From NCBI RefSeq assembly GCF_014280035.1, contig NZ_CP047957.1, positions 2,046,001 through 2,110,000 on the forward strand: a stretch of 64,000 nucleotides of DNA, written 5' to 3'. Below the pieces are notes generated by a model. That model made no database searches. It had not been told where the DNA came from and saw only the letters and a list, made by a program, of their open reading frames with translations. Below, one piece after another: positions 1-64,000 of the stretch. The number at the start of each line of letters is the position of its first letter. Positions within the stretch are counted from its first letter, which is position 1. Position numbers and translations under genes: made by a program. The DNA comes from Synechococcus sp. A18-25c. Its GTDB lineage: Bacteria > Cyanobacteriota > Cyanobacteriia > PCC-6307 > Cyanobiaceae.

Positions 1-176
1 TGATGGCCGATGGCGGCAATGTGGAGGTGGTGGAGATCGACGGTCCTGTGGTGAAAGTGCGCCTGCAGGGTGCCTGCGGCAGCTGCCCCAGCAGCACGAT
101 GACGCTGAAGATGGGCATCGAGCGCAAAATGCGTGAAGCGATCCCCGAAGTGAGTGAAGTGGTGCAGGTGCTTTGA
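1..176 (+). CDS. NifU-like iron-sulfur scaffold protein, C-terminal part (5' truncated)
   Basis: The reading frame enters the window at its left edge and stops with TGA at 174-176. The 57 visible codons from position 3 carry the CxxC motif [10 protein letters not shown] and the ending EVSEVVQVL, typical of the NifU C-terminal (Nfu) domain. That domain holds an Fe-S cluster through the paired cysteines and hands it to apoproteins. Stand-alone cyanobacterial Nfu proteins are about 80 residues, so roughly 20 residues are probably missing upstream. The next open frame continues in the same phase straight after the stop codon. Confidence 0.85.
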
Positions 177-179
177 GCC

Positions 180-476
180 CTGGACCGACTCTTTGTCTAT
201 GGAAGCCTCAAAGCGGGAGGTGAAGCGCATCACCTGCTCGATGGCTGCACAAGAGAAGCCGACGGATTGCTGAGCCAGGCCAGGTTGATCGTCCAGAACG
301 GTTACCCAATGCTCATCCCTGGCACTGGATCAGTGCATGGCCAGGTGTATCGGATCCCACCAGAGCGATGGCCGGGCTTGCACGCCTGGGAAGGAGTCCC
401 CACCGACTACGCCTGTGGGCGCCGCCAGTTGGACGACGGTCGCTGGGTGTGGGTGTATCAGCAGCCCAATCATTAA
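180..476 (+). CDS. gamma-glutamylcyclotransferase-like (AIG2/YtfP) protein, apparently CTG start
   Basis: About 98 residues. FVYGSLKAGG near the N terminus is the family's signature glycine-rich loop, and LHAWEGVPTDY matches the DxxEG..Y region that supplies the conserved glutamate. Family members act as gamma-glutamyl(amine) cyclotransferases, but the substrate of the YtfP branch is uncertain. The signature sits four residues after a CTG at 180-182, and no ATG, GTG or TTG lies between the preceding nifU stop (174-176) and the motif. The first standard start, TTG at 267, would remove the active-site loop. An AGGTG lies 9 nt before the CTG. Either CTG initiates or the in-frame TGA is read through. 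Confidence 0.7.
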   Translation: MDRLFVYGSLKAGGEAHHLLDGCTREADGLLSQARLIVQNGYPMLIPGTGSVHGQVYRIPPERWPGLHAWEGVPTDYACGRRQLDDGRWVWVYQQPNH

Positions 477-521
477 CGCCAGCGGTCAAGCGATCATGGG
501 GACTGGATCGCACATCCAACC

Positions 522-1718
522 TTGAGAGACCTCTGCCCTGCCCTGGCAAACAAGACCTACTTCAATTACGGCGGTCAAGGTCCTCTACCGACACCTTCGC
601 TGGACGCGATCACAGCCAGCTGGACACGCATCCAGGAACTAGGACCCTTCACAGCAGAGATCTGGCCTTACATCAGCAAAGAGGTCAACAGCACGCGCGG
701 CCAGCTCGCCCGAATCTGCGGGGTCCCGCCTCATCGACTGGCCCTCAGCGAAAACGTCACCACCGGATGCGTTTTGCCGCTCTGGGGATTGCCTCTCAAA
801 CAGGGTGATCAAATCCTGATCAGCGACTGTGAGCATCCAGGAGTGGTGAGCGCCTGCCATGAATTCGCCCGGCGTCTCCAACTCACGATCGCAACCCTGC
901 CGGTGAAACATCTGCGCGGTGGTCGCGACGGGCAACAGCAAACCGATGAGGCCCTGCTCAGCGGCCTAGAGGAACACCTCAGCCCGAAGACTCGGCTGGT
1001 GGTGCTGTCTCATCTGCTCTGGAACACCGGGCAAGTGATGCCGATTCGAGCCGTGGCCGAACGACTGGAGCAACACCCTGCTCACCCCTACCTGCTGGTG
1101 GATGCCGCCCAGAGCGTGGGTCAGATTCCCGTGTCTGACGCCGCATCAGCCGCAGACATCTATGCCTTCACCGGTCACAAGTGGGCCTGCGGGCCTGAGG
1201 GTCTTGGCGGCTTGGCCCTGTCTGAGCGCATGCTGACCGAAGCCAACCCCACGATCATTGGCTGGCGCAGCCTTCAAGACGAGAGCCGCGCCATTGCCGG
1301 TGACCCGGATCCGTTCCATCACGACAGCCGCCGTTTTGAGGTGGCCACCAGCTGCGTTCCCCTGATGACCGGGCTGCGCCGTTCCCTGGAGGTGCTCGAT
1401 CAAGAGGGATCTGCTGAGGAGCGCCTGCAACGCATCACGTCGCTCAGCGCCACGCTCTGGAACGCGCTCGATGCCATCCCAGGGGTGACACCGGTCCTGG
1501 ATGGACCACCGCCCGCTGGCCTGGTGAGCTTTCAGATCAGCCAGGGAGCAACTCAGATCGATCCCGCCGCGGTAGTGCAACGCCTCGGCGCAGATCAGCT
1601 GTGGATTCGCGATCTGGCGGATCCCTCCTGCTTACGCGCCTGCACGCACATCTGCACCACGGTCGAAGAGCTCGAACGTCTCACCAACGCTGTGAGCAAG
1701 GAAGCCACCCCCTGCTGA
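522..1718 (+). CDS. class V aminotransferase / cysteine desulfurase-like C-S lyase
   Basis: 398 residues, fold type I PLP enzyme. The Schiff-base lysine is K220 in the motif FTGHKWACGP, and the PLP-contacting aspartate lies in LLVDAAQSVGQ. The family includes SufS/NifS desulfurases, isopenicillin-N epimerase-like proteins and the cyanobacterial cysteine/cystine lyase; overall character favours the last group, without proof of substrate. The only plausible start is TTG at 522, because the frame is closed by TAA at 474-476. The gene abuts murE tail to tail with no gap. It follows the NifU-like gene closely, which suits a role in sulfur mobilisation. Confidence 0.8.
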   Translation: MRDLCPALANKTYFNYGGQGPLPTPSLDAITASWTRIQELGPFTAEIWPYISKEVNSTRGQLARICGVPPHRLALSENVTTGCVLPLWGLPLKQGDQILISDCEHPGVVSACHEFARRLQLTIATLPVKHLRGGRDGQQQTDEALLSGLEEHLSPKTRLVVLSHLLWNTGQVMPIRAVAERLEQHPAHPYLLVDAAQSVGQIPVSDAASAADIYAFTGHKWACGPEGLGGLALSERMLTEANPTIIGWRSLQDESRAIAGDPDPFHHDSRRFEVATSCVPLMTGLRRSLEVLDQEGSAEERLQRITSLSATLWNALDAIPGVTPVLDGPPPAGLVSFQISQGATQIDPAAVVQRLGADQLWIRDLADPSCLRACTHICTTVEELERLTNAVSKEATPC

Positions 1719-3218
1719 TCAGCCCCAGCAGCGAAGGGCTTTTTCCGCCTCTTCTCGATCGTCAAAATGCACCTTTTCGGTGCCCAGGATCTGATAATCC
1801 TCGTGCCCCTTCCCGGCAATCAACACCAGATCGCCAGGTCCTGATGCCGCGATCGCCTGGGCAATCGCCACGGCGCGATCAACTTCCACCACGCGATCAG
1901 CATCCAACGGCAGACCCTGCACCACATCCATGAGGATCTGTTGCGGATCCTCTGTCCGAGGATTGTCCGAGGTCACCACCACTACATCGGCCAACTCCGC
2001 TGCGATCGCTGCCATTTGAGGTCGTTTGCCCCGGTCGCGATCGCCTCCGCATCCGAACACACAGATCAAGCGTCGTTCGGCAAAGGGGCGGCAGGCCTCA
2101 AGAGCGCTGCGCAAGCCATCGGGCGTGTGGGCGTAATCCACCAGCACAGAGGGTCGTTGCTCGGCTGTGGGGGCTGCGGGCAACACGCGCTCCATACGAC
2201 CTGGAACCCCGCGGAACTTGGGCAAGGCCTGGAGGAGCAGCGAGAGTGGCAACCCCTGCTGAAGCAGCGCGCCCAGGGCCTGCATCGCATTCATCAGGTT
2301 GAAACGTCCCACTAACGGGGAATGGAACCGCGCGTCTCCCTTGGGGGTGATCAACAAGCCCTGCACCCCCGCGGAGGTCATCTTCAGGTCGCGCATGAAC
2401 AGATCAGCCTCCTGCTCAAGGCTGCAACGCCATGCGCGTTCGCCCAACCGTTCCGCCAGTCGATGTCCCCAGGGATCATCCACATTCACCACGGCAGCTG
2501 GACCTTCCCCCACCAGAAAGGGCTCCGCGAACAGACGCGCTTTGGCGTCGAAGTAGTCCTCCATCGACGCGTGATAGTCGAGGTGGTCCTGGGTGAGATT
2601 GGTGAACACCGCGCCGGCAAACCGGCATCCCGCCACCCGTCGCTGATCCAGGGCGTGGGAGCTCACCTCCATGGCCGCCACCTGAGTTCCTCCAGCGAGA
2701 GCTTCCGCCAACTGCGCCTGCAGCCGATCCGCTACTGCCGTGGTGTGAGTGGAGGTGATGCTGTGGCCAGGCCAGCGATTCACCAAGGTGCCGAAGAGTG
2801 CAGCGGGTCGACCGCACTCCGCACTGAGGTGCTCGATTAGGTGCGTTGTGGTGGTTTTGCCGTTGGTGCCGGTCACACCAATGAGATGCAACCGCGATGA
2901 GGGTTGTTGCCAGAACGCCGCGGCCAACTCACCAGCCCAATGAGCAACAGGGGCCGGAAGCACCAACACCGGATCCTCACTGGTGGGCGGATGGGATTCG
3001 GCGGCCTCGGCGCCGATCAACGCTGCCGCCGCACCGGCCTCCAATGCCTTGCGCCAGAACTGACCACCATCCACCCGCTCACCGGGAAGTCCCACAAACA
3101 GACAACCGGAACCGACACTGCGGGAATCGCAAGTGATCGCCTCAATCCCCGGGTTTGGGAAGCCTTCCGGCACCGGTAGAGCAGCCGTTTTGAGAAGGGA
3201 ATGAAGCGTCTGCGTCAC
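1719..3218 (-). CDS. murE: UDP-N-acetylmuramoyl-tripeptide synthetase
   Basis: ATP-dependent ligase that adds the third residue of the peptidoglycan stem peptide in the cytoplasm. The ATP-binding loop [14 protein letters not shown] and the central domain are clear, and SDNPRTEDP contains the DNPR motif associated with meso-diaminopimelate specificity. A GTG at 3216-3218, preceded on the minus strand by an AGGGGG Shine-Dalgarno stretch, gives 499 residues, the usual family length; the frame is open further upstream (to 3287), but that would overlap the glutaredoxin-like gene. It follows that gene and yidD on the same strand. Its 3' end meets the class V aminotransferase. Confidence 0.95.
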
Positions 3219-3244
3219 CAACAACCCCCTTGAATCCAGCTTTT

Positions 3245-3553
3245 CTAGTTCGATCCTGCGCTGGTGGGAGATAGCCGTTGCAACCAACCAAACAGTCCCT
3301 CTGCACTGAGCCGCGGCGAGACCCGCGGTAAAGGAACGTCCTGGAGGTGCAGAACTGGCACCTCCAGGTCGTAGCGAGCGCGCAGTTCAGGTTCGACGCC
3401 TGGGGCGTCGATGTCGATCACCGTGAGCTGGAGAGGAGGGCGCAACTGGCTGAGATCCAGCTGCCGCAGACGCTGCTCCAAGCCCTCACAGAGGCAGCAA
3501 CCCTGGCGACTGAACAAGGTGAGCTGCAACGGATCAGTCGGGGACGGGGTCAC
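3245..3553 (-). CDS. glutaredoxin-like protein (DUF836 type)
   Basis: About 102 residues of thioredoxin fold. [17 protein letters not shown] is the N-terminal beta-strand followed by a CxxC active site, and [10 protein letters not shown] supplies the cis-proline strand. This matches the DUF836/glutaredoxin-like family of small thiol proteins of unknown partner. The GTG at 3551-3553 is preferred, since it overlaps the yidD end by 20 bases; a GTG at 3613 is also open but would overlap yidD by 80. The gene lies between yidD and murE in a minus-strand run. Confidence 0.8.
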
Positions 3554-3812
3554 AGCCGCAAGGGGTGAAGGGATGGCACCGGCTGATCCGGCGCAGGGTG
3601 AGCCAGCCACCACGCCATGGACCGTGTCGCTGAATCGCTTCCACTCCGTAGGCGCTGCACGTGGGAATGAACCGACAGCGGGGACCCAGCAACGGCGAGA
3701 TCCAGCGGCGATAAAAGCCGATGAGCGCCAACATCAATTGCGCCAGCGCCTGGTTGAGGGATTGCGCCAAGGAGTGTGATTTGTCGCCGGATAGAGTGTT
3801 TGATTCGCGCAT
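3534..3812 (-). CDS. yidD: membrane protein insertion efficiency factor YidD
   Basis: Small protein associated with the inner membrane that assists YidC-dependent insertion. The signature LISPLLGPxCRFxPTCSxYG appears here as [16 protein letters not shown], followed by [13 protein letters not shown], and the C terminus ends CGCDPVPD. An ATG at 3812 gives 92 residues; a longer frame reaches 3875, but family members are about 70-90 residues, and a TTG further in is also possible. The gene is divergent from rpsD across about 75 bases, which must hold both promoters. Confidence 0.9.
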
Positions 3813-3886
3813 GTGATACCGCGATGTGGACCCTGCGTCCAGCATGACGGTTGAGCGGTGCGGATGCTCCAACACCTTCCTTACTT

Positions 3887-4495
3887 ATGTCTCGTTACCG
3901 CGGCCCTCGCCTGAGGATCACGCGGCGCTTGGGAGACCTCCCCGGTCTCACCCGGAAGGCCGCCAAACGGTCCTATCCCCCCGGTCAGCACGGCCAAGCC
4001 CGTCGCAAGCGCTCTGAATATGCGATCCGTCTCGAAGAGAAGCAGAAGCTTCGCTTTAACTACGGCGTGTCTGAACGCCAACTCGTGCGCTACGTGAAGA
4101 AAGCGCGCGCCCAGGACGGTTCCACCGGAACCAACCTGCTCAAGCTGCTCGAGAACCGTCTCGACAACGTCTGCTTCCGTCTCGGTTTCGGGCCGACCGT
4201 GCCTGGCGCCCGCCAGCTGGTGAACCACGGACACGTCACCGTGAACGGCCGCGTGACTGACATCGCCAGCTATCAATGCAAGGCCGGTGATGTGATCGCG
4301 ATCCGCGAACGCAAAGGCAGCAAGAAGCTGGCTGAGGGCAACCTCGAATTCCCCGGTTTGGCCAACGTGCCTCCGCACCTGGAGCTCGACAAGTCGAAGC
4401 TCAGCGCCAAGGTCGTGAGCAAGTGCGAACGCGAATGGGTCGCACTGGAAATCAACGAACTGCTGGTGGTGGAGTACTACTCCCGCAAGGTCTGA
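3887..4495 (+). CDS. rpsD: 30S ribosomal protein S4
   Basis: 202 residues. It starts [16 protein letters not shown] and contains the S4 RNA-binding domain (about residues 90-150: [20 protein letters not shown], then [10 protein letters not shown]). S4 is a primary 16S rRNA binder in small-subunit assembly. In this organism the gene stands alone rather than in the alpha operon, as in other cyanobacteria. The ATG at 3887 is chosen over an upstream in-frame candidate because the family always begins MSRYxGP. No clear Shine-Dalgarno is present. A strong hairpin terminator follows at 4525-4558. Confidence 0.98.
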
Positions 4496-4524
4496 CACCT
4501 GCCCTGCTCATTCGTGGTCATCGT

Positions 4525-4558
4525 CCCCGCCCGGCAACACCGCGGCGGGGATTTTTTT
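4525..4558 (+). terminator. intrinsic terminator of rpsD
   Basis: CCCCGCC at 4525-4531 pairs with GGCGGGG at 4544-4550 and is followed by a run of seven T at 4552-4558. It lies 30 bases after the rpsD stop codon and before the converging small gene at 4581. Confidence 0.85.
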
Positions 4559-4580
4559 GGCACCTGCACTGATCAGCGCA

Positions 4581-4838
4581 CTAACGGATGAGGTTGGCCT
4601 TGAAAAAACCCAGTCCAAGGCCAAAGCCTTTGGGTTTGTCTTCCAGAAACGTGATGGCCAGTTCAAAATCCATCAACCCCGTCTCCTCGATCAGCTGACG
4701 AGACAGCTGGCCCTCACGCTGCTCCAAGTAGCGGGCATGAATTTGCTCTTTGTTCTCACTCAGAAACGTGACGATCTCGCTGAGCACGTGATCCCGCCAT
4801 TCATCTTTGTCAAGCTGCTGCAGAGCGCTCTCAGCCAC
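4581..4838 (-). CDS. small conserved hypothetical protein
   Basis: 85 residues, acidic and helix-rich in the first half (WRDHVLSEIVTFLSENKEQI), ending in a glycine-rich KGFGLGLGFFKANLIR. No recognised domain, no signal peptide and no transmembrane segment. It is convergent with rpsD and divergent from the metB-like gene, so it is transcribed alone. The composition looks like a genuine protein and not an antisense shadow, because nothing codes on the other strand. Confidence 0.65.
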   Translation of the reverse strand: MAESALQQLDKDEWRDHVLSEIVTFLSENKEQIHARYLEQREGQLSRQLIEETGLMDFELAITFLEDKPKGFGLGLGFFKANLIR

Positions 4839-4896
4839 GGCGGAAGGTTTGGATCTGGACCGACGCTAGCGGCGGTCAGCAGGCCGTTTCCTAGCC

Positions 4897-6078
4897 TTGC
4901 CACTTGATCGCAGCCACGCCTTGCAGCGTCCAGCAAAAGCACCGGCCGACAGCACCCGAGCCATCCATCACGGCGAGAGCTTTGCAGGGGGCACGGGCAC
5001 GGTGATGCCCCCGATCTACGCCACCTCCACCTTTGCCCACGGCAACTCCGAGGGTTTCGACTACACCCGCTCCGGCAACCCCAACTTCCGGATCCTGGAG
5101 GGTGTCCTGGCGTCTGTGGAGCACTGTGAACACGCCACGGTGTTCGGCTCCGGCGTGAGCGCGATTACCGCCATTGCCTCAGGACTGCGTCAGGGCGATC
5201 TGGTTCTGTGCGAAGAAAATCTCTACGGCTGCACCGTCCGTTTGTTCGAGCAGGTGTTCGCCAAGTTCGGCGTGCGCACGCAATGGGTGGACTTCACCGC
5301 GCCTTCTGCGGTTGATGCGATTGCTTCGAGCCAGCCAGCCATGGTCTGGTTGGAAAGCCCCACCAATCCCCTGCTGAAGGTGATTGATCTGAAGGCGGTG
5401 TGTGCCGCAGCCAAGGCCGCCAATGTTCCCGTTGTGGTGGACAACACCTTTGCCACAGCCCTCGTGCAACGACCGCTCGAACTGGGAGCCACCCTGTCAC
5501 TCACCAGCACCACCAAATACATCAACGGCCATTCCGATGCCCTGGGTGGGGCAGTGTGCATGGACGATTCCAACTGGCACCAGAAGATGGTGTTCGCGCA
5601 GAAGGCCCTGGGCTTGCAGCCCTCACCCTTCGACTGCTGGTTGATCACCCGCGGCATCAAAACCCTGCCCCTGCGTCTGAAACAGCAGCTGGCCAACGCG
5701 GCAACGCTGGCGGATCACCTGGCGAATCACCCCCGGGTGAGCTGGGTGCGTTACCCCCACCGTTCAGACCATCCCCAGCAGGACGTTGCTCTTCAGCAGA
5801 TGCGCGGTGGGGGAGCCATGGTCACGGTTGGCATTGATGCCAACCGTGACCAGGCCTATGCGGTCTGCAAGGCACTGCGCTGGTTCACGATGGCTGAAAG
5901 CCTCGGTGGCGTGGAGAGCCTGATCTGCCATCCCGCCACCATGACCCACGCCGCCGTTGCCGCCGAGGTGAAGCAAAAACTGGGCATCAGCGATGGCCTG
6001 ATCCGGCTGTCCGTGGGGTGTGAGGATGTTTCGGATTTGATCAACGATCTCGACCAGGCGTTGAACCAGCTGCGATGA
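4897..6078 (+). CDS. metB: Cys/Met metabolism PLP enzyme (cystathionine gamma-synthase / lyase type)
   Basis: 393 residues, gamma-family fold type I PLP enzyme. The cofactor lysine is K207 in LTSTTKYINGHSD; IYATSTFAHG and FDYTRSGNPN near the N terminus supply the tyrosine/arginine phosphate contacts. Such enzymes make cystathionine from activated homoserine and cysteine, or cleave it; the exact reaction cannot be read from sequence. TTG at 4897 is the apparent start, with another TTG at 4921. Its stop overlaps the next gene's ATG by four bases, so the two CGS-like enzymes are translationally coupled and may perform successive transsulfuration steps. Confidence 0.85.
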   Translation: MPLDRSHALQRPAKAPADSTRAIHHGESFAGGTGTVMPPIYATSTFAHGNSEGFDYTRSGNPNFRILEGVLASVEHCEHATVFGSGVSAITAIASGLRQGDLVLCEENLYGCTVRLFEQVFAKFGVRTQWVDFTAPSAVDAIASSQPAMVWLESPTNPLLKVIDLKAVCAAAKAANVPVVVDNTFATALVQRPLELGATLSLTSTTKYINGHSDALGGAVCMDDSNWHQKMVFAQKALGLQPSPFDCWLITRGIKTLPLRLKQQLANAATLADHLANHPRVSWVRYPHRSDHPQQDVALQQMRGGGAMVTVGIDANRDQAYAVCKALRWFTMAESLGGVESLICHPATMTHAAVAAEVKQKLGISDGLIRLSVGCEDVSDLINDLDQALNQLR

Positions 6079-7559
6079 GTGCTCGCGATTTACGGCGCGA
6101 TCCCTGCTGGCAGGCCGGCGATTTGGGCCATCCGCTGCCCGATTCCCCACACGCCGTCTCGGTGGCCCTACCCACCTGGCGTGATGTGATCGCTTACGAG
6201 GAGAACGATCCGAACTGCCGCGGCGCCCTGCGAACGGTCTACCCACGCTTCGGTTTGCATCCACTGGTGGCCGCACTGGCCAGCCAAGCGCTGCAGCAGA
6301 CCAACACATCCTTCCCCCAGGGTTCGAGCAGCTGGCCTTATCCCAACCGAGCTGCAGCAACCGCGGCTCAGATGCACTGCCGGCGGCAACGATCCAACGG
6401 AACTACGCATCTCGAAACCATCCATGGACTGACCTGCCTGGTCGCCGATGCCATTTGCACACCAGCAGCCAAAGCCTTCTGGCAGCACACAGGGCTCGGT
6501 GCTTCCTCAAGGCTTGCCGCTGTGGCCCTCGGACATGACACCGCTCCAGATCCCGAGGACGGTGCATCAGCACGGTGCAGCGTGGTTCGGCGTCTGGCCG
6601 CGATCTACGACTGTGAACCCGAGGCGATCAGCCTGCATCCCTCGGGAATGGCCGCCCTGCACCGGGCGCTTGAACTGGTGTGTGATGCCGACCCAACACG
6701 GCCGGTGCTGCAGATCGGGTTCCCTTACGTCGATGTGCTGAAACTGCCGCAGATGGTCTTCGCTGGAGCTGAGCTCCTGCTGGATGACCGTGCAGCCAGC
6801 GTGCAATCCGCGCTCGACTCCCTGCGACCTGCTGCAGTGGTGGTGGAAGTACCCAGCAATCCCCTGCTGCGCTGTATCGACCTTGCCGTCATCGCCAAGC
6901 TCGCGCATCAACGCAACATTCCTGTGATCGCCGACGACACCATTGGCTCCGGCCTGAATGTCGATGCCTTGCCGCACGTCGACCTGGTGTTTAGTTCCCT
7001 CACCAAAAGTTTTGCCGGTCGAGGTGATGTACTCGCAGGCAGCCTTGTCTTAAGCCCCCACTCCCGTTGGCACGCACAGCTCATCGACGCGGCACGACAA
7101 CGCCCGCCCCTGGCCCCACTGGCCGACGGCGATGCCACAGTCTTGGAGCAAGGAAGCCGTGATGTCGCCGATCGCATCCCCCGTTTGAATGCCAACACCC
7201 TGTTGTTGGCTGCACGTCTCCGTCAGCACCCTGCTGTGGCGCGGGTGTTTCATCCTGCTGACTGTGAGAACTTTCGGCAGCTCCAACGACCGGGCGGAGG
7301 CCATGGTTGCTTGCTTTCCTTTGAACTGAAGGGCGGCAGCGAACAAGCCCAACGGGTGTATGACGCCCTCGCGGTTTGCAAAGGTCCCAGCCTTGGCACC
7401 GCTTTCACGCTGGTGTGCCCCTATGTGCTTCTTGCCCACTACAAGGAGCTGCCCTGGGCAGCCCGTTGTGGTGTGCCATCCCATCTCCTGAGAGTGTCGG
7501 TGGGTCTTGAGGAACCCGAGGAACTCTGGCGGCGCTTTCAACAAGCCCTGGAGGCTTAG
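6075..7559 (+). CDS. cystathionine gamma-synthase-like enzyme with extra N-terminal domain (fungal STR2-like architecture)
   Basis: 494 residues. The PLP lysine is K311 in FSSLTKSFAGRGDVLAG. About 150 residues precede the usual start of the CGS fold. They open with LPDSPHAVSVALPTW, then VIAYEENDP and VYPRFGLHPLV, a pattern I associate with fungal cystathionine gamma-synthases (yeast Str2, Neurospora Met-7) and not with bacterial MetB. The likely reaction is condensation of an activated homoserine with cysteine. It overlaps the preceding metB-like gene by four bases and is followed after 175 bases by cysK, so the three genes form a sulfur amino-acid cluster. Confidence 0.75.
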   Translation: MSARDLRRDPCWQAGDLGHPLPDSPHAVSVALPTWRDVIAYEENDPNCRGALRTVYPRFGLHPLVAALASQALQQTNTSFPQGSSSWPYPNRAAATAAQMHCRRQRSNGTTHLETIHGLTCLVADAICTPAAKAFWQHTGLGASSRLAAVALGHDTAPDPEDGASARCSVVRRLAAIYDCEPEAISLHPSGMAALHRALELVCDADPTRPVLQIGFPYVDVLKLPQMVFAGAELLLDDRAASVQSALDSLRPAAVVVEVPSNPLLRCIDLAVIAKLAHQRNIPVIADDTIGSGLNVDALPHVDLVFSSLTKSFAGRGDVLAGSLVLSPHSRWHAQLIDAARQRPPLAPLADGDATVLEQGSRDVADRIPRLNANTLLLAARLRQHPAVARVFHPADCENFRQLQRPGGGHGCLLSFELKGGSEQAQRVYDALAVCKGPSLGTAFTLVCPYVLLAHYKELPWAARCGVPSHLLRVSVGLEEPEELWRRFQQALEA

Positions 7560-7734
7560 GACGCCTTGGGCACCTTTAAGGGCGTATGACGGTCGCCACA
7601 GCGCGCCGTTCCCAGGAGCAATAGCAACACCAATGAGGGGTTGATTTATCAGAGTTTGAACAAGGCCTTAAGAGACAAGCACGTCGTCGAGTGCTCTATC
7701 TACATTGCTGAAATTGGCTAGTTCCCGACTTCCC
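7560..7734 (+). promoter_or_regulatory. cysK upstream region with a short hairpin
   Basis: This 175-base gap contains an inverted repeat, AGCAC at 7678-7682 pairing with GTGCT at 7691-7695, about 40 bases before the cysK ATG. A weaker pairing of ACGCC with GGCGT occurs just after the upstream stop. No known riboswitch was recognised. It presumably holds the cysK promoter, but I cannot place -35/-10 boxes confidently. Confidence 0.3.
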
Positions 7735-8721
7735 ATGCCTCGCGTTTACGCCGATAACAGCCAGGCCATTGGCAACACCCCCCTGGTTCGCCTCAACCAT
7801 GTCACCAAGGGCTGCAAAGCCACCGTTCTCGCCAAGGTCGAAGGTCGCAACCCTGCTTACAGCGTGAAGTGCCGGATCGGCGCAAACATGATCTGGGATG
7901 CCGAGAAGCGTGGCGAGCTCACCGAAGGCAAGGTGATTGTCGAGCCCACCTCCGGCAACACCGGCATTGCCCTGGCCTTCACCGCAGCAGCCCGCGGTTA
8001 CAAACTCGTGCTCACCATGCCCGAGTCAATGTCGATCGAACGTCGCCGTGTGATGGCCGTTCTTGGTGCTGAAATCGTGCTCACCGAAGCGGCCAAGGGC
8101 ATGCCCGGCGCGATTGCGAAGGCCAAGGAGATCGCTGCCACCGATCCTGGCAAGTACTTCATGCCTGGGCAGTTCGACAACCCGGCCAACCCCGAAATTC
8201 ACGAGAAGACCACCGGTCCTGAGATCTGGAACGACTGCGATGGCGCCATTGACGTGCTCGTCGCTGGTGTTGGAACCGGTGGAACCATCACCGGTGTGTC
8301 GCGCTACATCAAGAATGAAGCCGGCAAGGCAATTGAATCCGTCGCCGTGGAACCCACCCACAGTCCGGTGATCACCCAGACCATGAACGGCGAGGAGGTG
8401 AAGCCTGGCCCCCACAAGATTCAGGGCATTGGCGCTGGCTTCATTCCCAAGAATCTTGACCTCTCCGTGGTCGACAAGGTGGAGCAGGTGACGAACGACG
8501 AATCCGTCGCGATGGCTCAGCGCCTGGCCAAAGAAGAAGGGCTTCTGGTGGGCATCTCCTGCGGTGCTGCAGCCGCAGCCGCCATTCGCCTGGCCCAACA
8601 GGACGCTTACGCCGGTAAGACCATCGTCGTGGTGCTGCCCGACCTGGCGGAGCGCTATCTCTCCTCGGTGATGTTTGCCGATGTGCCCACCGGCATCATC
8701 GAGCAGCCCGTCGCAGTCTGA
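7735..8721 (+). CDS. cysK: cysteine synthase (O-acetylserine thiol-lyase)
   Basis: 328 residues, fold type II PLP enzyme making cysteine from O-acetylserine and sulfide. K45 in [14 protein letters not shown] binds [16 protein letters not shown] is the substrate loop and [15 protein letters not shown] the phosphate-binding glycine loop. The motif around the lysine and the following IWDAEKRG closely resemble enterobacterial CysK. The ATG at 7735 fits family length; a TTG at 7705 would add ten residues. It follows the two CGS-type genes and has its own terminator. Confidence 0.95.
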
Positions 8722-8751
8722 GCCCCTCAGGTCTTTTCTGAACGCAATCCG

Positions 8752-8778
8752 AGCCCTGCTGCATAGCGGGGCTTTTTT
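8752..8778 (+). terminator. intrinsic terminator of cysK
   Basis: AGCCCTGCT at 8752-8760 pairs with AGCGGGGCT ending at 8772 (one mismatch), and a T run follows to 8778. It lies 30 bases after the cysK stop and just before the converging gene that ends at 8790. Confidence 0.8.
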
Positions 8779-8789
8779 GATGTCGACTT

Positions 8790-9467
8790 TCAGGCAGTAA
8801 ACAGACTGGCAATCGCTGAAATTGCCGTTGTTGCGAAGAGAAATGCCAGCATCGCCTGCACCAGGACGACCTTCCGAATCTCGGTTGATTGCGCACCAAC
8901 GTCGGTCATCCCAAAGGTCACCCCAATGGCATAGGCGACATACAGAAAATCAAACAAAACTGGACGCTTATCATCCGGAAAAGAAAACACTTTTGTGGCT
9001 GATTCAGCATTCTCTGCATCATCCCTATCAGCATTCACATGAAAGAAAATCTTGGCGTAATGCATGGCATAACCATGATGCAAGCAGATCCAAATCAGCA
9101 AGATCGAAACAAAATAAATAAAAATACGCAGATCCTCTGGCAGCACTGGCTGTTTGGAGCCCAGATCACTGACGCAAAGGCTCATCACACCCAGGCCAAG
9201 AAAATTGATCGCCACCGTGCTTTTAATCAAAAGACCGGGACGCAATCGTTCATGATCAAACAGTGCCTTGGTCTGCTCATAATCCATTGACCATGCAGTT
9301 TTAAAGAAGAGCACCACATCCACCACCAAGGCTGACAACATGCCGATGGACAGCGCTTCCTTACCCGTGAACGGGACATAGAACACCAACGTCAAAATCG
9401 TGCCGATAGTCAGGCTGCGACGCAATCGATAACGATTCAAAAAAATGTGGCGCTGTCGAGGAAGCAT
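8790..9467 (-). CDS. DUF1345 family membrane protein
   Basis: 225 residues with several hydrophobic segments (LTIGTILTLVFYVPF, ALSIGMLSALVVDVVLFF, FIYFVSILLIWICL and a C-terminal pair). The ending FDFLYVAYAIGVTFGMTDV followed by AFLFATTAISAIASLF fits the DUF1345 C-terminal signature. Function is unknown; such proteins lie in the inner membrane. ATG at 9467 overlaps the queA stop by one base (TAATG), so it is coupled to queA; a longer frame reaches 9533 but would intrude into queA. The local base composition is somewhat richer in A+T than queA. Confidence 0.7.
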   Translation of the reverse strand: MLPRQRHIFLNRYRLRRSLTIGTILTLVFYVPFTGKEALSIGMLSALVVDVVLFFKTAWSMDYEQTKALFDHERLRPGLLIKSTVAINFLGLGVMSLCVSDLGSKQPVLPEDLRIFIYFVSILLIWICLHHGYAMHYAKIFFHVNADRDDAENAESATKVFSFPDDKRPVLFDFLYVAYAIGVTFGMTDVGAQSTEIRKVVLVQAMLAFLFATTAISAIASLFTA

Positions 9468-10636
9468 TAAGTGTGGTCGTCTGATTGCAGTGGTGTCGCT
9501 TGGGGATCTGAACCGAAAGCACTGGAGCCACATCGAGCCTCAGGGAGCACCGCTTCTGGAGCAATCCACATCGCATCACCGTAGGAATAGAAGCGATAGG
9601 CCTCGTCAATGGCGACCTGATAGAGATCCAGCAGTCGTTGACGCCCGATCAATGCACTGACCAACAGCAGCAAAGAACTCTTGGGCAGATGGAAATTGGT
9701 TAACAACCCCTGCACCACCGCAAAGCGGAAACCAGGCTGAATCACCAAATCCACCGGCCCTTTCAAGGGTTGCAGCGTTCCTCCTGATGCTGCCGCAGCG
9801 CCTTCGAGGGCCCTCACGCTGGTGGTTCCCACGGCAATCACACGGCCTCCCCGACGGCGGCAGGCCTCCACCTGAGCCACCAGATCTGAAGTGACCTCCA
9901 CCCACTCGCTGTGGAGGCTGAGGTCACGAAGATCCTCCGTTTCCACCGGGCGGAAGGTGCCCAGCCCCACATGCAGGGTGACGGTTGCCATCTGCACGCC
10001 CCGGTCCTTGATTGCCTGCAGCAACTCATCGCTGAGATGTAAACCGGCCGTAGGAGCCGCCACCGCACCCGGGCGAGAGGCATAGCGCGTCTGGTAGCGC
10101 TCCTGGTCAGAGTCGTCATGACGGGTGATGTAAGGCGGCAGCGGCACCTCGCCATAGCGCTCCAGCAGGCCCTCAAGCGCGACCGCATCGGCATAACCCT
10201 GGGGGAACTGGATGATGCGACCACCACTGGATCCATCGGTGGCCAGAACCTGCAAGGGGATGGGCTCCTGCTCCAGGGCCTCGAGCCACACCTGGTCACC
10301 AGGCTTCAGCTTCTTGCCTGGTCGCGCCAGACAAAGCCAGCGCCCCTCACCCTGTGGTTCCAGCACCAGCAATTCCGCAAGACCACCCCCTGATCGGCGT
10401 ACCCGAAGCCGTGCTCGCAGCACACGCGTGTCATTCACCACGAGCAGATCGCCGTCGTGAAGCTGCTCTTGCCAATCCCACACCTGTTGGTGCCGCGTCC
10501 GCTCGAGCGATGCCTCCAGTTCCGGCACGCACAACAACCTCGCGCCATGGCGAGGCTCCACTGGCGACTGTGCGATGCGCTCCTCAGGCAAGTGGTAGTC
10601 GTAGGAGCTGAGCTGGAGATCCCGAGGGTCAGCCAC
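9467..10636 (-). CDS. queA: S-adenosylmethionine:tRNA ribosyltransferase-isomerase
   Basis: 389 residues. It transfers the ribosyl part of SAM to 7-aminomethyl-7-deazaguanine in tRNA during queuosine synthesis. Diagnostic stretches include [15 protein letters not shown] at the N terminus, [29 protein letters not shown] and [16 protein letters not shown]. Length is slightly above the usual 340-360 residues. It lies 15 bases after the KimA-like permease on the same strand and overlaps the DUF1345 gene by one base. Confidence 0.95.
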
Positions 10637-10651
10637 AGAGCGTGATCATGA

Positions 10652-12556
10652 TCAGTCCATGCTGCCTGAGGGCCGAGAGCCGGCTTGGTGGCGACCGTTT
10701 GGCACGTAGTAGCGCACGATCGAGAACACGCGGCTTTGATCATCGGAGAGCGCCTCGAACAGGGCACGGGCCCGCTGATTGAGCAACGCAACATCGAGAC
10801 GATCCCTCGGGATCGCCACCGGCATCACCACCGTGGTGGTGCGCTCAGGGTGTCGCCTCTCCTCCGCTGTCACAAAGTCACAGAACGGATCCAGCAGAGA
10901 GCTAAACGGGCTATCCAGCAGCACCAACTCAAGTGCACCGGTGTTGGTTCCCACGTAACGATCCCACATCTGACTGAGAGATCCGGCGTCTTGATCGTTC
11001 TGCACCACCACCACTGCAGTGACCGAATCGGCAAAGGAACAGGCGTAACGCACCGCCTCGAAAGCGGGTCGCATCATGCTCGGAATCCAGACAATGGCGT
11101 GATGCCCGGTCGGTGGATCTCGGGGAACCACTTGCAGTGGAGCCGCCTCAGGATCGGGAGCCAACGCTGCGAAGATCTGGCGATAACGGCGACGGATCAC
11201 AGCCAATCCCCACACCAACAGCGGGATGGCGATCACAACCGTCCAAGCCCCTTCATCAAACTTGCTCACCACAATCACCACCAACACCACAAAGGTGGTG
11301 ATCGACCCGAGCGCATTCATGAACATGCGGCCGCGCCAGCCAGAGCCCCGTTGCGTTCGCCAGCGATTCACCAGACCCAGTTGCGAGAGGGTGAAGGCGG
11401 TGAACACCCCCAGGGCGTAGAGATTCACCGCCACGGTGGTCTCCCCACGGCAGATCACGATGATCAACGCCGTGATGCCCAGCAGCACACCGATGCCGTT
11501 CTGGTACACCAGTCGGTCTCCCAGAAGATTCATCTGCACTGGCAGGCAGCGGTCCTCCGCGAGCATCGCCGCCAACCTGGGGAAGCCGGAGAACGCCGTG
11601 TTGGCGGCCAGCACCAGGATGAGGAGGGTGGTGATCTGCAAAGTCCAATACAGAACGCTGCCGTTGCCGAAAACGCGCTGTCCGATCTGGGCCAGCACGG
11701 TGATGTCGGGATTCGGCGCAATCCCGTACATGAACCCCATGCCGCTGACGGCAAAGACCATCGCCGACAGCAGGATGGCCATCACCAAGAGTGTCTTGCG
11801 TGCATTGACCGGCGCTGGCTCACGAAACACCTTCACACCATTGGCGATCGCTTCAATGCCCGTCATCGCCGAGCAACCGGAACTGAATGCCCGCAGGATC
11901 AGGAACAACCCGATCGGCTCCAAGGCCGCGGTCAACGGCGGTGGATCAGGATGCCAACCGTGATGAAAGGTCAGATCCTTGAGCCCCGCCACCGTCAGCA
12001 GCGCGATCATCAACACGAAGGCGTAAGTGGGAATCGCGAACACTCGCCCCGCTTCCTTCACCCCACGCAGATTGGCCCAACCCACCAGCACCAGCAGCAC
12101 GAGGGCGATGGGCACCTCGTAGGGCAAAAGCGTGGGGTCAAGTGACGACAGCGCCTGGGTGCCCGCCATCAGGCTGACCGCTGCCGTCAACGTGTAGTCA
12201 ATCAACAGCGCCGCAGCGGCCACCAGCCCGACATTGCGTCCGAGATTGTCGCGGGCCACCACATAGGAGCCGCCGCCATTGGGGTAAGCCGCAATCGCCT
12301 GCCGGTACGACAGCACAACGATCACAATTAAAAGGATGATCGCGAGAGTGATGGGCAGCGACAGCTTCAAGGCTGCGCTTCCACCCAGAATCAAGATGCC
12401 GAGCGCCGCCTCCGTGGCATAGGCAACGGATGACAACGCATCCGACGACAAAATCGGCAGCGCCTGAATGTTGGGAAGTCGCTCATCCCCTGCACTGGAG
12501 CGCGGCAACGGACGCCCCAGCAGACGGGAGAACCATCGAACGGACACAGCAGCCAT
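10652..12556 (-). CDS. APC-superfamily permease, KimA (YdaO)-like
   Basis: About 634 residues. The N-terminal two thirds carry about 12 transmembrane segments with the opening LSSDALSSVAYATEAAL and YRQAIAAYPNGGGSYVVA, the APC substrate-loop pattern seen in Bacillus KimA, a high-affinity potassium/proton symporter. The last ~170 residues are soluble (AIVWIPSMMRPAFEAVRYA onward), also as in KimA. Older annotation would call it an amino-acid permease; substrate is inferred. ATG at 12556 is chosen; an ATG at 12583 is also open. It lies between pdhC and queA on the same strand, with no room upstream for a c-di-AMP riboswitch. Confidence 0.75.
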   Translation of the reverse strand: MAAVSVRWFSRLLGRPLPRSSAGDERLPNIQALPILSSDALSSVAYATEAALGILILGGSAALKLSLPITLAIILLIVIVVLSYRQAIAAYPNGGGSYVVARDNLGRNVGLVAAAALLIDYTLTAAVSLMAGTQALSSLDPTLLPYEVPIALVLLVLVGWANLRGVKEAGRVFAIPTYAFVLMIALLTVAGLKDLTFHHGWHPDPPPLTAALEPIGLFLILRAFSSGCSAMTGIEAIANGVKVFREPAPVNARKTLLVMAILLSAMVFAVSGMGFMYGIAPNPDITVLAQIGQRVFGNGSVLYWTLQITTLLILVLAANTAFSGFPRLAAMLAEDRCLPVQMNLLGDRLVYQNGIGVLLGITALIIVICRGETTVAVNLYALGVFTAFTLSQLGLVNRWRTQRGSGWRGRMFMNALGSITTFVVLVVIVVSKFDEGAWTVVIAIPLLVWGLAVIRRRYRQIFAALAPDPEAAPLQVVPRDPPTGHHAIVWIPSMMRPAFEAVRYACSFADSVTAVVVVQNDQDAGSLSQMWDRYVGTNTGALELVLLDSPFSSLLDPFCDFVTAEERRHPERTTTVVMPVAIPRDRLDVALLNQRARALFEALSDDQSRVFSIVRYYVPNGRHQAGSRPSGSMD

Positions 12557-12641
12557 TGACCATTGCCGCCCCAAGAGTGGCAATGATTGACGAACTCAGC
12601 AGGTGCACGGGGCGGACCGATGAGCGCAAAGGCCGATCAGA

Positions 12642-14000
12642 TCAAAGGGCCAGACTTTCAGGCCGAGTCTCAATCAGTTCAGCCAGATCCTTAAGGAAGG
12701 CCGCGCCGTCAGCGCCATAAATCACACGGTGGTCAGCGGTGAGGTTGACCTGCATTTGCCGCTTCACAGCGATTGATCCATCCTTGCCTGCCACGACTGT
12801 GGGGCGGGAGGCCGCCACGGCAAGAATCGCACCGGTGCCAGGCGGGAGGATGGCATCAAAGCGATCCACACCAAACATGCCCAGGTTGGAGAGGGTGAAC
12901 GTGCCGGTGCTGTATTCCTCAGGCTGCAGTTGCTTGCTGCGTGAGCGGGTCACCAGATCTTTCCACTGACGGGACATTTCATAGAGGTCGGTGCGATCGG
13001 CCTGTCGAAGCACTGGCGTGATCAGACCACCGTCTTCCATGGCCACAGCGACAGCCACATTCACCTCAGCCGGGTAGGCCATGCCGGCAGCAGTGGTAGA
13101 AGCATTGACCTGAGGGTGACGCGCCAGGGTGACGGCAACGGCCTTCGCCAGCAAAGCCGTCATGGTGACGCCCTTCGACTTCACCTGCTTGTAGAAAGCA
13201 TCGAACTTGTCGGTGGTGATGGTGTAGCCGACGCGGAAGCAGGGAACAGCAAGGCTGGCCTCCATGTTGCGGTTGACCGCTCCCTGGAGGGTGTTGAACG
13301 CAACCGTCTCACCAGGCCGACCGAAGCTGTTGCCGGCAGGAGCGCTCGGTGCGGGTGCTGAAGCAGCGACACCGGCCACAACGGCAGCCGCGGAGCCCTC
13401 ACCCACACGAGGCACGCTCACAGGGCGACCAGCCGCACGCTCAACGTCCTCAGCCTGGATGCGACCATTCGGGCCACTACCGCGCAACGTCGACAGCTCA
13501 ATGCCCATCTGGGAGGCCAGCTTCTTGGCCCGAGGGCTGGCGATCACACGTCCATTGGCAACAGGCGCAGCTACTGGTGCCGGTGCCGGGGGAACCGCGG
13601 GAGCTGGAGCAGGTGCCGGAGGAGCAGGGGTCACCGCTGGCGCAGAGGGAGTAGGAGCAGGGTCTGCAGCTGCTGGTGCTGGGGCTGGAGCAGCAGGGGC
13701 GGGAGCCGCAGCATCACCACCCGAGGATGACTTGGCCTGAGCTTCAGCAACCTCAGCCTCAGTTTCAACAATCAGCCCAATCGTTTCGCCCACTGGAGCG
13801 GTGCTTCCAGCAGGCATCAGCACGGCAGCCAAGTAGCCCTCGTTGAAGGACTCCACATCCATATCAGCCTTGTCGGATTCGACCACGAGCACCGACTCGC
13901 CGCGGCCGACCTTGTCGCCAGGCTTTTTGAGCCATTCGACGATCTTCCCCTCCGTCATCGTGGAGCTGAGGGCAGGCATGAAGATGTCGTGGGTCGCCAA
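12642..14000 (-). CDS. pdhC: dihydrolipoamide acetyltransferase, E2 of pyruvate dehydrogenase
   Basis: 452 residues. The lipoyl domain (about 1-80) has its modified lysine in VVESDKADMDVES. An Ala/Pro-rich swinging linker follows (about 95-150), then an E1/E3-binding domain (ASPRAKKLASQMGIELS) and the catalytic domain ending with DHRVIYGADGAAFLKDL, where the histidine is catalytic. E2 moves the acetyl group from thiamine-bound hydroxyethyl to CoA. The linker explains the repeated GCTGGAGCAG-like DNA near 13.56-13.72 kb. It lies 65 bases after ylqD and probably shares its transcript. Confidence 0.95.
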   Translation of the reverse strand: MATHDIFMPALSSTMTEGKIVEWLKKPGDKVGRGESVLVVESDKADMDVESFNEGYLAAVLMPAGSTAPVGETIGLIVETEAEVAEAQAKSSSGGDAAAPAPAAPAPAPAAADPAPTPSAPAVTPAPPAPAPAPAVPPAPAPVAAPVANGRVIASPRAKKLASQMGIELSTLRGSGPNGRIQAEDVERAAGRPVSVPRVGEGSAAAVVAGVAASAPAPSAPAGNSFGRPGETVAFNTLQGAVNRNMEASLAVPCFRVGYTITTDKFDAFYKQVKSKGVTMTALLAKAVAVTLARHPQVNASTTAAGMAYPAEVNVAVAVAMEDGGLITPVLRQADRTDLYEMSRQWKDLVTRSRSKQLQPEEYSTGTFTLSNLGMFGVDRFDAILPPGTGAILAVAASRPTVVAGKDGSIAVKRQMQVNLTADHRVIYGADGAAFLKDLAELIETRPESLAL

Positions 14001-14065
14001 AACCGTCTCCAGAGGGGCTATGTAGGGGCGATTTTACGGGCCGACAGGGCGGCCCTTCGCAGGGG

Positions 14066-14509
14066 TCAGCCCTGCTGGATCGACTCGATCACCCCGTCAC
14101 GGACCACAACGGCCACCTGCATCTTGCTCACCAGGTTGTCGCCCACCTGAATGTCGCAGAAACTATCCAGCTGGCCCTGCTCCACGATCTGTTCCATCTC
14201 CAACTCACGCACTTGAGCCTGCTGCTGCAGAAGGTTGCGCTTCTGCTCCTCTAGTTCAGCCCGCTTGGCAGCCACCTGCTGCTGCACCTGCCCCACTTGC
14301 TCCTGAACGCGGGGGTCCAGAGGGTTCGCACTTTGACGGCGTACCTCATCCACCACCTGTTGACCCTCCTGTTCAAGCTGGGCCAGCTGCTGATCGGTGG
14401 TAGAGATGGCGCCACTGAGCTCACGTTCGGCTTCCTCCTTCCACGCAGGAGTCACCACCGCGCGAATCGTGATGGAGCGCTTGATCGACAAGGTGGTGCC
14501 GTCGGACAT
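14066..14509 (-). CDS. YlqD family coiled-coil protein
   Basis: 147 residues. The central ~80 residues are rich in Q, E, L and V and predicted coiled coil (QQLAQLEQEGQQVVDEV, QQVAAKRAELEEQK). The N-terminal beta segment LSIKRSITIRAVVTP and the C-terminal VGDNLVSKMQVAVVVRDG are the YlqD-family flanks. Cellular role is unknown. It sits between the acyl-CoA/ACP ligase and pdhC, a neighbourhood that suggests acyl or acetyl metabolism without proving it. Confidence 0.7.
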   Translation of the reverse strand: MSDGTTLSIKRSITIRAVVTPAWKEEAERELSGAISTTDQQLAQLEQEGQQVVDEVRRQSANPLDPRVQEQVGQVQQQVAAKRAELEEQKRNLLQQQAQVRELEMEQIVEQGQLDSFCDIQVGDNLVSKMQVAVVVRDGVIESIQQG

Positions 14510-14580
14510 GAGGGCCTAGAAACAGCGCCAAGCGTCTCAGTCTCGCGGCAGATGGTCAAGCCAGCGCAGTCGGCACGGCA

Positions 14581-16521
14581 TCAACGGCCGTAAAGGCTCT
14601 CGATCATGGGGCGATCGCGGTCCGTGATGCGATCGCGGCGCTGCTTGAGCGTCTGCGTCAGTAAGCCGTTCTCAATGGAAAACGGCTCAACGAGCGCCAC
14701 ACCGCACAGACGTTCATCCGCCCTCGACCCGACGCGGGCGCCAAGCAACCGATTGAGCTCCCCGCGCAGCAACCGCAGCAAAGCTGGATCCCCGGGGCGA
14801 CCGCCGAGATCCGGGCCTGGATCGCAGCCCTGTTCCAAGGCCCAGGCTTGAAGTGACTCTTGCTTCGGGACGACCAAAGCCGCCAGCTGGCGCTCGTCTT
14901 GACCCACCAGCATCACCTGCTCCACCAATGGAGATGACACGAGCGCTTCCTCCAAGGGACCCGGCTCGAGGTTCTCGCCGCTGCTGAGCACGATGGTGTC
15001 CTTGGCTCGGCCGGTGAGCACCACGGAGCCATCAGGCAGAAGCATGCCCAGATCACCGGTGTCGAACCACCCATCGACATCCAACACCTTGGCGGTGGCC
15101 TCCGGCTTGTCCAGGTAGCCCCCCATGACCTGAGGTCCACGCACCAGCACCACTCCGCGTTGCCGATACGCCAGCGGAGCTCGGGTCTCCGCATCAACAA
15201 CGCGGAACTCCGTCTCCGGCATTGGCAATCCGGAACTGCCACGGATGTTGCGCCAGGGCCGGCGACAACTCACCACAGGACTGGTCTCGGTGAGGCCATA
15301 GCCCACGAGAAGTTCAATGCCCACCGCTTCAAAAAACGCATCCACGTGAGGAGCGATGGCACCACCACCATTGATCGGATACAGCAAGGCACCACCGCTG
15401 AGCTGTTGGCGCAACTTCGGCCAAATCAATTGGGATGCCAGGGCATGGGCCGGCCATCGCCGTGTTGCCTCCGCCAGGGCTCGCAAACGGTCGCGCTTGC
15501 GCAGCGGCTCGATCAACAAATCCAGGCTGCGGCGACGGGCCAGCCTGTAGGCCTTGCTGTTGGCCAAGGCCGACCGGAGCAGACGCTGACGTGCAGGTGG
15601 CAGGGTCTTCACCACATCTTCAAAGCCTGCTTGCACCGCCTCCCAAAGCCTGGGGACGGTGGCCATGATCACCGGCTTCACCCGCGGCAGATCCCTCTTC
15701 AGCTGCTTGATCGTGGTGTAGCTCTGCGAGCACCCGCAGGAAAAGAAGTAATACTCCGCACTGCGCTCGTAGGAGTGCCAGATCGGCAGCACACTCAACA
15801 CCGGTGCTCCGGCATCCGGGCGGGTGACGGTGGCCAGACTGCGCATCTGGTGCAGAAGATTGGCGTGGGTGAGTGGCACCCCTTTGGGCCGACCGGTGGT
15901 GCCGCTGGTGTAGAGGATTGTGGCAATGGTGTGAACGGCGGAGGCTTGCTCGCGATTCGCCATGGGATCGGGGGGCTGATGCCCATCGGCACGGCTCAAA
16001 AAGGTGTCGAAATCCAGGGCCCCTGGGGGTGCCTCACCCTCCAACACCAAGACGAAGCGCAGTTGGGCTTGAAGATCTGCAGACAGCTGCAGACGCTCCA
16101 ACAAATCACCGGTTTGCACCACCAGGGCCACGGCCTTGGAGTCTTCAAGGATGTAACGGAGCTCCTCCACCGGCGCGGCCGCCCCACGCACCGCATCCAC
16201 CACACCGGCACGCATTAACCCCTGGTCAGCCACCAACCATCGGGGGCTGTTCTCGGCAAAGAGACCGACCACATCGCCAACCCTGAGCCCGAGCTGCTGG
16301 AAAGCCGCAGCAGCGCGTTCAATGCGTTCGGCCAGCTGTTGGTAATTGAATCGCTCGGGATGGGCCGCATGGGGCGCATCGACAGCCATCACCTCGCCAT
16401 GCTGAGCTGCTAGCCAGGGCCAGACCTGATCGACACGCCCAAGGGCCTGCACGTGGGACTGACGGGCAAGTGCCTCCTGCTCACGGGGAGTGGGTTGCCA
16501 GGAAGCTTGAGCAGCGGTCAC
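14581..16521 (-). CDS. AMP-forming acyl-CoA / acyl-ACP synthetase
   Basis: About 646 residues, ANL-superfamily adenylating enzyme. ATP-binding motif TILYTSGTTGRPKGVPLTH, then GYGLTETSPVVS, and GWFDTGDLG with DTIVLSSGEN near the C terminus. In cyanobacteria the single long-chain enzyme of this type is usually the acyl-ACP synthetase Aas, which reactivates free fatty acids; whether CoA or ACP is the acceptor cannot be decided here. The GTG at 16521 is chosen because it is the first start downstream of the lipB stop. An ATG at 16566 would overlap lipB. Confidence 0.85.
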   Translation of the reverse strand: MTAAQASWQPTPREQEALARQSHVQALGRVDQVWPWLAAQHGEVMAVDAPHAAHPERFNYQQLAERIERAAAAFQQLGLRVGDVVGLFAENSPRWLVADQGLMRAGVVDAVRGAAAPVEELRYILEDSKAVALVVQTGDLLERLQLSADLQAQLRFVLVLEGEAPPGALDFDTFLSRADGHQPPDPMANREQASAVHTIATILYTSGTTGRPKGVPLTHANLLHQMRSLATVTRPDAGAPVLSVLPIWHSYERSAEYYFFSCGCSQSYTTIKQLKRDLPRVKPVIMATVPRLWEAVQAGFEDVVKTLPPARQRLLRSALANSKAYRLARRRSLDLLIEPLRKRDRLRALAEATRRWPAHALASQLIWPKLRQQLSGGALLYPINGGGAIAPHVDAFFEAVGIELLVGYGLTETSPVVSCRRPWRNIRGSSGLPMPETEFRVVDAETRAPLAYRQRGVVLVRGPQVMGGYLDKPEATAKVLDVDGWFDTGDLGMLLPDGSVVLTGRAKDTIVLSSGENLEPGPLEEALVSSPLVEQVMLVGQDERQLAALVVPKQESLQAWALEQGCDPGPDLGGRPGDPALLRLLRGELNRLLGARVGSRADERLCGVALVEPFSIENGLLTQTLKQRRDRITDRDRPMIESLYGR

Positions 16522-16549
16522 AGGAGCGGGGCGCGGTCGCCCAGGCCTA

Positions 16550-17287
16550 TCACCTCGACGATGCATCGGCAATCGCCATCCCCTCACCGACCGACTGCCA
16601 GCGGAGCCCGAATCGCTGGGCAAGGGCATCCCTTAGCAAGGGGCGCACCTCCTCCAAGGACAATCCCGGGACCCAATCGCTGAGACGCCCGACCTTCCGT
16701 CCTGTCAAGCCGCACGGCACCACAGCCTCAAATCCGGCCAGATCACAGGTCACGTTCAAAGCCAGACCGTGCTGAGTGATCCAGCGCCGACAGCCGACCC
16801 CAATGGCCGCCACTTTGCGCTGATCCAGCCAAACCCCTGTGAGCCCATCGATCCGCTCACCTTGCAGATCAAGGGCTTGCATCACATCCAGCACCACCTG
16901 CTCGAGCTGACGCAAATACCAATGCAGGTCGGGTTGATGACGACGGAGATCCAGCACGGGGTAAGCCACCAGTTGACCAGGGGCGTGATGGGTCACCTCG
17001 CCGCCACGATCAATGCGGTGGAGCGGTGACGGAGGCTGAAGCGGATCAAAGCGGAGATGGGCTTCGCTAGCGCCACGTCCGAGCGTGTAACAACTGGGGT
17101 GTTGCAGCAACCAGACGGCTTCGGCACCGCCGGCAGCAGCTGGCTCCGCCAGCAAGCCTTCCTGCCAACGCCGTTGCCGCTCCCAGGCTTGCTCGAAAGG
17201 AACGAGTTGCTGCGGCTGAAAAAGAAATGCCGAAGACCCACTTCCGGAATCAGGCGGCGTTACTAAGTTGCCGATAGGAGCAGGCAC
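16550..17287 (-). CDS. lipB: octanoyl-ACP:protein octanoyltransferase
   Basis: About 245 residues from GTG 17287. It transfers octanoate from ACP to lipoyl domains such as that of PdhC, encoded two genes downstream. Motifs: [20 protein letters not shown], the catalytic lysine in RKVAAIGVG and the catalytic cysteine in [12 protein letters not shown]. The true start is uncertain. The frame is open to 17344, but hpf starts on the other strand at 17299, and the conserved domain begins only near [15 protein letters not shown]. LipB, the acyl ligase and PdhC in one run form a lipoate/acyl theme. Confidence 0.9.
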
Positions 17288-17298
17288 CGGAGGGATGC

Positions 17299-17886
17299 AT
17301 GAAGCTGTTGATCCATGGTCGCAACTTGGATGTGACGCCCGCATTGCGGGATTACACCGAAACCAAGCTTGACCGGGCTATTCATCACTTCAACGATCTT
17401 GTCCAAGAAGCGGATGTTCACCTATCGGTGGCCCGCAACCCCAGAGTTCCGCAACAAACAGCCGAGGTCACGGTGTTCGCGAATGGAACCGTGATCCGAG
17501 CCCAGGAACGCAGCGAAAACCTTTACGCCAGCATTGATCTGGTGGCCAGCAAACTGGCCCGTCAGCTGCGTCGATTCAAGGACCGCACCAGCGATCACCA
17601 TCACAGCCACGGCCATCGCGCCACGGAAACCCCGGCCACCGAGGCGGTTCTCAACGACAGTCCTGTGGAGGAATCGCTGCTGGATGGCAAAGAAGCACAG
17701 CTGCCGAACCCCGGCGTGCGGCGCAAATATTTCGCCATGCCGCCCATGAGTGTCGACGAGGCCCGCCATCAGCTCGACCTCATCGATCACGATTTTTATT
17801 TGTTCCGCGACCGTGCCAGTGATGAATTGCAAGTGATCTACCGACGCAATCACGGTGGATACGGCGTGATCCAAGCTCGCAACTGA
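17299..17886 (+). CDS. hpf: long-form ribosome hibernation promoting factor (LrtA)
   Basis: 195 residues. The N-terminal ribosome-binding domain ([19 protein letters not shown] to about residue 100) is joined by a His-rich linker (DHHHSHGHR) to the C-terminal dimerisation domain ([19 protein letters not shown], then DFYLFRD). The long form links two 70S ribosomes into an inactive 100S dimer. In cyanobacteria it is the light-repressed LrtA. The ATG has a good Shine-Dalgarno, GGAGGG six bases upstream. It heads a plus-strand run with deoC, recO, an MFS gene and a glycosyltransferase. Confidence 0.95.
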
Positions 17887-17923
17887 ACTTTTCGCGACGG
17901 TTCTTCCGTCTGTTTCCCCAGCG

Positions 17924-18604
17924 ATGACCATGTCACCGCGGCGGCAGGACCTGCCAGACCTTCCCCCGCTGATCCACCAGGCTTTGCTCAACCCAATGCT
18001 CCAGGAGGAGGAGCTTCACACTCTCTGCGATGCCTCAAGGCAGCTTGGTTTCGGTGGCGTCTGCGTCAGCCTGAGCCACCTCCAGGCAGTGCGTCAGCGG
18101 CTCGGGGGACGCGGACCGGTACAACTGGCCGCCACAGTGGGGTTTCCATTCGGCGCTCTGCCGGCCGAACTGAAGCAAGCGCAGGCGGAGTGGGCCGCCG
18201 CCCATGGCGCTGACGCCCTGGATGTGACCCCCGATTGGTCCGCACTTGTGAATGGCCGGGCCAACACCTTCGCCGAGGAATTGGCTGCGATTGCCGCGCT
18301 GGATCTGCCCATGACGGTGGTTCTCGACGTCAATCAGCTCCAGGACGAACAGCTCGCTTTGGCGGCGGAAGCTGCCATGGATGCGGGCGCCGCGGCACTA
18401 CAAGCCGGCAACGGCTTCGGGCCCGCTGTCACACCGGAACAGATCAAAACCCTGAGACAACACTCGCGCGGACGCTGTGCCATCAAGGCCGCAGGTGGAA
18501 TCCGGGAGCTCGAGCACGCACTGGATCTGGTGGAAGCCGGTGCAAGGGGCCTAGGCACCGGCCATGGTCCGTCGCTGGTGCAAGCCCTGCGCCAGCAGCG
18601 ATGA
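17924..18604 (+). CDS. deoC: deoxyribose-phosphate aldolase homologue lacking the Schiff-base lysine
   Basis: 226 residues of TIM-barrel DeoC fold: GFGGVCVSLSHLQ, VGFPFGALPAELKQAQAEW, then IKAAGGIRELEHALDLVEAG near the end. In functional DeoC the substrate lysine lies in a DFIKTSTG segment. Here the aligned segment is AALQAGNGFG, with Q160 where the lysine should be; the second lysine, K188 in IKAAGG, is retained. The N-terminal IDHT motif is also altered to IHQA. Either the protein has lost aldolase activity or it has another role. Its stop overlaps recO by four bases, so it is retained in an operon. Confidence 0.8.
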   Translation: MTMSPRRQDLPDLPPLIHQALLNPMLQEEELHTLCDASRQLGFGGVCVSLSHLQAVRQRLGGRGPVQLAATVGFPFGALPAELKQAQAEWAAAHGADALDVTPDWSALVNGRANTFAEELAAIAALDLPMTVVLDVNQLQDEQLALAAEAAMDAGAAALQAGNGFGPAVTPEQIKTLRQHSRGRCAIKAAGGIRELEHALDLVEAGARGLGTGHGPSLVQALRQQR

Positions 18605-19389
18605 GCGGCGACAGACGCCTGCAGGGCCTCGCCCTCAAAGTAGGGCCACTGGGTGAGCACGATCGGCTGCTGACACTGTTGAGCGACGAAGCCGGGGTGG
18701 TGAGATTGGCCGTGCCTGGCGCTCGCCGCCCCAAAAGCAGCCTTGCTGCAGCCGTTCCCCTCACCCTTTTGGATCTGCAGGTGGTGGGGCGCCGCGGCCT
18801 CCAACGCGTGCGGCAGCTGCAGGTGCGTCACAACTTCAGCGGCGTGGGGCAGCATCTGGAAACCCTGGCGGCCGCCCAAGCCCTAGCAGAGCTCTCGATC
18901 GCACTGGTGAGCGATGACGACCCCATTCAAGGCTTACTGGAGACGGTGCTGATTCACCTAGAGCGACTGGAGGCCCTGAGCCGCTCCCCACAACCCAACC
19001 CGGACCTCAGTTTGGCGATGCTGGTTCAAGCGGGCGTGCACCTGCTAGCGCTCGGCGGCTATGGCCTACCGCTTCAGATCTGCTGCCAGAGCGGTGCTGA
19101 GCTGATTCCGCCGATCGGTCAGTGGGAATGGCGCTGCAGCCTGCTGCCCGAGCAAGGCCTCGCGCTTGGGAGCCTTCCTGGCGCCAGGCTGCAGCTCAAC
19201 CCCTCCGAACTGGCCCTGCTGCAACGGCTGCCCCGGCCGGATCTTCCCAGGCGCCCGAATGGAGAACTGATGGGACCGCGTTCGGTGTGGCTCAAACTCC
19301 TGGCTCTGATCGACTGCTGGTGCCGGGTGCATCTACCCCGCCCCGTGCGCTCTCTGAAGATGGTGAGCGACTATTTGCCTGCGCCGTAA
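18601..19389 (+). CDS. recO: DNA repair protein RecO
   Basis: 262 residues. RecO anneals complementary strands and helps load RecA in RecF-type gap repair. The N-terminal OB fold begins RRLQGLALKVGPLGEHDRLL with VVRLAVPGARRPKS; the helical C-terminal part follows. The start ATG overlaps the deoC stop (ATGA), so the two are translationally coupled. A longer open frame exists upstream but only as an antisense-like shadow inside deoC. The usual RecO zinc-finger cysteines are mostly absent apart from a CC pair in QICCQSG. Confidence 0.9.
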   Translation: MSGDRRLQGLALKVGPLGEHDRLLTLLSDEAGVVRLAVPGARRPKSSLAAAVPLTLLDLQVVGRRGLQRVRQLQVRHNFSGVGQHLETLAAAQALAELSIALVSDDDPIQGLLETVLIHLERLEALSRSPQPNPDLSLAMLVQAGVHLLALGGYGLPLQICCQSGAELIPPIGQWEWRCSLLPEQGLALGSLPGARLQLNPSELALLQRLPRPDLPRRPNGELMGPRSVWLKLLALIDCWCRVHLPRPVRSLKMVSDYLPAP

Positions 19390-19418
19390 GCGATCATGAC
19401 CCGGTCATTGCAGGCACC

Positions 19419-20801
19419 GTGAGCGGATCTTCCCTGAACAGTCCGGAGCCCGCGCTCCCCACCGGTGGAAACCCGGAGGGTCCTCGGGGCCTGCAGACGG
19501 TGGTGCGCTTCGACGGCTTTCGCCGTCTCTGGATTGGCCAGATCTTTTCGCAACTGGCGGACAAGTTCTACATCGTTTTGATGGTGTACCTGATCGCCCA
19601 GTACTGGGTGACCAGCACACCGCAGGAAAATGGCGCCCTCGCGGAAATTGCATCAGCGATCCGCATGGACTTCGAGACCCGTGCGCAACGGATCACACTG
19701 CTGGCAACAGGGGTTTACGTCGCCAACACGATCCCAGCCATGGTGTTGGGTTCGGTCGCGGGAGTCTGGGTCGACCGATGGCCCAAACGGCGGGTGATGG
19801 TCGCTTCAAACGGATTACGCGCTCTGCTCGTGGTGTTGACCCCGTTTTTCTTGCTGCCAGGGCCCCATTGGCTCGGCCTCAGCTGGGGGTACTGGGCCCT
19901 GCTGGTCATGACCTTTCTGGAATCGGTGCTCACCCAGTTCTTCGCACCGGCAGAGCAGGCTGCCATTCCGCTGTTGGTGCCGCAGGAGCACCTCTTGGCA
20001 GCCAATTCGCTTTACCAAGCCACCAGCATGGGAGCCACGATTGTTGGCTTCGCTCTAGGAGATCCGATCCTGCGGGGACTGGACAGCCTCTTCCAAGGCA
20101 TTGGCCTCAAGGGTGGTGAATTTCTGCTTCTGCCGTTTTGCTATGGCATGGCGGCCATCTCGCTGAGCACGATCCGGATGCGTGAACAGCCCCGAGCCCA
20201 TCAAGGGGAATCGGTCTGGAAAGAAATCGTGGCGGGGCTTCAGGTCCTGCGTGAACGCGCCTCGGTGCGGACGGCCATGGTGCATTTGGTGCTGCTCTAC
20301 AGCCTCCTGGCCGCGCTCTACGTCCTGGCCATCAGCTTGGCGTCCGCCATTCAGGGTCTTGGCCCCACCGGCTTCGGAAGCCTGCTAGCCATGAGCGGGC
20401 TCGGGATGGCCATCGGGGCCGTCGTGGTGGCACAGGTGGGCCATGGATTCAGCCGCCGCCGCCTGGCAGCCGCGGGACTGGGCGCGATCACCTGGAGCCT
20501 CGTGCTGCTTGGGCAACTGCGCGGCAATCTCACTTACACCCTCGGGCTCTGCACACTGCTCGGCATCGGTGCCGCTCTGGTGGCCATCCCCGCGCAAACC
20601 ACGATCCAGGAGGACACGCCTGAATCACAGCGCGGCCGCGTGTTCGGGCTGCAGAACAATCTGATCAACATTGCCCTCAGCCTTCCTCTTGTGCTGGCAG
20701 GCGCTTTGGTGAGCAGTGTGGGGCTGCTGCCGGTGTTATGGATCCTGGCGGGCCTGGCGCTGGTGGCCGCCTTGATCGAGCGCCCCTGGCAGCGCTGCTA
20801 G
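19419..20801 (+). CDS. MFS family transporter
   Basis: 460 residues with about 12 hydrophobic helices. The motif between helices 2 and 3, GSVAGVWVDRWPKRRVM, is the major-facilitator signature. The N-terminal segment before helix 1 is about 45 residues and soluble. Related proteins belong to the drug/efflux branch (DUF894/MFS_3-like); the substrate is unknown. The GTG at 19419 begins 30 bases after recO and avoids an implausible 300-base overlap with it. It is followed by a glycosyltransferase 22 bases later. Confidence 0.8.
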   Translation: MSGSSLNSPEPALPTGGNPEGPRGLQTVVRFDGFRRLWIGQIFSQLADKFYIVLMVYLIAQYWVTSTPQENGALAEIASAIRMDFETRAQRITLLATGVYVANTIPAMVLGSVAGVWVDRWPKRRVMVASNGLRALLVVLTPFFLLPGPHWLGLSWGYWALLVMTFLESVLTQFFAPAEQAAIPLLVPQEHLLAANSLYQATSMGATIVGFALGDPILRGLDSLFQGIGLKGGEFLLLPFCYGMAAISLSTIRMREQPRAHQGESVWKEIVAGLQVLRERASVRTAMVHLVLLYSLLAALYVLAISLASAIQGLGPTGFGSLLAMSGLGMAIGAVVVAQVGHGFSRRRLAAAGLGAITWSLVLLGQLRGNLTYTLGLCTLLGIGAALVAIPAQTTIQEDTPESQRGRVFGLQNNLINIALSLPLVLAGALVSSVGLLPVLWILAGLALVAALIERPWQRC

Positions 20802-20823
20802 CGTTTGCGGAGCCCGTCCCTCA

Positions 20824-22005
20824 GTGGCTTTGACGCATATTGCCTGGCTGGGCAAAAAAACTCCGTTCTGCGGCAATGTCACCTACGGGCTGAGCACAAC
20901 GGAAGCCCTGAAGGCCCGTGGTCATCAGACCAGCTTCATTCATTTCGACAATCCAAAAGCCCCAGGCAGCAGTACCTCCCTCCTGGCCAACGATCCGGAT
21001 GTAAGCCTGCCCTACCTCGTGAAATCGCAGGTTTATACGATCCCTTCTCCTGGAGCACAGCGCGAGCTACGGGATTCGCTTGATCGCCTCCAGCCAGATC
21101 TGGTGCATGCCAGCCTCACCCTCTCGCCGCTGGATTTCCGACTTCCCGAGCTCTGCCAGCAGCTGCAGGTTCCCTTGGTGGCCACCTTCCACCCTCCCTT
21201 CGATGCCGGCCTGCGCAACCTCACAGCAGGAACACAGCAGCTCACGTACCAGCTGTATGCCCCTGCTCTAGCCCGTTATGACCGGGTGATTGTGTTCTCT
21301 GAGCTGCAAGCCGATGTGCTTGCACGCCTGGGAGTCCGCGAGGATCGCCTGGCGGTGATCCCCAACGGAGTCGACATAGCTCAGTGGAGACCGGCCGATG
21401 CCATGCCCTCTGCGATTGGAAGTCAGCTGCAGAGGGTGCGCTCACGCCTCGGAACGGAGCGCGTTTTCCTCTACATGGGACGGATCTCCACTGAAAAGAA
21501 CGTGGAAGCGCTGTTGCAGGCTTGGCGACTTGTGGACACGCCAGGCTGTCGTCTGGTCATCGTTGGCGATGGTCCGCTGCGCAGCACGTTGCAGAACAGC
21601 TACGGCCAGATGGACAACGTGCTGTGGTGGGGCTACGAGCCAGACCTCGCCACGCGCGTGGCACTGTTGCAATCCGCCGAAGTCTTCCTGCTGCCATCGT
21701 TAGTAGAAGGCTTATCGCTGGCATTGCTAGAGGCCATGGCCAGCGGATGCGCCTGCGTGGCCACGGATGCTGGGGCCGACGGTGAGGTACTCGCCGGAGG
21801 AGCCGGCATTGTGATGAACACCCTGGGAGTCACCAGTCAGCTGCGCACGCTGCTCCCCGTGCTTCGGGATCAACCGGTGCTCACCCAAGCACTGGGGAGA
21901 CAGGCACGCCAGCGGGTCATGGAGCGCTACACGATGGCTCGCAACATCGATGCGCTTGAACGCCTCTACGGCGAACTCACACGCACCGCACCTCTCGCGG
22001 CTTAG
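20824..22005 (+). CDS. GT4 family glycosyltransferase
   Basis: 393 residues, GT-B fold retaining glycosyltransferase. N-terminal domain: THIAWLGKKTPFCGNVTYGL and VATFHPPFD. C-terminal donor domain: VIPNGVDIAQW, FLYMGRISTEKNVEALLQAW and the E-x7-E segment VEGLSLALLEAMASG. Acceptor and donor sugars are not identifiable; candidates are a glycolipid or cell-envelope polysaccharide. Start is GTG at 20824. It ends by overlapping the convergent proC stop by four bases, and it probably belongs to the hpf-deoC-recO-MFS transcript. Confidence 0.85.
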   Translation: MALTHIAWLGKKTPFCGNVTYGLSTTEALKARGHQTSFIHFDNPKAPGSSTSLLANDPDVSLPYLVKSQVYTIPSPGAQRELRDSLDRLQPDLVHASLTLSPLDFRLPELCQQLQVPLVATFHPPFDAGLRNLTAGTQQLTYQLYAPALARYDRVIVFSELQADVLARLGVREDRLAVIPNGVDIAQWRPADAMPSAIGSQLQRVRSRLGTERVFLYMGRISTEKNVEALLQAWRLVDTPGCRLVIVGDGPLRSTLQNSYGQMDNVLWWGYEPDLATRVALLQSAEVFLLPSLVEGLSLALLEAMASGCACVATDAGADGEVLAGGAGIVMNTLGVTSQLRTLLPVLRDQPVLTQALGRQARQRVMERYTMARNIDALERLYGELTRTAPLAA

Positions 22006-22820
22006 CGCAGGGAGCTGCCATGTTCTGTGGCAGCCAGAACCGCTTCGATGAGCGCCGACCGCAGACCGGCTTGCTCCAACTTGCGCACGGCAGCCATGGT
22101 GGTGCCCCCCGGTGAGCCGACCATGTCTTTCAGCTGGGCGGGATGCAGCTTCTGTTGTTGCAGCAGTGCCGCCGTCCCGCCGAGAGTGCGCTGCGCCAGG
22201 TGATGCGCCTGGTCACGGGGAAGCCCCGCCGCTACGGCACCATCGGCAAGGGCTTCAGCGATCAAAGCCACGTAGGCAGGACCTGAGGAGGTCAGAGCCA
22301 AGAAGGCATCCAGCCTCGATTCCGGCAATTCCAACACCTCGCTGACCGGAGCAAAGACATCCCGTACCCACCGCTGTTGCTCGGGAGTCACACCCTGGCC
22401 CCAAGCCAGTCCACACAGACCCTCACCTACGAGGCAGGGGGTATTGGGAACCGCTCGAACACACACACGGCCTGGAAACGTGTGCTGCAGTCGTTCCAGA
22501 GTGATTCCCGCCAACACCGAAATCACCAGTGACGACGTCGAGTCCGCGGGTGGCAACACACCAGCGGCTACAGCGTCGAGTTGTTGGGGCTTGACCGCCA
22601 GCAACTGCACCGGAGCCATCCAGGCTTGCGCGGCCTGGGGGTCTGAAGCCGAAACCACCGTGAAGCCCGCTGGCAATTCAGTGCGCAGACGTTGCACGCT
22701 GTCCTCACGCGCCACAACTCCAATGCAATCGGAGGCCGCAAAAATGCCACGCTCAACCAGCGGTCGCACCAAGGCCTGAGCCATTCGGCCCAGACCGATT
22801 ACACCGACGGAAGCAGTCAC
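22002..22820 (-). CDS. proC: pyrroline-5-carboxylate reductase
   Basis: 272 residues. It catalyses the NADPH-dependent last step of proline synthesis. The N-terminal Rossmann motif VGVIGLGRMAQALVRPL and the C-terminal signature LTSSGPAYVALIAEALADGAV plus LKDMVGSPGGTTMAAVRKLE are clear. It is the last gene of the run der-ecfT-pipX-pipY-sepF-proC; the spacing to sepF is 17 bases. The order pipX-pipY-sepF-proC is known to be conserved among cyanobacteria. Confidence 0.95.
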   Translation of the reverse strand: MTASVGVIGLGRMAQALVRPLVERGIFAASDCIGVVAREDSVQRLRTELPAGFTVVSASDPQAAQAWMAPVQLLAVKPQQLDAVAAGVLPPADSTSSLVISVLAGITLERLQHTFPGRVCVRAVPNTPCLVGEGLCGLAWGQGVTPEQQRWVRDVFAPVSEVLELPESRLDAFLALTSSGPAYVALIAEALADGAVAAGLPRDQAHHLAQRTLGGTAALLQQQKLHPAQLKDMVGSPGGTTMAAVRKLEQAGLRSALIEAVLAATEHGSSLR

Positions 22821-22837
22821 CGAAGCAGACGCGCTGG

Positions 22838-23413
22838 TCAGAGGGCTGTGGCGTCAGACGCCGCCCAGGCCGGAGCCGGAGCAACGCTGGCGTCAGAAGA
22901 CGCCTGTTCCACATCCTTGGTCACCACCGTGGGCGTGGTGCTCTCTTCCTGACTGGCATTAGTAACCGTGACACAGCTGGGGGCAAACAAGAAAATGCTT
23001 TCGCCAACTCGCTCCTGATGGCCATCGATGGCAAAAGTGCCACCAGCCACAAAATCCACGGCACGTTGAGCCTGATCAGGCTCCATCATCGTGAGATTGA
23101 GGATGACGGTCTTGCGCTCGCGCAGGGCCTGAATGGCACGGGGCATCTCGTCGAAGCTACGAGGCTCCATCAGTGACACTTCAGCAGCACTGGAGCTGAT
23201 GCCTGGCATACCGATCACATTGGTGCCTGAAAAACTTTGATCCATCTCAAACGGATTGGATGCATCGAGTGGAGCCAGAGCACTGCTGTTCGCAGAGGTC
23301 ATGCCCGACACAGCATCATCGTGCTCACCCGTGTCGTAATCGAGCTCGTCATAGTCGCCGTCCAGGTAATCATCCCCTGCAACGACCGCACGAAGGCGAG
23401 AAATCAGCGACAC
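22838..23413 (-). CDS. sepF: cell division protein SepF
   Basis: 191 residues. SepF bundles FtsZ filaments and tethers them to the membrane. An N-terminal amphipathic start ([16 protein letters not shown]) and a long acidic, low-complexity linker (about 15-85) precede the SepF domain: [39 protein letters not shown] and [22 protein letters not shown] at 23411-23413 starts it in the family manner; the open frame extends further but would overlap pipY. An extra C-terminal tail rich in T, A and S is present. Confidence 0.9.
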
Positions 23414-23529
23414 CGGAAATCTGCGGAACCTTGTCCCTGAATAGCGCTCCGCGGAGTTGTGAGCAAGCGTGTCCGCATGGATTGATGTCCATTCCGGACA
23501 GTGGACGTGATCCGCCGCTCTCAGGGCCC

Positions 23530-24174
23530 TCACTGGGGGCGAGCACCAAACAGCGCTGATCCAACCCGCACCCAGGTGGCACCGGCAGCTGCGGCCTCAG
23601 GCCAATCGCCGCTCATGCCCATCGAGCACTGCGGCAGATCCATGGCATTGGCGAGCTGTCGGCAATCCTGAAACAGCCCGCGACGATCAGCTTCTGAGAA
23701 CCCCAGCGGGGCCATGGTCATCAACCCGCAAGGATTGAGACCCTGCAACTGACGCAAGCCAGGCCAGGCCTGCTTCAGCTCGATGGGGTCCCAGCCCGTC
23801 TTGTCAGGATCAGGCCGAAGCTTGACTTGAAACAACACCGAAGGACGCCGGTTCTCCTCTAACGCAATGCGAGAGACACGCTGCGCGAGAGACAGCGAAT
23901 CGATGGAATGAACCCAATCGAAGGCCTTCACCACCGGTCGCACCTTGTTGGCCTGCAACCGTCCGACGAAATGCCAGCGCAGACCCGCCAGATCCGACAG
24001 CTCCTGCTGCTTCGGCAGCGCCTCCTGAACACGGCTTTCTCCGAAGTCGGACTGGCCGCAACACGCCAGCTCACGCACCGCCGAGGCAGGCTGGCGCTTG
24101 CTGACAGCCAGCAAATGGACGCCATGGGGAAGCCTGTCGCGCAACTGCTCCCAGCGGCTCTGAAGCTCCGTCAT
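23530..24174 (-). CDS. pipY: PLP homeostasis protein PipY (YggS/COG0325)
   Basis: 214 residues of alanine-racemase-like barrel without an enzymatic domain. The PLP lysine lies in [29 protein letters not shown] and [12 protein letters not shown] are family hallmarks, and the ending [20 protein letters not shown] contains the phosphate-binding loop. These proteins buffer the PLP pool and influence amino/keto acid balance. In cyanobacteria the gene is co-transcribed with pipX, and here it begins 23 bases after the pipX stop. Confidence 0.93.
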
Positions 24175-24197
24175 CCGCGCTGCCCCACGTGCATGGC

Positions 24198-24464
24198 TCA
24201 GATGAAGGTCTGATCAAACAGCTGCTTCCAGCTCTCGTGCTCTTCCGGTGAATCCCGACGGCTCCGGGCCAAGTTCAGTTCAGCATGATGCCGAGCATCG
24301 AGATAAGGAATGACCTCAAACTGAGCCCCACGTGGCTGCAGTGTCACCAGGAAAAACATGCGCTGGGCGTACAACGTGGCGTAGACATCCCGTCCCTCAC
24401 CAGCTGGCGCCACTTTGTAAAGCATGCCAAAGGTGGGGTGATTGAGATAACCCTCAGCGCTCAC
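24198..24464 (-). CDS. pipX: PII-interacting protein X, NtcA co-activator
   Basis: 88 residues. The sequence from EGYLNHPTFGMLY through ATLYAQRMFFLV to the C-terminal EHESWKQLFDQTFI matches PipX throughout, including the tyrosine of TLYAQR that contacts NtcA or PII. PipX shuttles between PII (nitrogen-replete) and NtcA (2-oxoglutarate-rich) and thus tunes nitrogen-regulated transcription. GTG at 24464 gives the family length; the frame is open to 24611 but the extra part reads as an antisense-like shadow of ecfT. Confidence 0.93.
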   Translation of the reverse strand: MSAEGYLNHPTFGMLYKVAPAGEGRDVYATLYAQRMFFLVTLQPRGAQFEVIPYLDARHHAELNLARSRRDSPEEHESWKQLFDQTFI

Positions 24465-24481
24465 AGATCCACGAATAGTGA

Positions 24482-25399
24482 TTACAGGGCACCGTACCTG
24501 GCGCGCAGGACAAGCACCAAGACCAGGCCAACAGCAGCCAGCCCATTGAGAAGCCGTTGGGCACCGATCTGTGACGAGGGTTCGGGGCGAAAGGCTTCGG
24601 CGGGCAACCAAGTTCCACCGCGAGCCATCAAGGCTTCAGCCCCCTGTTCAGCTCGAAGCAGGATGTTGGCCAACAGACGTTCACCCACCGACAACACCAG
24701 TCCAAACGAGGCCTTAAAGCCAAGCCGGCGCAGATTGACGGCTCGACTGGCCAGGGAACGCAGCAGGTTTTGAAGCTCTTCCTGCACCAGGGGAAGAAAA
24801 CGCAGCGCAAGCAACAATTGAAAACTGAGCCGATCCACGGGCACGCCGAGTTTGGCAAGCGGAGCCAGCCACCAGCTGAGCGCCCACATCAACTCCTCAC
24901 TGGGCGTGGAGAGCAGCATCAGATTGACGCTGTGCACCACCGTCACGATCAGCGTGGCGCTGTTGAGGCCCAGTTCAGCCGAACGTCTGTCGACTACGAG
25001 CGGGCCTAACTGGAACGAACCGAGCTGAAGAGGGCCGAGGCGCACCAACTCCCAGGAGGGCGATGTCAACAGGAGACCCGGGACCTCTTCAGTGGGGCGG
25101 AGGTTCAAGCTGGCGCCAGGCTCACCGGTGGGCAGCAGCATGGCGAGCAGACCGATGCCACAGCCCAAAAGAACAACGAGCAGCAGGGAGCGCCACCACA
25201 AACGTGGCGGTAAGCCACTGACCGCGGTGATGAGAACAAGCGCCAGCACAAGCGCCAACCGCCAAATCGGCCCCGCAAGCACGGGTGTGAGCAGAAACAT
25301 CAGCACCCACGACAGCTTGAGGCGCGGGTCGAGCTGACGCAGCCACCCCGCGGCACCATCCACGTACTGCCCAATCGGGATCTGCCTCAGCCAATCCAT
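24482..25399 (-). CDS. EcfT/CbiQ-family energy-coupling transmembrane protein
   Basis: 305 residues with five to six hydrophobic helices (LSWVLMFLLTPVLAGPIW, LALVLALVLITAVSGL, LLVVLLGCGIGLLAML and others) and the coupling-helix motifs ALRFLPLVQEELQNLLRSL and AEQGAEALMARG, equivalent to the A-x-x-x-R-G boxes that touch the ATPase. EcfT scaffolds vitamin or metal uptake modules. No ATPase or substrate-binding partner is encoded nearby, so the imported ligand is unknown. It lies 11 bases after der and 17 bases before pipX. Confidence 0.85.
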   Translation of the reverse strand: MDWLRQIPIGQYVDGAAGWLRQLDPRLKLSWVLMFLLTPVLAGPIWRLALVLALVLITAVSGLPPRLWWRSLLLVVLLGCGIGLLAMLLPTGEPGASLNLRPTEEVPGLLLTSPSWELVRLGPLQLGSFQLGPLVVDRRSAELGLNSATLIVTVVHSVNLMLLSTPSEELMWALSWWLAPLAKLGVPVDRLSFQLLLALRFLPLVQEELQNLLRSLASRAVNLRRLGFKASFGLVLSVGERLLANILLRAEQGAEALMARGGTWLPAEAFRPEPSSQIGAQRLLNGLAAVGLVLVLVLRARYGAL

Positions 25400-25410
25400 T
25401 GCGATCAGCC

Positions 25411-26772
25411 CTATCGGTTCTGCTGCCTGGCGAGATCCCGTTCGGCATCACGCTGCTGCTTGCCCCGCCAGAACAACTTCAGCGGTGATCCATCAAAGCC
25501 CAGTCCCTCTCGAATCTGGCGCTCCACGTAGCGGCGATAGGTGTCACCAAACAACTTGGGATCATTCACAAACAGCGTGAAGCTCGGCGGACGACTGGCC
25601 ACCTGCGTGCCGTAATACAAACGCCCTTGCCGGCCGCCACGGGTGGTAGGCGGACTTCTCCAACTCAGAGCTTCCTTCAGCACCTCATTGACCACAGAGG
25701 TGCTCACCCGACGGCGATGTTGCTCAACTGCGAGAGCAGCCAGAGCAAAGATGCTGTCCACCCGCTGCCCCGTCAGTGCCGACGTGAACAGCATCGGAGC
25801 CCAGTCGAGGAAGTAGAGCTTGGCGCGCAGCTCCTTTTCCATGGCGGTCATCGTGTGGCTGTCTTTCTCGACGGCATCCCATTTGTTCACAACCACCACA
25901 CAGGCCCGGCCATCTTCCTCAATCCGGCCCGCCAGGCGCTGATCCTGCTCGGTGACGCCATCCAGCGCATCAATCACCAGAACACAGACATCACTGCGTT
26001 CAATCGCCTTGAAACTGCGGTTGATCCCGAAGAACTCAGGGCCGTAGTTGACACTGCGGCGACGACGGATTCCTGCCGTGTCCACCAGACGCCAAGGCCT
26101 GTTTTCCCGCACGATGCTGGTGTCAATCGTGTCGCGGGTCGTGCCGCGAATCGGACTGACAATGGCGCGCTGTTCACCGCAAATCGCATTGAGCAGGCTG
26201 GATTTCCCCACATTGGGCCGGCCGATGATGGCCATCTGGATGGGTTCTTCCTCATCACCCTCCTGATCCTTGGGAGGGAAGAACTTGAGCGCCTGGTCCA
26301 GCACCTCGGCCGTGCCAGCACCGTGGATGGCCGACACCGGATAGGGCTCGCCGAGACCAAGACTCCAGAATTCAGCCGCCATGGCCAGACCCTGCTCGGC
26401 CGACTCGCACTTGTTGACAGCGAGCAGAATCGGACAGGGCTGGCCGCGCAGAAATTCAGCGATGGACTCGTCGGCAGCCGTCAGCCCCTGCTGCCCATCC
26501 ACAATCACCAAGGCAACGCTGGCTTCCTCGAGAGCCAGAGCCGCCTGCTCTCGGATTTCCGGCAAAAACTCACTGTCATCGTCGAACACCAACCCACCGG
26601 TGTCCACAACCTTGAACTCGCGATCTCCCCAGTAACCGTCCTGATACGTGCGGTCACGGGTCACCCCTGGCTCATCGTGAACGATGGCTTCTCGGCTGCG
26701 GCAAAGGCGATTCACCAGCGTGGACTTGCCAACGTTGGGGCGCCCGATGATCGCGACGACGGGACGCGCCAA
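25411..26772 (-). CDS. der: ribosome-associating GTPase Der (EngA)
   Basis: 453 residues with two consecutive GTPase domains: G1 loops [14 protein letters not shown] and [14 protein letters not shown], NKxD-type motifs [11 protein letters not shown] and [10 protein letters not shown], and a C-terminal KH-like domain (about 350-440). Der matures the 50S subunit. A TTG at 26770-26772, reading [17 protein letters not shown], gives the normal length; the frame is open up to 26925 but the extra part has no homology pattern. It heads the minus run toward proC and is divergent from the YkuD gene. Confidence 0.95.
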
Positions 26773-26931
26773 GTGGGTCTCAAGCGGGGACTGACTTGAC
26801 AGTACAGAGGCGCCTGCGTGAAAGCCCCTCACGATCTCTTGGCGCGAACGAATAGGAATTCTTTTGGGGCGAGACTCGTGAGACCAAAGCGAGACAGCTA
26901 AGTAGTGCAGTGCGGCCGCTGTCACAACACC

Positions 26932-27315
26932 ATGCTTGAACTGATCGCCACTCTTGTGGTTGACCTCTCCGACCAGAAGTTGACCGTTTACGACGCCAAT
27001 CAGGAGATCGTGCGGGTGATTCCCGTGAGCACCGGTAAGGCGTCAACGCCGACGCCCACAGGAGAAGCTCAGGTGCTCACCAAATACCGATCCGTGACCA
27101 TGAGCGGTCGTGGATATGTGGCACCAGGCGTGCCCTATGCCATGTGCATCACCTCCAACGAAATGATCTGCATGCATGGAGCTCCCTGGCAGGAGGAGGC
27201 TGGTCAGGCCTTTGGCGTTCCTCGCAGCCGTGGATGCGTTCGCATGCCAACCCACCAGGCGCAATGGCTGTTCGAGAACACGCCCAAAGGCACCAAGGTG
27301 GTGATCCAAGCTTGA
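26932..27315 (+). CDS. L,D-transpeptidase (YkuD) family protein
   Basis: 127 residues. The YkuD active-site block is present: [16 protein letters not shown] followed by [13 protein letters not shown], with catalytic His and Cys. The N terminus [18 protein letters not shown] is the usual beta start. These enzymes form 3-3 peptidoglycan cross-links or anchor lipoproteins. No signal peptide is visible, although [11 protein letters not shown] is weakly hydrophobic, so export is unclear. ATG at 26932 is chosen over a GTG at 26905. It is convergent with the DUF1823 gene. Confidence 0.85.
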
Positions 27316-27345
27316 AGCCCACTTAGCCCACTAGTTAGCCCACTG
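27316..27345. repeat. short direct repeats between convergent genes
   Basis: The segment just after the YkuD stop contains three copies of AGCCCACT within about 30 bases, ending at the tail of the DUF1823 gene. No T-rich terminator is evident, so the role is unknown. Confidence 0.45.
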
Positions 27346-27808
27346 GCGGGTCGCCAGGATGCCCCTGCACCGGATCGGCCGGCGCTTCCAACAGCGGCGG
27401 TAGCGCCCCCTCTTCAAGCAGCGGCTTCCCCTCAAGCGCCAAGGAAGCCAGCAACCAGTTGACCACCGTGGCCCGGCGGGTTCGGCGTGGATAGAGCTCA
27501 CCGATGCGATAGCCCGTGAAGTGGAGCTGCTCCTTCAAAAGCTGCTTGTAGGGCTTCGGAATCGAACGCGTGAGACGCACGGAAGCCGGCCGCACGGCGA
27601 TCACCTGAGGGGCCTCCGGGAAAGCTTCTCCCCAGTCGGAGGGTGTCTGCGGACCGGCTCGCCAGAGACCGTCGACGGCGCTGGAGGGGCGGTAGCCCAA
27701 ACGCTCCCACACCAGCTGGGCGACAAACTGATCGCTCAAACGGTCCTCAAGAATCGCCATCAGCAGAGGCCGGGTCAGACTCCAGCTGGGAAACGTCATC
27801 AGCAGCAT
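27335..27808 (-). CDS. DUF1823 family protein
   Basis: 157 residues. MAILEDRLSDQFVAQLVWERLGY, the YRPSSAVDGLW stretch, VRLTRSIPKPYKQLLKEQL and FTGYRIGELYPRRTRRATV follow the conserved course of DUF1823, a family restricted to cyanobacteria and plastid-bearing lineages. Function unknown; soluble. Start ATG at 27808, with a second ATG at 27799. The gene is divergent from the RHH-like gene across 72 bases. Confidence 0.8.
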   Translation of the reverse strand: MLLMTFPSWSLTRPLLMAILEDRLSDQFVAQLVWERLGYRPSSAVDGLWRAGPQTPSDWGEAFPEAPQVIAVRPASVRLTRSIPKPYKQLLKEQLHFTGYRIGELYPRRTRRATVVNWLLASLALEGKPLLEEGALPPLLEAPADPVQGHPGDPPVG

Positions 27809-27880
27809 GCAGATCTGACCATGCTTCGGCGCTGAGGGCCCCCTGGCAACCCCCTAAGCAGCACCTTTACCGACCGCTTC

Positions 27881-28459
27881 ATGTACGTGTTTGACACCAC
27901 ACTCGAGCCGGAGACGTCTTTGGTGGCAAACCAGGCCTACCAGCGGCTGGTCTTTCGGCTGCCTGAGGACGTTATGACGGCAGTGAAGCGCGACCAGCGC
28001 CGCATGCTGAAACGGCTGTCGACTGGGAAGGCTGCGCCCCCTTGGCATGGCGACGGCAGGGTGTGCTTCATCTACAGCGCGTCCACAAGCAGCAGCACTC
28101 CGGTGTTTGTGGACCGTCGCGACTCTCCCCTGGGAGACCAAGGGCTTCAACGGGTGCGGCCAGGCTGCAAGGTGCGACTGACCCTGCGTCAGGTCTGGCG
28201 TCGCCAGCAGAAGCCAGGCACCAAACTGCAGGTCCTGAAAGCGCAGATCCTCCATCTGGACGCACCGCATCAGGGGGGACTTGCTAGCCCGCACAGCATC
28301 CAGGAGGTGAGCCTTGCGCTCCCCCTTGACCTCCTACAAGACGTTGAGCGACTGGCGCTCCACGAAGATTGGTCGACGCAGGCCTGGCTGCGCAACGCCA
28401 TCGAAACGCAGGTGCACCGGACCCGCCACCAACTCGGCTTGGATGAATCCATGGCTTGA
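27881..28459 (+). CDS. uncharacterised protein with C-terminal ribbon-helix-helix-like segment
   Basis: 192 residues, not recognised as a named family. The last ~45 residues, EVSLALPLDLLQDVERLALH then WSTQAWLRNAIETQV, follow the strand-helix-helix pattern of CopG/Arc DNA-binding proteins. A similar shorter pattern, RLVFRLPEDVMTAVKRDQRR, occurs near residues 22-41. The centre is basic and cysteine-poor (VRLTLRQVWRRQQKPGTKLQ). It could be a DNA-binding regulator or chromosome-associated protein. It lies 35 bases upstream of dus and may share its transcript. Confidence 0.6.
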   Translation: MYVFDTTLEPETSLVANQAYQRLVFRLPEDVMTAVKRDQRRMLKRLSTGKAAPPWHGDGRVCFIYSASTSSSTPVFVDRRDSPLGDQGLQRVRPGCKVRLTLRQVWRRQQKPGTKLQVLKAQILHLDAPHQGGLASPHSIQEVSLALPLDLLQDVERLALHEDWSTQAWLRNAIETQVHRTRHQLGLDESMA

Positions 28460-28493
28460 TTCGCCGAAACTGGCCACTGGCGACAATGGGGTG

Positions 28494-29531
28494 ATGGCAT
28501 CCCCATTGATCACCAGGGAACTGAGACTGCGTGGCAGCCGCGTTGAGCGCACCTTGCGCTGCCGCGTTCTGCAATCACCGCTTGCAGGCGTCAGCGATCG
28601 GATCTTCCGCTCCCTGGTGCGGCGTTGGTCGTCCGACGCCCTGTTATTCACCGAAATGGTGAATGCCACCAGCCTCGAACTCGGCCATGGCCGAGCCAAG
28701 GTGGAAGAACTCAGCGGAGAACTTGGACCAATCGGCGTCCAATTGTTCGACCACCGACCTGCAGCCATGGCAGATGCCGCTCGTCGGGCTGAAGACGCCG
28801 GCGCCTTTTTGGTGGACATCAACATGGGTTGCCCGGTGCGCAAGATTGCACGCAAAGGCGGTGGGAGCGGCCTGATCCGCGATCCTGAGCTGGCCTGCCA
28901 GATCGTCGACGCCGTGGCTGCCGCCGTTGGCGTGCCAGTGACCGTCAAAACTCGACTCGGCTGGTGCGGCGGAACGGAGCAGCCGTCAACGCAGGCTGAT
29001 GCTGTGGCCTGGGGTCGCCGGCTCCAGGACGCCGGGGCTCAGCTTTTAACCCTGCATGGCCGCACCCGCGAACAACGCTTCAGCGGCAACGCGAACTGGG
29101 CCGCGATCGCGGCCGTCAAACAAAGCCTCCACATCCCCGTGATCGCTAATGGCGACGTCAATAGCCCAGACGACGCTTTGCGCTGCCTGAAGGTCACCGG
29201 TGCTGATGGCGTAATGGTGGGACGTGGAACGATGGGCGCCCCTTGGCTTGTGGGTCAAATCGATGCCGCACTGAATGGACGGCCCATCCCACCAACACCA
29301 GACCCACGGGAACGCCTGACGCTGGCGGCTGAACAATTGCAGGCCCTGGTGGAAGCACGAGGCGATCACGGCCTGCTGATCGCGCGAAAACACATGAGTT
29401 GGACATGCACTGGCTTCCCTGGTGCCTCGCAATTCCGCCAGCAACTGATGCGGGCCTCCACGCCAAATCTCGCCCTGGAGTTGTTGAAGCACCAGCAGGA
29501 CCAGTTGGCGTCAGAGGCCAAGGCTGCCTAG
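28494..29531 (+). CDS. dus: tRNA-dihydrouridine synthase
   Basis: 345 residues, FMN-dependent TIM barrel that reduces uridines in the tRNA D-loop. Motifs: LQSPLAGVSDRIFRSL, NMGCPVRKIARKGGGSG (with the conserved cysteine), VTVKTRLGW, LTLHGRTREQ and VIANGDVNSPDDAL, GVMVGRGTMGAPWL. The ATG at 28494 fits; the frame stays open upstream only as a shadow of the previous gene. The stop overlaps the convergent DUF4079 gene by four bases. Confidence 0.93.
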   Translation: MASPLITRELRLRGSRVERTLRCRVLQSPLAGVSDRIFRSLVRRWSSDALLFTEMVNATSLELGHGRAKVEELSGELGPIGVQLFDHRPAAMADAARRAEDAGAFLVDINMGCPVRKIARKGGGSGLIRDPELACQIVDAVAAAVGVPVTVKTRLGWCGGTEQPSTQADAVAWGRRLQDAGAQLLTLHGRTREQRFSGNANWAAIAAVKQSLHIPVIANGDVNSPDDALRCLKVTGADGVMVGRGTMGAPWLVGQIDAALNGRPIPPTPDPRERLTLAAEQLQALVEARGDHGLLIARKHMSWTCTGFPGASQFRQQLMRASTPNLALELLKHQQDQLASEAKAA

Positions 29532-30154
29532 CCCAGCAGAAGGTCACGGGTACCCGTAATCGCTTGGGTCGCCAGCAACAGTGCCACCAACACATTCAGG
29601 GACACATGCAATCGGCGCATCCACAGCCTGCTGGCGATCTCCCGCTGCACAGCCATCGTGAACAGGAGCAAAGCGAGAAGCGCGAGGCCACCCCAGGTGT
29701 GGGATTCCCAGATCGCTAGAGCCAGGAGAGACCGTTCCGCCATCAACAAAGGCTGCAGGCTGATCAGCAGCAGAAACAGCCAGCAGCTCCATGCGAACAG
29801 CAAACGGAACATCAAACGCCGCGTGCGAAGGAGCGCCACGAAAGCTGCGGCAGCAGCCGCAGCCTGCAGAGAAACCACAAGCCAGGTCGCCAAACCAGCG
29901 CCAGCACCCGCTAATCCATGACCCAAAGCAATGAGCACGGCCAACAGCAGAGCACCTGTGGCCCAGCGGCCATGATCCACATGCTCCACAGGAACCGTGG
30001 GAGCAATCGGATTGAGCTGCAACCGCCGCTCCCTGGCCAGGATCCCCAACCTGATCGTTGCTCCGATCACGGGATAGACAAACAGAATGATCAGCACTGG
30101 ATGCACCAACGCCAACCATTGGCTCACGGCAAGCGATGGAAAGGCAGCAATCAA
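29528..30154 (-). CDS. DUF4079 family membrane protein
   Basis: 208 residues with six hydrophobic helices, for example LVHPVLIILFVYPVIGATIR, ALLLAVLIALGHGLAGAGAG and the C-terminal LHVSLNVLVALLLATQAITG. The spaced histidines at helix ends recall cytochrome b561-type membrane proteins, which fits DUF4079. It overlaps cobI by four bases (coupled translation). Function unknown; inner or thylakoid membrane is inferred from hydrophobicity. Confidence 0.75.
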   Translation of the reverse strand: MIAAFPSLAVSQWLALVHPVLIILFVYPVIGATIRLGILARERRLQLNPIAPTVPVEHVDHGRWATGALLLAVLIALGHGLAGAGAGLATWLVVSLQAAAAAAAFVALLRTRRLMFRLLFAWSCWLFLLLISLQPLLMAERSLLALAIWESHTWGGLALLALLLFTMAVQREIASRLWMRRLHVSLNVLVALLLATQAITGTRDLLLG

Positions 30155-30942
30155 GGCAACACCTCAGGCCAGAGCTGACGGATCAGCAGAAGTGAGAAAT
30201 AGGGTCTCGCATCGGGGGGCACTTGAGAGGCGGAAGCCACCCACTGATCAGACCAACCCACCCGTTGCGCGAACAGAGCCTGATCCAGCAGCCCCATCTC
30301 CGTCAGAGCCGCACACACCCAGGGCCAACGGTGGCCCACTTTGATCAACCCGAGCACAGTTGACGCATCGCGTGCGCTCTGCAGGAGTTTGCGAAAGTCC
30401 GAAGCCGTCTCCGGACATGGACGGATCAGCAGTCCTTCTTGCTGGAGTGCCAAGGGAAGATCGACCGCCACGCCTGCTGCTGCGGCAGCAGCAGCACAAA
30501 CCGAAGGGATCCCAGGAATCAGCGCAAAGGGAAGGTCGGGATGACGCCGACGCAGAGCCAGCTGCACGTAACTACCCGTTGCAAAGAGGGACACATCCCC
30601 CTCACAGAGCAACACCACCCTGCGACCTGCCCTCACATGGCGGGCGAGTGCGTCGGCAGCCTCGTGCCAGGCGGAAATTCTCGGCTCTGCCTCCGCCACC
30701 ATCGGGAACGCGAGGGGCAGAAGTTGTTGTTGCGGCTGCAACCACGGCAAAGCAATGGCCAATGCCAACCCCGACTCTCCTTCACGGGCCACAGGATGAG
30801 CCACCACGTCGGCCTGCTCCAAGGCCTTCACCGCAGCGACCGTAAGCAATTCTGGATCACCAGGACCAACTCCTACCAGCGTCAACCGATCAGGAGCAAA
30901 CTTGGGTGCCAAGGACAACGGCGCGGGGGACGGATCAACCAT
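30151..30942 (-). CDS. cobI: precorrin-2 C20-methyltransferase
   Basis: 263 residues. It methylates precorrin-2 with SAM at C-20 in cobalamin synthesis. LTLVGVGPGDPELLTVAAVK at the N terminus is the tetrapyrrole methylase loop; VVLLCEGDVSLFATGSYV and IPGIPSVCAAAAAA are the other SAM-site segments. Marine Synechococcus makes pseudocobalamin, consistent with this gene. It overlaps the DUF4079 gene by four bases and is divergent from mtnD. Confidence 0.9.
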   Translation of the reverse strand: MVDPSPAPLSLAPKFAPDRLTLVGVGPGDPELLTVAAVKALEQADVVAHPVAREGESGLALAIALPWLQPQQQLLPLAFPMVAEAEPRISAWHEAADALARHVRAGRRVVLLCEGDVSLFATGSYVQLALRRRHPDLPFALIPGIPSVCAAAAAAAGVAVDLPLALQQEGLLIRPCPETASDFRKLLQSARDASTVLGLIKVGHRWPWVCAALTEMGLLDQALFAQRVGWSDQWVASASQVPPDARPYFSLLLIRQLWPEVLP

Positions 30943-30993
30943 CCAGCATGCTGAATGGGTTGGTCAGGGGCTGTTTCCACGGCCATTTGCAGC

Positions 30994-31551
30994 ATGAGTG
31001 AGCTGACGCTGTTTTCGGATCGCTCCAGCGACGTGCTTCTGCACACCCAAGACAGAGCTCTGATCGAAAGGGAGCTCAAGCGACGCGGAATTGGCTTTGA
31101 ACGCTGGCCAACACAGACGCGGCTTGACCAAAGCGCTGGCCAGGAGGAGATCCTGGCGGCCTACAAGCACGACATCCAACGAACCCAGGCGCGCGGGAAC
31201 TACCCCACCGTTGATGCCATTCGCATCCAGCCGGACCATCCCGAACGAGCCACCCTGCGCCAGACATTCCTGAATGAACACACCCACAGCGAAGACGAAG
31301 TTCGCTTTTTCGTGGAGGGCCATGGCCTGTTCTGCCTTCACCTTGGGGACGAGGTGATCCAGGTGTTGTGCAAAGCCTCGGATTGGATCAGCGTTCCTGC
31401 AGGAACGCGTCACTGGTTTGATATGGGGCCGGAGCCGGAGTTCTGCGCCATTCGCTTTTTTTGCAATCCCAGCGGATGGGTGGCGGACTTCACAGGGGAT
31501 TCCATTGCCAGCCGCTATCCCCTACTCACAACCCCCGCAAGCCTGCTGTAG
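30994..31551 (+). CDS. mtnD: acireductone dioxygenase
   Basis: 185 residues, cupin of the methionine-salvage pathway that oxidises acireductone to 2-keto-4-methylthiobutyrate and formate. Metal ligands appear in NEHTHSEDEVRFFVEG (two His and Glu) and in PAGTRHWFDMG (His). The family-typical ending NPSGWVADFTGDSIASRY is present. ATG at 30994 is chosen. Its pathway partners mtnB and mtnC lie 16 kb away at 47.4-48.8 kb, so the pathway is split. It sits between cobI and the minus-strand small gene. Confidence 0.93.
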   Translation: MSELTLFSDRSSDVLLHTQDRALIERELKRRGIGFERWPTQTRLDQSAGQEEILAAYKHDIQRTQARGNYPTVDAIRIQPDHPERATLRQTFLNEHTHSEDEVRFFVEGHGLFCLHLGDEVIQVLCKASDWISVPAGTRHWFDMGPEPEFCAIRFFCNPSGWVADFTGDSIASRYPLLTTPASLL

Positions 31552-31573
31552 CCGGTTGGTTGCGGTTGCACCG

Positions 31574-31807
31574 TCAAGCCGCGAGGAGCAGCCGGGAATC
31601 CACAGATGACTTGAAGGAAGCGGATTTGCCAGTTGCCACCTTCACCGACTCTTCATCAGCGAGCAACAAAGCTGCTTCAAGGTCGGCACAACGGCCAATG
31701 AGATCACGAAGGAGTGGATCGGCTTTGAGGCCATTCCACTGCTCGTCGGTGGTGCCATTCCGCAGAGCCTGCAGGGAGTCAGCAACAGCGGTCACAGGGT
31801 CAATCAT
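31574..31807 (-). CDS. small conserved hypothetical protein (77 aa)
   Basis: 77 residues, acidic and helical (AVADSLQALRNGTTDEQWNG, then RDLIGRCADLEAALLLADEE). No known domain, signal peptide or membrane helix. It is convergent with mtnD (22 bases) and lies downstream of the propeller gene on the same strand across a 263-base gap. Role unknown. Confidence 0.55.
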   Translation of the reverse strand: MIDPVTAVADSLQALRNGTTDEQWNGLKADPLLRDLIGRCADLEAALLLADEESVKVATGKSASFKSSVDSRLLLAA

Positions 31808-31866
31808 TCGACACGCGACGTCACTGGGTCAATCCTAGAAGCGGCCCAAACAACATTGCGCGCCTC

Positions 31867-31904
31867 GTCAGACCTCTTGTGATCCAAAGTCACGAAAGTC
31901 TGAC
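31867..31904. other. nested inverted repeat in intergenic region
   Basis: GTCAGAC at 31867-31873 pairs with GTCTGAC at 31898-31904. Inside, GTGA at 31879-31882 pairs with TCAC at 31890-31893 around a 7-base loop. It lies 60 bases upstream of the 77-residue gene and downstream of the propeller gene, both on the minus strand. No T run follows, so it is not a normal terminator; a structured 5' leader, small RNA or operator is possible. Confidence 0.4.
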
Positions 31905-32070
31905 CTTGATGCCTTACGACGATCTCAACCAAACCTGACGCAACAAACAAGCTGGGCACTGATCAACTCCTTCAGATCGAAATCGCGAAAAGGCCGAAGC
32001 ATCCCTCAAAAACAGACACCTCAACCCGGAGCGATACCGGCCAAGCAGCCAGTCCTCGCTCATTCAGAGT

Positions 32071-33687
32071 TCAGCCATACATTGCATTGTCGGGAATGGC
32101 GTGTGCAAACCATGCAATGTTCGCTGAAGCATGATCAGCGGGGTCCACGCTGAGTGGATCTACATACCAACGGAACACACGCGCCTGATCATCAAATGTT
32201 CGGTAAACAGGAATGAGGTTCTGAGCATCGTTAATCTCATCAAAAACGCGGAAATCCTCAGCAATGTATTCATACCGAAAGCTTTGCGACCAAATAAATC
32301 GCTCCGTGGGGTCTGCCGTCCAGACCGTTTGGCCAGTGATCTGATCACGGAAACGCGATGTCGATACAGAATCGCTGAGGTCTGCAGTACTGAGGAACAA
32401 AGGATCAGGTTCTTCAGCGCCCGAACTCTCGCTTAGTAGCAGAGTCCACTCTTGAGGTACCGACGATAAGTATTGATTTCTGGTCGATGAAGCATCAAAG
32501 GAATACACAGGCAAACCCTGCTCTTCGGTCGCGATCTGACTGACAAGATCCGCATTCAAACTGGTGAACCACATTGATCCATCAGGCCCCTGTCCGATCC
32601 GGTGCATCACACGGTTACGGGAACCAATGTCAGGCAATGGGAAAACCGTTTGATCTCGGCGTCCTGATTCATCAACATCCAAGCGAACCAGGTCATTTTC
32701 TTGGTATTGGAACCAGACAGAATCCGGCTTCACACCCACTACACCGCCTGCACCTTTGGAAAGAGTCTGGGGATAAGACGTGAAAGTTTCAGAGGCAGGA
32801 TCGAAGCGGGCAATACCACCCAAACTTTGCTGCGAACCAACCAATTCAGGGCTGTTATCGCCTTCAATTGTGACCCAGATAAAGCCTTCGGGTCCTTGAT
32901 AAATATTGATCGGACGTGTGTTATCAGTCCCGAAACCTTCGATCTCGAAAAGGCTCAACTTATCGTTTAAATCAATCCTTCCAATCTGATTGGTCTGCAG
33001 GTTTACAAACCATGCGTTTCCCACCTGATCAAACTCGATGTTGATTGGAGCACTGGCTGCCGGCTTGATGGCGTCATGATTGAAATTGGGAGCGATGGCA
33101 GCTCGGGTCGGTAGTTCAAAACGACGATGTTCTCCCGTCGCAGGATCAACCCAACCCAGCACATCAGAGGTGCGGCCGGTGTACCAAAGTTTGCCTTGGG
33201 GATCGATGGCGAAACCGTGCGGTCCCACAACACCCTCTGTCTGAGGATTATCGAACGCAACGCTATAAGTCGTGATGATAGAACCATCACGTTTGCTGAG
33301 TTCAACGATTTGATCAAAATCCTCAAGAGTTACATACAAACGACCGTCTTCACTAAACCGGATTCCATGGGGGTAAGACCCTTTTGGAAGTTCAAAAAGC
33401 TCAACACGTCCATCAAGCGTGAGACGTCCAACACGGTCATGCATGCTCTGGGTGAAATACACCATCCCATCTGGGCCGGAATAGATTTCATGAGTGTTAT
33501 AAACATCTTTATCAGAGTCCAGATGAACATTGTAATCAATAACATTACCCAGTTCACGCTCAAAAACCGATGTAAAAAAGTCTTGAAAAGCTGCTTCTGA
33601 CCACCATTCACCACGTCCAATCGGACGAGGCTGAGTCACATTATTAACACTTTGGACATCAAGCTGGGAATGGCCGCTACCACTCAT
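32071..33687 (-). CDS. streptogramin-lyase-like (Vgb) seven-bladed propeller protein with unique C-terminal domain
   Basis: 538 residues. Residues ~65-400 contain seven blade motifs of Vgb/SMP-30 type, e.g. HEIYSGPDGMVYFTQSMHDR, HGFAIDPQGKLWYTGRTSDV, INIEFDQVGNAWFVNLQTNQ and GQGPDGSMWFTSLNADLV. Virginiamycin-B lyases share this fold, but activity is not implied. The last ~130 residues (VWTADPTERFIWSQSFRYEY, then LIPVYRTFDDQARVF) are a separate domain, perhaps with two diverged repeats. No signal peptide. The DNA is visibly poorer in G+C than its neighbours and lies between cobI/mtnD and miaE, which suggests insertion. Confidence 0.75.
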   Translation of the reverse strand: MSGSGHSQLDVQSVNNVTQPRPIGRGEWWSEAAFQDFFTSVFERELGNVIDYNVHLDSDKDVYNTHEIYSGPDGMVYFTQSMHDRVGRLTLDGRVELFELPKGSYPHGIRFSEDGRLYVTLEDFDQIVELSKRDGSIITTYSVAFDNPQTEGVVGPHGFAIDPQGKLWYTGRTSDVLGWVDPATGEHRRFELPTRAAIAPNFNHDAIKPAASAPINIEFDQVGNAWFVNLQTNQIGRIDLNDKLSLFEIEGFGTDNTRPINIYQGPEGFIWVTIEGDNSPELVGSQQSLGGIARFDPASETFTSYPQTLSKGAGGVVGVKPDSVWFQYQENDLVRLDVDESGRRDQTVFPLPDIGSRNRVMHRIGQGPDGSMWFTSLNADLVSQIATEEQGLPVYSFDASSTRNQYLSSVPQEWTLLLSESSGAEEPDPLFLSTADLSDSVSTSRFRDQITGQTVWTADPTERFIWSQSFRYEYIAEDFRVFDEINDAQNLIPVYRTFDDQARVFRWYVDPLSVDPADHASANIAWFAHAIPDNAMYG

Positions 33688-33732
33688 TGAATCATTGCAG
33701 ATTCGTTGATCTTAAAAGAATGCCTGGACGCA

Positions 33733-34401
33733 TCAGGCATCGACACCAACGGAATGCATCCGCACATCATCGGGATGCACCAGTTCTCCACACAAGGCCT
33801 CAACTTCGGCCTGAGCCAACTGCTGCAAACGAGGCACGATCACATCTCTTGAATACCGTTGCTCGCAAAGAACCCAATACACACCGAAGTGACGAGCTTC
33901 ACTTTGAAGCAAGCTGCCATAAAGAGTCCGTAACGCCTGGTCAGGACTGTGTTCTGCAAGCAGAGCCATGCGTTCATGACTGCGCGCTTCAATCAGGCCC
34001 GCAACGAGGAAAGAATCCAGCATCCGATCAGGCTCCCCCCGTCGCACCTGCTTAGCAAGATCCGCTCCGTAACCTGATGAGCGCAACGGCTCAAGGTAAC
34101 GACCACGCGATTTGAGCAGATCCAACACCTGCTCAAAATGCGCAAGCTCTTCACGCGCCAGCGGGCTCAACACCTCACCGAGGCCAGGTTCACACAGATA
34201 GCGAAACATCAGCTGAACAGCTGAGCCAGCCGCTTTGCGCTCGCAATGGGCATGGTCGATGAGAACCTGCATCGGCTTAGCGATCGCCTGCTCCACCCAG
34301 AGACGACTAGTCGGAGCAGCAAGCCAACGAATGCTGCTCACGGTGGATGTAAGAGAGGCCTCTTTGAACTCAACAGGGGTTGTGGATGCAGCGATGGTCA
34401 T
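33733..34401 (-). CDS. miaE: tRNA-(ms2io6A)-hydroxylase
   Basis: 222 residues, di-iron ferritin-like enzyme that hydroxylates the modified adenosine at tRNA position 37. Iron-ligand helices are visible: [43 protein letters not shown] and [13 protein letters not shown]. Its start overlaps the aroQ end by four bases (ATGA coupling). A 45-base gap separates it from the propeller gene. Confidence 0.93.
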
Positions 34402-34841
34402 GCTTCCACCTGACGCAGGTAATTCAGCAACCCATCAAGAGCGAGGTCGTAGCTGAAAGGCCCAAAGCCGCTCACCACACCAACCGCACGATCAGCCAGA
34501 TAGGACTGATGACGAAACGACTCACGCGCTTGGGTGTTACTCAGGTGGAGCTCCACATAAGGAATGGCCACGCCTAGCAAAGCGTCGCGTAACGCGATGG
34601 ATGTGTGGGTGAAGGCACCGGCATTGATCAAGATGCCGTTGACCGTCCCCATCGCCTGGTGAACCCGCTCTACGAGGGCACCTTCAAAATTGCTCTGGTA
34701 AGAATCCAGTTGCACCCCAGCAGCAGCAGCACGCTCTTTGAGTTGTTGCTCGATCACATCCAGTGTCTGGTGACCGTAAAGGCCAGGCTCCCGCTGACCG
34801 AGCAAATTGAGATTGGGCCCATTGAGCAGCAGCAGTTGCAT
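34398..34841 (-). CDS. aroQ: type II 3-dehydroquinate dehydratase
   Basis: 147 residues. It dehydrates 3-dehydroquinate in the shikimate pathway. [20 protein letters not shown] carries the catalytic arginine and tyrosine loop, [17 protein letters not shown] the second site, and [19 protein letters not shown] the histidine region. ATG at 34841 is chosen (a GTG at 34862 would add seven residues). It is divergent from tRNA-Tyr. Confidence 0.95.
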
Positions 34842-34898
34842 CGCCCGTGCCAGCGGTGTCACCCGATCGTATCCAGCAGGGTGGTCCTCGTTGACTGG

Positions 34899-34904
34899 TA
34901 AATT
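34899..34904 (+). promoter_or_regulatory. possible extended -10 promoter of tRNA-Tyr
   Basis: TG-N-TAAATT at 34896-34904 resembles an extended -10 element, 13 bases before the mature tRNA. No good -35 box is seen at the expected distance. Confidence 0.3.
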
Positions 34905-34917
34905 ATCGCGGTGTGTC

Positions 34918-34999
34918 GGGTCGGTGCCCGAGTGGTTAATGGGGGCGGACTGTAAATCCGCTGGCTCTGCCTACGTTGGTTCAAATCCAACCCGGCCCA
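34918..34999 (+). tRNA. tRNA-Tyr (GTA)
   Basis: 82 nt with a long variable arm. The acceptor stem GGGTCGG (34918-34924) pairs with CCGGCCC (34992-34998, one G-U pair), discriminator A. The T arm is GTTGG-TTCAAAT-CCAAC. The anticodon GTA is at 34952-34954. CCA is not encoded. It is followed nine bases later by tRNA-Thr, with which it is probably co-transcribed. Confidence 0.95.
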
Positions 35000-35008
35000 T
35001 CCACACAT

Positions 35009-35080
<72 letters not shown>

Positions 35081-35085
35081 TTCCC

Positions 35086-35106
35086 AACACCCAGGCACCG
35101 GGTGTT
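35086..35106 (+). terminator. hairpin directly after tRNA-Thr
   Basis: AACACCC at 35086-35092 pairs perfectly with GGGTGTT at 35100-35106 around a 7-base loop, starting six bases after the tRNA end. No T run follows, so it may act in 3' processing or weak termination. Confidence 0.4.
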
Positions 35107-35289
35107 GATCCAAGTCGCAGGCCTGGGTTGATTCCAAGTTGGCAGCCAAGTGCAGGCCGCGGTGAATACAGCTCCGCACGCCGCAAGCGAATCAGAACCT
35201 TGCTCGCGGTTGTTCAAAACTCCAGACAGCCTCTCAGAAAATGGAGCTGACGAAAACTGAACCAATCTGACGTCTGCAAAACGGAATCA

Positions 35290-35475
35290 ATGGCTCGCAA
35301 AGTTCATCAATCTGCCCATTTCCTGCAACAAGCACCGCTCAGATTAGACGTCAGTGTTTGTCTTGATGACACCTTGGTTTCACTTTCACCCAGTGGCTGG
35401 GTGATTGGATCCAGCAAAAACCGTGGGATGCAGCATTCCCTGTATCGACTCAGGACCAACATCGTGAATGCCTAG
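35290..35475 (+). CDS. possible small protein (61 aa)
   Basis: ATG start and TAG stop, 61 residues (ARKVHQSAHFLQQAPLRLDV at the start, CLDDTLVSLSPSGWVIGSSK in the middle). No recognised family and no convincing Shine-Dalgarno. Reported as doubtful because chance frames of this length are common. Confidence 0.25.
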   Translation: MARKVHQSAHFLQQAPLRLDVSVCLDDTLVSLSPSGWVIGSSKNRGMQHSLYRLRTNIVNA

Positions 35476-35544
35476 TGTTGCCCACTGCATGAATCCCCCA
35501 GTCGAGGATCGAAGCTAACGATCTTTTCCCTAGACCAATTGCCC

Positions 35545-35766
35545 ATGCAATTGCTGGTCTTCCCAGACCATCCATTGCTGAAAAGCGCTGAGATCATGCT
35601 TGATCAGATTATGAAATACCCACTTGAGCACAGACCACCCAAGGTCTATCTAGGTGCGGAAAGCCTGCTAGTGCAGGCTGTCGATTTCTTCTCCGCTGCG
35701 ACAGACAAAAAACAGACGGTGCCAGCAGGAAGCCGGCAGCAGGGGAACGCAGACACTGTGGATTGA
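35545..35766 (+). CDS. possible small hypothetical protein (73 aa)
   Basis: 73 residues from ATG 35545: QLLVFPDHPLLKSAEIMLDQ, then MKYPLEHRPPKVYLGAESLL. The composition and hydrophobic pattern look protein-like, more so than the preceding frame. The stop codon lies inside a 15-base tandem repeat, so the C terminus may vary among strains. No known family. Confidence 0.45.
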   Translation: MQLLVFPDHPLLKSAEIMLDQIMKYPLEHRPPKVYLGAESLLVQAVDFFSAATDKKQTVPAGSRQQGNADTVD

Positions 35767-35790
35767 GGCACTGTGGATTGAGACACCGTG
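35752..35790. repeat. 15-base tandem repeat, about 2.6 units
   Basis: The unit GACACTGTGGATTGA at 35752-35766 is followed by GGCACTGTGGATTGA at 35767-35781 and a partial third copy to 35790. The unit length is a multiple of three, and each full unit contains the in-frame TGA that ends the small gene at 35545-35766. Confidence 0.75.
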
Positions 35791-36137
35791 CTGCAACACG
35801 ATCAAGACAAACCAAAGTTCTTCCTTTACCGCTCAATCTGAATCTGAGCACTGGTGTTGTTCTGGTTACAAGATGAGAGCACCGCAACACAACAGCCCTT
35901 CGCGATCTCAGACCATATCTTGAACAGGGATTGAAAGTCTTCCAACTGATGCATCCTCAAATCCAGAGGATTGGATTAATAACCAACCGCCTTAGTACTG
36001 CAAGAGAGGAATAAACAACTTCAAGGGTGACTGGTTTCCAGGCAGAACAGACAACACCTGAGCAAACACTTCATTGTTCCTCACGCTCCTTTGCAGGACC
36101 TTCTCCCCCCAGCTAGCACGTGGGAAACAATTCCCGC

Positions 36138-37643
36138 ATGGCTGCACCGCCACTCCTGCTGGCACTGGATCAAGGCACCAGTAGCTCCCGGGCCGCGCTC
36201 TACGACGACCGTGGGTGTCCGATCGCCAGTGCCACTGCTCCTCTAGCGATCCAATACCCCGCTGATGGCTGGGTGGAACAAGACCCCATGGCCATCTGGG
36301 AGAGCCAGCGTCTGGCGATGAGCCGTCTGGAGCAATCCCTGACTCCAGAACAACGCAGTGCTGTCGTCGCCTGCGGCATCACCAATCAACGCGAGACCAC
36401 CATTCTTTGGCGCCGCAGCGATGGGCAGCCCTGCGGCCCAGCTCTGGTCTGGCAAGACGGCCGCACAGCTGATCTCTGCGAGCGATGGAAGCAGGAAGGT
36501 CTGGAAAAGGAGTGGAGAGTACGTACGGGGCTTCTTCTGGATCCCTACTTCAGCGCCAGCAAAATCCACTGGTTGATCCAGAACGAGGGGGCAGCCCGCC
36601 GAGCTGCCAACCAAGAGGATCTCTGCTTTGGAACAGTGGAGAGCTGGCTGCTGTGGCATCTGAGCGGGGCCACTCGGCATTGCTCCGATATGAGCAACGC
36701 CAGCCGCACGCTGTTGATGGACCTCAAGCGCCGGGAATGGGTGGAACCGTTCTGCGCGCAGGCCCTGCTTCCGACCAGTGCCCTGCCGACACTGGTGCCT
36801 TGCCGAGGTGATTTCGGCGCAATCGCGCCAGGGCTGCCGTTCGCGGGCGTGCCCATCCGCGCGCTTCTGGGTGATCAACAGGCCGCCACTCTCGGGCAGT
36901 TATGCCTTGAGCCTGGCGAAGCCAAATGCACCTACGGCACCGGTGCCTTCCTGGTGGTGAACACGGGCAGAACGATCCGCCGCAGTGATGCGGGACTGCT
37001 CAGCACGCTGGGCTGGACGGATGAAGAGGGTGAACCGACGTATTGCCTTGAAGGCAGCTTGTTCAACGCAGGCACCGTTGTTCAGTGGCTGAGGGATGGG
37101 CTCGGCATCATCGAAACCGCCGATGAGATCAACCGGCTCGCCAATGGGGTGGAGAACTCGGGAGGCGTGATGCTCGTCCCGGCGTTCACCGGCTGGGGAA
37201 CCCCCCATTGGGATCCAGGCGCCCGTGGGCTGCTGATCGGATTAACCCGGGACAGCGGTCGTGCCCAGATTGCCCGTGCAGCACTCGACGGCATCGCCCT
37301 TTCGGTGGCTGGCCTGGTGCAGCTTGCAGAGCAGTCGATCGGCCACAGCCTGGGCGAGCTCGCAGTCGACGGTGGAGCAGCAGCCTCGAATCCCCTTTTG
37401 CAGGCGCAGGCCGACAGCACAGGTCTGCGCGTGCGACGTCCAGCCCACCTGGAAAGCACCGCGCGGGGAGTGGCATTGCTGGCAGGCGTGCAATCGGGAG
37501 TGATTGCCGATCTCAGTGATCTGGTCTCAGCGCAAGAGCAGCAGACCGAGAGCTTCAACCCCTCGATGGGAACGGAAGAACGACAAGCCTGGCTTAAGCG
37601 CTGGAACGATGCTGTCGCACGGAGTCTTCACTGGCATGGATGA
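36138..37643 (+). CDS. glpK: glycerol kinase
   Basis: 501 residues, FGGY-family kinase making glycerol 3-phosphate from glycerol and ATP. LLALDQGTSSSRAALYD is the N-terminal phosphate loop; GITNQRETTILW, DPYFSASKIHWLI, FGTVESWLLWHLSG and ALLGDQQAATLGQ are all characteristic. ATG at 36138 gives the normal length; GTG at 36120 is also open. No glycerol facilitator gene is adjacent. It overlaps glpD by eight bases, so the two are coupled and form a glycerol catabolism unit. Confidence 0.95.
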   Translation: MAAPPLLLALDQGTSSSRAALYDDRGCPIASATAPLAIQYPADGWVEQDPMAIWESQRLAMSRLEQSLTPEQRSAVVACGITNQRETTILWRRSDGQPCGPALVWQDGRTADLCERWKQEGLEKEWRVRTGLLLDPYFSASKIHWLIQNEGAARRAANQEDLCFGTVESWLLWHLSGATRHCSDMSNASRTLLMDLKRREWVEPFCAQALLPTSALPTLVPCRGDFGAIAPGLPFAGVPIRALLGDQQAATLGQLCLEPGEAKCTYGTGAFLVVNTGRTIRRSDAGLLSTLGWTDEEGEPTYCLEGSLFNAGTVVQWLRDGLGIIETADEINRLANGVENSGGVMLVPAFTGWGTPHWDPGARGLLIGLTRDSGRAQIARAALDGIALSVAGLVQLAEQSIGHSLGELAVDGGAAASNPLLQAQADSTGLRVRRPAHLESTARGVALLAGVQSGVIADLSDLVSAQEQQTESFNPSMGTEERQAWLKRWNDAVARSLHWHG

Positions 37644-39204
37644 CACCGCTTACGACCTTCTGATCATCGGTGGCGGAGCCAGCGGTGCTTGCGTCGCCTA
37701 TGAAGCCGTCCGCCGCGGCCTGCGGGTTGCGCTGCTCGAAGCGAATGACTTCGCCAGTGGCACCAGCTCCCGTAGCACCAAATTGCTGCATGGCGGTGTC
37801 CGCTATCTCGAGCTGGCTTTCAAAACCGCTGACCGAGCGCAGCTGCGCCTTGTGAGGGAAGCCCTGCTGGAACGCGGACACTGGTTGCAGCAAGCTCCAT
37901 TTCTGGCCCATCGCCTGGAGCTCGCGCTACCGACCGACTGCGTGATCGGGCAGCTCTACTACCGCCTTGGGCTCGGTCTCTATGACGCCCTGTCTGGCCA
38001 GGCAGGAATCGGCAACAGCAGACTATTAACGAAGCAGCAGCTGCAGGTTGCCCTGCCCCAGCTTCGTGACGACATTCGCAGGGGAGTGGCCTACAGCGAT
38101 GGACAATTCGACGATGCTCGCCTGAATCTGCTGCTGGCCCTGACCGCCGAGCAGGCCGGTGCTGTCGTGAGGAACCGCATGCCAGTCGTCGCACTGGAGA
38201 AGAACAGCGACGGGCAGGTGTGTGGCGCCATCAGCGAAAACGCACGCGGGGAACGTCAGCGCTGGCGTGCACGCACGGTGGTCAATGCCACCGGACTGCA
38301 TGCTGATGCGGTGCGACGCATGGCAGAGGGGGACTGCCGTGAACGCATGCTCACGAGCCGCGGTGTTCACATCGTGCTCAAGCAGAACCTCTGTCCTGAA
38401 CGGATGGGACTGCTGCTGCCCTCCACCGATGACGGACGGGTTCTGTTCATGTTGCCGTTCTTCGGGGGCACGCTGGTGGGCACCACTGAGACTGCCTGCC
38501 CTCAGGAGCAGGCGGCACAGCCGTCCGATCAGGAGCAGACCTACCTGATCAACTATGTGAAGCGATGGTTCCCTGACATGGGTGACCCCGAGATCGGCAG
38601 CTGCTGGGCGGGCGGCCGACCGCTCCTCAAACCCGCCGATGCCGATCTGAACAGCAGCCGTGTCGTGCGGGAGCACGAGGTGGAGACCCTGCCGAGTGGA
38701 TTGGTGAGTGTGATGGGCGGTAAATGGACCACCTGCCGTCCAATGGCAATCGACACGCTGGATGCCGTTGCCAAGCAACTGGACAGGCCCCTGCCACCTG
38801 CCAAAAGGCTGCCTTTATTGGGATCCGACGTCGATCCATCCAAGACCTCAGAACGACTGATGCAACAACGTCAGCAACTGAGCGATCTGCTTCCTGACTC
38901 CCCCTGGCTTCAGAACCAGATCGAGCACCTGGAGGGCAATCACGGGCTGGCTGCAGCCGAGCTGGTGAACGGATGGACGGTCTCACAACGGGAACCACTG
39001 AGCGACGTGATTCCAATCTGTGAGGGAGAGCTTCGCCACGCCGTCAACGCAGAACATGCTCATAGCGTCACCGATCTGCTGGCACGACGGAATCGTCTGG
39101 CCATGGTGAACTGTGGCGAAGCGAACCGCCTCACACCAGCGGTGAGGGCGATTCTTGAAGAGTGCGGCAGGGATGAGAGCTCAGCGCTTGCTTTAGATGC
39201 TTGA
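37636..39204 (+). CDS. glpD: FAD-dependent glycerol-3-phosphate dehydrogenase
   Basis: 522 residues. It oxidises glycerol 3-phosphate to dihydroxyacetone phosphate and passes electrons to the quinone pool. The FAD loop is LLIIGGGASGACVAYEAVRR and the family motif FASGTSSRSTKLLHGGVRYL is complete; MGGKWTTCRPMAIDT supports it. The C-terminal helical domain (about 380-522) is present. ATG at 37636 lies within the glpK end. It is convergent with the GH13 gene, with an 18-base gap and no visible terminator. Confidence 0.95.
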   Translation: MDDTAYDLLIIGGGASGACVAYEAVRRGLRVALLEANDFASGTSSRSTKLLHGGVRYLELAFKTADRAQLRLVREALLERGHWLQQAPFLAHRLELALPTDCVIGQLYYRLGLGLYDALSGQAGIGNSRLLTKQQLQVALPQLRDDIRRGVAYSDGQFDDARLNLLLALTAEQAGAVVRNRMPVVALEKNSDGQVCGAISENARGERQRWRARTVVNATGLHADAVRRMAEGDCRERMLTSRGVHIVLKQNLCPERMGLLLPSTDDGRVLFMLPFFGGTLVGTTETACPQEQAAQPSDQEQTYLINYVKRWFPDMGDPEIGSCWAGGRPLLKPADADLNSSRVVREHEVETLPSGLVSVMGGKWTTCRPMAIDTLDAVAKQLDRPLPPAKRLPLLGSDVDPSKTSERLMQQRQQLSDLLPDSPWLQNQIEHLEGNHGLAAAELVNGWTVSQREPLSDVIPICEGELRHAVNAEHAHSVTDLLARRNRLAMVNCGEANRLTPAVRAILEECGRDESSALALDA

Positions 39205-39222
39205 AGGCTGGGCTGGCTGCGT

Positions 39223-40920
39223 TCAAAGGGGTTGCGGGGCGTGCTCGGCCTCCGGCACATCCTCCACTTCAATAACGTCTTCCACCTCACCGATCAGCCA
39301 CCAGCTGTATCCATGGGCAGGCAGATACACAAACCACGCCTCTGATGCAGGCGGGTATTCACAGCCCCAGAGCACCTCACGGGTTCGCTCACCGCGCCAG
39401 CGGCTGAGGTCGAGCCGCAGAGAGGCCCCCGCCGCAGACAGGTTGGCAGCCACCAGCACCGTCATCCCGCCATCACAGCGCACGTAGCTGATCACACTCG
39501 GATGGGTGCAGTGCAACAGTTCAAAGTCACCATGGCGAAGGGCAGGTAGCAGCCGCCGACAGGTGAGCATGCGCCGATGCCAGTTCAGCAGTGAGGCAGG
39601 GAACTGCTTCTGAACCTCCACATTCACCACGCGGTAGTCGTAGCCCGGAGAGGTGATCGGTGGGAGCACCAGCAGGGGATCGGGTGCTGTCGAGAACCCG
39701 CCGTTTCGTGCTGGAGTCCACGCCATGGGAGTGCGGTTGGGATCGCGATCTCGCAGTCCAGGCCAGTCCCCCATGCCCAACTCATCGCCGTAGTAGAGGC
39801 AAGGCATTCCGGGAAGGCTGTAGAGCAAAGCATGCAGAACCCGGTTGGAACCTGAATCGCCATTGAGGAGAGGGGCTAAACGACGATTAATGCCCCAGTT
39901 GAGCCAGTGCCCCTGACCTTGATGAAGACCAGCGCGAATGGTCTGAATCACCTGTTCGGGGACCAGATGGCCATCGCCCAGCCAAAGCTCGTCGTGATTG
40001 CGCAATGGCAGAGCCCACCGGCATCCACGCACGGTCTGCTGCGCCTCTTTCAGACAGGAGCACAAGTCTTTGACTGCACCACTGGCAATGGCAGCGAACA
40101 AATGGGCGGTTAAGACGAAGTTGAACGCTCCATGCAGCTCATCTGACATCAGATAAGGAGCGATCTCATCCAGGGGCTGAATGGCTTCCCCGAGCAGGAG
40201 CACATCACGGCCATGGGAATTGACCCGTTCTCGCAAACGCTTCAGAAACGCGTGCGTTTCAGGCAAACCTTCACAGCGGGTGCCTTCGGCCTCAAAAAGA
40301 AACGGCACAGCATCCAGCCGAAAGCCGTCCACACCTCGCTCGATCCAAAAATCCACCACATCCAGCATTGCCTCCTGGACGAATGGGTTGTCGTAGTTCA
40401 GGTCGGGCTGATGACGCAAAAACCGGTGCAGGTAGTACTGGCCAGCCACCTCGTCCCACTCCCAGTTGGACGACTCGAAATGACGGAACAGCACCGGAGC
40501 ATCCGCATAACGATGGGGGTCATCGCTCCAGACATAGATGTCGCGTTCAGGACTGCCCTTTGGAGCCCAACGAGCTCGCTGGAACCAGGGATGCAGGGTG
40601 CTGGTGTGGTTCATGACCAGGTCCATCACCACTTTGATGCCCTGCCCATGCGCTGCAGTCAGCACCCGATGAAACGCAGAGAGATCTCCGAGGTCGGGAT
40701 GAATCGCCTTGAAATCGGTGATGTCATACCCACCGTCCTGCAACGGTGACGGATAGATGGGCGTCAGCCAGATCGCTTCGACGCCGAGCCAGCGCAGATA
40801 AGGGAGACGGTTGGCCAACCCCTGCAAGTCACCAATTCCGTCGCCATTGCCATCGGCATAGCTGCGCACAATCAACTGATAGATGACGGCTCCGTTCCAC
40901 CACGGCAGCTTCTGACTCAT
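39223..40920 (-). CDS. trehalose synthase-like GH13 enzyme (maltose glucosylmutase type)
   Basis: 565 residues. WWNGAVIYQLIVRSYADGNG, YPSPLQDGGYDITDF, HPWFQRARWAPKGSPERD and GVDGFRLDAVPFLFEAEG follow bacterial TreS closely. The four GH13 regions are intact: DLVMNHTS, GFRLDAVP (nucleophile Asp), LLLGEA (acid Glu) and LRNHDE. TreS interconverts maltose and trehalose; related enzymes act as alpha-glucosidases or glucosylglycerol-processing enzymes, so the substrate is inferred. There is no maltokinase extension. The C terminus has a repeated acidic EVEDVIEVEDVPEAEH. ATG at 40920 is chosen over GTG at 40932. Confidence 0.8.
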   Translation of the reverse strand: MSQKLPWWNGAVIYQLIVRSYADGNGDGIGDLQGLANRLPYLRWLGVEAIWLTPIYPSPLQDGGYDITDFKAIHPDLGDLSAFHRVLTAAHGQGIKVVMDLVMNHTSTLHPWFQRARWAPKGSPERDIYVWSDDPHRYADAPVLFRHFESSNWEWDEVAGQYYLHRFLRHQPDLNYDNPFVQEAMLDVVDFWIERGVDGFRLDAVPFLFEAEGTRCEGLPETHAFLKRLRERVNSHGRDVLLLGEAIQPLDEIAPYLMSDELHGAFNFVLTAHLFAAIASGAVKDLCSCLKEAQQTVRGCRWALPLRNHDELWLGDGHLVPEQVIQTIRAGLHQGQGHWLNWGINRRLAPLLNGDSGSNRVLHALLYSLPGMPCLYYGDELGMGDWPGLRDRDPNRTPMAWTPARNGGFSTAPDPLLVLPPITSPGYDYRVVNVEVQKQFPASLLNWHRRMLTCRRLLPALRHGDFELLHCTHPSVISYVRCDGGMTVLVAANLSAAGASLRLDLSRWRGERTREVLWGCEYPPASEAWFVYLPAHGYSWWLIGEVEDVIEVEDVPEAEHAPQPL

Positions 40921-41041
40921 CAAGCCGATCACTCTCTCTTCGTAGTAAGCGCAATCGGCTTTGGCGTCATCCCCCCCTTGGCAACGGTTGATGGGATGGA
41001 ATTGCGAGCATGACGTTCAGTAAGCGCCTGTTTCTGACGTC

Positions 41042-42442
41042 ATGGCTCAAGCCGGCACAGCCACCGCGTTCAGCGATACCGATCTGCAACGGATGCGCGA
41101 ACCCGTCCTGCAAGGCGTCACGCATCCGGAACGCTGGCGGCGAGAGCAACTGCGGCGCCTACGAAATCTCGTCACCGAGCACGAGTCGGCGATTCTCGAG
41201 GCACTCCATCAAGACCTCGCCAAACCTCCCCTGGAAGCCATGGCCGAGGTGGTGGCCCTGCTTCAAGAGCTCAATCTTGCTGAACGGCGTTTGCGCTCTT
41301 GGATGCGACCACATCGCGTTCGCGTCCCGATCGTGCAAAAGCCTGGTCGCGCCGAACTGATCCGGGAGCCCCTGGGGTGTGTTCTGCTGATCGGCCCTTG
41401 GAACCTGCCATTCAGTCTCACCCTGTGGCCCCTCGTGAGTGCACTGGCGGCCGGGAACACCGCCGTGATCAAACCGTCAGAACATGCTCCGGCCACTGCA
41501 GAGCTGATTGAACGGGTGATCCCCATGCACTTTCCACAGGACGTGGTCACCGTGGTCAATGGAGATGGAGACGTGGCCGCGAACCTGGTGCGTCAGCGCT
41601 TTGATCACATTTTCTTCACCGGTGGCGGACGGATCGGCGCGAAGGTTTTGGAGGGCGCTGCCGCCAACCTCACACCAGTGACGTTGGAATTGGGAGGGAA
41701 AAACCCGGCGATCGTCCTCAACGATGCCGATCTCGACGTGACGGCGCGGCGGCTGGTGTGGGGCAAGGGTTTCAATGCTGGACAAGCCTGCATCGCGCCG
41801 GATCACCTGTTCGTTCAGGAAAGTGTGCGCGAACCCCTGCTGAATGCAATCGCTCGGGAGAGGCTCAGGCTCTATGGCGAACAACCGCTTGATTCAGAGG
41901 ATTTGTGCTGCCTTATCCACGACAGGCACTACAGCAGGCTGGAAGCGCTGTTGCGGGGTGCAGAAGCAGAAGGACGGGTGCTGCTGGGCGGCGAATTCGA
42001 TCCTGAACGACGCCGAATCGCGCCCAGCCTGATCGCCGTGCACGACGACCATGACCCCTTGATGACCGATGAGCTGTTCGGCCCCCTTCTGCCCGTGCTC
42101 ACCATCCCGAATCTGGATGCGGCCATCGAACACATCCAGAAACAAGACAAGCCCCTCGCCCTCTACCTGTTTGGCGGTGACACCAACCATCAGAAGCAGC
42201 TGCTGCGCCAAACCAGTTCAGGTGGAGTGTGTTTTAACGATGTGGTGATGCAGGCAGGTGTTCCTGATCTGCCATTCGGGGGGGTGGGCGCCAGCGGCAT
42301 GGGTGCCCACCACGGCGAAGCTGGATTCCGCACCTTTTCCCATGAACGCTCCGTGCTGCGTCGCCCGTTCTGGCTCGATCTCCCCCAGCGCTATCCCCCG
42401 TACACGCTGAGCCCAGACACATTTCGTCGTCTGCTGAGCTGA
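41042..42442 (+). CDS. class 3-type aldehyde dehydrogenase
   Basis: 466 residues, NAD(P)-dependent. Cofactor loop FFTGGGRIGAKVLE, catalytic glutamate in VTLELGGKNPAIV and catalytic cysteine in GFNAGQACIAPDHLFVQ; the C terminus FGGVGASGMGAHHGEAGFRT is typical of the fatty/aromatic aldehyde dehydrogenases (ALDH3). Cyanobacterial relatives oxidise fatty or apocarotenoid aldehydes. ATG at 41042. It is divergent from the GH13 gene and followed by the LysM gene 78 bases later. Confidence 0.9.
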   Translation: MAQAGTATAFSDTDLQRMREPVLQGVTHPERWRREQLRRLRNLVTEHESAILEALHQDLAKPPLEAMAEVVALLQELNLAERRLRSWMRPHRVRVPIVQKPGRAELIREPLGCVLLIGPWNLPFSLTLWPLVSALAAGNTAVIKPSEHAPATAELIERVIPMHFPQDVVTVVNGDGDVAANLVRQRFDHIFFTGGGRIGAKVLEGAAANLTPVTLELGGKNPAIVLNDADLDVTARRLVWGKGFNAGQACIAPDHLFVQESVREPLLNAIARERLRLYGEQPLDSEDLCCLIHDRHYSRLEALLRGAEAEGRVLLGGEFDPERRRIAPSLIAVHDDHDPLMTDELFGPLLPVLTIPNLDAAIEHIQKQDKPLALYLFGGDTNHQKQLLRQTSSGGVCFNDVVMQAGVPDLPFGGVGASGMGAHHGEAGFRTFSHERSVLRRPFWLDLPQRYPPYTLSPDTFRRLLS

Positions 42443-42520
42443 GCATCCTGAGGCCATCGCCGGACAGAGACTGGCATCAAGCCAGAGGCACCTTATGGTT
42501 CGCCCAGCCACCGGAGACGC

Positions 42521-43594
42521 ATGCGCCGCACCCTCCTCACCATCTTGACCGTGATGGCCCTTTCGCCCCTGGCAGGCCATGCGGCGTCTGTCACTGTCAA
42601 ACCAGGTGAGACTCTGTCCGACATTGCGGCTCGCTACGGCGTCTCCATCAACAGCCTGATGCGCTTGAACGGACTGCGCGACCCGAATTTCGTGCAGGTC
42701 GGCCAGCGGCTGCAAATTCCCGGAGCGGTCAGTGCTGGCTCTGGCCGCCACACTGTGCGATCCGGCGACACCCTCAGCCAAATCGCTGTTCAGTATCGCG
42801 TCACGGAACGTCAGCTGATTGTGCTGAACGGCTTGGCGAGTGCCGATCACGTGGAAATCGGCCAAACCCTAAAACTGCCGAGCAATGCAGTGCTTCCACA
42901 ACCCGCACCTCAGGCAACTGCGCGCGTTCAACCCGTCCCGATCAAGGCCAATCCCAACGCCACCTCCCACACGGTGGCGCGTGGTCAGACGCTCACGCAG
43001 ATCGCCAAGGCTTACAACATCCCGATGGCGTCCTTGATCAGCATCAATGCCATTGCCAATCCGAATCAGGTGAAAGTGGGCACCCAATTGATGCTGCGCT
43101 CGAGCCAACCCGAGGTGGACACCACATCGGCCGCCGGAGATTCCGTGCCAGCCGCGCAAGCATCTGAGAGTTCACAGGACACGGTTTCCAACACGACATC
43201 TCAGAGCCAGCCTGACTCTGAGCCCCAGGCCAACCAACCTGTGGTGGAGGAGACGGTGACGACAGACACCGTGATCACAGAAACCATCGAGAAAGAACCG
43301 GTGGCGACCGCTGCTGCCAGCCAGACTGGAAACACCAGCGCCCAGCCGAAGCAGGCCGCTTGGAGAACCTATGGCCCCCTCCAAGTCGACTGGGGCAACT
43401 GGCAGTCAATGGCTGGCAGCGAAGTGGCACCCACCCTCAATGGCGAGGGACAGTCCTTTTATGTTGCCGTGAATTGTTCAGCGAAAAAAATCAACGTGAC
43501 GGGCGCCAACGGCATGTGGAAGAACTGGATCGCACCACAGACTGAGTTTGAACGCGCCCTTGTGAAGGATCGCTGCGCTGCCATTAAGAGCTGA
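42521..43594 (+). CDS. exported protein with three LysM domains
   Basis: 357 residues. A signal peptide is evident (RRTLLTILTVMALSPLAGHA, cleavage near residue 22). Three LysM repeats follow, starting near residues 23, 75 and 146 (VTVKPGETLSDIAARYGV, HTVRSGDTLSQIAVQYRV, HTVARGQTLTQIAKAYNI), which bind peptidoglycan. A Thr/Gln/Glu-rich linker (about 195-275) leads to a distinct C-terminal domain with WRTYGPLQVDWGNWQSMAGS and two late cysteines. No hydrolase motif is seen. GGAG precedes the ATG by five bases. Convergent with recQ. Confidence 0.85.
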   Translation: MRRTLLTILTVMALSPLAGHAASVTVKPGETLSDIAARYGVSINSLMRLNGLRDPNFVQVGQRLQIPGAVSAGSGRHTVRSGDTLSQIAVQYRVTERQLIVLNGLASADHVEIGQTLKLPSNAVLPQPAPQATARVQPVPIKANPNATSHTVARGQTLTQIAKAYNIPMASLISINAIANPNQVKVGTQLMLRSSQPEVDTTSAAGDSVPAAQASESSQDTVSNTTSQSQPDSEPQANQPVVEETVTTDTVITETIEKEPVATAAASQTGNTSAQPKQAAWRTYGPLQVDWGNWQSMAGSEVAPTLNGEGQSFYVAVNCSAKKINVTGANGMWKNWIAPQTEFERALVKDRCAAIKS

Positions 43595-43601
43595 TCAGCA
43601 C

Positions 43602-45089
43602 TCAGGCTGCCCAATGCAAAGGCCAGGGCTTACGCAGAAAGCGTCGGCCACTGTCCTTGAGATACAGCCTCTGACTGCCGTCGTTGCTTTCGTGGATGAG
43701 TTCTTCCTGCACCAATCGTCGGGTTAACCAACCCCAGTGGGGTGCACGACCTTCCTCCAGGTTGAGACGCTCGCTCAAGCTGCGTGCATCCGTTCCGTGC
43801 TCTTGAGCGAGGCATTCGAGCACCGCTTTGGCTTCATCCGACCAATCCAAGCGTGGAGCCTGAGAAAGACATCGATCACAGCGGCCGCAGGGAGGCACCA
43901 ACTCGCCAACTGACAGCAGAAGCGATTGCTCGCGGCAATACTCGCCTTCGGCCACAGCTTCCATGCGACGCAACTGCTGTTGCGCCAGTTCAATCCGCCG
44001 CGCTTCTTCAACGGCATCCGTCCCTGAGGTGCGCCTCAGAGCACTCTGCATCGCCCAGCCAAGGCTGGTGCGGTCCCGGGGTGAGAAAAGAACCAGGCAA
44101 TGGGCTGGGAGGCCATCACGCCCGGCACGCCCGGATTCCTGCAGATAGCCCTCAGGAGTGCTGGGCAAATCCAGATGCAACACCAGGCCGACATCAGCTC
44201 GGTCCACACCCATCCCAAACGCCACGGTGGCCACCAAGACAGGGGCCTCGGCCTCGAGAAAATGCGCTAATGCGCGATGTCTCACATCTGGCTCAAGACC
44301 AGCGTGGTAAGCGATGGCCTGAACACCACTGGCACAAAGGCGTTCCGTCCATTGCTCCACAGACCGTCGCGTGCGCGCATAAATCAGACAGGCGCCCCGA
44401 GCCTGCTGAAGGGCCTCCAGAACATCGGGCAACGGATCCTTTGCCCGACGACGCATGGCGTAGTGCAGATTCTCGCGGCGAGCGGAACCGACCTGAATCA
44501 GAGGACGCCTCAGATGCAGAAGGCGCAGGATGTCGGCCCTGACGCGAGGTGCGGCGGTGGCACTGAGAGCCACCATCGGCACCCCCGGGCACAAATCTCT
44601 GAGTTGACCCAGACGGCGATAGTCGGGCCTGAAGTCGTGCCCCCAGGCGCTGATGCAATGGGCTTCATCCACTGCAAAAGCAACCAACTGACTCGTTGCG
44701 GCGTGCTCCTGAAGGATGGATCGCGTCGCTTCTCCCTGCAGTCGCTCGGGGGCGAGATACAGCAGTCGGAGATCACCATCGGAAAGCTGGCGCAAGATCT
44801 CACGGCGGCGGTCGGGCTCGATGCCACCGTGGAGACACGCCGCCGCAATATCACGACGATGCAGCTGCAGCACCTGGTCCTCCATCAGGGCGACCAGGGG
44901 CGAAATCACCACCACAAGCCCTGAGCGCACTAGGGCGGGCAATTGATAACAAAGAGATTTACCTCCGCCGGTCGGGAGCACTGCGAGACAGTCCTGGCCT
45001 CGCAACAAACACTCGACCACGGGACGCTGCCCAGGGCGAAAATCCTCCCAGCCGTAATAGCGTTCCAACGCATCCAGCAGTAGATCCAA
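43602..45089 (-). CDS. recQ: ATP-dependent DNA helicase RecQ (short form)
   Basis: 495 residues. Walker [19 protein letters not shown] box [18 protein letters not shown], motif [12 protein letters not shown], and the zinc-binding cysteines (EYCREQ, then CGRCDRC). The C-terminal winged-helix part is short and the HRDC domain of E. coli RecQ is absent, as in many small bacterial RecQs. The start is TTG at 45089. It lies 42 bases downstream of the unrecognised 358-residue gene on the same strand, separated by a perfect 14-base palindrome. Confidence 0.92.
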
Positions 45090-45123
45090 GACACACCACG
45101 GATGGCGTCCTCAGCTTACTGAG

Positions 45124-45137
45124 CACTAGATCTAGTG
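45124..45137. repeat. perfect 14-base palindrome
   Basis: CACTAGATCTAGTG is identical on both strands. It spans the last codons of the 358-residue gene and lies 35 bases upstream of the recQ start. The position would suit an operator for recQ, but a chance origin is possible. Confidence 0.5.
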
Positions 45138-46208
45138 AATCGGTGGGGGATCCAGCTGGTCAGCCGATTCCTCCACCAACTGCAGCCGAACGCGCTTCCC
45201 TCCCGCCAGCTCACCCAGCGAAACGCGGAGCGTGGCTCCACTCAAGCTTTGCAGCGCAGAAAGAACATCCCGTAGATAAGGCGTGCTGCTGCCGCTCTCG
45301 ACCCAAAGACGCTCTTGCAGGCCTCCCAATCGGCGCCAAGACGTATGCAGTTTGAGAACTGCCGATTCCAGAGCCTGGGCCTGACCGACGGCATCGGCGA
45401 GGAGGCCGAGGGCATCCAGACGCTGCGCTTCCTGCATGGCCTTTTCCAGATCGAGCTCACCCTGCTGGAAGGCACGCACCGCCTCACCGGATTCGGTCGC
45501 CTTGGTGATCCACCGCGCTGTGTGTGTCACATCTTTGATGCGATCAAGCTCCGGTTCATCGCGAAGCACCTTGCGCAGTTCGTCTTGCTGTGGCTCAGGC
45601 AATTTCGCCAGCTCACGGACCAGGGGCGCCACAACCTTCGGTGGAAGGAGATTCTCCTGGGTGCGCTGACGAATTTCCTCAGGAAGCAGGGGACTGGTGG
45701 CTGCGGTGAACTCATCCGTGAGACGTCGCACCTGTTTGCGGGTGATCTCCTGGCCCTCATTGGCTGCTTCCGAGATCATCAATTGCACTTCGGGAGCCGC
45801 CTGTGCAGTTTCCATGAAGGCCCGCTTGGAGAACTGATTAACGCTGCTCTCTTCCAACATGCCGTCACCCAACATGTCCTGGGCGGACTCCGCCAGCTGA
45901 ATCAAGCCGTAGGCACGGGTCTTGCTGATCTCTCGCTCGCGCAACCACTGCAGGAACCCGGCACCACGACCCTCTCCGCCACGCTTTTCGCGATCGCGCA
46001 CAGCCTTGAGGATGCGTCCGCGCCAGATTTCCGTTTGCAGATCGAACTTGTCACAGACCGCCCAGGCCTGTTCAAGCCGAGCCAGAAACTCCATGGTGCT
46101 GATGTCGTCCTGGTCTGGATCGGGAAGATCCAGCTCCAGCACAGGAGGCTCAGGTTGTGTGGGTAGCAAGGTCAGCAACGCACCGAAGGCTGGATGCTGC
46201 CATGGCAC
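45132..46208 (-). CDS. uncharacterised 358-residue protein, possibly DNA-binding
   Basis: GTG start at 46208 (an ATG at residue 39 is an alternative). The N-terminal half is charged and helical, with [20 protein letters not shown] resembling the helix-turn-helix neighbourhood of ParB/KorB-like proteins; then [20 protein letters not shown] and several short helices. The C-terminal ~70 residues may form a small beta domain ([19 protein letters not shown]). I do not recognise the family. It is upstream of recQ and divergent from psaE across 101 bases, sharing that promoter region. Confidence 0.6.
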
Positions 46209-46309
46209 ACCACAAGGTCTTCAATTGCTGGACGACATTGTGTGTCACTCAATCCCTGAAGGGGAGACACGGCGATACGCTCTGCATGCAGCCGAGTTCC
46301 AGCGCAGCG

Positions 46310-46519
46310 ATGGCGATCTCCCGCGGTGACATGGTGCGCATCAAGCGCCCTGAGTCTTACTGGTTCAACGAAGTGGGCAAGGTGGCGTCCATTGACACCT
46401 CCGGAATCCGCTACCCCGTTGTGGTCCGTTTTGAACAGGTCAACTACAACGGCCTGCAGGGCACAGACGGTGGCATCAACACCAATAACTTTGCGATGTC
46501 CGAACTCGAGCCCGCTTGA
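46310..46519 (+). CDS. psaE: photosystem I subunit IV
   Basis: 69 residues. [19 protein letters not shown], then [20 protein letters not shown] and [20 protein letters not shown] are the full SH3-like PsaE fold. PsaE sits on the stromal (cytoplasmic) face of PSI, helps dock ferredoxin and supports cyclic electron flow. The ATG at 46310 begins the canonical protein; an open frame further upstream is a shadow. mutM starts three bases after its stop, an unusual pairing of a highly expressed photosystem gene with a repair gene. Confidence 0.97.
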
Positions 46520-46522
46520 GTC

Positions 46523-47374
46523 TTGCCGGAACTTCCGGAAGTTGAGACGGTTCGCCGGGGACTGGCGAGCCATCTCCACTCATTCGTGATTCAACAGGTT
46601 GAGATCCTTCGTGAACGGGCCGTGGCCAGCCCGGGAGGAGTGAACGCGTTTTGCAATGGCCTCCGAGGCCAAAGCGTCGGCGAATGGACGCGTCGAGGCA
46701 AGTATTTGATGGCCTCTCTCCATCAACAAGGGACGCATCGAACCAGCGGCGTCTGGGGGGTTCATCTCCGCATGACCGGCCAGTTCCAGTGGCATGACGA
46801 GCCCAGTGATCCCTGCAAACACACCCGTGCCCGTTTCTGGAACGAGCAAGGTCAGGAACTGCGTTTCGTCGACATGCGCAGCTTCGGCGAAATGTGGTGG
46901 GTGCCCAGTGGCACCACCATCGACTCCGTGATCACTGGCCTGAAACGACTGGGTCCAGAACCATTCAGTGATGCTTTCAGCGCCAGCTACCTTCAACGCG
47001 AATTGAAAGGATCCACACGGTCCATCAAAGCGGCGCTCCTGGATCAATCCCTGGTGGCAGGCACTGGCAACATCTATGCCGACGAGAGCTTGTTCGTCGC
47101 CGGGATCGCACCACACACACCCGCTGGTCGTCTCAGTCGCCAACAACTGGAGAAACTCCGCGACAGCCTGGTTCATGTGCTGGAGATCAGCATTGGCGTG
47201 GGCGGAACCACCTTCAGCGACTTCCGTGATCTGGAAGGCGTCAATGGAAACTACGGAGGCCAAGCCGCTGTCTACCGTCGAACCGGCAAAGACTGCCTGA
47301 CCTGCGGAACACCTATTGAACGGATGAAACTGGCGGGGCGCAGCACCCATTGGTGCCCAACATGTCAGAGCTAG
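46523..47374 (+). CDS. mutM: formamidopyrimidine-DNA glycosylase
   Basis: 283 residues. It removes oxidised purines such as 8-oxoguanine and nicks the abasic site. The start TTG is fixed by function: proline 2 of PELPEVETVRRGL is the catalytic nucleophile. The beta-clamp lysine lies in TRRGKYLMASL, and the C-terminal zinc finger is CLTCGTP with WCPTCQS. Placement three bases after psaE implies co-transcription, plausible where photosynthetic oxidative stress is high. Confidence 0.96.
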   Translation: MPELPEVETVRRGLASHLHSFVIQQVEILRERAVASPGGVNAFCNGLRGQSVGEWTRRGKYLMASLHQQGTHRTSGVWGVHLRMTGQFQWHDEPSDPCKHTRARFWNEQGQELRFVDMRSFGEMWWVPSGTTIDSVITGLKRLGPEPFSDAFSASYLQRELKGSTRSIKAALLDQSLVAGTGNIYADESLFVAGIAPHTPAGRLSRQQLEKLRDSLVHVLEISIGVGGTTFSDFRDLEGVNGNYGGQAAVYRRTGKDCLTCGTPIERMKLAGRSTHWCPTCQS

Positions 47375-47393
47375 GCAACGCATGCGATAGGAC

Positions 47394-48038
47394 ATGAATG
47401 GATTGCCAAGCCCTCGGTCAATGTCTGCTGATCACCAGGCGAGTGCACTGATCACCACCATGCGAGCCCTGCACCGGAGAGGCTGGTGCGACGGAACAGG
47501 CGGAAATTTCAGTGTTGTGACCGAGCGGGAACCGCTGCAGCTGCTGATGGCGCCCAGTGGCGTCGACAAAGGCGCTGTCACCGACAGTGATCTAATCGTT
47601 GTGAACGCCGCAGGGGACGTGGTGAACGGCAACGGACGCGCCAGTGCCGAAACGCTGTTGCATCTGCGCATTGTTGATCAATGCAATGCAGGCGCCGTTC
47701 TCCATACCCATTCGATCAATGCCACATGGCTCTCCAGACGATTTCTAGATCAAGGATGTCTTGTGTTAGAGGGCTGGGAAATGTTGAAAGGACTGGAGGG
47801 AGTCAACACGCACGCCACCAGCATTGAGCTTCCCATCGTCAACAATGATCAGGATCTAACAACCCTGAGTGAAACAGCAGGTCAACGGTTGGAGCAGGCA
47901 CCTTATGGCTTGTTGGTTTCGGGTCACGGCCTCTATGTCTGGGGATCTGATCTTCAGCAGGCACGACGCCATACTGAAATCCTTGAGTTCCTACTGGAAC
48001 TCGTATGGAGACAAACACTCGTCACAAACAACTCGTGA
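47394..48038 (+). CDS. mtnB: methylthioribulose-1-phosphate dehydratase
   Basis: 214 residues, class II aldolase fold, methionine salvage. CDGTGGNFSVV, APSGVDKGAV, the zinc ligands in VLHTHSINATWLSRR and the late SGHGLYVWGSDLQQARRHTE match MtnB. It starts 19 bases after mutM (an alternative ATG lies at 47421). Its stop overlaps mtnC by four bases (GTGA). G+C content drops along the gene toward mtnC. Confidence 0.92.
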   Translation: MNGLPSPRSMSADHQASALITTMRALHRRGWCDGTGGNFSVVTEREPLQLLMAPSGVDKGAVTDSDLIVVNAAGDVVNGNGRASAETLLHLRIVDQCNAGAVLHTHSINATWLSRRFLDQGCLVLEGWEMLKGLEGVNTHATSIELPIVNNDQDLTTLSETAGQRLEQAPYGLLVSGHGLYVWGSDLQQARRHTEILEFLLELVWRQTLVTNNS

Positions 48039-48760
48039 TTCAAGTCATCCTGCTGGATATCGAAGGAACCACATGCCCAGTGGATTTCGTTACAAAAACA
48101 CTCTTTCCCTATGCACAAGCGCACTTAATGCAAACCCTTGAAAGGGGAACAAACGAGCCAAGAATTGCCAACATCATCCAAGAAGCCATCGACGAATGGC
48201 ATCAAGATTTAGATCCAAGCTGTCAGCAGATGCTGAGTAAAGCGGATCAAAGGTCGCCGTCGAATGCACAACTTGCCGAATACCTTAATCATCTGATCAA
48301 ATCAGACAGAAAATCTTCTGCTCTGAAAGAACTTCAGGGAATCATCTGGAAACAAGGCTATGAATCCAGCGAACTGAAAACACCCTTGTTCGATGATGTT
48401 CTGCCAAGCCTCAATGCATGGATTCAGAAGGGAATAACACTAGCTGTCTATTCATCAGGCAGCATCCAAGCACAGAAATTGCTCTACATGCACACAAAAC
48501 AGGGAAATATTAGCGACCGATTTAGCCATTGGTTTGACACACGTACGGGTCAAAAATTAAAAACCAAAAGCTATCGAAAGATCTGTCAAAGTCTCAACAC
48601 AACAGAAAAGTCTGTGCTGTTCATCAGTGATCATCCCGGGGAGTGCGATGCAGCTCACTCCGCAGGACTACGCACCAACTTCTGCTATCGACCCGGCAAC
48701 CCCCATCAGAACCCGGGCCAGCATCGTTTGATTCAAAGCTTCCGCGAGCTGATGCCATAA
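48035..48760 (+). CDS. mtnC: enolase-phosphatase E1 (methionine salvage)
   Basis: About 241 residues, HAD superfamily. It enolises and dephosphorylates 2,3-diketo-5-methylthiopentyl 1-phosphate. VILLDIEGTTCPVDFV holds the nucleophile Asp; AVYSSGSIQAQKLL is motif II and VLFISDHPGECDAAHSAGL motif IV. GTG at 48035 gives the coupled GTGA overlap with mtnB; an ATG at 48005 would add ten residues. The gene is clearly A+T-richer than psaE or mutM, suggesting different ancestry or relaxed composition. Confidence 0.92.
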   Translation: MIQVILLDIEGTTCPVDFVTKTLFPYAQAHLMQTLERGTNEPRIANIIQEAIDEWHQDLDPSCQQMLSKADQRSPSNAQLAEYLNHLIKSDRKSSALKELQGIIWKQGYESSELKTPLFDDVLPSLNAWIQKGITLAVYSSGSIQAQKLLYMHTKQGNISDRFSHWFDTRTGQKLKTKSYRKICQSLNTTEKSVLFISDHPGECDAAHSAGLRTNFCYRPGNPHQNPGQHRLIQSFRELMP

Positions 48761-48800
48761 CCCTGGCCTTCGATTCAGATCAACCCCCAGCAATGGGCAC

Positions 48801-48831
48801 AAAAAAAGCCACCCCACAGCGGGATGGCTTT
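48801..48831 (-). terminator. bidirectional terminator of the rRNA operon (and mtnC)
   Basis: On the minus strand AAAGCCATCCC pairs with GGGGTGGCTTT (one G-T pair) around GCTGT, followed by a T run (the A run at 48801-48807). On the plus strand the same hairpin is followed by TTTCTTT and can stop mtnC. It lies 33 bases beyond the 5S end. Confidence 0.8.
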
Positions 48832-48863
48832 CTTTGGATCACGTCCGTGATCAGAATGTTTTA

Positions 48864-48980
48864 CCTGGCATCGAGCTATTTTCTCAGGGGGCTACCCCCC
48901 AAATATCGTCGCCGCTGCTGCGTTTCACAACCGAGTTCGAGATGGATCGGAGTGGGACCACAGCGCCATGGACACCAGGA
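48864..48980 (-). rRNA. rrf: 5S ribosomal RNA
   Basis: About 117 nt. On the minus strand the 5' end TCCTGGTGTCCATGGCGC pairs with the 3' end TGCCAGG; the interior CCATCTCGAACTCGG and the conserved loop follow the 5S pattern. Last gene of the rRNA operon. Confidence 0.93.
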
Positions 48981-49001
48981 TAGAAAACATTCCCAAGGTT
49001 G

Positions 49002-49022
49002 AACCCTGAGAACTGCATAGGT
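49002..49022 (-). other. pre-23S processing stem, 3' side
   Basis: This 21-base segment in the 23S-5S spacer is complementary to 52151-52171 upstream of 23S: 19 Watson-Crick matches, one G-U pair and one mismatch. The two flank 23S symmetrically and would form the base of an RNase III-type processing stem. Confidence 0.65.
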
Positions 49023-49096
49023 CATCACCCTCCACTTTCGCTTCAGATGATGGTCTCGATTGAATAAAACTTGCCTCAGACAAGAGCCAAATGAAT

Positions 49097-51960
<2,864 letters not shown>

Positions 51961-52349
51961 ATATAATCTCCAACACGCTTGCCGTCGTTGAAACGGATTC
52001 TCACTGATTTATTACTAAATCAATAATCAAACTCCTGATTGCTCGACACAATCAGAAGAACGTGATGGAGTCTCGGCTCTTGCTCAAGAATTGACATCAT
52101 TCATCAAAGAATGATGCATCCATGAGAGATGCTTTATTCTTTCCAGACTCACCTATGCAGTTGTCAAGGTTCTGCTAGACATCAAACTGATCGCTCAGTT
52201 CGAGCCCAGCATCTTATCAACCAAATTCAAAGCAAACACTCATCATTTGGAATGACAGGAAGCTGAGTTCATGCCAGCGGACACATCTAAATCACACACC
52301 TACGAGTTCACCTTCCACTGTTCAGAAGATGGAGATTAAGTTCGGTCAG
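51961..52349 (-). other. internal spacer between tRNA-Ala and 23S rRNA
   Basis: 389 bases, A+T-rich, without a gene. It holds the 23S 5' processing-stem half (52151-52171), which also contains a boxA-like antitermination sequence GAACCTTGACAACTG on the minus strand (52158-52172). A small inverted repeat GATTTA-TTAC-TAAATC lies near 52007-52022. Confidence 0.7.
52151..52171 (-). other. pre-23S processing stem, 5' side, overlapping boxA
   Basis: Complementary to 49002-49022 beyond the 23S 3' end (21 bases, one G-U and one mismatch). On the minus strand it reads AACCTTGACAACTGCATAGG and thus also resembles the cyanobacterial boxA antiterminator. Confidence 0.65.
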
Positions 52350-52422
52350 TGGAGGTTAGGAGACTCGAACTCCTGACATCCTGCTTGCAAAGCAGGCGCT
52401 CTACCAACTGAGCTAAACCCCC
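52350..52422 (-). tRNA. tRNA-Ala (TGC)
   Basis: 73 nt in the 16S-23S spacer. On the minus strand the acceptor GGGGGTT pairs with AACCTCC, including a G-U pair, discriminator A. Anticodon arm CCTGC-TTTGCAA-GCAGG gives TGC. The T arm has the standard TTCGAGT loop. Confidence 0.95.
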
Positions 52423-52431
52423 AACACCGAA

Positions 52432-52505
<74 letters not shown>

Positions 52506-52540
52506 AGGAAGACTCAACCCTTGTGGGGTGTGACCTAGAC

Positions 52541-52556
52541 AAAGTTTAGGAACTGA
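52541..52556 (-). other. pre-16S processing stem, 3' side
   Basis: AAAGTTTAGGAACTGA on the plus strand is the exact 16-base complement partner of 54527-54542 in the 16S leader when both are read in the minus-strand transcript. It lies 136 bases beyond the 16S 3' end. Confidence 0.65.
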
Positions 52557-52691
52557 ACATCTCCTTCAGTCTCTTGATGATTACTCATCAATCACTGCTC
52601 TTAATGCTGAGGTACCGATCGACCTAAGGTGACAGGATTTCGGCCTAAGAATAAAAGTACTCAGGCATCAAAATCATTGTGTTGTCTCCCT

Positions 52692-54176
<1,485 letters not shown>

Positions 54177-54779
54177 TAGATCATTTCCTCTTAGAAGCTT
54201 TCACTTCCTCAAAATGATTTGCGTCACCCATTGCTCAGTTTTCACTGGCAACAGTTGAGGCCTCCTTCCCGCTGACACAGAAAGGGTTCTTAAGAGTGCA
54301 TCTCTAGATTTCTCTTTCAATGACTTTCCAGGATCTCAGATCCGGTTGTTGCTCAACATCGCGCACACCGACAACTTCAAAGCTCGTGAAAACTTTCAAG
54401 TTGCAAGCACGATGCTTCTCTGCAACGAATAATTGTTGACGGGACCTCACACCTTCATCGCTCATTCATCAAAACTGCGACACACATCTCGCGATGCATC
54501 TCGCAGACTTTGACGCGATGAAAGCGTCAGTTCCTAAACTTTTCGATTGTCCAGGTTCTGCCTTCGCGCCCCCTCTCAGGAGCGGTTGGCGGTGCGGCCT
54601 CCCGGCCGCTTGTAGAACTTACAACACCGTGGGATCGCTCCCTCTTGGCCTCGTAAGCACTTCTAAACACTACAAGCTCGCGCTCTTCACGTTCAGAAGC
54701 TGCGCTTCAGGCTTTGGCCTCCCGCGCAGTCCAAAACCATAACCCAACTACTCCCCCACTCGCAACCCCCTCCCCTTTC
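54177..54779 (-). promoter_or_regulatory. 16S leader and upstream region of the rRNA operon
   Basis: 603 bases without a gene between the inositol-phosphatase stop and 16S. It contains the 16S processing-stem half at 54527-54542. A tentative minus-strand promoter is TTGCGA (54760-54765), an 18-base spacer and TATGGT (54736-54741), just after the upstream gene. The leader is unusually long, and a small palindrome, TTGTA-agttc-TACAA, lies around 54612-54628. Confidence 0.4.
54527..54542 (-). other. pre-16S processing stem, 5' side
   Basis: TCAGTTCCTAAACTTT on the plus strand is the exact reverse complement of 52541-52556. In the transcript the pair would bring the 16S ends together for RNase III cleavage. 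It is about 350 bases before the mature 5' end. Confidence 0.65.
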
Positions 54780-55583
54780 TCAAGGGAGAAGCAGCGACTC
54801 TCCCCATGGCTTGAGGCGGTCCAACTCAGCCTGAGATGCCGCCACGAGCACCGGATAACTGACATTGGACAGGTCACGACCCGGCGTCAGTGCAGCGGGG
54901 TCTTCATCAAGCCAGAGAACAGGACAATGCAGTTCGCTGAGCACCAGCCACGCCGCAGCCAGATCCCAGATCTTGGGGGTCGCCTCTAGGGCGGCAACGG
55001 TTTGTCCCATGGCGACGCTGACCATGTTGAGACTGGCGACACCTAACAAACGGATCTTGGCGGGAAAAGGCTCTTGATGGCGGCGCTGCAACACACGAAT
55101 CGCACGACTGCAGAGCGAAACGCAAGTGCTGCCCGAGAACTGGCGGGTCTCAACCGCAATCGGTTTTCCATTACGCCATGCTCCTCGGCCGCGAATCGCA
55201 ACGATGCGCTGTCGCAACGAAGGAACTTCGAGAAATGCTTCCGTGGGTTGGCCATCCACGAAGCGAGCCACAGAGATCGCCCAGTAAGGAATGCCTGCAG
55301 CGAAGTTGGTCGTACCATCCAGGGGATCAACCACCCAGAAAGCAGATGAAGACGGGCAGAGCTTCTCGCCCTCTTCACTCAGGGTGAATTCACCGGGGGC
55401 CAGCGCACCCAGGCCGTCCACCAACATCCTGTCGCTCCAACGGTCACAAGCCGTGATCAAGCTGCCGTCAGGCTTCACATCGGAAACAATGTGTCCGAAA
55501 TCTTGACGCTGACGATCCGCCACCCGGTCAAGCAGCTGATGGACTGCGAGCAATTGCTGGGGAGAAAGGAGGCTGGAAGTCAA
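54780..55583 (-). CDS. inositol monophosphatase family protein
   Basis: 267 residues, Mg-dependent, Li-sensitive phosphatase fold. The metal site is EEGE (about residue 71) and VVDPLDGTTNFAAGIPYWAI; the late aspartate is in KIWDLAAAWLVLSE. Members dephosphorylate inositol phosphates, fructose bisphosphate, histidinol phosphate or PAP, and sequence alone does not decide. It follows the TolC-like gene by 15 bases and runs toward the rRNA operon on the same strand. Confidence 0.85.
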   Translation of the reverse strand: MTSSLLSPQQLLAVHQLLDRVADRQRQDFGHIVSDVKPDGSLITACDRWSDRMLVDGLGALAPGEFTLSEEGEKLCPSSSAFWVVDPLDGTTNFAAGIPYWAISVARFVDGQPTEAFLEVPSLRQRIVAIRGRGAWRNGKPIAVETRQFSGSTCVSLCSRAIRVLQRRHQEPFPAKIRLLGVASLNMVSVAMGQTVAALEATPKIWDLAAAWLVLSELHCPVLWLDEDPAALTPGRDLSNVSYPVLVAASQAELDRLKPWGESLLLP

Positions 55584-55598
55584 CGTCTCAGCTTTGCC

Positions 55599-57323
55599 TT
55601 AGACGCCGATTTGCGAGGCTTCGCAGCTCGGGAGAGAAGGCATCGGTTCAATCGGGACCTGCTCAACACCAAGGCCTTCAGGCTTCTCTGCAGGAAGATC
55701 GACGACTGGGCAAGCCTGCACTTGATCCAACCCAGTCCGGCGCCGCAACTGAGCCATGCTTCCGTTGTAGTTGAGAACAGCATCGGCGTAGCGCACCTGC
55801 GCATTGGTGAGGTCGCGCTGGGTGTCCACGACTTCACGCTGCGTGGTCACACCAGCCTGGAAACGCAACCTGGCCAAGCGAAGAGACTCGGTCGCTGAAA
55901 GCACTTCCCGGGATGTGGTGCGGATGACTTGCTGGCTTGCGCGGAGTTCGTAGAAACTCTCTTCTACTTCTCGCCGAATCGTGTTGCGCTGGGTGGCGAA
56001 GTTAAAGCGGCTTTCTTCAGCACGAAGCTTGTTCTGGCGGTATTGAGCGCGTGCTCGACCACCGTCAAAAATATTCCACCTTGCCGATAGACCAACCGCG
56101 TTGTCGAAACTCCAGCCATAGACCTGATCTTCTGGCGGGGTAACCACATTGGCTTCACCCTGGAAACGCTGAGTGGAGAAGTTGTTGAAAATGCTCAAAA
56201 CGGGCTGCACTGCAGACAGCGACAAATTGGCGTTGCTGTTGTTGATGGAGATATCGAGGAGGAGCTGATCCAGCTCTTCGCGGAACGCATAAGCAGCAAC
56301 GATGCTCTCCTGCAATGAGGGAATCCAAGTTCCCATCACCCTCGCTGGAGCAGCGGCTGTTGGCGTCACATCCTGAGGGAGATCAAGGGTTGCCGAGAGG
56401 GATCGACGCAGTGAAGCTTGATCACCAATGGCATTGGTCAACAGCTGCTGATCACGGGCGAGCTGCGTAATGGCCTCCAAGACTTCCAGCTTGGTCGCCA
56501 CACCCGCTTGATAGCGGGCTCGTGCATCCCGCAAACTCACGATGGAAGCTCGAACGGATTGCTGTCCGATCCGCACTTGCTCGTCTCGCCGCTGCAACGT
56601 GAAATAGTCAATTGCAACTCGGAGTCGCAGTTCACGCAGGGCGATCAGATAAGCCTCACGGCTGCGCTCATAGGTGTCTCGAGCGGCAGCAATCTCTGGA
56701 ACGCGGCCGGGATCAATCAGATTCCAATTCAAGCGAGCGCCAAAATTGGCTGTCCAGCGCGATGTGGTGGTGCGGACGCCGGCAGGAACACCGGTCGGGG
56801 TGGTCTCGCCAGTAACGGGATTGACGTTTCGTGTGCGGCGTTGATCGAAGTTTTGCTGTTCACCACCCAGGTATTGGGGCAATCCGTTGGCACTGAGATC
56901 AAGCGTTGGGTACCAGCGGGCAAGCGCAGCCCTTAAACCTGATTTGGCTTGCTGAACTTGACTGGCGACCGCTTTAAGACCAGGGTTGTTGACTTCTGCT
57001 AGCCGCTCAACTTCAGCCAGAGTGAGGGGTCTGAGCTCACGAATACGCACCTGATCTGTTTGATCAGGCAAGGCAAGGCTTGGGGGTGCCTGAAGCGACT
57101 CCATGGATTCAGGCAACGTTGTTGCCGCAGGGGGCAACACAGAAGGGTCAGCCTGTGGGCGAGCGCCCTTCAAGTCGACAGCGGAGGGAAGCGTGGTCTG
57201 ATCGATCAACGCCGATCCATCATCCGAAGCTGGTTCAGCATTGCTTTGGGCGCGGGCGACATCGGCAAAGCATGCGGGGAATACACCAGCGATCAGCAAA
57301 AGACCCGCAGCAGTCCGAAGCAC
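55599..57323 (-). CDS. TolC-like outer membrane efflux protein
   Basis: 574 residues. Signal peptide LRTAAGLLLIAGVFPACFA at the N terminus, a proline-rich N-terminal insert (about 30-90), then two outer-membrane-efflux repeats rich in heptads (LAEVERLAEVNNPGLKAV near residue 103, QSVRASIVSLRDARARYQAG, and later LSATESLRLARLRFQAGVTT). It should form the trimeric channel for type I secretion or multidrug efflux. No inner-membrane partner is adjacent. Confidence 0.88.
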   Translation of the reverse strand: MLRTAAGLLLIAGVFPACFADVARAQSNAEPASDDGSALIDQTTLPSAVDLKGARPQADPSVLPPAATTLPESMESLQAPPSLALPDQTDQVRIRELRPLTLAEVERLAEVNNPGLKAVASQVQQAKSGLRAALARWYPTLDLSANGLPQYLGGEQQNFDQRRTRNVNPVTGETTPTGVPAGVRTTTSRWTANFGARLNWNLIDPGRVPEIAAARDTYERSREAYLIALRELRLRVAIDYFTLQRRDEQVRIGQQSVRASIVSLRDARARYQAGVATKLEVLEAITQLARDQQLLTNAIGDQASLRRSLSATLDLPQDVTPTAAAPARVMGTWIPSLQESIVAAYAFREELDQLLLDISINNSNANLSLSAVQPVLSIFNNFSTQRFQGEANVVTPPEDQVYGWSFDNAVGLSARWNIFDGGRARAQYRQNKLRAEESRFNFATQRNTIRREVEESFYELRASQQVIRTTSREVLSATESLRLARLRFQAGVTTQREVVDTQRDLTNAQVRYADAVLNYNGSMAQLRRRTGLDQVQACPVVDLPAEKPEGLGVEQVPIEPMPSLPSCEASQIGV

Positions 57324-57347
57324 AACAACACCTGAGCTTGGCGGAGC

Positions 57348-58667
57348 TTAGGTGGTTTCCGGCAGTTCACCGAGCACGGCAGCCACGATGTCAGCTGCTC
57401 CATGCACGATCCGAATCGGGACCGGCAACGCGGCCTGAACCTGCTCCAGCGTCATGTCATCGAGAAAAACAGGCTGCCCCTGCCGCAGCATCACGGAGGG
57501 AAGCAGAAGCTGGTCGCCAAGCGGCAGGTCCTTCAGGCCTTCAAGCAGGTCTTGGCCGGTCAGCAACCCGGTCACCACTTGATCTTGCCCCCAATACGGA
57601 CTGGGAAGACCATGCAGATTCAAGGTCACACCATCAATGCCATTGAGGCGGTCGGTGACAGATTCCAGAGCTTGGTCCACCAGACGCCCGACCACCCAAC
57701 TGCTGCGCAGAGGACTTCTAATGCTGTCGGGCAACGACGCTGTGGCGGCGTCCAAATCCTCTAGGAAGGCTCGGATCGTGCCCACGCCATTTTCCTGCTG
57801 AGGAAGATCCTCGTAGCTGTCGCGCGGAGGTAACGGCCGACCTGCAATCAGATACCACTCATCAGACAGCCAAGCGAAACGGCTGCCGAGCTGCTCCCGG
57901 AACTGCTGCTGCAGTGGTTCCACGGCATCAATCACCTGCTCAGCATCTTCAGGTGTCACAGCACGCAAGCCATCTCCTGGAGGCCGGAAACGGGTCAATC
58001 CAACGGGGACTACAGCTGCAGACAGCACAGCAGGCCATTCACCACCGGCAAAACGAGCCAGATCCGTCAACGACTGCAGCAAGGCCTTCCCGTCGTTCAG
58101 GCCCGGACAGACGACCACCTGGGCATGGATTTGGAGATCACGTTCACCAAACCACTCCAATTGCTGAAGCAGTCGGCCTGCGCGGGGATTCTCAAGAAGG
58201 GCGGAACGCAAGTCGGGGTCCGTGGCATGCACGGACACAAACAAAGGCGTTAGACGTTGCTGCTCAATCCTGCTCCAATCGGCCTCCGACAGGTTGGTGA
58301 GCGTGAGGTAAGACCCGTACAGGAAACTGAGTCGATAATCGTCATCTTTGAGATAGAGGCTGTTTCGATGCCCCGGAGGCTGCTGATCGATGAAGCAGAA
58401 CGGACAGCGGTTGTTGCATTGCCGCAAACCATCGAACAACGCCTCAGTGAAGGCCAAACCGAGACCATCATCGGCATCTTTTTCGAATTCAACCCGATGC
58501 ACTTCCCCTGAGCTGTCAAGGACCTCGAGTGTCAGCTCTTCCTCAACGATGAGATAGCGGTAATCGATGAGGTCTCGGGGTCGCACCCCGTTGATGCTGA
58601 GGAGCTGGTCACCGGGCTCGAATCCCAGCTCCTCACCAATCGAGCCAACCTCCACGGTGGCAACCAC
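57348..58667 (-). CDS. PDZ/radical-SAM DUF512 protein (cyanobacterial TIGR03279 type)
   Basis: About 439 residues. N-terminal PDZ-like segment VEVGSIGEELGFEPGDQLLS and LSINGVRPRDLIDYR; then the Fe-S cysteine cluster CNNRCPFCFIDQQPPGHR of a radical-SAM-like core; then the DUF512 domain. The molecular role is unknown; the family is universal in cyanobacteria. GTG at 58667 is chosen. The frame is open to 58811 but the longer form would overlap uppP and reads poorly. Confidence 0.8.
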   Translation of the reverse strand: MVATVEVGSIGEELGFEPGDQLLSINGVRPRDLIDYRYLIVEEELTLEVLDSSGEVHRVEFEKDADDGLGLAFTEALFDGLRQCNNRCPFCFIDQQPPGHRNSLYLKDDDYRLSFLYGSYLTLTNLSEADWSRIEQQRLTPLFVSVHATDPDLRSALLENPRAGRLLQQLEWFGERDLQIHAQVVVCPGLNDGKALLQSLTDLARFAGGEWPAVLSAAVVPVGLTRFRPPGDGLRAVTPEDAEQVIDAVEPLQQQFREQLGSRFAWLSDEWYLIAGRPLPPRDSYEDLPQQENGVGTIRAFLEDLDAATASLPDSIRSPLRSSWVVGRLVDQALESVTDRLNGIDGVTLNLHGLPSPYWGQDQVVTGLLTGQDLLEGLKDLPLGDQLLLPSVMLRQGQPVFLDDMTLEQVQAALPVPIRIVHGAADIVAAVLGELPETT

Positions 58668-58764
58668 CGCTGGATCTGGATTGCGGGCAGATCCGCCGGG
58701 GTTGAGAGCCGTGACGGCAACCCCTGCGGAGGGTTCATTCCACACAGCGTCTCGGCAACTGCTC

Positions 58765-59613
58765 TCAGTTTGAGCCCGTAACCGACCACCAGGCCAGAAG
58801 AAGAACACCAAATAGCAGTCGATAGATCACAAAAATCCAGGTGCTATGGCGCTGGAGGTATTTCAGAAGCCAGTCGATGGCCAGCCATGACACAACCGCT
58901 GCAGAAAGGATGCCCACCATCAGTGGAAGAACACCGGCCAAGCTGAAATCCGCGAAGGCATCTTTCAACTCAACGACTCCCGCCAGCGAGATCGCAGGAA
59001 TGCCCAGAAGGAACGAAAAGCGTGCCGCATCAGGACGCTTCCAGCTATCAAACAGTGAGGCCGTCAATGTGCTCCCCGAACGCGAAACACCGGGAATCAA
59101 CGCGAGCGCCTGAGCCAGCCCCACCACGAGGCCATCACGCCCCTGAACCTGAACAAGACCCTTGCTTCGAGGACCGAGCTTTTCGGCTAGGGCCAATAAG
59201 ACGGCCATGACGATCGACACGATGGCGATGGCCGGAACACTGCGCAACGGCGAGGTTTCATATCCCGGCCAACGGAGCTTGATGACCAATCCAGCGATCA
59301 AGATCGGCACGGTGCCGACAACCATCGCAATGCCGAGGCGGGCATCGGGCTCCCGCCACTGTCCGCGGCGCATCGCACCGCTGATGCCATGCAAGACCGA
59401 CCGCAGGTCGCCACGGAAATAGCCAATCACTGCTGCGATGCTGCCCAGCTGGATCACGGCGGTGGCCGACACCCCTGGATCCCCCCAGCCGATGAGAACC
59501 GGCACAACTTTGAGATGAGCCGTGCTGCTGATCGGCAGAAACTCCGTGAGTCCCTGCACCACCCCGAGCACGAAGTTTCTCCAGATGGCCTCAAGCAGAC
59601 CGGAATCCGACAC
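58765..59613 (-). CDS. uppP: undecaprenyl-diphosphate phosphatase (BacA)
   Basis: 282 residues, about eight membrane helices. It recycles the lipid carrier for cell wall synthesis. VQGLTEFLPISSTAHLKVVP and LIPGVSRSGSTLTASL are the two catalytic boxes. Divergent from the DUF3120 gene with a 141-base gap. Confidence 0.95.
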   Translation of the reverse strand: MSDSGLLEAIWRNFVLGVVQGLTEFLPISSTAHLKVVPVLIGWGDPGVSATAVIQLGSIAAVIGYFRGDLRSVLHGISGAMRRGQWREPDARLGIAMVVGTVPILIAGLVIKLRWPGYETSPLRSVPAIAIVSIVMAVLLALAEKLGPRSKGLVQVQGRDGLVVGLAQALALIPGVSRSGSTLTASLFDSWKRPDAARFSFLLGIPAISLAGVVELKDAFADFSLAGVLPLMVGILSAAVVSWLAIDWLLKYLQRHSTWIFVIYRLLFGVLLLAWWSVTGSN

Positions 59614-59754
59614 CGCTGGGTTCCTGACTTCAAACGCTGGGACGCTATGCCCAACCCGTCACCGACGCCAGTGGCGGGGAACACTCCGACGTGATCGCCG
59701 CTCAGATCTTCTAAGGTTTCGACTCTTTCTTCACATCCGTACGGAGGCGAGTCG

Positions 59755-60486
59755 TTGTTCAGCGGGCTAATGCGCAACCAGAGCCTGGCTGAGCCGGTCC
59801 AAGCAACGTCACTCGGTTTCGCCGGGACTCCTTTCTGGGCCTCCTGCTTGGTGGTCCTCCCCGTGTTCGCTCAGGCACCTTGGGTTCGTTCCCAGCCCTT
59901 CACCGCTGCAATTTTCGGTTTCGTGCTGCTGACCGCAGGTTTGCTTAGTTCCTGGCTTGCGCCGTCGAAGAGGAAGGAACTTGGCGCGCTGCTCGTGGGC
60001 TTTAGTGGCAGCTGGCTGGCGGGGAGTCTGTTCTGGGGGTGGCTGTCCAGCCACCCCGTGCTGCATTTACCAGTGGAAGCCTTTGCATTGCCACTGGCCC
60101 TCACAGGTCTCAAGACACGCTGGCGGCTGGGCTGTGCGTTCTACCTCGCCTCCCTAATGGGAACAGGATTCACAGATCTGGCCATGGCCTTCACCAACGT
60201 GATGCCTCTCTGGCCACTGGTCGTCACGGCCACACCCTCTGAGGCGGGTTTGCTGCTTCAAGAAGCGGCAACACGTGTGATGCGGCCTGAATCTTTCCTG
60301 GTCATCACTGCCGCTGGGTTAGTGATCTTCCGTCTCGTGCGTGCCTGCCGAGTCCGAAGTTTGAAGCCATCACCCTCGTCAAGCAGTTGGGCCGTTGCAG
60401 CATCGGTGCTGGCGACGACCCTGCTGATTGACGGTCTCTTCCTCACCTTGTCCCTGTTATGGCCAGAACTCAGTGGACTGATCTGA
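59755..60486 (+). CDS. DUF3120 family membrane protein
   Basis: 243 residues, six or so hydrophobic helices (TPFWASCLVVLPVFAQAPW, AAIFGFVLLTAGLLSSWL, LLVGFSGSWLAGSLFWGWL). The family is confined to cyanobacteria and its role is unknown. TTG at 59755 is preferred because GGAGG lies seven bases upstream; the ATG at 59770 has no such site. psbU follows after 116 bases. Confidence 0.75.
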   Translation: MFSGLMRNQSLAEPVQATSLGFAGTPFWASCLVVLPVFAQAPWVRSQPFTAAIFGFVLLTAGLLSSWLAPSKRKELGALLVGFSGSWLAGSLFWGWLSSHPVLHLPVEAFALPLALTGLKTRWRLGCAFYLASLMGTGFTDLAMAFTNVMPLWPLVVTATPSEAGLLLQEAATRVMRPESFLVITAAGLVIFRLVRACRVRSLKPSPSSSSWAVAASVLATTLLIDGLFLTLSLLWPELSGLI

Positions 60487-60602
60487 AACGAACTGCAAAA
60501 ACTGCAGCGATGAATCATGGCTGGGGCTGAGGGCACTTGTAAGGTTTGCAAGCCGGCCCTGTCGGCATCCATCCCGTTCCGATCTCAAAGACGGAGACTT
60601 CC

Positions 60603-60980
60603 ATGAAGCGTCTGCTGTGCTGGCTCACCGGCATTGCTGTGATGGCAGGCCTGCTGATGAGCCTGGCCCTTCCCGCGAGTGTTCAGGCCGCAGAGATCCG
60701 CAATGTGGCCGACGACAAGATCGCTGAGCGCGGCGACAAGGTGGACCTCAACAATTCATCCGTTCGTCGTTTCCAGCAGTTTCCAGGCATGTACCCGACT
60801 CTCGCCGGCAAAATCGTGCTGGGTGGTCCCTACGAAACTGTCGAAGACGTGCTGTCCCTTGATTTGACAGACCGTCAGAAGGAATTGTTTGAAAAGTATC
60901 GCGAGAACTTCACCGTCACAGCTCCTTCGATTGCCCTGAACGAGGGCTTCGACCGCATCAACGACGGCCAGTACCGCTGA
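60603..60980 (+). CDS. psbU: photosystem II 12 kDa extrinsic protein
   Basis: 125 residues. Signal peptide for lumenal export (LLCWLTGIAVMAGLLMSLAL, cleavage near VQA-A); mature part with VDLNNSSVRRFQQFPGMYPT and KIVLGGPYETVEDVL, a helix-hairpin-helix-like PsbU fold. It stabilises the oxygen-evolving cluster. The ATG has GGAG six bases upstream. A strong terminator follows at 61023-61051. Confidence 0.97.
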   Translation: MKRLLCWLTGIAVMAGLLMSLALPASVQAAEIRNVADDKIAERGDKVDLNNSSVRRFQQFPGMYPTLAGKIVLGGPYETVEDVLSLDLTDRQKELFEKYRENFTVTAPSIALNEGFDRINDGQYR

Positions 60981-61022
60981 GCTTTTTCTGAACAAGCCGA
61001 TCTCCATCCATTGGATTGCGTT

Positions 61023-61051
61023 AAAACCGCCGGATTCCACGGCGGTTTTTT
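61023..61051 (+). terminator. intrinsic terminator of psbU
   Basis: AAAACCGCCG at 61023-61032 pairs with CGGCGGTTTT at 61040-61049 (10 base pairs, loop GATTCCA), followed by T to 61051. It ends only nine bases before the nadB ATG, so nadB expression must rely on readthrough or on a promoter inside the psbU tail. Confidence 0.85.
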
Positions 61052-61060
61052 GATTCACCC

Positions 61061-62746
61061 ATGACAGCGCGTCGCCAAGGAATGGAACCGATCCCCGCCG
61101 GTCCTTGGGATGTCGTTGTGGTCGGGGCCGGTGCCGCAGGCCTGATGACCTGTCTCGAGCTGCCTGATGGACTGCGAGTTCTGCTCGTCAATCGAAACAC
61201 CAGCCGTCGATCTTCCAGCCTTTGGGCACAAGGGGGCATCGCCTCCGTCACACGACCTGACGACAGCAGCAGTAGCCACGCCGCGGACACCATGCATGCC
61301 GGCGCAGGACTCTGCGACGGGGATTCCGTTCGTCTGTTGGTGGATCAGGCACCGCAATGTGTGGATCGGCTCCTGCAATTAGGCATGGAGTTTGATCGAA
61401 ACCGCGATGGCAGCCTCGCCACCACACTGGAAGCGGCCCACAGTCATCACCGAGTGCTGCATGTGCAAGATCGCACCGGTCATGCACTTGTCGATGTGCT
61501 GCGAGAACGGGCCGAGCAACGGCCGGGTCTTTTGCATCGTCGTGGCGTACGGGTTAGCCAACTCTGGGTCGAACACGGGCGATGCTGCGGCGTTCAGGTG
61601 GTGGATGGTTCCAGGCTGCAGTGGATCCGCTCAAGAGCCGTGGTCCTGGCGACCGGTGGCGGAGGCCATCTCTACACCAACACCACCAATCCGGCTCAGG
61701 CGGCAGGCGAGGGTGTGGCACTGGCCTGGAGCGCTGGCGCAGCCATCGAGGATCTGGAGTTTGTGCAGTTCCATCCCACAGCTCTCAAACTCCCGGATGC
61801 GCCTTGCTTTTTGATCTCAGAAGCCGTTCGTGGGGAGGGAGCTCGCCTGGTGGATGCCTCAGGGCAGAGCCCTGTTGCCGATCTGCACGGAGCCGATCTG
61901 GCTCCACGCGATCAAGTCAGCCGCGCCCTGCTCAAGTGCATGCGGGAGCAACACACGGACCACATCGGACTGGACTGGTCAGGGATCCCCCGTGAACAGG
62001 CCGAGCGCCGATTCCCGACTATTCTCGAACGCTGTCGACAACACAACCTGAATCCCCTGGAGCAACCAATTCCCGTGGCACCAGCAGCCCACTACTGGAT
62101 GGGGGGAGTCGCCACGGACCTGAGGGCCGCCACATCACTGCCGGGTCTCTATGCCGTTGGCGAAGTGGCCTGCACCGGTCTGCATGGTGCCAACCGACTG
62201 GCCAGTAACTCGCTGATGGAATGCCTCGTCTTTGCCCGACAGCTTGGCGAGATCGACCTTCCCCTAGCAAGCGAAACCGACCGAAGCCACTGGAATCCTT
62301 CTCAAGGTGGAAGTCAGATCACCGCGGACCGTGCCCGTAGCGAGGCCAGCATCGGTCACTTAATGCGAGAGATCGAACGGCTCAGCAAACAGTGCTGGGA
62401 TGTGGCCGGCGTGGATCGTTCCGTCAATGGGATGCGGCGCCTGTTGCAAACCACCGATCAGGCGAGTTTGCAAATGCAACAAGAACAACTGCTGCAGCTG
62501 GTCAAGGCACAACCTCAGGACCAGCCGCTCCAACTGGAAGAACCAAGTCGCCAGGAACTCAATCTATTGCTGGATCTTCTGCATCGCCAACGCACCAGCA
62601 TCCTGTTGCTCAAGGCCTGCCTGTTCCGAACCGAAAGCCGAGGGGGGCACTACCGCAGTGATGCTCCTGCCCCTCTTCCCCAGTGGCGCCGACACAGCCG
62701 TCAGGTGAGAGGGATGCCGATTCACACGCGCCAGGTCAGTGAATAA
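61061..62746 (+). CDS. nadB: L-aspartate oxidase
   Basis: 561 residues, flavoprotein making iminoaspartate for quinolinate and NAD synthesis. FAD loop VVVVGAGAAGLMTCLEL; SLWAQGGIAS; HRVLHVQDRTGHALVDVL; the active-site part VLATGGGGHLYTNTTNPAQ; VQFHPTAL and GANRLASNSLMECLVFARQ. The C-terminal helical domain (about 430-540) is complete. ATG at 61061, with another at 61082. Convergent with the VKOR-thioredoxin gene, with an 18-base gap. Confidence 0.93.
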   Translation: MTARRQGMEPIPAGPWDVVVVGAGAAGLMTCLELPDGLRVLLVNRNTSRRSSSLWAQGGIASVTRPDDSSSSHAADTMHAGAGLCDGDSVRLLVDQAPQCVDRLLQLGMEFDRNRDGSLATTLEAAHSHHRVLHVQDRTGHALVDVLRERAEQRPGLLHRRGVRVSQLWVEHGRCCGVQVVDGSRLQWIRSRAVVLATGGGGHLYTNTTNPAQAAGEGVALAWSAGAAIEDLEFVQFHPTALKLPDAPCFLISEAVRGEGARLVDASGQSPVADLHGADLAPRDQVSRALLKCMREQHTDHIGLDWSGIPREQAERRFPTILERCRQHNLNPLEQPIPVAPAAHYWMGGVATDLRAATSLPGLYAVGEVACTGLHGANRLASNSLMECLVFARQLGEIDLPLASETDRSHWNPSQGGSQITADRARSEASIGHLMREIERLSKQCWDVAGVDRSVNGMRRLLQTTDQASLQMQQEQLLQLVKAQPQDQPLQLEEPSRQELNLLLDLLHRQRTSILLLKACLFRTESRGGHYRSDAPAPLPQWRRHSRQVRGMPIHTRQVSE

Positions 62747-62764
62747 CGCGGCGAAGCTTGAGGC

Positions 62765-63706
62765 TCAGAAATTGGTATCACCCTTGAATCCCGACATCCT
62801 GGCCAGTGTCTTCAAGGGTTTCACACCAGAATCAAGCCTGCCGTTGATCTCCCAAGTGGGATAACCCTCAATATTTTTGCTTTCGCAAAGCGCTCGCTGG
62901 TTGTTCTGGCCGTCTGCAGCGCACTCAATGATGGTGAGTTTCTTGGCCGCTTCTTCACCGAAATCCTCCTTCTGCTCATGGCAGTGCGGACACCAATAAG
63001 CGCTGTACATCACCGCTCCGGTCGCTGTGAGGTGCTCAGCAAGCGCCACCTTGGCAGGGGTGCTTTCGGTGGTGACCAACGGCGGCGCACCAGGTCCGGT
63101 CAGTGCGGCATCGGGACGATCTGGATCCACAACTGACGACCAGATCAGGCTGCCGATGAGCACAGCCAGCGCCCAGAGAATGCCGCGGAACACCACCTGC
63201 CCGAAATCGTCCCAACCTCCACCGATCACCGCAAGAACCATCAGCAGCACCGACAGCGCCGCAGAGAGAGCGCAGAAGAAACAAAACGCCTGGATCTTGA
63301 AGACCATCAGCCCCACCAACACGAGGCTGAAGACGGCCATGCCGAGAGAGACGGTGAGCAGTCCCCACCAGGTGCGACGCGATAAATCCCCTCGGTTCTC
63401 CGCCAACCCTGGCAACAGAGGCACCAGCGCCATCACCACCACCGCCAGGTAAGCGACCAGCCCAACAAAGGACAGCGGAATGCTGAAGGTCTCGGTTTGG
63501 AGCAGCGTGCCCCAAGCACTGTTGAGCACCTTGTCGCACCCATCAGCCCCCAGCGGACAGGTGAGATCGCCGATCACCCCCCAGCGCTTCAGCGTGATCG
63601 ACCCTGTGTCGATCACGCCGACGGTTGCCAGGACCGCCATGGCGATGCGCGCCCATTTGAAACCTTGATCCTGACGACGGCGGCTGGTGAGTCGGGTGGT
63701 GCCCAT
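62765..63706 (-). CDS. vitamin K epoxide reductase-thioredoxin fusion protein
   Basis: 313 residues. About four to five membrane helices carry the VKOR quinone-site cysteines (FCFFCALSAALS, and CPLGADGCDKVLNS in the loop); a C-terminal thioredoxin-like domain has YWCPHCHEQKEDF as CxxC. Such fusions introduce disulfides in exported or lumenal proteins, and the cyanobacterial form is the structural model for human VKOR. ATG at 63706 is chosen; the frame is open to 63886 but would overlap rimO. Divergent from rimO. Confidence 0.92.
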   Translation of the reverse strand: MGTTRLTSRRRQDQGFKWARIAMAVLATVGVIDTGSITLKRWGVIGDLTCPLGADGCDKVLNSAWGTLLQTETFSIPLSFVGLVAYLAVVVMALVPLLPGLAENRGDLSRRTWWGLLTVSLGMAVFSLVLVGLMVFKIQAFCFFCALSAALSVLLMVLAVIGGGWDDFGQVVFRGILWALAVLIGSLIWSSVVDPDRPDAALTGPGAPPLVTTESTPAKVALAEHLTATGAVMYSAYWCPHCHEQKEDFGEEAAKKLTIIECAADGQNNQRALCESKNIEGYPTWEINGRLDSGVKPLKTLARMSGFKGDTNF

Positions 63707-63782
63707 GTGCACTGCACTTTGCCTTCGAATTCTGGCAGGCGTCAGCGCGAGATTTATGTTGATTGATTGATCCGTCGTGCCC

Positions 63783-64000
63783 ATGTCCCCGGACCAGCCC
63801 CCAGGCCGCGACGGAATTTGCACAAAGCCCACGGTGGCATTTGCCCATTTGGGCTGCGAGAAGAACCGTGTTGATACCGAGCACATGCTCGGCCTTCTAT
63901 CGCAAGCCGGTTATGGCGTGAGCAGCGATGAAAGCGACGCCAATGTCGTGGTGGTCAACACTTGCAGCTTCATCCAGGACGCCCGCGAAGAATCGGTTCG
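63783..64000 (+). CDS. rimO: ribosomal protein S12 methylthiotransferase (5' part)
   Basis: The first 72 codons are visible. [18 protein letters not shown] and [17 protein letters not shown] are the start of the UPF0004 domain of RimO, with the first two cluster cysteines. The enzyme methylthiolates Asp of S12 by radical SAM chemistry. ATG at 63783 is followed by a 14-residue leader before the domain. It runs off the right edge. Confidence 0.92.

Follow-up and report, generated by a model that had tools for sequence, protein, structure and literature searches.

A DERA orthologue of marine Synechococcus and Prochlorococcus lacks the Schiff-base lysine and appears to be maintained by selection

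What becomes of a deoC gene whose product has lost the lysine on which its chemistry depends? The window, that is, the whole 64,000-nucleotide stretch of Synechococcus sp. A18-25c analysed here, raises this question, for it carries an uninterrupted deoC homologue with glutamine at the position of the Schiff-base lysine. The open reading frame starts with ATG and runs to its stop with no break in frame. Against the NCBI deoC model TIGR00126 the protein scored 117.8 bits, a bare pass by half a bit over the cut-off of 117.3, while PF01791 gave no match at an E-value of 0.001 and was absent from the listing at E 10 as well; pipelines will thus label the protein DERA by the former model, and the latter misses it. 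Solved DERAs were nevertheless its best sequence matches (top match 1j2w, 2.7e-27), and an AlphaFold2 model built from 42 sequences was a confident TIM barrel (mean pLDDT 93.5) with a Foldseek TM score of 0.90 to 1mzh and 0.83 to E. coli 1jcl. A VIA comparison of the model with the B. halodurans DERA gave a Z of 33.4 over 215 residues at 1.4 Å, and DERAs occupied the top rows of both structural comparisons. We take the gene to be orthologous to DERA (deoC), with the TIM barrel kept. With an E-value limit of 10, the genome had no other TIGR00126 match, so that a second deoC copy was not found. A phage origin was rejected, since none of the 11 stretches in viral_contigs that matched a pattern encoded a relative.

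Table 1. Positions in the window of the deoC homologue, its neighbours and its active-site codons
Feature	Positions	Strand	Basis
hpf/lrtA-like gene (presumed name), upstream of deoC	17299..17886	+	ORF, locus comparison
deoC homologue (lysine-less DERA-like protein, 226 aa)	17924..18604	+	ORF, TIGR00126, AlphaFold2
His18-Gln19 codons (E. coli Asp16-Leu17; IDH in lysine-bearing relatives)	17975..17980	+	alignment
Asp100 codon (E. coli Asp102, proton shuttle)	18221..18223	+	alignment
Gln160 codon (CAA), Schiff-base lysine position (E. coli Lys167)	18401..18403	+	alignment to E. coli, 1j2w, 1mzh
Asn163 codon (E. coli Thr170), member of three-residue switch	18410..18412	+	alignment
Lys188 codon (AAG), second active-site lysine (E. 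coli Lys201), kept	18485..18487	+	alignment
recO, start overlaps deoC stop (ATGA)	18601..19389	+	ORF, locus comparison

Residues were mapped onto E. coli DeoC (NC_000913 deoC), in which residues 16, 47, 102, 167, 201, 238 and 239 agree with the literature numbering (Table 1). The segment that carries the aldolase lysine reads ALQAGNGFGP, as the first-pass annotation had described it, and Gln160 aligns with E. coli Lys167 and with the KTSTG lysine of Thermus 1j2w and of 1mzh, so that the Schiff-base lysine is missing; Lys188, described as a retained helper, does pair with Lys201 of the E. coli enzyme. For the functions of Lys167, Lys201 and Asp102 we follow PMC6244999 and PMC8403123, according to which Lys167 cannot be exchanged in DERA without loss of function (the review PMC6244999) and Lys201 of the E. 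coli enzyme tunes Lys167 and relays protons (both sources). The IDHT motif had been called changed and indeed reads IHQA, with E. coli Asp16 and Leu17 replaced by His18 and Gln19, but the Thr-to-Ala part of this change is unspecific, Ala being found at this position in 11 of 44 outgroup rows too. Cys47 of E. coli DERA corresponds to Cys47 of the window protein, and the glycines of the phosphate-binding loop are retained (E. coli Gly171/204/205 as Gly164/191/192); for the Ser238/239 loop the alignment is good to within one residue only. The lysine-less family rows had either Asp or Glu at position 100, with Glu in 10 of 56 and in 22 of 22 rows of two lysine-less sets. A substitute lysine at the catalytic position was considered and rejected: lysine occurred in at least 30% of the lysine-less rows in columns 67, 84, 188 and 194 only, columns 67, 84 and 194 lie away from Lys167 in the alignment, and the window protein has just three lysines (84, 175 and 188), so no other one can be placed there. 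On the alignment, aldolase chemistry at the old lysine position is excluded.

The loss extends well beyond this strain. Of 31 same-genus genomes, 27 had a deoC homologue, among them all 24 with completeness of 90% or more and contamination of 5% or less, and all 27 same-genus rows had Gln160. A draw of 200 genomes from the family yielded a homologue in 199. Sequences were read for 109 family loci spanning all 34 sampled genera; lysine was absent from every row of 16 genera (78 rows: 77 Gln, 1 Ile) and present in every row of the other 18 (31 rows), and no genus was mixed. The one Ile at position 160 among the family rows (codon ATA) was found in L095 of genus g2. Among 80 named loci, 59 had Gln and 21 had Lys, the Gln rows being titled Synechococcus (including WH7803), Prochlorococcus or uncultured relatives and the Lys rows Cyanobium, Vulcanococcus, Synechococcus such as WH 5701, or uncultured. 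From these titles and from general taxonomy, we take the lysine-less group to be the marine Synechococcus and Prochlorococcus lineage. A tree of 103 selected rows was computed without column 160, by a quick search without bootstrap, and has long branches. In it a branch with an SH-aLRT of 99 separated the 53 lysine-less rows from all others, and a single change at position 160 was enough for the family split; on this tree there is one loss, at the base of the marine lineage. The modest family score (TIGR00126 cut-off exceeded by 0.5 bit, PF01791 unmatched at E 0.001) is the one ground for suspecting an alignment or sequencing error or a lesion confined to the strain, yet the same residue recurs in many independent assemblies with unambiguous flanking alignment, and the orthologues read from 34 genera and 80 named loci, among which those of the clade lack the lysine, ruled out a chance alignment or strain lesion; we regard an artefact of any of these kinds as scarcely credible.

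The pocket varied further within the family. When rows were pooled by residue 160 itself into 137 lysine-less and 52 lysine-bearing rows (189 in all, including duplicates where named and other loci overlap), Lys188 was absent from 3 of the former and 5 of the latter, which indicates that no single pocket residue is indispensable, and it changed five times on the family tree. Five loci (L211, L212 and L228 among the named ones, L101 and L130) kept Lys160 and had lost Lys188 to Gln, Glu or Ser, the mirror image of the marine change. Genus g9 (L042-L063, genomes of 1.6-1.7 Mb), probably high-light Prochlorococcus, had a very long stem in the 103-row tree (3.64 changes per site). Its pocket was remodelled a second time, with Ala19, Ser47, Glu100 and Asp163 alongside retained Gln160 and Lys188.

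Outside the family, the first outgroup sample (44 rows) consisted of the 30 best TIGR00126 scorers plus 14 picked rows, a choice biased to high scorers, and had lysine in all 44. The idea that all outgroups keep the lysine was overturned once low scorers and all remaining same-class genomes were included: the 92 same-class genomes outside the family in the TIGR00126 survey comprised 89 with lysine and 3 without. G242 (L247) had Gln160, His188 and Asn100, and a second genome of its family, G426 (L257), had the identical Gln/His/Asn set, the pair giving a dN/dS of 0.077. Single genomes had Glu160 with Ala100 and the IDH His lost too (G342, L309) and Met160 (G367, L314). Six other genomes of the genus of G342 retain the lysine, so its loss is young, and it could be early decay. 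The lysine changed four times in a 126-row tree computed without columns 100, 160 and 188, in which the starred branches alone force three changes; it would thus have been lost about four times in the class, the three losses outside the family being independent. G242 and G426 belong to a separate cyanobacterial family in which the equivalents of Lys167, Lys201 and Asp102 are all missing, with deoC at approximately 1501-2118 of L247 and a recO homologue in both loci.

Codon 160 and the gene as a whole behaved as expected of a maintained sequence. In 43 lysine-less rows codon 160 underwent seven changes, six synonymous and one altering the amino acid. Median NG86 dN/dS ratios of deoC were 0.079 (30 of 55 pairs with usable dS), 0.050 (21 of 21), 0.103 (13 of 36) and 0.189 (227 of 231) in four lysine-less sets, 0.284 (230 of 231) in lysine-bearing family rows and 0.193 (4 of 91) in outgroup rows, and a mixed set gave 0.327 from the only usable pair of 15. 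Codon-model fits gave 0.072 for the first lysine-less set and 0.141 for the lysine-bearing set. For recO the medians in the same four lysine-less sets were 0.116, 0.107, 0.173 and 0.090, and 0.338 in lysine-bearing rows. Constraint on deoC equals or exceeds that on recO in marine Synechococcus, and falls short of it in g9. By these ratios, the lysine-less marine protein is under purifying selection and its gene is not decaying. The suggestion that Gln160 is fixed under such selection was borne out by the changes at its codon, the low ratios and the slow rates at Gln160 and Lys188 given below, and the description of the gene as intact by its open frame, by dN/dS values mostly between 0.05 and 0.19 and by its presence across the family sample; decay of the gene in the marine clade is excluded.

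Rates were compared between 17 pocket positions and the remaining sites, five of the 17 (18, 20, 163, 192 and 193) being presumed pocket residues that we added. The list otherwise draws on residues named in PMC7671976 and PMC8403123. The mean pocket rate was 0.49 versus 1.06 elsewhere in lysine-less rows outside g9, a value as low being reached by 6 of 5000 random sets, 0.44 versus 1.03 in genus g9, 0.20 versus 1.03 in lysine-bearing family rows, and 0.31 versus 1.14 in the first, biased outgroup rows. The lysine-less pocket thus evolves about twice as fast as that of lysine-bearing or outgroup rows, and constraint on it is partly relaxed. In lysine-less rows outside g9, Gln160 and Lys188 were within the slowest 7% of sites; Asp100, which varies between Asp and Glu, was no longer slow in lysine-less rows (rank 0.50, the median). 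The joint states at positions 19 and 160 across the 189 pooled rows were Gln-Gln in 109, His-Lys in 49 and Ala-Gln in 22, and at position 163 Ser accompanied Lys160 in 47 rows and Asn accompanied Gln160 in 107. His19-Lys160-Ser163 thus appears to have switched together to Gln-Gln-Asn, and by these states and rates the marine pocket is one that changed and was then re-fixed, with some loosening.

The neighbourhood of the gene is conserved across the family irrespective of the lysine. The hpf-like gene, deoC and recO are consecutive on one strand at 17299-19389 of the window, and the position of hpf beside deoC is a family-level feature. The upstream gene, presumably hpf/lrtA-like, preceded deoC in 107 of 109 family loci versus 1 of 44 outgroup loci. 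Among the 109 family loci, recO came next after deoC in 106; two of the three exceptions are truncated by a contig end, unlike the third, L115. The order also held for 78 of the 80 named loci and for 11 of the 44 from the outgroup. Translational coupling to recO had been advanced in support of repurposing. The ATGA overlap is real (recO ATG at 18601-18603, deoC TGA at 18602-18604), but it is ancestral and gives no evidence of repurposing, because the gene order and the same four-base overlap also occur in lysine-bearing loci (L141 and L105). Phosphopentomutase (deoB, TIGR01696) and pyrimidine nucleoside phosphorylase (TIGR02644) were found over the cut-off in 0 of 54 cyanobacterial genomes each, with weak partial sub-cut-off matches in 38 and 35 genomes, respectively; as controls, 14 named genomes were used, and each model scored above its cut-off in 6 of them. 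The lysine-bearing cyanobacteria among the 54 genomes therefore showed no classical deo route either, and this lack may have made the aldolase dispensable. According to the accessible portion of PMC5464585, which does not mention the missing lysine, DERA is conserved across cyanobacteria and non-essential, the essentiality result coming from S. elongatus, outside this clade.

Several accounts of a gene that is intact and yet lysine-less have to be weighed. The protein could still be a Schiff-base aldolase in which Lys188, adjoining the old lysine in the pocket, is now the nucleophile, and the retention of Lys188 in 134 of 137 lysine-less rows at a rate among the slowest 7% of sites, together with the retained Asp/Glu100 and phosphate-loop glycines, is in keeping with this. 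We nonetheless consider it improbable, given that Lys188 is missing from three lysine-less rows, that G242 and G426 lack both lysines and still give a low dN/dS, that deoB and the pyrimidine phosphorylase that would act upstream were not found in the 54 cyanobacterial genomes, and that Lys201 is described as a tuner of Lys167 and a proton relay, and loss of Lys167 as abolishing function (PMC6244999 and PMC8403123). Alternatively, the sole use of the barrel may be as partner or subunit to another protein, its pocket binding no ligand. About four losses of the lysine from intact genes, a roughly twofold looser pocket than in lysine-bearing relatives and the hpf-deoC-recO order kept across the family are all compatible with such a scaffold; the pocket of lysine-less rows is still slower than the remaining sites, however, and sites 19, 160 and 163 moved to new fixed states instead of drifting, and we think this account unlikely.

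Passive retention, in which deo chemistry is useless and the gene is a slowly decaying leader cistron for translation of recO, would accommodate the missing deo partners in the 54 cyanobacterial genomes, the overlap with recO and the loss of the lysine, Asp100 and the IDH His in the one species G342, which may be early decay. It predicts neutral dN/dS and frameshifts, against which stand the ratios of 0.05-0.19 in the four lysine-less sets, the intact frame in the same-genus sample of at least 95% completeness and in the family sample, and the predominantly synonymous changes at codon 160, and it is very improbable.

The explanation we favour, and think probable, is that the gene is a DERA orthologue that has lost Schiff-base aldolase chemistry and is selected for a role needing no catalytic lysine. 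The old pocket may still bind a phosphorylated carbonyl compound or sugar phosphate, hydrogen bonds from Gln19, Gln160 and Asn163 would replace the covalent lysine, and Lys188 with Asp/Glu100 could supply charge or acid-base chemistry for an isomerase-, lyase- or sensor-like role. Given about four losses of the lysine with the gene remaining intact, this role may be a long-standing additional function of cyanobacterial DeoC and not a new one. In a more specific and more tentative version, cyanobacterial DeoC would have an ancient Schiff-base-independent function (e.g., sugar-phosphate sensing or conversion), which at least four lineages kept when they dropped aldolase chemistry; in marine Synechococcus and Prochlorococcus, with the pocket rebuilt as Gln-Gln-Asn, it would be the only function left. 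Of the original reading as a repurposed TIM barrel and not a decaying gene, the second half therefore stands, decay being contradicted, whereas the inferred repurposing is rivalled by an older Schiff-base-independent role that fits at least equally well.

Compared with canonical DERA (E. coli b4381; PDB 1jcl, 1j2w, 1mzh and 6d33), the window protein shares the barrel fold (TM 0.83-0.90), the equivalents of C47, D102 and K201, the glycines G171/G204/G205 and, in the family, an orthologous gene position; it differs in lacking the Schiff-base lysine, in having the Asp16 and Thr170 equivalents replaced, and in a genome without deoB or pyrimidine nucleoside phosphorylase over the cut-off. Its closest relatives are the lysine-bearing DeoC proteins of Cyanobium, Vulcanococcus and Synechococcus WH 5701, with which it has in common the hpf-deoC-recO order, the GFGP loop and the VPDF motif (VIN in other cyanobacteria), although Lys160, His19 and Ser163 are retained there and a few lack Lys188. 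The Kemp eliminase KE70 series (3npu and 8for, in the VIA fold list) is a DERA barrel that carries out non-aldolase acid-base chemistry, but it is a human design, and the likeness observed is that of the fold. Plant PDX1.2 is a lysine-less homologue of a lysine-dependent barrel that is kept by selection; it is a paralogue that acts with active partners, unlike the window gene, the only TIGR00126 copy in its genome. Two marks of a pseudoenzyme were found here, namely that a residue on which the parent reaction depends is lost and that the protein is retained under purifying selection. No report of a lysine-less DeoC in cyanobacteria was found in the open-licence PMC literature. Because the lysine-less gene is near-universal in the sampled marine Synechococcus-Prochlorococcus genomes and passes the NCBI model by half a bit, DERA assignments there in metabolic reconstructions are probably wrong. 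A natural DERA that would have lost its lysine about four times also offers a ready-made experiment on a class I aldolase barrel without covalent catalysis, for which the lysine-bearing sister lineages are the controls. Elsewhere in the window, an rRNA operon (16S, Ile and Ala tRNAs, 23S, 5S; 48863-54177, minus strand) and the genes for tRNA-Tyr and tRNA-Thr (34918-35080) were ordinary.
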